Positions 1 to 35,733 of a stretch of DNA of 35,733 nucleotides are shown here, piece by piece (position 1 is the stretch's first letter; each line of letters begins with the position of its first letter). The notes under the pieces were generated by a model. The model searched no databases, had not been told where the DNA came from, and saw only the letters and a list, made by a program, of their open reading frames with translations. Position numbers and translations under genes: made by a program. Source of the stretch: Cetobacterium sp. ZOR0034. GTDB taxonomy: Bacteria; Fusobacteriota; Fusobacteriia; Fusobacteriales; Fusobacteriaceae. The stretch spans positions 1 to 35,733 of the forward strand of contig NZ_JTLI01000005.1 in the NCBI RefSeq assembly GCF_000799075.1. The letters are read 5' to 3'.

Positions 1-161
1 CAGCTAGTATTAGAAATCCTTGGCATGCTAAAGAAGCGGCAAAAGCAGGAGCTCATATAGGAACAATTCCATATTCGACAATTATTGCGATGACGAGACA
101 CGAATTGACTGACAAGGGGATAGAAAGGTTTTTGAAAGATTGGGAAAATGTAAAAAGGTAG
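1..161 (+). CDS. Transaldolase-like (fructose-6-phosphate aldolase/TalC family) protein, C-terminal fragment
   Basis: An open frame enters from the left edge (first full codon at base 3) and stops at TAG 159-161, giving the last 52 residues of a protein. The fragment shows [20 protein letters not shown], then TIPYS, then [16 protein letters not shown]. This matches the C-terminal helix region of the short transaldolase / fructose-6-phosphate aldolase family, where HPLTDKGIEKFLKDW is characteristic. The catalytic lysine lies upstream of the window. Only 39 bases separate the stop from the next gene, with no terminator, so it is probably cotranscribed with the arabino-oligosaccharide importer. 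A role in pentose or ketose phosphate metabolism is inferred from family and context; the exact substrate cannot be told from this fragment. Confidence 0.8.
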
Positions 162-200
162 AGTGTAAAACAAAATTTGATTGAAAGGAGAGGGAGAGGT

Positions 201-1478
201 ATGAAGAAAATAATAATTCTCTTCACATTCTTTGTTTTATTTATAATGGGGTGTGGAAAAAAAGAGACAGAAACATCAAATGGATCAAAAAAAATTACTT
301 TATGGACATTCCAAGCATTACATGAAAAATTTTATAAAGAAATGGAGAAAGAATGGAATAAAAAGAATCCTGAAACTCCAATCGATTTAGTAGTTAGTGT
401 AATGCCTTTTGATGATATGCATAATAAACTTCAAATAGCAATTCAAACAGGAAAAGGAGGGCCAGATTTAGCAGATTTGGAGCTAAGAAAATTTTCGACA
501 GCAATAGAAGGTGAAGTTCAATTTTTACCTATGACTAAATATATAAAAGGAATAGAAGATGATTTAGTTATGTCTAGATTTGATTTGTATTCTAAAAATA
601 ATGAATATTATGGAATACCATTTCATGTAGGAGCAACAGTAACATATTACAATAAAGAGCTCTTAGAGAGTGCAGGTATAGATTACAATAAAATAAAAAC
701 ATGGAAAGAATATAAAGAGGCAGGATATAAATTGAAATCTATTACGGGAAAGCCAATGGCAGCAGTGGAAATAAATGATATAATGGCAATTCTACCGCCA
801 TTAGTTCAAATGGAAGCAGATTATATTAATAATCAAGGAAATCCAGATATAGATAATCCTAAAGCAATTCAATTGTATAAAGAGATTCAACAATTATTAA
901 AAGATGAAGTTTTAGTAGTTGCAGCAGGAGGATTTTATCATTCAGAAGAATTTTTTGGGATGGTTAATAATGGTGGAGTTGCAAGTTTAACAATGCCGTT
1001 GTGGTATATGGGAAGATTTGTAGATAGTATGCCAGATTTAAAGAAAAAAATTATAATTGCAAAAATGCCTATGTATGAAGGTAACTCGGTAGAGAGTGTA
1101 GGATTAGGAGGAACAGGAACAGTTGTTTTAAAAAGTTCTCCAAATGCAGAGTTGGCTTCGAAATATTTAAATTTTGCCAAAATATCAGAGGAAGGAAATA
1201 CATTGATATGGACAATGTTAGGGTTTGATCCTGTTAGAAAATCAGTGTGGGATAGTGAGGAACTTCAGAAAAAAACTATGTTTGATGAGTATTTTTTAAA
1301 TTCACCAATTGAAGTATTAAATTCAGTAAATGGTAAAATTCCTAGTGCTAAAAGAGGAGATAAGTTATCAACAATTGCAAATGAAGTGAGTACTAATTTA
1401 TACAATAATATTTTTGAAAGTTTAGGTAATGTTGAGGATGAGGTAAGAAAAAGTGCAAAACGAATAGAAGGAGAATAA
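201..1478 (+). CDS. Sugar ABC transporter substrate-binding lipoprotein (AraN-like)
   Basis: A family 1 extracellular solute-binding protein of 425 residues. The N-terminus has Lys residues, a hydrophobic stretch and a lipobox ending FIMGC (Cys17), so it is predicted to be a lipoprotein facing the periplasm. The mature part begins KKITLWTFQALHEKF, typical of oligosaccharide-binding proteins. An in-frame TTG exists at 177, but ATG 201 is chosen: it gives a clean lipoprotein signal and has purine-rich ribosome-binding sequence (AAAGGAG, GAGAGG) just upstream. It is followed after one base by two permease genes and then by intracellular arabinofuranosidases, the same layout as araN-araP-araQ-abfA in Bacillus. 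Arabino-oligosaccharide binding is therefore inferred from context rather than from ligand residues. Confidence 0.88.
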   Translation: MKKIIILFTFFVLFIMGCGKKETETSNGSKKITLWTFQALHEKFYKEMEKEWNKKNPETPIDLVVSVMPFDDMHNKLQIAIQTGKGGPDLADLELRKFSTAIEGEVQFLPMTKYIKGIEDDLVMSRFDLYSKNNEYYGIPFHVGATVTYYNKELLESAGIDYNKIKTWKEYKEAGYKLKSITGKPMAAVEINDIMAILPPLVQMEADYINNQGNPDIDNPKAIQLYKEIQQLLKDEVLVVAAGGFYHSEEFFGMVNNGGVASLTMPLWYMGRFVDSMPDLKKKIIIAKMPMYEGNSVESVGLGGTGTVVLKSSPNAELASKYLNFAKISEEGNTLIWTMLGFDPVRKSVWDSEELQKKTMFDEYFLNSPIEVLNSVNGKIPSAKRGDKLSTIANEVSTNLYNNIFESLGNVEDEVRKSAKRIEGE

Positions 1479-1479
1479 T

Positions 1480-2358
1480 ATGAAGAAATTTTTATATAAC
1501 TTTAAAATTGCTCCATATGTTTTTATAGCACCGTTTATAATATCATTTACGATATTTTTTCTATTTCCATTAGTAAATGCAGGTATTATGAGTTTTCAAA
1601 AAGTATTGCCAGGTGGTAATACTTTTATTGGAATAGATAATTATAAAAGATTAATAAATCCAACTTTTGGAAAAGCTCTTTGGAATAGTATTGTATATAC
1701 AATTTTAACATTGATTATTTTAATTCCAATTCCACTGTTATTAGCAATTATTGTAAATAATAGTAAACTTGTGGGAACAAAAATATTTAAATCAATTTTA
1801 TTCCTACCTGCACTGACATCAGTTGTAGTAGCGAGTATGATGTTTAGATTTTTATTTGGGGAGTTACCAACTTCTCAAATGAATATAATAGCTTCATTTT
1901 TTGGATATTCATCAATAAGATGGTTGAGAAATTCTAATTATGTTTTTCCAGTTTTATTATTTGTAGCTAGTTGGCGTTGGATGGGAGTAAATATGTTATA
2001 TTTTATTTCAGGCTTACAAAATATACCTGAAGAGGTTTTAGAAGCTGCGCAGGTTGAAGGAGCAAATGTGTTTCAAAGATATTTTTATATAGTAATTCCA
2101 ATGCTAAAACCAATAACAACATATGTTATAACAATAAGTATTTATGCAGGGTTGGCAATGTTTACAGAATCTTTGATGATATATGGAATTAATTCACCAA
2201 ATGATATGGCCTTGACAATAGTTGGATATTTATACAAATTGGGAATTATGCAAAATAATTTAGGATTAGCCTCTGCGGTAGGAATGTTTTTACTATGTTT
2301 CGCTTTGATTATAAATTTAATTCAACTAAAATCTACTGGTTTTTTTAGGAAGGATTGA
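1480..2358 (+). CDS. Sugar ABC transporter permease (AraP/MalF type)
   Basis: An inner-membrane permease of 292 residues with about six hydrophobic segments. It has the cytoplasmic EAA loop EEVLEAAQVEGANVFQRYF, which contacts the ATPase in binding-protein-dependent sugar importers, and the N-terminal segment APFIISFTIFFLFPLVNAG is typical of the MalF-like partner. The start ATG sits one base after the binding-protein stop, with GAAGGAG in the end of the upstream gene as ribosome site. It pairs with the next gene as a heterodimeric permease. No ATPase gene is present in this cluster. Substrate is inferred as arabino-oligosaccharides from the downstream glycosidases. Confidence 0.9.
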   Translation: MKKFLYNFKIAPYVFIAPFIISFTIFFLFPLVNAGIMSFQKVLPGGNTFIGIDNYKRLINPTFGKALWNSIVYTILTLIILIPIPLLLAIIVNNSKLVGTKIFKSILFLPALTSVVVASMMFRFLFGELPTSQMNIIASFFGYSSIRWLRNSNYVFPVLLFVASWRWMGVNMLYFISGLQNIPEEVLEAAQVEGANVFQRYFYIVIPMLKPITTYVITISIYAGLAMFTESLMIYGINSPNDMALTIVGYLYKLGIMQNNLGLASAVGMFLLCFALIINLIQLKSTGFFRKD

Positions 2359-2363
2359 TAAAT

Positions 2364-3191
2364 ATGAAAAATTTAGGAAAAGTTTTAGGATATTTAATAA
2401 TGATATTTTTTGGAGTGGTAATATTATTTCCATTTTTACTTTTATTTTTAAGTTCATTAAAAAATGCTAAAGAATTATTTAGGACAGGAATGAATTTTTC
2501 AATATCATTATCAACATTAACATTTGAAAATTATCGAGAGTTATTTTTCGGAAGTTCAGAATATATGCGATGGTATTTGAATAGTTTGTTTATATTGGGA
2601 GTCCAAGTTCCTCTAAGCATTATATTTTCATCATTTGTGGCGTATGGATTTGCCATGTATGAGTTTAAATATAAAAAGATAATCTTTATCTTTGTTTTAA
2701 TTTCTATGATGGTTCCTTTTGAAATTATAATGTTACCTCTATATTCAACAATAGGAATTATGGGATTATTTGATACATACACTGGAGTTATTTTGCCATT
2801 TATTGTTTCCTCATTTGCAATTTTCTTTTTTATGCAATATTTAAAAGGAATTCCTAAATCTTTAGTTGAGGCTGGAAGAATAGATGGATGCTCTGAGTAT
2901 AGAATATTTTATTCGGTAATATTTCCAATAATGAAACCAGCATTGATAACAATGGTAATATTTATTGCGATGGGGGTATGGAATGGATTTTTATGGCCAC
3001 TATTAGCTTTGACAACTTCATCAAAATTTACATTACCAATAGGATTATCCACACTCTTTACACCGTACGGAAATAATTATCAAATCTTAATAGCTGGAGC
3101 TGTATTTGCAGTGTTACCAGTAGTAATTCTTTTCTTTAGATTCCAAAAATATTTTATAAATGGAATGATTAGTGGAAGTGTAAAAGAGTAA
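2364..3191 (+). CDS. Sugar ABC transporter permease (AraQ/MalG type)
   Basis: The second permease of the importer, 275 residues from ATG 2364. A TTG at 2355 is in frame and would overlap the previous stop, but AGGAAGGA at 2348-2354 is spaced 9 bases from ATG 2364, so the ATG is preferred. Six transmembrane segments are apparent. The EAA loop reads SLVEAGRIDGCSEYRIFYSV, and it is followed by the MalG-type pattern IFPIMKPALITM and VWNGFLWPLLAL. It is the second half of the AraPQ-like channel. A 33-base AT-rich gap with no terminator leads to the GH51 gene, so the operon continues. Confidence 0.9.
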   Translation: MKNLGKVLGYLIMIFFGVVILFPFLLLFLSSLKNAKELFRTGMNFSISLSTLTFENYRELFFGSSEYMRWYLNSLFILGVQVPLSIIFSSFVAYGFAMYEFKYKKIIFIFVLISMMVPFEIIMLPLYSTIGIMGLFDTYTGVILPFIVSSFAIFFFMQYLKGIPKSLVEAGRIDGCSEYRIFYSVIFPIMKPALITMVIFIAMGVWNGFLWPLLALTTSSKFTLPIGLSTLFTPYGNNYQILIAGAVFAVLPVVILFFRFQKYFINGMISGSVKE

Positions 3192-3224
3192 TTTTTTTTA
3201 ATAAATAATAAAACGGGAGATAGA

Positions 3225-4718
3225 ATGAAAAATAAAACTAAAATAAAAGTAGAAAAAGATTTTATAATTTCAGAAGTAGATAATCGTCTTTTTGGATCTT
3301 TTTTAGAGCATATGGGAAGAGCAATCTATACAGGAATATATGAACCTACCCATCCTTCGGCTGATAAAAATGGATTTAGAAAAGATGTGATTGAACTTAT
3401 AAAAGAGTTAGAAGTTGATATAGTAAGATATCCAGGAGGAAATTTTTTATCAGGGTATGAATGGACTGATGGAATTGGCCCTAAAGAAAATAGACCTAAA
3501 AAATTAGATTTAGCTTGGAGAACAATTGAAAGTAATCAGTTTGGAATAAATGAATTTATGGATTGGAGTAGAAAAACCAATGTAAAAGTGATGGGGGCTG
3601 TAAATTTAGGAACAGGAACACCCAAAGATGCAGCTAATTTGATAGAATATTGTAATTTTAAGGGTGGAACTTATTGGTCAGATTTAAGAAAAGAACATGG
3701 ATATAATGAACCACACAATATAAAAGTTTGGTGTTTAGGAAATGAAATGGATGGACCTTGGCAAATTTGTCATTTAGATGCAGATGATTATGGAAAAAAA
3801 GCAAGAGAAACTGCAAAAATGATGAAATGGATTGATGAGACAATAGAGTTAGTAGTGTGTGGGAGTTCAGGACCCCTTATGCCAACATTTCCAGAATGGG
3901 ATAGAAAAGTGTTAGAATACACATATGATCAAGTGGATTATATATCTTTACACAGATATTATGAAAATTTTGGAAATGATTTAGATTTTCTAGCTTCGTT
4001 TGCTGATTTTGATAAGTTTATAAAAACAATTATAGCGACGGTTGATTATGTAAAAGCTTTAAAAAGATCAAATAAAACGATTAATTTATCATTTGATGAG
4101 TGGAATATTTGGTATCTTTCAAAGGTTAAAGTGAAGGATTGGGAAGAAGCTCCTGAAATATTAGAAGATAACTATAGTTTGTTAGATGCATTGGTAATGG
4201 GTGGTCTGGTTATAACATTATTGAAAAATTCAGATAGAGTAAAAATGGGGTGTTTAGCACAGCTTGTAAATGTTATAGCGCCTATTTTTACTGAAAAGGA
4301 TGGAAAAGCTATAAAGCAAACAATATTTTATCCATTTAAATATTTTGCGAAGTATGGAAAAGGTGAGGCTTTAACAACATTTATAAACAGTTCAAAAGTG
4401 GAAACTAAGTATGGGGCTGTAAATGAAGTAGAAGCAGTAACAGTTTTAAATAAAGAGAAAAAAGAAGTGACACTGTTTGTATTAAATATTAATTTAAATA
4501 ATAAAATTGATACTGATATAGATTTAAATGGATTTGGAAAACTTGAGGGTATTGAGCATATTATTTTAGATGGAGATGATCTGCATATGAAAAATAATTT
4601 TGAAAATCCAGAAGCTGTAAAACCACGAATAATAAAGCTAGATGATAAAAAAAATAAAATTTCCATTCCGAAATGTTCATTTAATGTTCTTAGATACAAA
4701 ATAAAGGAGGAGCTATGA
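3225..4718 (+). CDS. abfA: GH51 alpha-L-arabinofuranosidase, cytoplasmic
   Basis: A 497-residue glycoside hydrolase family 51 enzyme that removes non-reducing terminal alpha-L-arabinofuranosyl residues with retention of configuration. The acid/base is Glu174 in CLGNEMDGPWQ and the nucleophile is Glu292 in FDEWNIWY. The substrate-site motif VRYPGGNFLSGYEW is intact. Length and motif spacing match bacterial AbfA (about 500 residues). There is no signal peptide, so it acts in the cytoplasm on imported oligosaccharides. The start ATG 3225 follows GGGAGA. Its TGA stop overlaps the next gene's ATG in an ATGA junction, indicating translational coupling to the GH43 partner. Activity on arabinan versus arabinoxylan fragments cannot be told apart here. 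Confidence 0.95.
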   Translation: MKNKTKIKVEKDFIISEVDNRLFGSFLEHMGRAIYTGIYEPTHPSADKNGFRKDVIELIKELEVDIVRYPGGNFLSGYEWTDGIGPKENRPKKLDLAWRTIESNQFGINEFMDWSRKTNVKVMGAVNLGTGTPKDAANLIEYCNFKGGTYWSDLRKEHGYNEPHNIKVWCLGNEMDGPWQICHLDADDYGKKARETAKMMKWIDETIELVVCGSSGPLMPTFPEWDRKVLEYTYDQVDYISLHRYYENFGNDLDFLASFADFDKFIKTIIATVDYVKALKRSNKTINLSFDEWNIWYLSKVKVKDWEEAPEILEDNYSLLDALVMGGLVITLLKNSDRVKMGCLAQLVNVIAPIFTEKDGKAIKQTIFYPFKYFAKYGKGEALTTFINSSKVETKYGAVNEVEAVTVLNKEKKEVTLFVLNINLNNKIDTDIDLNGFGKLEGIEHIILDGDDLHMKNNFENPEAVKPRIIKLDDKKNKISIPKCSFNVLRYKIKEEL

Positions 4719-5686
4719 GAAATGCCGATATTATAAATCCAGTAGTTTTTCAAAGAGCTGATCCATTTATATATTTACATACAGATGGGTATTATTATAT
4801 GACTGCTTCAATTCCAGCATATGATGCCATTGAAATAAGAAGAGCAAAAGAGATAAAAGAGTTAGAGAGTGGAGAGTGTAAAATTATCTGGAAAAAGCAT
4901 TTAAATGGAGAGTTAAGTAATTTAATATGGGCTCCAGAAATTCATTACATAAATAATAAGTGGTATATATATTTTGCGGCTGCTCCAAATGATGAAATTC
5001 ATTCAGAGCATAAAACATTTAATCATAGAATGTTTGTTATAGAAAATTCAAGCAGTAACCCTTTTTTAGGAGAATGGGAGGAGAAAGGAAGGATAAAAAC
5101 TCATTTAGAATCATTTTCATTAGATGCAACAATTATGAAATCAGAAGATAAACTTTACTATATTTGGGCACAAAAAGATCCTTCTATTGATGGAAATTCA
5201 AATATTTATATATCACTTATGAAAACACCTTGGGAATTAGAAGGAGACATAGAACTGTTAACTGTTCCTGAGTTTGAATGGGAAAAAAAGGGATTTTTAG
5301 TAAATGAAGGACCGGGAATACTGAAAAATGATAAATATACATTTTTAACATATTCAGCAAGTGCTACAGATGAGAATTACTGTGTGGGAGTATTAAAATT
5401 AAGAAATGGAGACAATCCATTATTAAAATCTAATTGGGAAAAAAGTATAGTTCCAATATTCGAAAGTGATGTGGACAATTTAAGGTTTGGACCGGGGCAC
5501 AATAGTTTTACAAAAACAAAAGATGGAAAAGATATTGTTGTTTATCATTGTAGAGATTATAATACATTTGATTGTGATCCTTTATATGATCCAAATAGAC
5601 ATACCTGTATTCAGATTATTGAATGGAGTGAGAGAAATGAACCTATTTTAGGGAAACCACTGCCGTTAAAAAGAGAAATGAAGTAA
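4715..5686 (+). CDS. GH43 family glycosidase, probable exo-alpha-L-arabinofuranosidase
   Basis: A 323-residue five-bladed beta-propeller hydrolase of the GH43 family. The expected inverting triad is visible: general base Asp16 (QRADPF), pKa-modulating Asp137 (SFSLDATI) and general acid Glu198 (VNEGPGI). The stretch LIWAPEIHYINNKWYIYFAA is typical of the family's arabinofuranosidases. No signal peptide is present, so it is cytoplasmic like its GH51 partner, with which it overlaps by four bases (ATGA). The pair would reduce imported arabino-oligosaccharides to L-arabinose. Beta-xylosidase activity, found elsewhere in GH43, cannot be excluded. It is the last gene of the operon and is followed by a terminator. 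Confidence 0.9.
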   Translation: MRNADIINPVVFQRADPFIYLHTDGYYYMTASIPAYDAIEIRRAKEIKELESGECKIIWKKHLNGELSNLIWAPEIHYINNKWYIYFAAAPNDEIHSEHKTFNHRMFVIENSSSNPFLGEWEEKGRIKTHLESFSLDATIMKSEDKLYYIWAQKDPSIDGNSNIYISLMKTPWELEGDIELLTVPEFEWEKKGFLVNEGPGILKNDKYTFLTYSASATDENYCVGVLKLRNGDNPLLKSNWEKSIVPIFESDVDNLRFGPGHNSFTKTKDGKDIVVYHCRDYNTFDCDPLYDPNRHTCIQIIEWSERNEPILGKPLPLKREMK

Positions 5687-5753
5687 AAAAAGTTAAAAAT
5701 AGAAGAGTATTACTTAAATGTTTAAACCCTTAGTTGATTAGGTAAATTGATAG

Positions 5754-5790
5754 AAGAGATGTCCTGAAGATATCTCTTTTTTTTATTTTT
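5754..5790 (+). terminator. Intrinsic terminator of the arabinoside operon
   Basis: A perfect 7-bp stem AAGAGAT (5754-5760) and ATCTCTT (5772-5778) is followed directly by a run of eight T and a further T-rich stretch. It lies about 70 bases after the GH43 stop and closes the operon before the next promoter region. Confidence 0.8.
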
Positions 5791-5833
5791 TACGCTTTTT
5801 TTACAAATTAGAACTATTTTTAACCTTAAATTA

Positions 5834-5865
5834 ATTTTAGATTAACATTCATCTGGTATTATACT
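5834..5865 (+). promoter_or_regulatory. Probable promoter of the second ABC-transporter operon
   Basis: An extended -10 element TGGTATTAT ends at 5862, in the AT-rich gap between the terminator at 5754 and ATG 5903; TATACT at 5860-5865 is an alternative -10. No good -35 is present at 17 bases, so this is a weak call supported mainly by position and the extended TG. A 10-bp palindrome AAATTAATTT lies just upstream. Confidence 0.4.
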
Positions 5866-5902
5866 TTTGAAGTTTGAGAAAAAAATAATTTAAGGAGAAG
5901 TG

Positions 5903-6784
5903 ATGAAAAAAAAAGAAACACTCTTGGCAACACTATTTTTAATGCCAGCATTAACAATTTTTACAATTTTTATATTTTATCCTATCTGTAAAACTTTCTA
6001 TTTAAGTTTTTTCCAATGGAACATGATAAGTAAGAATAAGAAATTTATAGGGATGGCTAACTATCTTGATATTTTAAAAGAGGAGAGCGTCCATAAATCT
6101 TTGATAAATACATTTATTTATATAGGATTACTAATAGTTTTTAACTTTATATTACCATATGTTATAGCTTACATATTAGCATTTTTAGTAAACAGAATGA
6201 AAAGCTTCTACAGAACAATGCTATTTTTTCCGAGTATAATCTCGTTAGTTGTAGCTTCGTTAGTATTTGTATGGGTATTTAATCCCATGATTGGACCTAT
6301 ATCTAAGATATACCAACTATTTAATTTAAAACCACAATTTTGGCTAAAAACAAACGGTTTGGTAATGGTATTAATAACACTTATAACAGCTTGGAAAATA
6401 TTTGGTTACAACTTGATTCTACTTTTAGCTGGGATATTAGAGGTTCCAACAGAGTTGATAGAGAGTGCTAAACTAGATAAAGTTTCAAATTGGAAGATTT
6501 TCTTATACATAGTTATCCCGATGACATCATCAACAGCTTTGTATGTGATGGTTATGACTGTAGTGTATGGTCTTCAGCAGGTATTTGTACCTATAAATGT
6601 TTTAACTCAAGGTGGACCGAACAATGGAAGTACAAACTTAGTATATAGTATATATCAATATGCATTTACATTTTTCCAAACGGGAAGAGCTTCAGCTTTA
6701 TCGGTTATTACAATGCTTTGTTTCTTTATATTGATTTCAATAAAGATCAAAGTTTTAGAAAAAGGAGTTTATTATGAAAATTAA
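5903..6784 (+). CDS. Sugar ABC transporter permease (UgpA/MalF type)
   Basis: An inner-membrane permease of 293 residues with about six transmembrane segments. It has the EAA loop VPTELIESAKLDKVSNWKIF and the following YIVIPMTSST, typical of UgpA-like proteins. A GTG at 5900 is in frame, but AAGGAG at 5892-5897 lies only two bases from it and five from ATG 5903, so the ATG is chosen. This is the first gene of a five-to-six-gene operon. It overlaps the next permease by 11 bases. The late segment VLTQGGPNNGSTNLVYSIYQ is the well-conserved UgpA/LacF-type TM5-TM6 region. Confidence 0.9.
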   Translation: MKKKETLLATLFLMPALTIFTIFIFYPICKTFYLSFFQWNMISKNKKFIGMANYLDILKEESVHKSLINTFIYIGLLIVFNFILPYVIAYILAFLVNRMKSFYRTMLFFPSIISLVVASLVFVWVFNPMIGPISKIYQLFNLKPQFWLKTNGLVMVLITLITAWKIFGYNLILLLAGILEVPTELIESAKLDKVSNWKIFLYIVIPMTSSTALYVMVMTVVYGLQQVFVPINVLTQGGPNNGSTNLVYSIYQYAFTFFQTGRASALSVITMLCFFILISIKIKVLEKGVYYEN

Positions 6785-7592
6785 AGAGAGTAAATGGCAT
6801 ATTTTATTTCTATTAATAATAGGGATACAGATTTTCCCGTTGATATATATGTTATCAATATCATTTAAAAGTATGGATCAAATATTTTCAGATCCATTGA
6901 GTATAATTCCAAAAGTTATTACATTTAGAAACTATAAATATATCTTTGAGAATGTGACTATTTTTAGATATGTTTGGAATACATTTTTCATATCATTTTT
7001 GATAACTTTAGGGAAAATAGTAACGAGTGTGCTAGCAGGATATGTTTTGGCATTCAAAGAGTTTAGAGGTAAAAAAGCATTGATATTTTTAATATTAGGA
7101 ACTTTATTTGTACCGTTCACAGTAACAATGATACCAAACTACCTTATGATATCAGAGTTAGGACTTTTAAATAGTAGTTTTGGAGTTATTTTGCCACAAT
7201 TAGCTGATGGAATGGGAATATTTATGATTATTCAAAATATGAAAGGGATTCCAAAATCAATTTTAGAGGTAACAAAATTAGATAAGATAAAAGAGACAAA
7301 GGTTTTATATTATATAATTCTACCGATGATAAAGAACTCAATAATATCTATGGGAATACTGTTTTTTATAAACTCATGGAATGAGTATTTCTGGCCGCTA
7401 TTAATATTAAGTGATAAGAAAAACTATACACTTTCGTTAGCACTTCAAATGTTTATAAGTTCAGAGGGTGGAAATGATTGGGGAGTTACAATGGCTATAG
7501 CGGGATTAACAATTGTGTTCCCAATAATAATGTATGCGTTCTTCCAGAAAAAAATAATGACAAGCTTTGTAAAATCAGGAGTAAAAGGATAG
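6774..7592 (+). CDS. Sugar ABC transporter permease (UgpE/MalG type)
   Basis: A 272-residue partner permease. The EAA loop reads SILEVTKLDKIKETKVLYYI and is followed by ILPMIKNSII and SWNEYFWPLLIL, the MalG/UgpE signature. The start ATG 6774 lies inside the end of the upstream permease, with AAGGAG nine bases upstream, which implies translational coupling. With the upstream gene it forms the channel. The ATPase follows after a six-base gap. Confidence 0.9.
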   Translation: MKIKESKWHILFLLIIGIQIFPLIYMLSISFKSMDQIFSDPLSIIPKVITFRNYKYIFENVTIFRYVWNTFFISFLITLGKIVTSVLAGYVLAFKEFRGKKALIFLILGTLFVPFTVTMIPNYLMISELGLLNSSFGVILPQLADGMGIFMIIQNMKGIPKSILEVTKLDKIKETKVLYYIILPMIKNSIISMGILFFINSWNEYFWPLLILSDKKNYTLSLALQMFISSEGGNDWGVTMAIAGLTIVFPIIMYAFFQKKIMTSFVKSGVKG

Positions 7593-7598
7593 GTAATT

Positions 7599-8681
7599 AT
7601 GAAAGAGATAAGATTTAAAAATATATCGAAGAGTTATGGAGATACAAAAATCGTAAATAGTTTAGATTTAACAATAAATGCAGGTGAGAGATTAGTTTTA
7701 TTAGGACCATCAGGATGTGGAAAAAGTACAACTCTGAGAATGATTGCAGGATTAGAAGAGATAACGTCTGGAGATATGTATTTTGGTGATGAAAGAATAA
7801 ATGATGTTGAAGCTGGAGATAGAGGGATAGCTATGGTTTTCCAAAACTACGCACTGTATCCTCATCTAACGGTTTGGGATAATATAACATTTGGATTAAG
7901 AATGAATGGTGTTGATAAAAAAGAGATAGAGAAAAGAACAACAGAGGTTGTAAAAATATTAAATCTTCAAGGATTGGAAAAAAGATATCCAAAAGAGTTA
8001 TCGGGTGGGCAAAGACAAAGGGTAGCATTAGGAAGAGCAGCAGTAAAAAACTCAGATTTCTTTTTACTTGATGAACCTCTATCAAATCTAGATGTTCAAT
8101 TGAGAAATACTTCAAGAGAGGAGTTAGTGAAGTTACACGAGATAAATAGACCAACATTTATATATGTAACACATGATCAGATTGAAGCTATGACAATAGG
8201 ACATAGAATAGCAATATTAAATAAGGGGGATTTACAGCAGATAGATACTCCAGAAGAGGTTTATAAAAATCCAGCCAATATATTTGTAGCTAAATTTATA
8301 GGAACGCCTCCAATGAATATATTGACAAGTAAAGTTGCTGATGGGCAAATCTATATTGAGGACAGTTTTGTTAGTGCAGATATAGAAAATATCCCAAATT
8401 TAAATAATAGAAATTTAGTTTATTTAGGAATAAGACCAGAGCATATGATTGTTCATAAAGAGGATGGATTAGGAAGAGTACAGGGAGAAGTCATTAGAAT
8501 AGAGAATTATGGGAATCAGAAATGTGTTTCGGTAAAAATAGGAAATGAAAATATCAAAGCATCTATAAAAAATGAACAAGATATAAAAAAGCACGAAAAA
8601 GTTTACTTAGAAATAGATGTTAAAAAATGTAGTTATTTTGATGTAAAAACAGAAAAAAATCTAATTTTGGAGGGAAAGTAA
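7599..8681 (+). CDS. Sugar ABC transporter ATPase (UgpC/MsmK/MalK family)
   Basis: A 360-residue cytoplasmic ATPase. Walker A is GPSGCGKST (about residues 36-44), the signature motif is LSGGQRQRVALGRA, Walker B is FFLLDEPLSNLD, and the switch histidine lies in VTHDQIEA. The C-terminal ~120 residues form the MalK-type OB/TOBE regulatory domain, with GIRPEH at its start. It serves the UgpA/UgpE-like permeases of this operon. MsmK/MsmX-type ATPases are known to energise several sugar importers, so it may also serve the ATPase-less arabinoside importer upstream; that sharing is inference. Its stop shares one base with the next gene's ATG. Confidence 0.93.
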   Translation: MKEIRFKNISKSYGDTKIVNSLDLTINAGERLVLLGPSGCGKSTTLRMIAGLEEITSGDMYFGDERINDVEAGDRGIAMVFQNYALYPHLTVWDNITFGLRMNGVDKKEIEKRTTEVVKILNLQGLEKRYPKELSGGQRQRVALGRAAVKNSDFFLLDEPLSNLDVQLRNTSREELVKLHEINRPTFIYVTHDQIEAMTIGHRIAILNKGDLQQIDTPEEVYKNPANIFVAKFIGTPPMNILTSKVADGQIYIEDSFVSADIENIPNLNNRNLVYLGIRPEHMIVHKEDGLGRVQGEVIRIENYGNQKCVSVKIGNENIKASIKNEQDIKKHEKVYLEIDVKKCSYFDVKTEKNLILEGK

Positions 8682-9967
8682 TGAAAAATAATATTTTGAA
8701 AGGTGCTATACTAGGAAGTTTATTGCTAGTAGGATGTGGGAAAGAGGAGAAGGTTACGACTGCAAATAAGCCGTTAGAGATAGAGTATTGGCACGTAGCT
8801 TCAGAAAGTTTTGGTGGAGGAACAATAAAGGAGTTAGTTAAAAACTTCAATGAGCAGAATCCAGATATAAAAGTTATTGAAAAATTTAATCCAGATATGT
8901 ATAAAGGTTTAACACAAAATTTACAAGTAGCCGTAGCTGCGAAGAGAAAGCCAGCAATAGTTCAGATGGGATACTCGTACTTAAATTATGCTCATGATAA
9001 TTTTGACTTTGTAACAGCACAAGAGGTTGTAGATAAGTATTTCCCAGAAGATAAAGATTACTTCAATACAGAGTTTTTACCAAATATTTTAGAATTAGGG
9101 CAAGTAAATGGGAAGCAAGTAGGGATTCCTTACTCAATAAGTAATCCGATTATGTATATCAACTCTGATTTGATGACAGCTGCAGGAATTGATATGAACA
9201 ATACTCCAAAAGATTGGGAAACAGTTAGAAAATATTCAGAGACAATAAAAGAAAAAACAGGAAATATGGGATTATTCGTTCAAGAGTTTGCAGATAACTG
9301 GGCACAACAGGCTTTAATGGAAGGAAATGGAGGACAGATTTTAGAGGAGAGAGATGGAAAGACAATTCCAACATTTGCTTCAAAAGAATCGGCAGCAGCA
9401 TATCAATACTTAGCAGATATGGTAAAAGATGATATAGCTTTACATGCAACAAATGATGAAGGATTCCAAACATTTTTAAATGGAAAGTTAGGAATGGTTA
9501 TCACAACGATTGGAAAAAGAGATAACTTCGAATCAAGTGCAAACTTTAAAATAGTTGGAGAGAAATTCCCACTGTTTGAAGGAAACTCTAGAAAATTACC
9601 AGCTGGTGGAAATATGTTAATGATAATGACTGAAAATTCAGATGAGCAAAAAGCATCTTGGAAATTTATGAAGTACTTATTAAGTGAAGAAGCTTCAGAA
9701 AAGTGGACTAAAGGAACTGGGTATTTACCATCTGCAATTCAAGATGAGAATAGTGAAATCGCAAAGTTTTTAAATGAGAATCAGCTTATGAAAGTTGCAA
9801 GTGAACAGTTAAAAGATATGGGGAAATGGGCAAGTTTCTCTGGAGCAAATGCTCTTCAAGCTGAGCAGTTATTGATAGATGTAAGAGATGTAATTTTAAG
9901 TGGACAGAAAAAAGCTGAAGAAGCTTTAAAAGAAACTCAAGAAAAAATAATGAATTTAGTAAAGTAG
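8681..9967 (+). CDS. ABC transporter substrate-binding lipoprotein (UgpB-like)
   Basis: A 428-residue family 1 solute-binding lipoprotein with a short signal ending LLLVGC (lipobox Cys). The mature start LEIEYWHVAS, the motif PAGGNMLMIM and the later KWTKGTGYLPSAIQD resemble UgpB-like binding proteins. In E. coli UgpB an arginine near the C-terminus contacts the glycerol-3-phosphate phosphate. I do not see an obvious equivalent in LQAEQLLIDVRDVIL, so the ligand may not be a glycerophosphate. The gene overlaps the ATPase stop by one base and is followed nine bases later by the TIM-barrel gene, with GGAGAG as that gene's ribosome site. Substrate unknown. Confidence 0.88.
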   Translation: MKNNILKGAILGSLLLVGCGKEEKVTTANKPLEIEYWHVASESFGGGTIKELVKNFNEQNPDIKVIEKFNPDMYKGLTQNLQVAVAAKRKPAIVQMGYSYLNYAHDNFDFVTAQEVVDKYFPEDKDYFNTEFLPNILELGQVNGKQVGIPYSISNPIMYINSDLMTAAGIDMNNTPKDWETVRKYSETIKEKTGNMGLFVQEFADNWAQQALMEGNGGQILEERDGKTIPTFASKESAAAYQYLADMVKDDIALHATNDEGFQTFLNGKLGMVITTIGKRDNFESSANFKIVGEKFPLFEGNSRKLPAGGNMLMIMTENSDEQKASWKFMKYLLSEEASEKWTKGTGYLPSAIQDENSEIAKFLNENQLMKVASEQLKDMGKWASFSGANALQAEQLLIDVRDVILSGQKKAEEALKETQEKIMNLVK

Positions 9968-9976
9968 GAGAGCAGA

Positions 9977-10741
9977 ATGAAAGAAAATATATTTGTAAGT
10001 GATCTTATATTTTATAACGATACAAAAGAGGAAACATTAGATTTTATAGAGAGAAATAGATTGCTAAATATGGAGTTTTTTTTAGAGCCAAGAGATTTTA
10101 ATCATACAGAGAAGTTAAATTTTATTTTAAAGAACGCTAAATTTAACGCTTTATCTTTTCATGGACCATATAGATATTTTAATATAGATTGTAGTGATAT
10201 TTTATGGGAAGAGTTAAAGCTAAATTTTGTAGAAGCTTTAATATGTTGTAAGAAAAATAATGGTGAATTTATTGTTCTTCATACAAATGAAGCTAAAAGA
10301 AAAGAGAGCTCTAAAAAAGATATAGAGAGAAAATTAGATGAATTACTTCTACTATCAAAAGAGATTGGAGTTCAAATTTTAGTTGAAAATGTTGGAGTGG
10401 GTAAGAATATGATTTATTCACAAAAAGATTTTGAAAAATTAGTTAAAGAAAAGCAGCTGAAAGTTTTGATAGATATTGGACATCTTCTAGCTAATAAGTG
10501 GAATTTGGAAAATCTATTAAAAAGTATAAAAGAGAATGTAGTTGCTTATCACATTCATAGTAATGATGGAGAAAAAGATCTACATGAATCGATATTCAAT
10601 TCAAAGTTTGACGGAGAGAAGATTTTAAAAATTATAAAATCTGAAACACCGGATGCAAAATTAGTTTTAGAGTATTCACCAATTACAGATAAAAATATAT
10701 TATTAGAAGATTTAAAGAGAATAGAGGAGATTATAGCTTAA
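9977..10741 (+). CDS. Sugar phosphate isomerase/epimerase-like TIM-barrel protein
   Basis: A 254-residue protein of the xylose isomerase-like / AP endonuclease 2 TIM-barrel superfamily. Strand-end residues that bind divalent metal in this family are visible in order: a Glu in LVENVG, Asp and His in LIDIGHLL, His in AYHIHSNDGE, and a C-terminal Glu in LVLEYS. No signal peptide is present, so it is cytoplasmic. Its substrate is unknown. Its place between an ABC importer and a HAD phosphatase, with a one-base overlap to the latter, suggests it isomerises or epimerises a compound brought in by this transporter. DNA-repair endonuclease activity is less likely, given the context and the lack of the full Nfo motif set. 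Confidence 0.75.
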   Translation: MKENIFVSDLIFYNDTKEETLDFIERNRLLNMEFFLEPRDFNHTEKLNFILKNAKFNALSFHGPYRYFNIDCSDILWEELKLNFVEALICCKKNNGEFIVLHTNEAKRKESSKKDIERKLDELLLLSKEIGVQILVENVGVGKNMIYSQKDFEKLVKEKQLKVLIDIGHLLANKWNLENLLKSIKENVVAYHIHSNDGEKDLHESIFNSKFDGEKILKIIKSETPDAKLVLEYSPITDKNILLEDLKRIEEIIA

Positions 10742-11517
10742 TGAAACAGTATAAAGGATATCTTTTTGATATAGATGGAACAATATTACTTGGAAATACA
10801 CTTATTCCAGGAGCTAAAGAAAAAATAGATGAACTAAAAACAGCTGGAAAAAAAGTGGCATTTTTTACAAATAATTCGTCTAAGAATCCAGAGAGATATG
10901 TAGAGAAATTCAGATCAGTAGGGATGGATGTTGTTTTAGAGGATGTTATTACTGCTGGCGGAGTTCTTTTAAATCATATAAAGAAAAATTATATAGATAA
11001 AAAAATTTTTATAATAGGAACTGAGGAGTATAAAGATTTATATCGTGAAATCGGAATTGAAGTTGTAGAAAAAATTTCTGACTTTAAAAATCCAAATGTA
11101 GATATAGTTATTGTTGCTTTAGATCCAGAGTTAAATTTTGAGAAGTTAGAAATAGCGTGTAGATTATTAAAAAATGATGTGAAATATTTTGCAGCAAACG
11201 AAGATTTAGTATATCCCGTAGAGGATAAAGTATATCTACCTGATTGTAAAGCTATTTGTGATATGTTAGAGCTTTGTACGGGCAAAACACCGATTTATTT
11301 TGGAAAGCCAAATTCAATTATGTTGAGTTATGCTCTTGAAAGAATTGATTTAGATAAAGAGGAGATTGCTATAGTTGGAGATAGACTTTATACAGATATA
11401 GCTTGTGGAACTTTAAATGGTTGCGATACGATTCTTGTATTAACAGGAGAGGCAACAGGGCAGGAAAAAACCGATTTTAAACCAACCTATATATTAGAGA
11501 GCATAAAAGATATATAA
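10741..11517 (+). CDS. HAD-IIA family sugar phosphatase (NagD/AraL-like)
   Basis: A 258-residue haloacid dehalogenase-type phosphatase with a C2 cap. Motif I is DIDGTI (nucleophile Asp10, acid/base Asp12), motif II FFTNNSSKNP, motif III Lys in YFGKPNSIML, and motif IV IVGDRLYTDI, all intact. The family includes NagD, AraL and 4-nitrophenylphosphatase-like enzymes that hydrolyse sugar phosphates. The ATG overlaps the stop of the TIM-barrel gene by one base, and the gene ends just before a strong bidirectional terminator, so it closes the operon. Bacillus arabinose operons also carry a NagD-type phosphatase (AraL), which makes a link to pentose metabolism possible but unproven. Confidence 0.9.
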   Translation: MKQYKGYLFDIDGTILLGNTLIPGAKEKIDELKTAGKKVAFFTNNSSKNPERYVEKFRSVGMDVVLEDVITAGGVLLNHIKKNYIDKKIFIIGTEEYKDLYREIGIEVVEKISDFKNPNVDIVIVALDPELNFEKLEIACRLLKNDVKYFAANEDLVYPVEDKVYLPDCKAICDMLELCTGKTPIYFGKPNSIMLSYALERIDLDKEEIAIVGDRLYTDIACGTLNGCDTILVLTGEATGQEKTDFKPTYILESIKDI

Positions 11518-11520
11518 ATC

Positions 11521-11560
11521 AAAAATGGCGTGGAATAAAAACTTCCACGCCATTTATATA
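11521..11560. terminator. Bidirectional intrinsic terminator between convergent genes
   Basis: A perfect 13-bp inverted repeat, AAATGGCGTGGAA (11523-11535) and TTCCACGCCATTT (11543-11555), has a 7-base loop. It sits between the plus-strand HAD phosphatase and the minus-strand flavodoxin. Short T tracts lie on either side, so it can serve both directions. Confidence 0.9.
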
Positions 11561-11606
11561 TTCGCCATAAAAATTAATCAAATAATTAAATACAATTTAC
11601 TAATTA

Positions 11607-12086
11607 CTAAGATTTAAGAAATTCAATCCATGATTTGATTCTATCTTCTGTTAAAGAGCTTTGATTTGCTTCATCTATAACTAAACCAATAAATTTATCA
11701 TTTTCAATAGCTGTCGATTCGTCAAAAGAATATCCATCAGTTGAAGTGAATCCTATAATTGTTGCTTCGGCTGTAGATGCAGCTTCATAAAGATCTCTCA
11801 TTCCATTAACAAAGCTCGAAGAGAAAGCTTCTTGGTCTCCCACACCAATAATTGCCACTTTCTTTCCAGAGAGATTATAAGATTTTAAATTTTGTAGAGG
11901 TCCAATCCAATCATCCTGTATATCTCCAAATCCCCAAGTTGATGCAGCTAAAATAGCTAAATCGTATCCAGAAATTTTTTCAATATCTCCTGCATGAAAA
12001 ATATCTCCACCTAATAAGGTTGCAACTTTTTGTGCAATAGATTCAGTAACTCCAGTAGTACTTCCATAAAAAACTCCAATTTTCAT
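11607..12086 (-). CDS. Flavodoxin (long-chain type)
   Basis: A 159-residue FMN-binding electron carrier. The phosphate loop GSTTGVTESIA follows the first strand MKIGVFY. The aromatic FMN-flanking region STWGFGDIQDDW and the long-chain insertion TDGYSFDESTAI with KFIGLVID are present. The open frame extends to 12146, but the start is placed at 12086: AGGAGG lies eight bases upstream, and the -35/-10 promoter occupies 12146-12118, so the longer form would not be transcribed. Flavodoxins feed low-potential electrons to radical-SAM activases, pyruvate oxidoreductases and, relevant here, the reactivation of B12-dependent MetH. That link is inferred only. It is monocistronic. Confidence 0.95.
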   Translation of the reverse strand: MKIGVFYGSTTGVTESIAQKVATLLGGDIFHAGDIEKISGYDLAILAASTWGFGDIQDDWIGPLQNLKSYNLSGKKVAIIGVGDQEAFSSSFVNGMRDLYEAASTAEATIIGFTSTDGYSFDESTAIENDKFIGLVIDEANQSSLTEDRIKSWIEFLKS

Positions 12087-12117
12087 GATAAAAGCCTCCT
12101 TCAATCTTGTTAGTTTG

Positions 12118-12146
12118 ATTATATAATAAAATATTTTGAAAATCAA
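12118..12146 (-). promoter_or_regulatory. Flavodoxin promoter
   Basis: On the minus strand, -35 TTGATT (12146-12141) and -10 TATAAT (12123-12118) are separated by exactly 17 bases, about 32 bases ahead of the flavodoxin start. This near-consensus sigma-70 promoter also fixes the gene's start. Confidence 0.85.
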
Positions 12147-12154
12147 GATATTTT

Positions 12155-12187
12155 TAAATAAAATTACAAGAGGTGGAAAACCTCTTG
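12155..12187 (-). terminator. Terminator of the birA-symporter operon
   Basis: An 8-bp stem, CAAGAGGT (12167-12174) with ACCTCTTG (12180-12187), is followed on the minus strand by a T-rich tract (TAATTTTATTT). It lies just after the symporter stop and just upstream of the flavodoxin promoter. Confidence 0.7.
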
Positions 12188-12208
12188 CAATTTAGAAAGT
12201 TATTAAAT

Positions 12209-13519
12209 TTATTTTTTTCTTCCAAGCATTAAAGTTACTGAATTTATAAAGAATGCAAAGATTAAAATATAGTTTGCGTTGCTACCACCATAAATTTTTC
12301 CGAGTAAAGCTATTCCACCACCTAAAATAATAGCTCCAATAACAAATTCTTTTTTAAATCTAAAACCTAAAATTCCAGCAAAAGCAGGAATAATAAGAGC
12401 TCCAGAATAAACAGAAAGAGCTAATAAAAGAGAACTCAATATAAACTTTAATTTTAAAGCAACTAATATACTAAAAACTCCAAAAATAGCGATTGAAACT
12501 CTAGTTAATTTAATAGATTTTTTATTTTCTAAATTTTTTGTAAAAATCTCTGTAAATATAGATGCTGAAGTAAGCAAGCAAGTGTCCGCTGTTGAAATAA
12601 TTGCAGATAACAGTCCAAAATAAAGTAATAAACTGATACCTTTTGGTAAAGTATGAGCAGCGACATGCAATAGTGGAGATTGTCCACCACTTAAATTTGG
12701 GTACGCACCAGCAGCATATATTCCAATTTTTGTTAAAATAAATGCCAGTGGTATTAAAACACTAATACTAATAATAATAGATTTTTTAGCTACCTCAGTA
12801 TTTTTAGCACAAAAAATTCTTGAATATATATCCGGACCAACTAAGAAAGTTGATGAATATGTAAGAATTAAAACTAAAAGATCAAAATTATTAAATTTTT
12901 CATTTATGATATTAAGTGGAACATATTCTGAATTAAAATCAGGTAAAAATAAAAAACATAAGACTATTCCAAGTAAAATAAAAATAAGTTGAATACAATC
13001 AGTTTTTATTATAGAAAGTTGCCCACCTAAAATAGTGTAGATTATAAATATCGTTCCACTCAAAAGAACGCTTTCAAAATAAGAGAAGTTACTAATGATT
13101 CCCATAATTTGAGCGGCTCCCATGATTTGAGCAGCAACAATTCCAATCCAAGCGATAGAAATAATAAAAGAACTTAGAATTCTAACTTCATCTCCGTGGA
13201 AGCTACCCAATAATTCAGGTAGATTATACCCCTTAAATTTTTCAAATTTTTTAACGAGAGGTAAAAGCATTGATAAACCAAAGGATGCACATAATAAAAG
13301 CCATATACCTGCCCATCCAATATGATATGTTGAAGCAACATTTCCTAAAATTGCTGAGCTTCCAAGAACTGTTGCAAGCAGACTTCCAGTTACTTGAAAA
13401 ACATTTGCTTCTCGATTTGCTATAAAAAAGTGAGAACTACTTTTTATTTTTTTGAAAGAGTTATACCCAATAGCTAAAATTCCGATAAAGTAAAGATTAA
13501 GAAAAACATTCTCTACCAT
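12209..13519 (-). CDS. Sodium:solute symporter family (SSS) transporter, substrate unknown
   Basis: A 436-residue inner-membrane protein with about 12-13 hydrophobic segments. The early pattern NREANVFQVTGSLLATVLGSSAILGN matches the TM1-TM2 region of the SSS/SLC5 fold, and the middle VGPDIYSRIFCAKN with SAIISTADTCLLTSAS matches the conserved TM8 sodium-site region. SSS members carry pantothenate, proline, sialic acid, sugars and vitamins. The start ATG overlaps the end of birA by seven bases, so the two are translationally coupled. That pairing suggests biotin or a related cofactor as substrate (inference; family sequence alone does not specify it). Confidence 0.88.
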   Translation of the reverse strand: MVENVFLNLYFIGILAIGYNSFKKIKSSSHFFIANREANVFQVTGSLLATVLGSSAILGNVASTYHIGWAGIWLLLCASFGLSMLLPLVKKFEKFKGYNLPELLGSFHGDEVRILSSFIISIAWIGIVAAQIMGAAQIMGIISNFSYFESVLLSGTIFIIYTILGGQLSIIKTDCIQLIFILLGIVLCFLFLPDFNSEYVPLNIINEKFNNFDLLVLILTYSSTFLVGPDIYSRIFCAKNTEVAKKSIIISISVLIPLAFILTKIGIYAAGAYPNLSGGQSPLLHVAAHTLPKGISLLLYFGLLSAIISTADTCLLTSASIFTEIFTKNLENKKSIKLTRVSIAIFGVFSILVALKLKFILSSLLLALSVYSGALIIPAFAGILGFRFKKEFVIGAIILGGGIALLGKIYGGSNANYILIFAFFINSVTLMLGRKK

Positions 13520-14475
13520 TTAATACTAACCTCCCCTGCATAGAGTGTTTTTTTCGATCCAGAAATTGTGTCAACTATGAGGTAACCGTTATCATCTATA
13601 TCAATAACTTTTCCAGAATTTTCAATCTCTTTTTCAAAAAATACTATATCTCTTCCAATTAAGAAAGATTTTTCTCTATATTTTTTTATTATATTTTCGT
13701 TATTTAAATCGTTTGTAATATCCATAATTTCATTTAAAATTTGTGCGATTAACTCATTTCTGTTTACAAAATACTCCTCTTCAGAGAATATTGATCCAGC
13801 TATTGTAGATAACTCTTCCGGGAAAGTAGTCGTATTAAAGTTTATTCCAATTCCTATAATAATATTTTCGATAGATCCACTTTCAAAGTCAGTAGTAGCT
13901 TCTGTTAAAATACCAGCTATCTTTTTATCTTCAATATATATATCATTAACCCATTTGATAAGAGTATTTTTTTGACAAAGTTCATCAATACTTTTTGTTA
14001 TAGCGACAGCTGTAGCTATAGTTATTTTTAATGGATTTTCTAAAGCTAAAAGCTCGGGCTTTAAAAGAATACTCATATATATTCCCGTATCTTTTGGCGA
14101 AAAGAAATATCTACCTTTACGTCCTCTTCCATTTGTTTGCTCATTAGCAATAATTGTAGTTCCATGAGCTGGATTTTCAATTAAAAATCGTTTTCCATCT
14201 GTATTTGTAGAATCGATGCTGTTTTTTATTATAATCTCATTATCATATTTAAGGTTTTTTTTAATTTCAATAGCCGAAAGAGTATTACTTTTAGTAGGAA
14301 TACAGTGCCCTTTTTTATTGACAGAAAGAATTGTATATCCATTATTTTTTAATTCTTTAATAGCCTTAGAAACAGCAGCTCTAGATATGTGAAGTTTCTT
14401 TCCGATGGCTTCTCCAGAGAGATATTGACCTTTATTCTCCTCTAAAATAGAGATGATAAGTTCTTTAGTTGACAT
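13513..14475 (-). CDS. birA: Bifunctional biotin--[acetyl-CoA-carboxylase] ligase / biotin operon repressor
   Basis: A 320-residue group II biotin protein ligase. The N-terminal winged helix-turn-helix (about residues 5-60) shows LSGEAIGKKLHISRAAVSKA and KGHCI, so it should bind DNA as well as biotinylate. The catalytic domain has NEQTNGRGRKGRYFFSP (biotinyl-AMP loop), IKWVNDIY with the biotin-contact lysine region, and KKIAGILTE. A small C-terminal SH3-like domain ends at GEVSIKW. It activates biotin to biotinyl-AMP and transfers it to a carboxylase lysine. ATG 14475 is preceded by GAGGAG. The gene heads a two-gene operon with an SSS transporter, and its own promoter lies within an inverted repeat that could be an autoregulatory operator. 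Confidence 0.95.
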   Translation of the reverse strand: MSTKELIISILEENKGQYLSGEAIGKKLHISRAAVSKAIKELKNNGYTILSVNKKGHCIPTKSNTLSAIEIKKNLKYDNEIIIKNSIDSTNTDGKRFLIENPAHGTTIIANEQTNGRGRKGRYFFSPKDTGIYMSILLKPELLALENPLKITIATAVAITKSIDELCQKNTLIKWVNDIYIEDKKIAGILTEATTDFESGSIENIIIGIGINFNTTTFPEELSTIAGSIFSEEEYFVNRNELIAQILNEIMDITNDLNNENIIKKYREKSFLIGRDIVFFEKEIENSGKVIDIDDNGYLIVDTISGSKKTLYAGEVSIKW

Positions 14476-14501
14476 ATTTTCTCCTCTATATTTTTTCTTA
14501 T

Positions 14502-14530
14502 ATTTTATAATTAAAATAAAAAAATGTCAA
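14502..14530 (-). promoter_or_regulatory. birA promoter
   Basis: On the minus strand, consensus -35 TTGACA (14530-14525) and -10 TAAAAT (14507-14502) are spaced 17 bases, ending about 27 bases ahead of the birA ATG. The -35 lies inside one arm of the inverted repeat at 14520-14560. Confidence 0.7.
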
Positions 14531-14560
14531 CTTTATCAAAAATTAAAAGTTGACATTTTT
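14520..14560 (-). terminator. Inverted repeat: terminator of the ACT gene and candidate BirA operator
   Basis: Two perfect 15-base arms, AAAAATGTCAACTTT (14520-14534) and AAAGTTGACATTTTT (14546-14560), have an 11-base loop. Read on the minus strand, the hairpin follows the ACT-gene stop (14566) and ends in a seven-T run, so it works as an intrinsic terminator. The GTCAAC and GTTGAC half-sites are 17 bases apart, which matches the spacing of known BirA operators (GTTAAC-type half-sites), and one arm contains the birA -35 box. Confidence 0.7.
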
Positions 14561-14565
14561 AAAGT

Positions 14566-15003
14566 TTATTCAAATGCTAAAAGTCTAGACATTTTGACAC
14601 AACTTATTTTTTTTAGTTCGTGGACAATGTCTTCTGGAGGAAGAGTTGCAGAAGCAATTTCAAAAGATATAACAACAGATGCAACATTATTTATGGGAAT
14701 ATTTTGATTTATTGTAATAATATTACAATTGACAGATGATAAAAAATTTAAAACTTCTGAAAGTGCTCCTTTTTTATGAGAAAGCATAAGAGAGATTAAA
14801 GCTTTCTTACCGAGAGAATTATCAGAGGGAAGAAAGACAAAATCTTTATATTTATAATAAGTGCTACGGCTTATACCTACTATTTTAACAGCTTCACTAA
14901 CATTTTGAGATTTCCCTTCTTCTAGAAGAGTTCTTACAGCAATTACTTTTTCTAAATAATCTGGAAGAATTGATTTATCTACGACTAAGAATTTTCCATT
15001 CAT
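14566..15003 (-). CDS. ACT domain-containing protein (UPF0735/PheB-like)
   Basis: A 145-residue cytoplasmic protein. Residues about 35-60 ([20 protein letters not shown]) look like a helix-turn-helix. The C-terminal half, from about residue 66 ([20 protein letters not shown]) to the end, is an ACT domain, the fold that binds amino acids allosterically. The arrangement matches the UPF0735/PheB family, whose molecular role is not firmly established. The gene is divergent from the serine/threonine symporter sstT; the two promoters lie back to back within 70 bases. A role as an amino-acid-responsive regulator of sstT is plausible but inferred. ATG 15003 is preceded by GGAGG. Confidence 0.85.
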
Positions 15004-15034
15004 AAAAACCTCCGGATTTATATACGTTTTTTAT

Positions 15035-15063
15035 AGTATAACTCTAAAAAAAAAATATGTCTA
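15035..15063 (-). promoter_or_regulatory. Promoter of the ACT-domain gene
   Basis: On the minus strand, -35 TAGACA (15063-15058) and -10 TATACT (15040-15035) are spaced 17 bases. The transcript would start about 25 bases ahead of the ACT-gene ATG. Confidence 0.7.
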
Positions 15064-15075
15064 TATAAAAAAAAC

Positions 15076-15104
15076 TTGTATTCTAAAAAAATATATGTTA
15101 TATT
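15076..15104 (+). promoter_or_regulatory. sstT promoter
   Basis: -35 TTGTAT (15076-15081) and -10 TATATT (15099-15104) are spaced 17 bases. The -35 is only 12 bases from that of the divergent ACT gene, so a regulator bound between them could control both. Confidence 0.7.
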
Positions 15105-15157
15105 GTCTCTTAATTAGAAACAGTTGTTTTTACAATGGAGACAGGAGGAGATTGAAG

Positions 15158-16402
15158 ATGGATAAGATTTTTAAAAATTGGTGTAGTATTGGATTAGTAA
15201 AAAGAGTTTTGGTAGGATTGGTTATAGGAGTTGTCTTTGCGTATATAATGCCTGATGCTATGGGATGGATAACTATATTTGGAGATCTTTTTGTAGGGGC
15301 TTTAAAGGCGGTTGCTCCAATTTTAGTATTCTTTTTAGTGTTATCAGCAATAGTTCAACACAAAAAAGGTCAGAAAACAAATATAAAGTCAATAGTAGTC
15401 TTATATTTATTAGGAACTTTTTTAGCTAGTTTAGTAGCAGTTATAGGAAGTTTTGTATTTCCAGTAAATTTATCTTTAGTGTCAAATGCTAGTATGAGCT
15501 CAGCACCTCAAAATATAGTTGGAGTATTAAAAACATTGCTATTAAATTTGATAGATAATCCAGTAAAAGCCATTTTAAATGGAAACTATATAGGTATATT
15601 GTTCTGGAGTTCTTTATTAGGAATATTTTTAAAAGAAGCTAATGAATCTACAAAAAATGTTGTAACAGATGCCTCAAACGCACTTTTAAAAGTTGTTAAA
15701 GTAATAATTGAATTTACTCCTTTTGGTGTTATGGGATTAGTTTTTTCTTCAGTTATTGAAAGTGGAAGTAGTGGATTACTTTCTTATGGTAAAATTTTAG
15801 TATTACTTTTAGGATGTATGGCAGTTGTAGCATTTGTTGTTAATCCATTGATTGCCTTTTTAATGATGGGGAAAAATCCATATCCACTAGTTTTTACTTG
15901 TTTGAGAGAGAGTGGATTAACAGCTTTCTTTACAAGAAGTTCAGCAGCTAACATACCTGTAAATATGAATCTATGTGAGAAAATGGGGTTAGAAAAAGAT
16001 ATGTATTCTGTTTCGATTCCTTTAGGTGCGACAATAAACATGGCAGGAGCTGCGGTTACAATATCTGTTTTTGCATTGAGTGCAGCACATACGCTAGGTG
16101 TTGAAGTAGACTTTCTTTCAGCAGTTATTTTAAGTTTGGTAGCAGCAATAAGTGCTTGTGGTGCTTCTGGAGTTGCCGGAGGATCACTTCTATTAATTCC
16201 ACTGGCATGTAGTTTGTTTGGAATTTCAAATGATATAGCTATGCAAGTTGTAGGAGTAGGATTTGTAATTGGAGTGATTCAAGATTCTTGTGAAACAGCT
16301 TTAAACTCTTCAACTGATGTTTTATTTACAAGTATTGCCGAATACTCTCAGTGGAAAAAAGAGGGAAAAGTAGATAAAGAGTTACTATTAAATAAAATAT
16401 AG
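15158..16402 (+). CDS. sstT: Serine/threonine:Na+ symporter
   Basis: A 414-residue inner-membrane transporter of the DAACS (glutamate transporter-like) family, the same length as E. coli SstT. The start ATG 15158 has AGGAGG nine bases upstream; the longer reading from TTG 15095 would begin inside the promoter. Signatures include [20 protein letters not shown] (HP1 region), the sodium-site helix [20 protein letters not shown] and the HP2 region [21 protein letters not shown] late [20 protein letters not shown] also matches SstT. It imports serine and threonine with sodium. It is monocistronic, ends at a strong terminator, and is divergent from the ACT-domain gene. Confidence 0.95.
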
Positions 16403-16412
16403 AAAATTAAAA

Positions 16413-16445
16413 AAACTTAGAAAATAGAAATTCTAAGTTTTTTTT
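16413..16445 (+). terminator. sstT terminator
   Basis: Stem AAACTTAGAA (16413-16422) and TTCTAAGTTT (16431-16440) is perfect over 10 bp, with a run of eight T at its 3' end. It lies 10 bases after the sstT stop. Confidence 0.85.
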
Positions 16446-16446
16446 A

Positions 16447-16455
16447 TGCTATAAT
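16447..16455 (+). promoter_or_regulatory. dacB promoter, extended -10
   Basis: TGCTATAAT is a consensus extended -10 placed 33 bases ahead of the dacB ATG. The -35 position falls in the preceding terminator and is poor (GAAATT), so activity would depend on the extended TG. Confidence 0.55.
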
Positions 16456-16488
16456 AGATATTATATTTACGACACAGAGGGGTGAATT

Positions 16489-17970
16489 ATGAAGAGAAAA
16501 TTTCTATATTTAGCATTAATTACAGCTTTTTTAACAGCGTGTACTAACACAAATAGAAAAGATAGTTTTGTTGATCAACAATTAGTGCTTCCAGAAAATA
16601 TTGAGAAAACAATTTCAATACCAGTAACTAATCAGGAATCTTCAGAAAAATCAAAAGCATTAACTCGATTTGTGAATTCAGAAGTATTAGAGCATGGGAA
16701 TGTAGGTTTTTATGCAATTGAATTAGGAAGTGGCAAGGTAGTAGATAGTTATAGAGAGGAAGCAGCACTGGTGCCAGCTTCAGTTTTAAAGGTTGTTACA
16801 GGGGCTACGGCTCTAGAAGTATTGGGTGCAGATAGTGTTTTAGAAACAAAAGTTTTCTATGATGGAGTAATATCTAAGGAAGGGATTCTAAAAGGGGATA
16901 TATATATTCAAGGCGGTGGAGACCCAACTTTAGGTTCGGATGGAATCTCAATAGATAGAGAAGCTTTTTTAAAAACATGGATAAATGAAGTTAAAAGAAT
17001 AGGAATAAAATCAATAGATGGAAATATAATTGTTTTAGATGATCTTTTTGGATATGAAGGGATTCCAGGAAAATGGCTTTGGGAGGATATGGGAACCAAT
17101 TATGGACAAGGGACATATGGAATAAGTGTATTTGATAATTTATATACTCTATATTTAAAAACAGAAGTTTCAGGAAAAAAACCCGAAGTGATTAGAACAA
17201 AGCCAGAGATATCAGGATTGATTTTTGATAATCAAGGATTAGTTACAACTGGAGGAAAAAGAGAGATATCAGTGAGAGGCGTGCCTTTAGAAAATAAGAG
17301 AAGAATTTTTGGAGCCGTTCCACAAAATAAGAATGGTTTGACAATTCAAAGTGATATTCCTGATCCAGGATTATTTTTAGGTCAATATTTTTCACATCAT
17401 TTAAAAAGAGAAAATGTAGAATTTAAAGGAAAAGTGACAACAGCAAGATTGACATCACAAAGACCAAAAAATCCAAAAATTATCGCTGTTACAAAATCAC
17501 CCCCTATTTCTGAAATAGTTAAAATACTTTTAACAAGAAGTGATAATCACTATACAGAACATTTATTTCAATTGATTCAAAAAACAAAAGGTGTAGATAT
17601 AGAAAAGTTTTGGAAAGAGAAAGGAATGGACGTACACTCACTAATTTTAAGAGATGGAAGTGGGCTGTCGAGAGGAAATGTTATTTCAGCTAAACTTTTA
17701 ACACAAATATTGGCATATTCTGAATCAGGTTTAGAAAATCTTCTTCCAGTAGCTGGTAAAGATGGAACTGTTGCAATATTTTTGAAAAATACATCTTTAG
17801 AAGGAAAAGTTAAAGTGAAGAGCGGAAGTATGAGCGGGATTCAATCATATGCAGGGTATGCAGAAAAAAATGGGAAGAAATATGCATTTACAATAATTGT
17901 AAATCATTGGAATGGAGAACGTAGTATTTTAAGAAAAGAGATGGAAACATTATTGAATGAGATTTTATAA
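16489..17970 (+). CDS. dacB: D-alanyl-D-alanine carboxypeptidase/endopeptidase (PBP4 family), lipoprotein
   Basis: A 493-residue class C low-molecular-mass penicillin-binding protein (peptidase S13). The three active-site motifs are intact: SxxK as SVLK (Ser98, Lys101), SxN as SDN in LTRSDNHYTEHL, and KTG as KSG in VKVKSGSMSG. The large insertion between SxxK and SxN typical of DacB is present. The N-terminus ends LTAC at Cys18, a lipobox, so it should be lipid-anchored rather than freely periplasmic as in E. coli. It trims or cleaves peptidoglycan peptides. The start follows GAGGGGTG. It is flanked by terminators on both sides and so is transcribed alone. Confidence 0.92.
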   Translation: MKRKFLYLALITAFLTACTNTNRKDSFVDQQLVLPENIEKTISIPVTNQESSEKSKALTRFVNSEVLEHGNVGFYAIELGSGKVVDSYREEAALVPASVLKVVTGATALEVLGADSVLETKVFYDGVISKEGILKGDIYIQGGGDPTLGSDGISIDREAFLKTWINEVKRIGIKSIDGNIIVLDDLFGYEGIPGKWLWEDMGTNYGQGTYGISVFDNLYTLYLKTEVSGKKPEVIRTKPEISGLIFDNQGLVTTGGKREISVRGVPLENKRRIFGAVPQNKNGLTIQSDIPDPGLFLGQYFSHHLKRENVEFKGKVTTARLTSQRPKNPKIIAVTKSPPISEIVKILLTRSDNHYTEHLFQLIQKTKGVDIEKFWKEKGMDVHSLILRDGSGLSRGNVISAKLLTQILAYSESGLENLLPVAGKDGTVAIFLKNTSLEGKVKVKSGSMSGIQSYAGYAEKNGKKYAFTIIVNHWNGERSILRKEMETLLNEIL

Positions 17971-17972
17971 AA

Positions 17973-18010
17973 AAAGGGTTATGAGATTTATTTTTCTCAT
18001 GACCCTTTTT
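17973..18010. terminator. Bidirectional terminator between dacB and the efflux operon
   Basis: Arms AAAGGGTTATGAGA and TCTCATGACCCTTT pair over 14 positions with one G-T wobble, around a T-rich loop. A-run and T-run flanks allow use from both the dacB side and the convergent RND operon. Confidence 0.85.
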
Positions 18011-18014
18011 AATA

Positions 18015-21000
18015 TTATTCACCGATTAAACGAGATTCATCATAAATATAGTCTTTAAATTTAGTTCTATAGAAAGTTGCATATATAACAGGAATAACAG
18101 CTAAAGCTAAAACTGTATCAGAAGCTAATCCGAATATAAGAACTACAGCTAAAGGTTGGAATAAAGGACCACCAAAGAAATAAAGTGGTAAAAGTCCAAC
18201 TAAAGTAGTCGCAACTGTTAAAAATATTGGTCTAAGTCTTGATTGACATCCGAAAACAATGGCATCTTGTTCTGTACGTCCAAGTTCTTTTTCAAGAGTC
18301 ATTTTATCAACTAGAATAATAGCGTGGTTTAAAACAACTCCAGCAAGAGAGATTATTCCAACCATTGCCATAAACCCTAACTCTGTATTTGTAACAAGTA
18401 GACCAATTGCAATTCCTAAAAGTGATAAAGGAATAACAAGCATAATTGTAAGACCTTTTTTCAAAGAGTTAAATTGACCAACTACAAGAACAAACATCAT
18501 AAGAATAGCAACAGGAACCTGAGCAAATAAAGCACTCTGATTCTCAGAAGATGTTTTCATTATTCCAGCTGGATAGTATTTAATATCTGGTCCCCACTCT
18601 TTTAATTTCTCTTGGATCCAAGGATCAATATTTTTATTGACTTCAAGTGGTGTTGTAGCTGGATCTACAGCAGCATCAACTTGTATAGAGTAAGCTAGAT
18701 TTCTAGTTGAAACATAGAAAGGACGATAGTCCAATTTAATATCAGCTATTTGTCTTAGAGGAACTGCTTCACCTTTTGAATTTATAAGTTCGATAGACTC
18801 AATAGATTTTATATCGTCTTTGTAAGTATGTTTTCCTCTTACAATAACAGGGATTATTGTACTTTGAGCAGGTGCGCTAAAATCTCTAAATGTTGTTGCA
18901 GTATATCCTTGTAAAACGAATTGTAAAACTTTACCGATTGTATCATTGTTAAATCCAGCAAGTTGAGCTTTTTCTTGGTTTATCTCTATTTTTATATCCG
19001 GAACTTCATTTCCCCAAGCATCAGACACAGAAAGTGCTCCAGGTGTTTCTGAAAGTTTTTCTTTTAATTCTGCAGCAGCAGCTTTCAGTTTTGGAATATC
19101 ATTAGAAGCTAGTACATATCCTAAATCTTTTTCAAGAGTTACTCCACTAGCTAAACCTTTTGAAACCACATCAATACTTGGATATTTAGTTTTTAAATAT
19201 TGGTTTACTTCTGTTGATATTTTAGGAATAAGTGTATAATCTGTTAAGTTATACATAATGTACGCATATTCTGTTAATCTTGTTTCAGGGGTATATCCAG
19301 TTGCGAATTTAGCAGCTCCACCACCAATAAAAGATCCCCAACTTAAAACACCTGGTTTTTCATAAACAGAAGATGTACCTCCAGTTGTAATGTAATCCCA
19401 AATAGTAGGGGGCAGTGCTTTTTGTTCTCCAGTCGCATAATTTTGCTTTATAAATTGATTCACATCATTAACAACTTCACGTGTATAGTTAATATCAGTT
19501 CCTTTTGGTAATCTAATAAATGTTGACATTATTGGATCTGTAGAAGCTGGCATAAAGTTACTCGGAACTCGACCTAAAAGAATCAATCCTAAGAATAGAG
19601 ATGCTACTGCAGTAACTAAAGTTAATTTTTGATTTTTTAGTACAAATAAAAGTACACGTCTATATGTAATATATGCTTTACTATTTAAATTTTGTTTAGC
19701 ACCCTCTTTAATTTTAATAAAATCAAAACATAGAAGAGGAATTAAAGTTTGATTGATAATCCATGAACCAAAAAGTGCTAAAGCAACAACAATAGTTAGT
19801 GGTCCAACATATTCTCCCATGTCCTCTTTATTTAAAATGATAGGAGAGAAAGCCATAATAGTTGTAATAGAACTAACTAAAAGAGGAATAGATAACGATT
19901 GAGCTGATTTTAAACAAGCACTCAAACGATCTTCACCATTTTCCATAAGTACAATTATATTTTCAGACATAACAACAGCATTATCAACAAGCATACCAAG
20001 TGCGATTATTAAACCAGCCAAGGTAATCTGATTTATTCCATAGCCCATATAGTAAAGACCAATAAGAGTAAAGGCTATTGACGTTGGAGTAAGTGCAGCA
20101 ACAATAAGTCCAGATCTAAGTCCTAAAAATATAAGCATAACCAAAACAATAGTTGTTATAGCTTGAAATAAGTTTACAATAAATGATGTAACTTTAACTT
20201 GAACTAAATCTGGTTGATAATAGATTTCACCAATCTCTAGACCTATAGGTAAATTTTTCTTGAATTCAGATAAGGCTGTTTTTATCCCATCACTCATGAC
20301 TAAAATATCTTGACCGGCTCCAAGAGAAACACCAAGAGTTATGGCATTATTTCCATTAAAATCTATTGAATAATTTGAAGGCTCTTGATATCCGTTATAT
20401 ATGTTAGCAATCTCTTTTAAATAGATATTTGATTTTCCATCACTGCTTGTGATAACGGTATTTTTTATATCTTCAAGATTTTCAAAGTTTCCTGAAGGAT
20501 TAAGTTTCAATCTATCATTATCAATAACCAAATCTCCACCTTTAATGATAACATTTAGATTTGAAAGTGTAGACAAAATATTATCTAAAGTCACACCTGT
20601 TTGTGATAGAAGTTTATTGTCAATATCAATATAGATTGCTTCACTCTGTACTCCACTGATATCGATTCTACCAATTTCTGGAACAGAGAAAAGAAGCGAA
20701 TCCTTTAATTTAGCCGCGGTTTCATAAAGTTCTTCATTTGAATAACCATCTCCTCCTATAGCAAGAAGAGTTCCATAGACATCTCCAAAATATGTATTTA
20801 TTTGTGGACTTTGAACACCTTGTGGAAGAGCTGGAACTACGAATGTATTAATTCTATCTCTTAGCTCTTGCCAAACAGGTTTTAAATCTTTATAACCACT
20901 TTTAATATTTACATAAACATTAGATTGACCATCTATATTTTTTGATTCAACATATTTTAAAGCATCCATATTTTGAACTTGGTCAGTTATTCTTTTACTA

Positions 21001-21188
21001 ACTAAATCAGCCATCTGTTTTGCAGTAGCACCAGGCCAGTTAGTAGTAATAAGAGCGACCTTTATAGTAAAACCTGGGTCTTCAGCTTTTTCAGATTTAT
21101 CATATGACATATATCCAAATATAAGTAGAAGAGTAAAAAGCATATAGGCGGTAACCTTATTTTTAATAGCCAATTCTGTTAAGTTCAT
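18015..21188 (-). CDS. RND-family efflux transporter, inner-membrane pump
   Basis: A 1057-residue pump of the AcrB/HAE-like superfamily, full length. It has an N-terminal helix (MLFTLLLIFGYMSY), a duplicated architecture with large periplasmic loops after TM1 and TM7, and a TM4 motif LIIALGMLVDNAVVMSEN, where AcrB has two adjacent aspartates and this protein has Asp402-Asn403. The TM10 equivalent reads GVVLNHAIILVD and has no lysine. It therefore belongs to an RND subgroup with a proton relay different from AcrB. It is the third gene of a tripartite operon and starts one base after the adaptor gene's TGA. Substrate (drug, lipid or metal) cannot be told. Confidence 0.92.
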   Translation of the reverse strand: MNLTELAIKNKVTAYMLFTLLLIFGYMSYDKSEKAEDPGFTIKVALITTNWPGATAKQMADLVSKRITDQVQNMDALKYVESKNIDGQSNVYVNIKSGYKDLKPVWQELRDRINTFVVPALPQGVQSPQINTYFGDVYGTLLAIGGDGYSNEELYETAAKLKDSLLFSVPEIGRIDISGVQSEAIYIDIDNKLLSQTGVTLDNILSTLSNLNVIIKGGDLVIDNDRLKLNPSGNFENLEDIKNTVITSSDGKSNIYLKEIANIYNGYQEPSNYSIDFNGNNAITLGVSLGAGQDILVMSDGIKTALSEFKKNLPIGLEIGEIYYQPDLVQVKVTSFIVNLFQAITTIVLVMLIFLGLRSGLIVAALTPTSIAFTLIGLYYMGYGINQITLAGLIIALGMLVDNAVVMSENIIVLMENGEDRLSACLKSAQSLSIPLLVSSITTIMAFSPIILNKEDMGEYVGPLTIVVALALFGSWIINQTLIPLLCFDFIKIKEGAKQNLNSKAYITYRRVLLFVLKNQKLTLVTAVASLFLGLILLGRVPSNFMPASTDPIMSTFIRLPKGTDINYTREVVNDVNQFIKQNYATGEQKALPPTIWDYITTGGTSSVYEKPGVLSWGSFIGGGAAKFATGYTPETRLTEYAYIMYNLTDYTLIPKISTEVNQYLKTKYPSIDVVSKGLASGVTLEKDLGYVLASNDIPKLKAAAAELKEKLSETPGALSVSDAWGNEVPDIKIEINQEKAQLAGFNNDTIGKVLQFVLQGYTATTFRDFSAPAQSTIIPVIVRGKHTYKDDIKSIESIELINSKGEAVPLRQIADIKLDYRPFYVSTRNLAYSIQVDAAVDPATTPLEVNKNIDPWIQEKLKEWGPDIKYYPAGIMKTSSENQSALFAQVPVAILMMFVLVVGQFNSLKKGLTIMLVIPLSLLGIAIGLLVTNTELGFMAMVGIISLAGVVLNHAIILVDKMTLEKELGRTEQDAIVFGCQSRLRPIFLTVATTLVGLLPLYFFGGPLFQPLAVVLIFGLASDTVLALAVIPVIYATFYRTKFKDYIYDESRLIGE

Positions 21189-21189
21189 A

Positions 21190-22284
21190 TCAGATCTCCC
21201 CTTTTATAAGAGAAACTTTTTGATTCTCTTTTACTTGGTTGCTTCCTTTAGTAATAACAACATCACCTTTAGATAGACCATTTAAAATTACGATTCCATC
21301 ACTAGCAGGGGACGAAGATATTTCAACCTTTTGTTTTAAAGCTACTCCTGTATTATTTTCAATATTTTTAACGACATAAACATATTTTTGATTATCTGAA
21401 CCAGTTACAATTGAGCTTAATGGAAGAGATATAATTGGTTCTGTTCCTTCAATTGTATCAATTATAATATTTGCAATCATACCAACTTTTACATCAGGAG
21501 CGACTTCTGTAATTTTCGCTTTGACAGGATATGTACTACCGTATCCTACAGATAATGTTCCTATATTTGTGATAATACCTTTAACCTTTTTGTTGTTTAA
21601 AGACGTTATCAAAATATCAACAGGTTGTCCTGCAGATATTGAACCGATTACAGATTGTGATACATTAAATTCCACATTTCTATCTCCATCACTACTTAGT
21701 ACGAAAACAACAGCTTCAGGACTTACCACTTGATTTACTTCACTTTTAACTTGTCCGATAGTTCCATCTTGTGGAGCTTTTAAGTATGTATATTCAACTT
21801 TCAACTTAGCTAAGCTCGAGGCATCAGTTAAAGCTTTGACATTAGACAAGGCCGATTTATATTGTGCAATAGCACTATCATAAGATGCTTTAGAGATACT
21901 ATTTTCTAAGTAAAGAGCCTCTGATCTTTTAAAGTTAGCTTCAGCTTCAGCAAAAACAGCATTTCCTTGAGCTAGATCAGATAAAGATTTTTCGTAACTT
22001 AAATTATATTCTGCCGGATCAAGAGTTGCAAGGATTTGTCCTTGTTTAACACTATCTCCAAGTTGTGCAATTCTTTTATTTATAGTACCAGATACTCTGA
22101 AACTAAGATTTGATAGGGCTTCAGAGCTAATTGTTCCTGAGTATGTTCTTATAACACTATTCTCTTTAGGTTCTACTACTTCAAAAACAACAGGTTTCAC
22201 TTCTAGAGCTTCCTCTGTTAATTTTTCTTTTCCACAACTAAGAAGAAGAAGTAAGCTTATAGTAACTAAAATTTTATTTTTCAT
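21190..22284 (-). CDS. RND efflux periplasmic adaptor (membrane fusion protein), lipoprotein
   Basis: A 364-residue membrane fusion protein. ATG 22284 is chosen over an upstream TTG because AGGAGG lies seven bases ahead and the signal peptide then ends neatly at the lipobox LLLLLSCGKEK. The order lipoyl half (VSGTINKRIAQLGDSVKQGQ), alpha-helical hairpin (SLSDLAQGNAVFAEAEANFK), second lipoyl half (LKAPQDGTIGQVKSEVNQVV) and beta-barrel/membrane-proximal domains is as expected for HlyD/AcrA-type adaptors. It would bridge the RND pump and the outer-membrane channel. It lies between them, with ten bases to the channel gene and one to the pump gene. Confidence 0.93.
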   Translation of the reverse strand: MKNKILVTISLLLLLSCGKEKLTEEALEVKPVVFEVVEPKENSVIRTYSGTISSEALSNLSFRVSGTINKRIAQLGDSVKQGQILATLDPAEYNLSYEKSLSDLAQGNAVFAEAEANFKRSEALYLENSISKASYDSAIAQYKSALSNVKALTDASSLAKLKVEYTYLKAPQDGTIGQVKSEVNQVVSPEAVVFVLSSDGDRNVEFNVSQSVIGSISAGQPVDILITSLNNKKVKGIITNIGTLSVGYGSTYPVKAKITEVAPDVKVGMIANIIIDTIEGTEPIISLPLSSIVTGSDNQKYVYVVKNIENNTGVALKQKVEISSSPASDGIVILNGLSKGDVVITKGSNQVKENQKVSLIKGEI

Positions 22285-22294
22285 AATAATCCTC

Positions 22295-24475
22295 CTAATT
22301 TTCAATCTCTTTTTGAAGTTTTAAAAGTAGATGTTGTTTTTCTGGATCGCTAAGGGTAATAGAAGATTTTCCGTAAAGATTTTCAAGTTTTAAAGTCGAG
22401 TTAATTAAATTGAAGTTTTCAATAACGTGATTTAACTCTTGACTCAATGCATTGTTTTGTGCAGATAGAAAATCTGTAATACTAATACTTCCTTCAGCGT
22501 AAAGATTCTTAACAATATCTAGATTTTTTTTAGCTACATCAGAGGATATTTGTGTTGTGTAGCTTTGAACATAATTTGTTAGAAGCTCTGTATAAACTTG
22601 TAAAACCTCTTTTGTAAGATTATTAGTAAGAGAAAGTTTATTATATTCTAAAGATTTAAGTTCACTCTCAATCTTTTGAGCATTGTAGTGAATCTCCCCA
22701 CCACTTATTATAGGAAGAGATACTCCAACACCAGCTTCCCAATATTCATCTGGGAAATTTCGATTTGAATTTTTCCCCCAAGGTGTAACAATATTATTTT
22801 TATTATAATTTCCAAAAGCTTTAACAGTTGGTAAATATCTTTCTCTGCTATTAGCAGTGTATTCTCTCTCTTTACTTTTGATAGTATTGTCAAGTTGTTG
22901 TAAAGCATTAGAGTTTAAAATAGTCTCTTTAACTAAAAAGTTTTCTATTTTTTTTGATTTTTCAGAACCAAAACTGAAATTTTTACCTAAATTATTGCTT
23001 AAAAGAAAATAATTTTCTATATTATTGATATTTTCATATGAATATCTATTATCTTTTGGATAATTCAATAAACTATTTAAATAGATTTCTTGAGAACGAA
23101 TCTCACCTTTAACATTAGATATATTAGATAAAGCACCAGCAACATCAGATTGTAATCTATATACATCTTGTAATCCACCAGCACCAACATTATAATTTAT
23201 CTTAGCGACATCTAGTGTTTCTCTTAAAAGACTGTAGTTACTCATTTGGATTTCAAGTTGTGCATTTAATTGAAGAAGGTATACATAAGTAGAAGCAACA
23301 TAATAAATAGTATTTAGTTGTTCTTGTTCGTAAGCTTTTCGACTAGAATCTAAAGCTAGTTTTTCAATAAACACGCTAGCATTAATTTGATCACTAAAAA
23401 TAACTTGAGATAATTGTAAGTATGAAGTAACACTATTAGTAGCTGCACCTTGAATAAATGTAGGTGATCGATCGTCTAAAGCATTGTAGTTCATGTTAGC
23501 TGTAAGTTGAGGAAGTCTTTTGGAATTAGCAACTTTTGAGCTATAGTAACTAGTGAATACATTTTGCTTAATTTGTAATAAATCTAAATTCTCATTTAAT
23601 GCTCTGTCAACTGCTGTCTTTAGTGTAAGTATTGGGTATTTTAATCTACTTTCATTTAAATGCGAAGTCTCTTGTAAAAAAATAAGATTTGGATATAATC
23701 CAATTTTACTTGCAACAGGAGCATTTAAGTAGATATCTTTTCTAGGTTCATTCACCTCTACAATTTGCCCCATATCTTTTTTAGTTTTAAAGAACATATA
23801 GTTAAGAGATGCTGCTCTTAATCTTTTTCTAAGTTCTTTATCAAGAGTTAATCCAGAATAAGCGTAAGGATCCAATTCTTCATTAAAATCTATAAGAAAA
23901 GATGGAACACCTCTATTTGATGCGTTAAAAAGATTTTCTTTTGATGATCTCATAACGTTAATTTTAACTCCAGGAATAGATGTTTTTTGCTCTAAAAGTT
24001 TTAAGTTATTTGTATCCATATTTGAAATTAAAACATCAATTTCATTTACACCTGAAAGTTCTTTGAAAGGTGATAAAAGATCGTTTAAATCTAGATTACT
24101 ATAAACATAGTTTATATTTCTAGAGATATTTTTACCTTTACTTCCAAATCCAAGAGGAACAGAGTAAAATTTATCTGATTTTAAATTTTTAATATTCTCC
24201 AAAGGAGCACAACTTAGTATGAAAATACTATCTATTTTAGAGTTAGCATTAAGTTTATTAACACCTTCTTGTATGTTGTGGTCCGTCAGATAAAATGTCT
24301 CTAAAATTTGTGGTTGAAATTCTGTCCCTGCAAAATTTTTACTTAACTCTTCTTTAAGGATATCCAAAGTAACTTTAGATGATTCAGAGTGGTGTTCTAA
24401 AATTACGCCCACATGAAGAACTTTAGCAAATACAGAGAAGTTAATAAGAAAAAGTAACAAAAGTATTTTTGTCAT
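22295..24475 (-). CDS. TolC-family outer-membrane channel with an N-terminal periplasmic-binding-like domain
   Basis: A 726-residue protein, much longer than typical TolC proteins (about 430-500). A signal peptide (to about residue 17, SVFA) leads to an extra domain, residues about 18-285. This begins KVLHVGVILEHHSESSKVTL and alternates strands and helices (IDSIFILSCAP, EIDVLISNMD, GVPSFLIDFN, DPYAYSGLTL), resembling ABC substrate-binding-like or type I periplasmic-binding folds. From about residue 290 (LTLKTAVDRALNENLDLLQI) to the end there are two TolC/OEP repeats with long coiled-coil helices (e.g. KINYNVGAGGLQDVYRLQSD and NLYAEGSISITDFLSAQNNA). It heads the efflux operon. The N-terminal domain's role is unknown. 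Confidence 0.88.
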   Translation of the reverse strand: MTKILLLLFLINFSVFAKVLHVGVILEHHSESSKVTLDILKEELSKNFAGTEFQPQILETFYLTDHNIQEGVNKLNANSKIDSIFILSCAPLENIKNLKSDKFYSVPLGFGSKGKNISRNINYVYSNLDLNDLLSPFKELSGVNEIDVLISNMDTNNLKLLEQKTSIPGVKINVMRSSKENLFNASNRGVPSFLIDFNEELDPYAYSGLTLDKELRKRLRAASLNYMFFKTKKDMGQIVEVNEPRKDIYLNAPVASKIGLYPNLIFLQETSHLNESRLKYPILTLKTAVDRALNENLDLLQIKQNVFTSYYSSKVANSKRLPQLTANMNYNALDDRSPTFIQGAATNSVTSYLQLSQVIFSDQINASVFIEKLALDSSRKAYEQEQLNTIYYVASTYVYLLQLNAQLEIQMSNYSLLRETLDVAKINYNVGAGGLQDVYRLQSDVAGALSNISNVKGEIRSQEIYLNSLLNYPKDNRYSYENINNIENYFLLSNNLGKNFSFGSEKSKKIENFLVKETILNSNALQQLDNTIKSKEREYTANSRERYLPTVKAFGNYNKNNIVTPWGKNSNRNFPDEYWEAGVGVSLPIISGGEIHYNAQKIESELKSLEYNKLSLTNNLTKEVLQVYTELLTNYVQSYTTQISSDVAKKNLDIVKNLYAEGSISITDFLSAQNNALSQELNHVIENFNLINSTLKLENLYGKSSITLSDPEKQHLLLKLQKEIEN

Positions 24476-24564
24476 AAAATTAATCCTCCCTTAAAAAGTT
24501 AGTGTGTCAATAAAAAGATATTCTACTAATAGTAAAAAAATCCTTTAAAAAATAAATAAAGAAG

Positions 24565-24594
24565 AAAAAAACGATAGTAATAACACTATCGTTT
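24565..24594 (-). terminator. pepF terminator
   Basis: A perfect 10-bp stem AAACGATAGT (24569-24578) and ACTATCGTTT (24585-24594) has a 6-base loop. On the minus strand it is followed by a T run, 18 bases after the pepF stop. Confidence 0.85.
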
Positions 24595-24611
24595 AAATTG
24601 GCCTATAATCA

Positions 24612-26297
24612 TTAGATAGAAATTTTTTCTAAATAATTTTTTACAGAATCTATTATATTTTCTACACATCCTTCTTCAAAAGGAGATTTCAATTTTGCAA
24701 CTTTTAAAAGATTTAAAAATGATTTTGTTCCACCCTCATGACAAAGATTTAGATAATCATTCCAAGCTTCAGAGTAATTTTCATTCATTTTCTTCCAGAA
24801 TTGTAGAGCACAAATCTGTGCAAGAGTATAATCTATATAGTAGAACGGAAGCTCGAAGATATGAGCTTGTTGGAACCACCAACCTCCTCTTTCTAAGAAT
24901 GGATTTTCACTGTAATCTGAGTGAGGTTTATAGATTTTCTCTAAATCTCTCCACACTTTTTTTCTTTCAGTAACTGAAAGTTCAGGGTTTTCATATATTT
25001 TATGTTGGAAGTGATCTACAAGAACTCCATACGGGATGAACTTAATAGCTGATCCTAAGTGAGAGAATTTATACTTAACAGTATCATCTTTAAAGAAGTT
25101 CTCCATCCAATTCCAAGTGAAAAACTCCATACTCATAGAGTGAATCTCAGAGCTTTCATATGTTGCCCAAAGAAGTTCCGGAACTTCAATCCAACTAGAT
25201 TTATAAACTTGGAAAGCGTGTCCAGCTTCGTGTGTTAATACGTCGATATCTCCACTTGTTCCGTTAAAATTAGAGAAGATAAATGGAGATTTATAGTCAG
25301 GAATAAACGTACAATATCCGCCACCAGCTTTTCCTTTTTTAGTTGTTAGATCCATAAGATCATTTTTGATCATAAAATCGATAAATTCTCCAGTCTCAGA
25401 GGACATCTCATGGTACATCTTCTTTCCTTGCTCTATAATCCAATTTGCATCTCCTTTTGGAGTTGGATTTCCATCATTAAATTCAAATTTTTCATCATAA
25501 TATTTAAGATTGTCTAAACCTAATCTTATTCTTTGCTTTTCATATAAAGAAGAAGCTAGTGGAACGATACTTTCAATAACTTGTTTTCTGAAAACATCAA
25601 CCATATTAGAATCATAATCAACTCTATTCATTCTTAAATATCCTACTTCAATAAAGTTTTCAAATCCTAATTTTTTAGCAATTTTAACTCTAACTTTAAC
25701 TAGTTTATCAAAAATTTCATCAAACTTTTTTTCGTTATTGATAAAGAATGTTGATTTAGCTTCTTGAGCAGCTTTTCTGATAGTACGATCTTTAGATAAA
25801 ATATATGGAGTCATTCCCGAAAGATTTCTTTCTTTTCCATCAAATAAAATTTTAGCAGAAGCTAGAAGTTTTACATATTTTGATATTTCTTTATTTTCCT
25901 CTTGTAAATCTTCAATTATTTCGGGAGAAAAAGTTTTTAAACTGTTTTCCATAAGTTTAAAAAATTGCTCGCCATATTCATCTATCAATTCATTTTTATT
26001 AGATAGATTTACCATAATTTCATAAAATTGAGAATCTAACTCTTGATATAGAGGGGAGATTTCATCCCAATATTCATTTTCATCATCATAAAACTTATCT
26101 TCTGTGTTTATTGTATGTCTTATATTTGCTATGCTAGACATAGAAGATATTGTATTTCTAATTGAATTTATTTTTCCGATAATCTCAATTTGTATTTTTA
26201 GATTTGTAGAATCTTTTAAGTCAGACATTAATTCTGAGAACTCAATTTTTACTTCATCGTAATTTGGTCTACTATATTTAAAATCACTGAATTTCAT
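24612..26297 (-). CDS. pepF: M3 family oligoendopeptidase F
   Basis: A 561-residue cytoplasmic zinc metallopeptidase of family M3B. The zinc motif HEAGH is at residues 356-360 (DVLTHEAGHAFQ). The third ligand Glu lies in the downstream helix ATYESSEIHSMSMEFF, and the C-terminal QAHIFELPFYYIDYTLAQ stretch is conserved in the family. It degrades short peptides. Length is usual for the compact PepF/YjbG type. ATG 26297 has AGGAGG eight bases upstream. The gene has its own promoter and terminator and shares an intergenic region with the divergent aldehyde dehydrogenase. Confidence 0.93.
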   Translation of the reverse strand: MKFSDFKYSRPNYDEVKIEFSELMSDLKDSTNLKIQIEIIGKINSIRNTISSMSSIANIRHTINTEDKFYDDENEYWDEISPLYQELDSQFYEIMVNLSNKNELIDEYGEQFFKLMENSLKTFSPEIIEDLQEENKEISKYVKLLASAKILFDGKERNLSGMTPYILSKDRTIRKAAQEAKSTFFINNEKKFDEIFDKLVKVRVKIAKKLGFENFIEVGYLRMNRVDYDSNMVDVFRKQVIESIVPLASSLYEKQRIRLGLDNLKYYDEKFEFNDGNPTPKGDANWIIEQGKKMYHEMSSETGEFIDFMIKNDLMDLTTKKGKAGGGYCTFIPDYKSPFIFSNFNGTSGDIDVLTHEAGHAFQVYKSSWIEVPELLWATYESSEIHSMSMEFFTWNWMENFFKDDTVKYKFSHLGSAIKFIPYGVLVDHFQHKIYENPELSVTERKKVWRDLEKIYKPHSDYSENPFLERGGWWFQQAHIFELPFYYIDYTLAQICALQFWKKMNENYSEAWNDYLNLCHEGGTKSFLNLLKVAKLKSPFEEGCVENIIDSVKNYLEKISI

Positions 26298-26333
26298 AAA
26301 AATCCTCCTAAAATTTTTGTTTAAAATAACCCT

Positions 26334-26362
26334 ATTATAGAGTAAAATCTATATTTCATCAA
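26334..26362 (-). promoter_or_regulatory. pepF promoter
   Basis: On the minus strand, -35 TTGATG (26362-26357) and consensus -10 TATAAT (26339-26334) are spaced exactly 17 bases, about 37 bases ahead of the pepF ATG. Confidence 0.85.
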
Positions 26363-26452
26363 CTAAAAAAAATTAAAAATAAAATTTAAAGGAAAAATAA
26401 AGAAAAATGGTATTAAAAATAAGTAATAATTTTTTGAAAGGAGAAGTCTCAT

Positions 26453-27724
26453 ATGACAAACACTGAAAAATTAGAGAAACTAAAAAGAGCTTTTGAAAAG
26501 AATAAAGAAGCAATAATAGATGCCTTATATAAAGATTTAGGAAAAAGTTTTGAAGAGAGTCGATTATCTGAATATTATCCTGTTATTTCTGAATTTGAAT
26601 TTTTTATAAAAAATTTAGAAAGATGGAGTGAGCCTGAAAAAATTAAAAGCTTTTTTAATTTTATAGGAGGAGGTACGATTCTTCAACCAGAACCCTATGG
26701 AAGGGTTTTAATATTTTCGCCTTGGAATTATCCGTTTAATTTAACATTTTTACCATTAATAGGAGCTATAGCAGCAGGTAATGAAGTTGTATTAAAACCA
26801 TCTGAAAATTCTAAAAATTCGAGTGAAGTTATAAAGAAAATAATTGATGAGAGCGGAATTGATGGAGTGGTAGTAGAATTAGGCGATGAGACAGTTGCTA
26901 AAAGATTATTGAATGAAAAATTTGAATATATATTTTTTACTGGAAGCACAAAGGTCGGAAGAGAGATTTATTTGAAAGCAGCAGAAACTTTAACTCCAGT
27001 AACTTTAGAGTTAGGTGGTAAATCCCCTGTTATAATAGAGGATGAAGCTATTTTAGATGAAAGTGTAGATAAAATAATTTGGGGTAAATTTTTTAATAGA
27101 GGCCAAACCTGTGTTGCTCCAGATCATGTGTATATTCCTAAAGGAACTGCGGAAAGATTCATTGAATTAACAAGAGAATACATTAGAAAAAATGGAGATA
27201 TAGGTGGTAAAATCATAAATGATAAACACTTTGAAAGATTAGAAAGTTATTTAGAGAATCAGGAAGTTATATATCAAAACGGAAAAATAGAAAACTCAAC
27301 AAAAGAGAAAGGTAAATTTCCATTTACAATTGTATTAAATCCTAAAGAGGATGACTTAATCTCAAAAGAGGAGATATTTGGACCGATATTACCTTTGATA
27401 GAATATGATAGTCTTGAAAAGGTTTATTGGGATTTAAGACAAAAACCCTCGCCGTTAGCACTGTATATATTTAGAAGTGAAAAAGGAGATTTATCTACAA
27501 AAGATATAAAAGCTGGAGGAGTTTGTATAAATGCAACTATACTTCAAATTGTAGACAAAAAAGTTCCTTTTGGAGGAGTAGGTGAAAGTGGGATAGGTAG
27601 ATATCATGGAAAGTATTCTTTTGATACTTTTACTCATTATAAACCAATTTTCGAAGGAAGCAGTATAAAAATTTCTATGTTACAGAAAGTTATTTCGGTA
27701 GTTTTAAATAGAATAAAAAAATAA
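26453..27724 (+). CDS. Aldehyde dehydrogenase, class 3-like
   Basis: A 423-residue NAD(P)-dependent aldehyde dehydrogenase. The catalytic Cys220 is in NRGQTCVAPD and the general-base Glu is in TLELGGKSP. The cofactor loop FFTGSTKVGREIY, the entry motif FSPWNYPFNL and EEIFGPILP are present. The end GGVGESGIGRYHGKYSFDTF is typical of the class 3/coniferyl-aldehyde branch. It is about 30 residues shorter than most relatives (about 455), mainly at the N-terminus and in the linker after residue 260. All catalytic elements are kept. ATG 26453 follows AAGGAG. The substrate aldehyde is unknown. Confidence 0.92.
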   Translation: MTNTEKLEKLKRAFEKNKEAIIDALYKDLGKSFEESRLSEYYPVISEFEFFIKNLERWSEPEKIKSFFNFIGGGTILQPEPYGRVLIFSPWNYPFNLTFLPLIGAIAAGNEVVLKPSENSKNSSEVIKKIIDESGIDGVVVELGDETVAKRLLNEKFEYIFFTGSTKVGREIYLKAAETLTPVTLELGGKSPVIIEDEAILDESVDKIIWGKFFNRGQTCVAPDHVYIPKGTAERFIELTREYIRKNGDIGGKIINDKHFERLESYLENQEVIYQNGKIENSTKEKGKFPFTIVLNPKEDDLISKEEIFGPILPLIEYDSLEKVYWDLRQKPSPLALYIFRSEKGDLSTKDIKAGGVCINATILQIVDKKVPFGGVGESGIGRYHGKYSFDTFTHYKPIFEGSSIKISMLQKVISVVLNRIKK

Positions 27725-27790
27725 AACTAGAGCTTCTCATAAAAATATTATACAATATATTTACTACAAAATACTTTAGAGGAGATCAGG

Positions 27791-28294
27791 ATGAAAAAAG
27801 GATTAATTGCTTTATTTTTAGCAGCAAGTACAGCAGCATTTTCAATGGATGCACATTTGAGATTAGGGGCTATAACAGATGCAAGCTCTTATAATAAAGA
27901 AGATAAAAGTTTTGAAAGTTACGCACCAACAATGAGCTTAGAAGTAACTCAAACTTTACTTTTAGCAGATGTTGGAGTAGGGATAGCTTACAATGGAAAA
28001 ACTAGTGGAACAGAAATTGAAACAGTTCCAGCATATGGATTAGTAAAAATGAATTTATTTCCTATTGGAATAAAACCATATGTAGTTGGAAAAGTTGGAA
28101 AGGTTTTATATACAAGAGATAGTGTATCAAATTCTAAACCAGATGGAAAATATTTCTATGGAGCTGGAGTTGGAATGGATTTATTCTCTTTACAAGCAGA
28201 AGTTTTATACTCTGTAACAGAGATAGATGGTGATAGAAGAGGAAATGATAACTTAGAGCAAGTAAGCTTTACTTTAGGATATAACTTTTTCTAG
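27791..28294 (+). CDS. Small outer-membrane beta-barrel protein, function unknown
   Basis: A 167-residue secreted protein. A signal peptide (MKKGLIALFLAASTAAFS) is followed by a mature part of alternating polar and hydrophobic strands (HLRLGAITDASSYN, LLLADVGVGIAYNG, PYVVGKVGKVLYT, YFYGAGVGMDLFSL, VSFTLGYNFF). The terminal Phe is the usual outer-membrane insertion signal. Size suggests an eight-strand barrel like OmpA/OmpW-type or Fusobacteriota small porin-like proteins. The gene lies 66 bases after the aldehyde dehydrogenase, with GGAGATCAGG as ribosome site. It is probably expressed alone or by readthrough. No enzymatic motif is visible. Confidence 0.82.
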   Translation: MKKGLIALFLAASTAAFSMDAHLRLGAITDASSYNKEDKSFESYAPTMSLEVTQTLLLADVGVGIAYNGKTSGTEIETVPAYGLVKMNLFPIGIKPYVVGKVGKVLYTRDSVSNSKPDGKYFYGAGVGMDLFSLQAEVLYSVTEIDGDRRGNDNLEQVSFTLGYNFF

Positions 28295-28331
28295 GTAAAT
28301 TTTTGAAAATAAAATTTTTATAAAAAAATAA

Positions 28332-28360
28332 TTGAAAAAAAGTTTTTGGTATGATATAGT
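28332..28360 (+). promoter_or_regulatory. Methionine operon promoter
   Basis: -35 TTGAAA (28332-28337) and -10 TATAGT (28355-28360) are separated by 17 bases. Transcription would start near 28367, giving a leader of about 235 bases before metY, which contains a leader peptide and an attenuator. Confidence 0.75.
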
Positions 28361-28390
28361 ATAAAAAAATATTTTATAGGAGTGGTTGAT

Positions 28391-28459
28391 ATGTTTAAAA
28401 AGACGATAAAAACTACAATGATGAATATGATGCCTTTGGGAGTTGGTACCAAAAATTAA
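28391..28459 (+). CDS. Methionine-rich leader peptide of the met operon
   Basis: A 22-codon open frame too short for normal gene calling. AGGAG (28378-28382) lies eight bases ahead of ATG 28391, and TAA is at 28457-28459. The peptide begins MFKKTIKTT, continues MMNMMP and ends LGVGTKN. Four internal Met codons fall within five (28418-28432), far above chance. It sits between a good promoter and a terminator hairpin that precede five methionine-biosynthesis genes. Its likely job is to sense charged elongator Met-tRNA: slow translation at the Met cluster would change folding of the downstream RNA. The product itself probably has no function. No experimental evidence is available to me. Confidence 0.85.
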   Translation: MFKKTIKTTMMNMMPLGVGTKN

Positions 28460-28568
28460 TTTTTTAATTTTGGGACGAACTCATTTTGATTTGCTTAAAT
28501 GAGATCTCCCGAAGATATAGCTTTTAAAACACAGCTTGGGAGATTGTCTCTCAAGCTTTTTTTATTTT
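28440..28568 (+). promoter_or_regulatory. Ribosome-mediated transcription attenuator of the met operon
   Basis: Four competing helices can be drawn. (0:1) 28440-28482: GAGTT with AACTC, enclosing CCAAAA with TTTTGG. (1:2) 28472-28510: CTCATTT with AAATGAG, extended outward by GGGA with TCCC. (2:3) 28504-28544: ATCTCCC with GGGAGAT, extended by AAG with CTT. (3:4) the terminator at 28533-28557. Each shares a strand with the next. A ribosome finishing the leader peptide would melt 0:1, allowing 1:2 and the terminator. A ribosome stalled on the Met codons would leave 0:1 free to form, freeing strand 2 for the antiterminator 2:3. The pairings are visible; the mechanism is inferred from classical amino-acid attenuators. 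Confidence 0.8.
28533..28568 (+). terminator. Attenuator terminator upstream of metY
   Basis: An 11-bp stem AGCTTGGGAGA (28533-28543) and TCTCTCAAGCT (28547-28557), with one G-T wobble and a TTG loop, is followed by seven T. It lies 34 bases ahead of the metY start and inside the operon leader, so it is conditional. Confidence 0.88.
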
Positions 28569-28601
28569 AAAAATTTTGTTTTATAAAAGGGAGGATAGAT
28601 T

Positions 28602-29684
28602 ATGGCTTATAAATTTGAAACAATTCAGCTTCACGGAGGACAACATCCAGATTCAGAAACAGGTTCAAGAGCAGTTCCAATTTATCAAACATCATCATAT
28701 GTGTTTAAAGATAGTGATCATGCAGCAAGTAATATATATGGAGGAACATACAACTTTCTAGCAAATACAATAAAAGATTATGGAGTTGAATCAAGATTTT
28801 TTAATCCGAAAGATTTAGATGAGTTAAGAGCATTAATCACCTCTAAAACAAAGGTCATCTTTATAGAGAGCTTAGGAAATCCTAGTGGAGATGTTGTAGA
28901 TATTGAGGGAATATCTCTAATTGCTCATGAATATAATATTCCATTGGTTGTGGACAATACATTTGCGACTCCATACCTAATAAAACCTTTTCAGTTTGGA
29001 GCAGATATAGTTGTACATTCAGCCACGAAATTTTTAGGCGGTCATGGAACTTCAATAGCTGGAGTAATCGTTGACGGTGGAAAGTTTAATTGGAAGGATG
29101 AAAAATTTCAAACATTCAATACTCCAGACAATGGATATCATGGGCTGAAGTACTCTGATTTAGATGAAACGGCATTTATAATAAAAGCCAGAGTAAAAAC
29201 TTTACGAGATACAGGAGCAGCGCTATCACCATTTAATGCGTTTCTTATTCTCCAAGGAATAGAAACACTATCTCTAAGAATGGAAAGACATGTAAAAAAT
29301 GCTAAAGAGATTGCTAGATTTTTATATGAAAATAATGAAGTTGAGTGGGTAAGTTATCCAGAGTTTCAAGAAAACACCGATAAAAAATTAATAGAAAAAT
29401 ATCTTAAAAATGGAGCAACATCAATCTTTACTTTTGGACTTAAAGGAGGTAGAAACCGTGGCAAAAAATTCATAGATTCTTTAGAACTGTTTTCTCACTT
29501 AGCTAATGTAGCTGATGCAAAGTCTTTAATAATACATCCAGCTTCAACAACACATGGACAATTAAGTGATATTGAATTAGAAAAATCAGGAGTAAAACCT
29601 GAAACAATAAGAATATCAGTTGGTTTAGAAAATATAGATGACCTTATTTTAGACTTAAAAAAAGCAATAGAATTGAGTAAATAG
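28602..29684 (+). CDS. metY: O-acetylhomoserine sulfhydrylase with internal in-frame deletion
   Basis: A PLP enzyme of the Cys/Met metabolism family that would make homocysteine from O-acetylhomoserine and sulfide. N-terminal FETIQLHGGQHPDSETGSRA and IYQTSSYVFKDSDHAA, the PLP Lys143 in HSATKFLGGHG, and the C-terminal HLANVADAKSLIIHPASTTH are all present. The protein has 360 residues, against about 425 for the family. Sequence jumps from SDHAA straight to SNIYGGTYN at about 28727. The missing stretch of about 65 residues normally holds the Y-x-R-x-x-NPT loop and the SGQAA phosphate-binding motif, so activity is doubtful. The reading frame is intact on both sides. It may be a functional loss, a strain variant or an assembly error. 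AGGGAGG precedes ATG 28602. Confidence 0.88.
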   Translation: MAYKFETIQLHGGQHPDSETGSRAVPIYQTSSYVFKDSDHAASNIYGGTYNFLANTIKDYGVESRFFNPKDLDELRALITSKTKVIFIESLGNPSGDVVDIEGISLIAHEYNIPLVVDNTFATPYLIKPFQFGADIVVHSATKFLGGHGTSIAGVIVDGGKFNWKDEKFQTFNTPDNGYHGLKYSDLDETAFIIKARVKTLRDTGAALSPFNAFLILQGIETLSLRMERHVKNAKEIARFLYENNEVEWVSYPEFQENTDKKLIEKYLKNGATSIFTFGLKGGRNRGKKFIDSLELFSHLANVADAKSLIIHPASTTHGQLSDIELEKSGVKPETIRISVGLENIDDLILDLKKAIELSK

Positions 29685-29692
29685 GAGAGGAT

Positions 29693-30571
29693 ATGAAAAT
29701 TAAAAATATATATAAAAAGAAAAAACCTGTTATATCATTTGAAATATTTCCACCTAATGAGAGGTATCCTATTGAAAATATCTTTGAAACAATAGATAAA
29801 CTAATAGAATTAAAACCAGATTTTATAAGTGTTACATATGGTGCAGGTGGAACTACTAGAGGACGAACTGTAGAGATTGCATCGAGAATAAAAAATACTC
29901 ATAATACGGAAGTCTTGGCTCATTTAACTTGTGTAGGTGCTAAAAAAATAGAGATAGAAAATATTTTAGAAGAGTTAAAAAAAGAGAATATCGAGAATGT
30001 CTTAGCTTTGAGAGGAGACTTTCCGAAAGAGAATGAATCAGTTGAGGGAGACTTTAGATACGCAAGTAAATTAATTCAAAAAATAAAAGCAGAGAGTGAT
30101 CTGTGTGTTGGAGCAGCGTTTTATCCTGAAGGTCATCAAGAAACAAATGATCTTTTAGATCTGTTTTATTTGAGAGAGAAAGTTAAAGAGGGAACGGATT
30201 TTTTAATATCACAAATTTTCTTTGATAATGATTATTTTTATAGTTTTAAAGAAAAATGTGAAAAATTAGGAATTGATATTCCGCTAGTTGCAGGTATTAT
30301 TCCAGTTACAAATGCAAATCAGATAAAAAGGATAACCGAGTTATGTGGTTCGACGATACCCTTAAAATTTCAAAAAATATTAAACAGATATGAAAATAAT
30401 CCAGAAGCATTAAAAGAAGCCGGAATAGCTTATGCTGTTGAGCAGATAATTGATCTTCTATCCTCAGGAGTTTCCGGAATTCATATATATACAATGAACA
30501 AAGTCGATGTCACTAAAGAGATTATGAGAAGAATAGAAAAAGTGAAAGAATATCTAGAGGAGGTGAGTTAA
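29693..30571 (+). CDS. metF: Methylenetetrahydrofolate reductase
   Basis: A 292-residue flavin-dependent TIM-barrel enzyme that reduces 5,10-methylene-THF to 5-methyl-THF, the methyl donor for MetH downstream. The catalytic Glu in SFEIFPP, VTYGAGGTTR, LAHLTCVG and the FAD-contact Asp in LALRGDFP are all present, as is the late GIHIYTMN. Length matches bacterial MetF (about 290-300). It begins eight bases after the metY stop with GGAGAGG as ribosome site. It ends one base before the presumed metA start, and AGGAGG in its last codons serves metA. Confidence 0.95.
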   Translation: MKIKNIYKKKKPVISFEIFPPNERYPIENIFETIDKLIELKPDFISVTYGAGGTTRGRTVEIASRIKNTHNTEVLAHLTCVGAKKIEIENILEELKKENIENVLALRGDFPKENESVEGDFRYASKLIQKIKAESDLCVGAAFYPEGHQETNDLLDLFYLREKVKEGTDFLISQIFFDNDYFYSFKEKCEKLGIDIPLVAGIIPVTNANQIKRITELCGSTIPLKFQKILNRYENNPEALKEAGIAYAVEQIIDLLSSGVSGIHIYTMNKVDVTKEIMRRIEKVKEYLEEVS

Positions 30572-30572
30572 A

Positions 30573-31313
30573 ATAAAGATAGGGATTATAAATTTGATGC
30601 CAATAAAACAAGAGGTTGAATATCAATTTTCAACAATCTTTGAAAAAATAGATAGAGATATTGAGTTAAAATATATATATCCCACAACTCATAGTTACAA
30701 AAATATATCTTTAGATTATTTAAGAGAAAAATATATTCCAATGAATAAGATAGGAGAGGATGTCTATGATGCTTTCATTGTAACAGGAGCTCCAATAGAG
30801 AGATATAAATATGAAGACGTAGATTTTTGGCAAGAAATTGATAGCTTTTTTAAAAAAAATAAGCATCCAACTATTTATATATGCTGGGGTGCTCAAGGAG
30901 CTTTATACTCAAAGTTCGGAATAGAAAAATATGAGTTGGATAAAAAGTTATTTGGTGTGTATGAACATGAGATAAAAGAAAAAAATCCATTTATAAAAAA
31001 TAGATTTTATGCTCCTCATTCGAGAAATACATACAATAAAAAGGAGAGCATTGAAGAAGCGGGATTGATTATAATTGGGGAATCCGATGAAGCTGGAGTA
31101 TACATGTGTTCAACAGCTGATTATAAGAGTATATTTATATCAGGGCATAGTGAATATCAACCTGAACGATTAAAATTTGAATTTGAAAGAGATAGAGGAG
31201 AGATTCCTAAGAATTATTTTGTAGAGAATAATCCAGAGAATGAAATACTTTTTAATTGGGAAAATCATAGAGATGAATTTTATAAAAATTGGATAGAGTT
31301 TATAGGAGGGTAA
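30573..31313 (+). CDS. metA: Homoserine O-acyltransferase (probably O-acetyl), apparent AUA start
   Basis: A MetA-family acyltransferase. Cys104 (YICWGAQG), His192 and Glu194 (SGHSEY) form the expected active site, and FYAPHSRNT is conserved. Glu76 in VTGAPIERY sits at the position reported to select acetyl-CoA over succinyl-CoA, matching O-acetylhomoserine use by MetY. It lacks the about 35-residue N-terminal extension of E. coli MetA. The conserved first strand reads KIGIINLMP, and the codon before it is ATA at 30573. AGGAGG (30558-30563) lies nine bases upstream, an in-frame TGA is at 30564, and no ATG/GTG/TTG lies between. The first conventional start, TTG 30594, would remove the strand. 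Numbering here counts ATA as residue 1. Confidence 0.88.
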   Translation: MKIGIINLMPIKQEVEYQFSTIFEKIDRDIELKYIYPTTHSYKNISLDYLREKYIPMNKIGEDVYDAFIVTGAPIERYKYEDVDFWQEIDSFFKKNKHPTIYICWGAQGALYSKFGIEKYELDKKLFGVYEHEIKEKNPFIKNRFYAPHSRNTYNKKESIEEAGLIIIGESDEAGVYMCSTADYKSIFISGHSEYQPERLKFEFERDRGEIPKNYFVENNPENEILFNWENHRDEFYKNWIEFIGG

Positions 31314-31314
31314 A

Positions 31315-32268
31315 ATGAAGATAGGAATTATAGGAATTGGAACTGTTGGCGGAGGAGTATTGGAGCTTTTAAAGAAAGAGAAAAAAAATATAGAAAAAAG
31401 AGTTGGAGAAAAGATTGAGGTTTCTTGGATCTGTGATTTGAAAGAGAGCGTAAATAAAGATAGTAGCTATAGATTCACTAAAGATTATGAGGATATTTTA
31501 AAAGATGAGAGTGTAGAAACAATAATTGAATTGATAGGAGGAAACACAGTAGCCTTTTCTATAGCTAAAGAAACCCTAAAAAATGGTAAGAATCTAATAA
31601 CTGCAAATAAATATCTTTTAGCAACAAAGGGAAAGGAGATTTTTGGATTAGCAAAAGAGAATGGTGTGAAAATATTCTTTGAAGCTGCGGTGGCAGGTGG
31701 AACACCAGCTGTATCTTCAATCTATGAAGGTACATTTTCTGGAGGAATAAAAAGAATTAGAGGAGTTTTAAATGGAACTTCAAACTATATCTTAAGTAAG
31801 ATGGAAGAGGGATGTAGCTATGAAGCTGCTCTTAGTTTAGCACAGAGTAATGGATATGCAGAGCTAGATCCAACATTTGATGTAAAAGGAATTGACACAG
31901 CTCATAAAATTAGTTTATTATCATATTTAGTATGGGATGAGCTTGTAGATTTCGAAAAAATAAAAATAGAAGGAATTGATAAAATAACAAAAGAGCAGGT
32001 TGAAGTTGCTAAAAGTTTAGGAAAAAGATTTAAACTTATAGGAGAGGCTATAAAAATTGAAAATGAGATTGAAATATATGTACAACCATCTCTTCTGGAT
32101 AAAGAGGATCAATTATATGGAGTAAAAGACGCATATAATGGTATCGAGAGTTATGGAGAACATTTAGGAGAGACATTCTTCTATGGAAAGGGAGCAGGAG
32201 CATTACCTACTGCAAATGCAATTATATCTGATTTATATAAAATTAAAAATTCAAATGCTTGGAATTAA
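31315..32268 (+). CDS. hom: Homoserine dehydrogenase, ACT-less short form
   Basis: A 317-residue NAD(P)-dependent enzyme that reduces aspartate semialdehyde to homoserine. The nucleotide-binding start is GIIGIGTVGGGVLELL. The catalytic-domain motifs TANKYLLA, EAAVAGGTPAV, RGVLNGTSNYILSKM and GYAELDPTFDVKGIDTAHK are intact, including the catalytic lysine regions. The protein stops after FYGKGAGALPTANAIISDLY and lacks the C-terminal ACT domain of about 80-100 residues found in most bacterial Hom proteins. Threonine feedback through that domain is therefore absent. It starts one base after the metA stop, with GGAGGG overlapping the end of metA. Placement in a met operon suggests dedicated homoserine supply for methionine. 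Confidence 0.95.
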   Translation: MKIGIIGIGTVGGGVLELLKKEKKNIEKRVGEKIEVSWICDLKESVNKDSSYRFTKDYEDILKDESVETIIELIGGNTVAFSIAKETLKNGKNLITANKYLLATKGKEIFGLAKENGVKIFFEAAVAGGTPAVSSIYEGTFSGGIKRIRGVLNGTSNYILSKMEEGCSYEAALSLAQSNGYAELDPTFDVKGIDTAHKISLLSYLVWDELVDFEKIKIEGIDKITKEQVEVAKSLGKRFKLIGEAIKIENEIEIYVQPSLLDKEDQLYGVKDAYNGIESYGEHLGETFFYGKGAGALPTANAIISDLYKIKNSNAWN

Positions 32269-32279
32269 AAGGGGGAAAT

Positions 32280-35200
32280 ATGTTAGCTGAAAAGAAAATA
32301 TATATACTAGATGGAGCTACTGGAACAGCCATCCAAAGCTATAAATTATCAGAAGAGGACTATACGTTTAAAGGGAAAGGTTATAAAGGGTGTCATGATA
32401 TATTAAATCTAACTAGAAAAGATATAATTTTAGATGTTCATAGAAAATATATCGAAGCTGGTGCCGATATAATTGAAACGAATACATTCAATTCAAATAG
32501 TGTTTCTTTGAAAGATTACGGAATAGAAAAGGAATCATATAGATTGTCATTTGAAGGAGCTAAATTGGCGAAAGAAGCAGTAATAAATGCCAAAAGGAAA
32601 GTTTTAGTTGCTGGTTCTATGGGACCAACAAACAAAAGTGCATCTATTCCAACTAAAAATAGTATCTTAGATAGAGAGATTAGTTTTAATGAATTGTTTG
32701 AGAGTTACTGTGTTCAAGCACAAGGACTTTATGATGGTGGAGTTGACTTATTTCTAATTGAAACTATTTATGATGGTTTAAATGCAAAAGCAGCAGTTAT
32801 GGCGTGTGAAGAGATTGCTGAGAAAGTTGGGAAAAAAATACCAATAATGATATCAGCAACTGTTGATAGAAGTGGAAAAATTTTATCAGGTCAAGATATA
32901 AAATCTTTGATAACATCTCTAGATAGGGACAGTATTATATCTTTTGGACTAAATTGTTCTTTTGGTGCAAAAGATTTAATACCTTTAATCGAGTCATTGA
33001 GTGACTATACAGATAAGATGTTATCTGTATATCCTAATGCTGGATTTCCTGATGAAACGGGTGAGTATGCAGAAAAACCAGAAATGACATTAGAATATTT
33101 AAAAAAATTGATAGATAATAAAAAAATAAATATTATAGGTGGATGCTGTGGAACAACACCGAAACACATAGAGTTGATAAGTCAGTACTCGATTGGAAAA
33201 GTTCCTAGAGAAGTTGGAATTAAAAAAAATGATGGTTTTTTTTTATCTGGAAATAGCCCATTAAAAAATAATTTAAATTTTTATGTTGTTGGAGAGAGAA
33301 ATAATGTAGCTGGTTCTAGAAAATTTAAGAGATTAATTGAAGAGAAGAGATATGAAGAGGCTGTAGAAATATCGAGAGAGCAAGTTGGAAACGGAGCCAC
33401 TATAATTGATATAAATCTAGATGACGCTCTTTTAGATTCAAAAGCTGAGATGGAAATATTTTTGAAAACTTTGAGTAATGACATAGCTGTTTCACAAATA
33501 CCAATAATGATTGACTCTTCAAACTTTGATGTAATAGAGATTGCTTTGAAAAATATTTCGGGAAAGGCTATTGTAAATTCAATTAGCCTTAAAGAAGGAG
33601 AGGAGGAGTTTTTAAGAAAAGCTAAAGTCATAAAAAATTATGGAGCAGCAGTTGTTGTTATGGCTTTTGATGAAGAGGGGCAAGGAGTAGAGTATAGTAG
33701 AAAAATAGAGATTTGTAAAAGAGCATACGATTTATTGATAAAACATGGATGGAAGAAAGAGGATATTGTTTTTGATCCAAATATTTTAACTATTGGCACT
33801 GGAAGACAAGAAGATAAAGGTCATGCTGTAGACTTTCTTCGAGCTACGAAATGGATATCTGAAAATTTAAAAGGAGCTAAAATCAGTGGTGGGATAAGCA
33901 ATCTGTCTTTTGCATTTCGAGGAAATAACAATTTGAGAAAACTTATTCATGATAGATTTTTAAAAAAAGCTCTTATAAATGGATTGAATATGGCAATTAT
34001 AAATCCAAATGAAAATGAGGTAGAATTCCCTGAAGAGTTAATTGTTTTAGTAGATAGATTAATAGAAGGGGAGGATGCATTAGAACAGATATTAGAGTTT
34101 TTTAAAACTAAGAAATTTAAGGCAAAAAATGATTTAAAAAACGATTTCGAACAGATAGAAAAGAGTTTTGAAGATAGATTGAAATCTAAAATATTAAATG
34201 GCAAAGTAAGAGGATTAGAATCTGATATAGATGAAGCTTTAAAAAGCTATAAAGCTCTAGATATTATTCAAAATATTTTGATGGTTGCGTTAGAGGAAGT
34301 TGGAGATAAATTTGAAAAAGGAGAGATTTATCTGCCACAAATAATAAAATCGGCAGTTGTTATGGAAAATGCTGTAAAATATCTAACTCCATACATCACA
34401 CAAAAAGAGGTCTATAAAAAAAATAAAGGAAAGATTCTTATGTGTACAGTTAAAGGTGATGTTCATGATATTGGAAAGAATATCACTAAAACTGTTTTAG
34501 AATGTAATGGTTACGAAGTTTTAGATTTAGGAGTTATGGTTGAAAAAGAAAAAATTTATAATTTTGCTATTGAAAATAATGTGGATGCTGTAACATTGAG
34601 TGGATTAATAACTCCATCGTTAAGTGAAATGGAGGAGGTTTTAGATTTATTTAATAAAAATAAACAAACTTTACCTTTAATTATAGCAGGAGCAGCAACA
34701 TCTAAACTGCATACAGCTATAAAGTTAGAACCACTATATGAAAATTGTGTATTTTATGTGACTGATGCGTCTTCGACAGTAGTTTTATTAGATTCTTTAT
34801 TGGGAGAAAAATCTGAATTGTTAAAAGAACGAATAAAAAATGAATATCAAACGTTAAGAGAACTTTACTATAATAATAAGAAAAATACAGTAACTAAAAA
34901 TATCTCTCTAGCTAGGTTAAATGCTATTCATAAAGGATATACTCCGGTAACTCCAAAATCGTTGGATAAAATAGTTATTAAAATTCGAATTGAAAATATT
35001 TTAAAAAATATTGATTGGAATATTTTTCTATCAACATTAAAAGTTAAAGGAAGTTCTGAAGAAAAAATAGTTTTGGATGAAGCAAATAGAATTTTAAAAG
35101 ATTGGTCAAATAAAAATATTATGATTAAAGCTATATATAAAATTTGTAAAGTAAGAAAAGATAATGATTTTTTAGATATTGCAGAATTAAAAATTCCTTT

Positions 35201-35660
35201 AGTCAGAAATCAGGGTTTAGTAAATGAATCACTTGCAGATTATTTTGAAGAAAATGATTATTTAGGATTTTTTATTGCTAGTATTAAACCAGAGGATGAG
35301 AAAGATATATTTCAACAACTTTTAGCTAATGTATTAATAGAAGCATCTTCAGAATATCTACAAAATTATATCTCTGAAAATAATTGGAATATAAATATAA
35401 GACCTGTAATAGGGTATCCATCTTTGCCTGATCATTCATTGAAAAAGGATATATTCAATCTTTTGAATGCGGAAAGTATTGGAGTTGAATTAAGCGAAAA
35501 TTTCGCTATGAAACCAACTTCAACTGTTTGTGGAATATATATAGGAAATCCCAAAAGTGAATATCTATCCCCCCGTACTATATTAGATGATCAACTTGAA
35601 GATATTTCAAAAATAAGAGGAATCACTCCTTCAATTTTAAAAAAATATATGGGAATGTAA
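32280..35660 (+). CDS. metH: Cobalamin-dependent methionine synthase
   Basis: A 1126-residue modular enzyme transferring methyl from methyl-THF to homocysteine via B12. The homocysteine domain (about 1-310) has zinc ligands Cys226 (GLNCSFG) and Cys289-Cys290 (GGCCGTT). The pterin domain (about 330-590) includes VVGERNNVAGSRKF and GGISNLSFAFRGN. The B12 cap and Rossmann domains (about 640-860) carry His729 in GDVHDIGKN, the cobalt ligand. The C-terminal activation domain (about 880-1126) has RPVIGYPSLPDH and ELSENFAMKPTSTVCGIY for SAM-dependent reactivation. ATG 32280 follows GGGGG; a TTG at 32259 overlapping hom is rejected. Reactivation needs an electron donor such as the flavodoxin at 11607. 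It is the last visible gene of the operon. Confidence 0.96.
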   Translation: MLAEKKIYILDGATGTAIQSYKLSEEDYTFKGKGYKGCHDILNLTRKDIILDVHRKYIEAGADIIETNTFNSNSVSLKDYGIEKESYRLSFEGAKLAKEAVINAKRKVLVAGSMGPTNKSASIPTKNSILDREISFNELFESYCVQAQGLYDGGVDLFLIETIYDGLNAKAAVMACEEIAEKVGKKIPIMISATVDRSGKILSGQDIKSLITSLDRDSIISFGLNCSFGAKDLIPLIESLSDYTDKMLSVYPNAGFPDETGEYAEKPEMTLEYLKKLIDNKKINIIGGCCGTTPKHIELISQYSIGKVPREVGIKKNDGFFLSGNSPLKNNLNFYVVGERNNVAGSRKFKRLIEEKRYEEAVEISREQVGNGATIIDINLDDALLDSKAEMEIFLKTLSNDIAVSQIPIMIDSSNFDVIEIALKNISGKAIVNSISLKEGEEEFLRKAKVIKNYGAAVVVMAFDEEGQGVEYSRKIEICKRAYDLLIKHGWKKEDIVFDPNILTIGTGRQEDKGHAVDFLRATKWISENLKGAKISGGISNLSFAFRGNNNLRKLIHDRFLKKALINGLNMAIINPNENEVEFPEELIVLVDRLIEGEDALEQILEFFKTKKFKAKNDLKNDFEQIEKSFEDRLKSKILNGKVRGLESDIDEALKSYKALDIIQNILMVALEEVGDKFEKGEIYLPQIIKSAVVMENAVKYLTPYITQKEVYKKNKGKILMCTVKGDVHDIGKNITKTVLECNGYEVLDLGVMVEKEKIYNFAIENNVDAVTLSGLITPSLSEMEEVLDLFNKNKQTLPLIIAGAATSKLHTAIKLEPLYENCVFYVTDASSTVVLLDSLLGEKSELLKERIKNEYQTLRELYYNNKKNTVTKNISLARLNAIHKGYTPVTPKSLDKIVIKIRIENILKNIDWNIFLSTLKVKGSSEEKIVLDEANRILKDWSNKNIMIKAIYKICKVRKDNDFLDIAELKIPLVRNQGLVNESLADYFEENDYLGFFIASIKPEDEKDIFQQLLANVLIEASSEYLQNYISENNWNINIRPVIGYPSLPDHSLKKDIFNLLNAESIGVELSENFAMKPTSTVCGIYIGNPKSEYLSPRTILDDQLEDISKIRGITPSILKKYMGM

Positions 35661-35733
35661 AAAAAGAGGGTTTCCCAAATTTAGTGTAAATTGTAAAAAT
35701 TGAATATATATATTTTACCTTCTTGGCTATTAA

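Follow-up and report, generated by a model that had tools for sequence, protein, structure and literature searches.

A methionine-codon leader upstream of the metY operon in Cetobacterium, with a diverged counterpart in Psychrilyobacter: a candidate transcription attenuator

The DNA analysed here, a stretch of 35,733 nucleotides from Cetobacterium sp. ZOR0034 (the window, in what follows), carries a methionine biosynthesis operon in the order metY-metF-metA-hom-metH, its genes identified by NCBIfam profiles, with metA below the cut-off (Table 1). The metA-like protein is without about 43 N-terminal profile positions, and two relatives have the same short form. When compared with its counterpart in a close relative, metY displays an exact in-frame deletion of 189 nt (63 aa), with GCAAG at the junction; this copy may therefore be inactive, as a result of a recent loss of function, or it may be misassembled. 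The interval from 28294, where an ORF ends, to the start of metY at 28602 holds a promoter-like site, a Shine-Dalgarno sequence, a short leader ORF and a terminator. The leader runs over 22 codons, from the ATG at 28391 to the TAA stop at 28457-28459 on the forward strand, and it reads MFKKTIKTTMMNMMPLGVGTKN followed by the stop. Its Met codons begin at 28418, 28421, 28427 and 28430, forming the pattern MM-N-MM. A preliminary description of this DNA, made from the letters alone, had singled out a 22-codon leader with Met-Met-Asn-Met-Met, and a direct check of both sequence and translation bears this out.

Table 1. Coordinates of the leader region and of the downstream operon, numbered from the first nucleotide of the window.
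Feature	Position	Strand	Pairing or identity	Basis
Probable promoter, TTGAAA-17 nt-TATAGT, TG before -10	28332-28360	+		Consensus scan; -10 region recurs in Cetobacterium copies
Shine-Dalgarno AGGAG of leader ORF	28378-28382	+		Invariant in 14 aligned copies
Hairpin S, over leader ribosome-binding site and start codon	28382-28416	+	28382-28387 with 28411-28416	6/6 pairs in 14/14 copies, one G-U to A-U
Leader ORF	28391-28459	+	Conserved core KTTMMNMM(M)P[LM]GV.TKN	ORF gaps all multiples of 3; core conserved
Regulatory Met codons, ATG ATG AAT ATG ATG	28418-28432	+		Invariant across Cetobacterium
Strand 0, at and directly 3' of the last Met codon	28430-28442	+	Protector helix 0:c, 28434-28442 with 28506-28514, plus 28430-28432 with 28516-28518	Minimum-energy fold; covarying helix; same topology in Psychrilyobacter
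Strand a, holds leader stop	28443-28459	+	Partner b (28464-28479)	14/14 pairs in window; no copy below 13/14
Strand b	28464-28479	+	Partner a, or c (b:c, 28470-28486 with 28497-28512)	
Small hairpin CTCATTT/AAATGAG, compatible with several states	28480-28503	+		7/7 pairs in 13/14 copies
Strand c, switch strand, ATCTCCCGAAG	28504-28514	+	Contested by 0, b and d	Folding and pair counts across copies
Antiterminator helix c:d	28504-28544	+	28504-28512 with 28536-28544	8-9 of 10 possible pairs in 14/14 copies
Intrinsic terminator d:e, then TTTTTT	28533-28563	+	d 28533-28543 with e 28547-28557	Terminator scan; covarying helix
metY, first controlled gene	28602-29684	+	O-acetylhomoserine sulfhydrylase	TIGR01326; without 63 aa
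metF	29693-30571	+		TIGR00676 above cut-off
metA-like	30594-31313	+	Homoserine O-acyltransferase	NF047918/TIGR01001 below cut-off
hom	31315-32268	+	Homoserine dehydrogenase	NF004976 above cut-off
metH	32259-35660	+	Cobalamin-dependent methionine synthase	TIGR02082 above cut-off

This arrangement is not due to chance. Among ATG-started ORFs of 10 to 45 codons with at least four Met in five codons, the leader stands alone on the two strands of the window, and no comparable Met-rich ORF came up in 100 Markov-simulated windows. The d:e helix (28533-28557) is the sole terminator-like site on either strand, 0.2 terminators being expected in shuffled sequences, and none of 200 dinucleotide shuffles folds as well as the RNA itself (z -3.8). 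As for the promoter, the 17-nt spacing proposed earlier is recovered by the consensus scan; promoter-type matches amount to 3 found for 2.3 expected, so that the match taken alone is not above chance.

The leader recurs within the genus. A DNA search of 61 genomes detected it in 10 of 12 Cetobacterium genomes, which often carry two or three copies of it, and a covariance model, R1, built from 14 of these copies, counts 18. They precede metY operons, metNIQ, an aspartokinase and an oligopeptide-type binding protein, and metN-metI-metQ, when it stands behind the leader, often has an amidohydrolase after it. The aspartokinase behind one of the Met leaders is 240 aa long and matches the family profiles over their catalytic part only; it appears to be without regulatory domains. 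In Cetobacterium somerae, Met leaders are borne by large plasmids (NZ_CP092521, NZ_CP092522), where the leader ORF is unannotated. Upstream of the promoter, the sequences are unrelated between locus types; the leader itself is kept. Leaders of the metN class are longer in their N-terminal part, and most of them have an additional Met codon; the reading frame is always kept. Translation is predicted from the Shine-Dalgarno sequence and ATG, which are conserved among aligned copies. Across the 14 copies, each of the 109 pairwise gap runs inside the leader ORF has a length of 3 or 6 nt, and gaps located 3' of the stop are mostly 1-2 nt: to judge from its sequence, the leader ORF looks translated.

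Known modes of control of methionine genes include SAM riboswitches, T-boxes and repressors. A metabolite riboswitch, or a T-box-like leader binding tRNA, in which the ORF would be incidental, would go along with the nucleotide conservation of the leader, high over about 90 nt, and with a UGGNACC-like stretch at 28444-28450 which, by eye, resembles the T-box motif. However, no Rfam family reaches threshold in a search of the leader, and a relaxed search returned 12 weak matches, none of them SAM or T-box (RF00230). The T-box-like bases vary between copies (TTGGT, TTGGA, TTGGG, TTTGT, TTGAT) and none of the 12 Cetobacterium genomes yielded a T-box, so that the T-box reading of UUGGUACC was rejected. 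Furthermore, gaps of codon length in the ORF are not what is expected of an aptamer, and we consider an explanation of this kind quite improbable. A match to His_leader (RF00514) reaches 22.6 bits, below the cut-off of 49; it was dropped as support, since those RF00514 matches of the phylum that were looked at proved to be ordinary terminators next to unrelated genes.

The sister genus Psychrilyobacter harbours a diverged form of the leader, with 12 copies in 6 genomes, placed before metN, metG (methionyl-tRNA synthetase) and metY. R1 matches these copies with E values of about 1e-6 to 1e-3, and a second model, R2, built from the Psychrilyobacter leaders, recovers those of Cetobacterium, each model thus finding the set of the other. 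The diverged form reads there QLNMMMM or NMLMMM, and when Psychrilyobacter peptides, for instance MRNFEFRQLNMMMMLWKGL, MVNSRIGQLNMLMMMLW, QLNMMMMLWKGL and QLNMLMMMLW, are set against that of Cetobacterium, KTTMMNMMPLGVGTKN, the Met run is all that they have in common with it. Between the genera, this run and the topology of the helices alone persist: R2 displays, as in Cetobacterium, an outer helix that starts directly behind the Met codons, a pair of nested hairpins and, last, a terminator. In a joint alignment 95.7% of the cells are paired, against 28-56% when partners are slid, a figure that leans towards the model to which this alignment was fitted, as slid and shuffled controls correct in part; double-sided changes affect 16 of 39 pairs. 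At the level of sequence, the second genus supports codon sensing. The preliminary description had proposed to look for Met codons and helices in relatives, and both are found in the two genera, nearly all copies standing before methionine genes, with a strictly conserved leader frame and covarying stems. These statements of distribution rest on 98 genomes, in which models can miss diverged leaders.

TnaC is a case of nascent-peptide sensing, and since systems of this type exist, the leader peptide could likewise, through its own sequence, arrest the ribosome in response to free methionine or SAM; the ribosome so arrested, rather than one starved of tRNA, would then set the state of the RNA. 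The Cetobacterium peptide is indeed conserved beyond its Met codons (Table 1, core). Yet that of Psychrilyobacter is unrelated to it except for the Met run, and the conserved tail lies over strands 0 and a; RNA pairing thus accounts for its conservation. Moreover, an arrest at the Met run under high methionine would lead to antitermination, which is the wrong sign for biosynthesis genes. This makes an arrest peptide very unlikely. Counting against codon sensing as well, invariant bases are also found upstream of the Met run, more than it needs; hairpin S, itself invariant, could account for them. Hairpin S may gate translation of the leader.

Downstream of the Met codons, the RNA may adopt several conflicting pairings. 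Four serial helices (a:b, b:c, c:d and d:e) had been proposed in the preliminary description, and all four are present, essentially where it placed them, with the leader stop lying within strand a of the first, as it had said. Its list was incomplete, as 0:c and hairpin S had been missed. The terminator d:e is kept in 14 of 14 copies; it excludes c:d, with which it shares strand d, and both helices are kept in all the Cetobacterium copies, the paired stretch of c:d moving slightly in the metN class.

We consider that the best reading of this locus, and a highly probable one, is that of a ribosome-mediated transcription attenuator sensing charged Met-tRNA, as had been proposed earlier; the conserved, frame-constrained ORF, the Met run, the covarying helices and the association with methionine genes all point in this direction. 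We infer where transcription starts, that the ribosome stalls, in which order the strands exchange and how the operon responds to methionine; these would combine as follows. The preliminary description had suggested that elongator rather than initiator Met-tRNA would be the signal. The leader peptide would be translated while RNA polymerase moves ahead. When Met-tRNA is scarce, the ribosome would stall on the Met run and mask the adjoining strand 0; a:b would occupy strand b, leaving c free for d, and c:d would block the terminator, so that the operon would be transcribed. When Met-tRNA is ample, the ribosome would reach the stop within strand a and open a:b, allowing b to capture c; after release of the ribosome, 0:c would close around a re-formed a:b. 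In both of these methionine-replete states d would pair with e, and transcription would terminate.

Folding predictions go in the same direction, by small margins. Folded at equilibrium, the full-length RNA nearly always ends up with the terminator formed and, since this holds when a ribosome mask is applied, such folds are uninformative; truncated transcripts were used instead. With these and a ribosome mask, a stall at 28427, on the third Met codon, raises antiterminator pairing above its level in free RNA in 14 of 14 copies; in 13 of 14 it also exceeds the level obtained when the ribosome sits at the stop codon. For the window, equilibrium folding gives values close to one another, 0.92 for the stall, 0.75 for free RNA and 0.75 at the stop. 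Escherichia coli controls under the same protocol give about 0.9 vs 0.07 for thr, and 0.77 vs 0.55, a blurred difference, for his. For the Psychrilyobacter metN and metG leaders, folding predicted no strong antiterminator. The margins being small, we call a switch of the RNA by ribosome position likely in these models, and nothing stronger: the direction that had been announced is the right one in 13 to 14 of the 14 copies, and equilibrium folding backs it weakly. It must also be considered that a shortage of methionine lowers initiator tRNA, hence translation of the leader, and this could blunt the response. That equilibrium folds nearly always hold the terminator, with a small energetic gap between states, would also be expected of a constitutive terminator next to an unrelated small ORF, the metY operon being mainly controlled elsewhere. 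Such an accident is extremely unlikely: the leader is conserved across paralogous methionine loci with unrelated flanks, c:d is retained together with d:e in all copies, and the helices covary.

Weak matches of the covariance models brought other leaders to light. Seven Cetobacterium genomes have, upstream of an AGCS-type amino-acid carrier, a Tyr-codon leader, MKQKIVFNTNAYYYYYLT and a stop, with stems and a terminator, which is probably a Tyr attenuator. A leader reading MNTKLKFGFLLALIIIILSSSV and a stop precedes ilvE in two genomes, with a terminator, and makes a probable Ile/Leu attenuator. In another family of the order, a His-codon leader, MMTLITINNNSINKIRKHHHIGRV and a stop, with stems and terminator, stands before a hisZ-like gene (named by eye). 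Taken together, the Tyr, ilvE and His leaders suggest that Fusobacteriota make general use of leader-peptide attenuation. Not every match was of this kind. Several R2 matches elsewhere are plain terminators, and six inspected matches to the Met-run DNA pattern in other genera of the phylum are out-of-frame Asp runs within coding genes.

Like the enterobacterial trp, his, thr, leu, ilv and phe attenuators, the Cetobacterium leader has a run of regulatory codons in a short ORF whose stop falls within the first hairpin; its antiterminator and terminator exclude each other, and the pathway under control would be that of the sensed amino acid. It differs from them by its predicted signal, methionine, by its unrelated sequence, by a switch strand for which 0, b and d compete, two hairpins being nested within 0:c, and by the use of the Psychrilyobacter version before the Met-tRNA synthetase as well. 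The SAM-I riboswitch (S box, RF00162) also controls methionine genes, but it does so by binding SAM directly, without a ribosome, and it has no match at the leader site. Met T-boxes of lactic acid bacteria sense the charging of tRNA-Met and control methionine genes by antitermination. The signal would be the same here; in T-boxes, however, it is the leader RNA itself that binds the tRNA, and no T-box matches the Cetobacterium leader. In Streptomyces lividans, a methionine leader, metL, has been predicted upstream of metNIQ, with no typical terminator according to its authors (PMC8079986). This proposed leader likewise precedes a methionine transporter, but its Met codons are merely scattered, whereas a Met run, a switch and a terminator are conserved here over two genera. 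In the literature searched we found this weak prediction and no earlier well-supported methionine leader peptide. Nor did we find an earlier report of leader-peptide attenuation in Fusobacteriota: a survey of attenuators in 2010 had such systems shown only in Proteobacteria and Actinobacteria, added Firmicutes, and does not contain the word Fusobacteria (PMC2965389). The novelty claimed in the preliminary description thus agrees with Rfam and with this literature; priority is not certain, as the comparative study of Lopatovskaya et al. (2010) lies outside the comparison.

The genome that carries this leader also has two SAM-I riboswitches, one ahead of metK and one ahead of another metN, which makes the attenuator a complement to these riboswitches genome-wide, not a substitute. 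Elsewhere in the family, another genus carries a SAM riboswitch upstream of its metY, so that this gene lies behind different sensors in different genera. It seems to us fairly probable that, in Cetobacterium and Psychrilyobacter, attenuators reading Met-tRNA control a methionine regulon comprising biosynthesis, uptake and, in Psychrilyobacter, the Met-tRNA synthetase, side by side with SAM riboswitches and within a wider set of Fusobacteriota leaders (Tyr, His, Ile) of similar layout, the Met switch strand having three partners. Leader-peptide attenuation would in this way be extended to the phylum Fusobacteriota, and a mode of sensing well known for other amino acids would extend to methionine, for which it is not established. 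With the attenuator so understood, a single genome would use SAM sensing for metK and one metN, and tRNA sensing for the biosynthetic operon and another metN; as the two signals coexist there, a division of labour between them is directly testable. A shortage of Met-tRNA also hinders the start of translation, which makes the ribosome an awkward sensor of this tRNA, and these leaders would provide a clean test of how an attenuator copes when the amino acid that it senses is the initiator.
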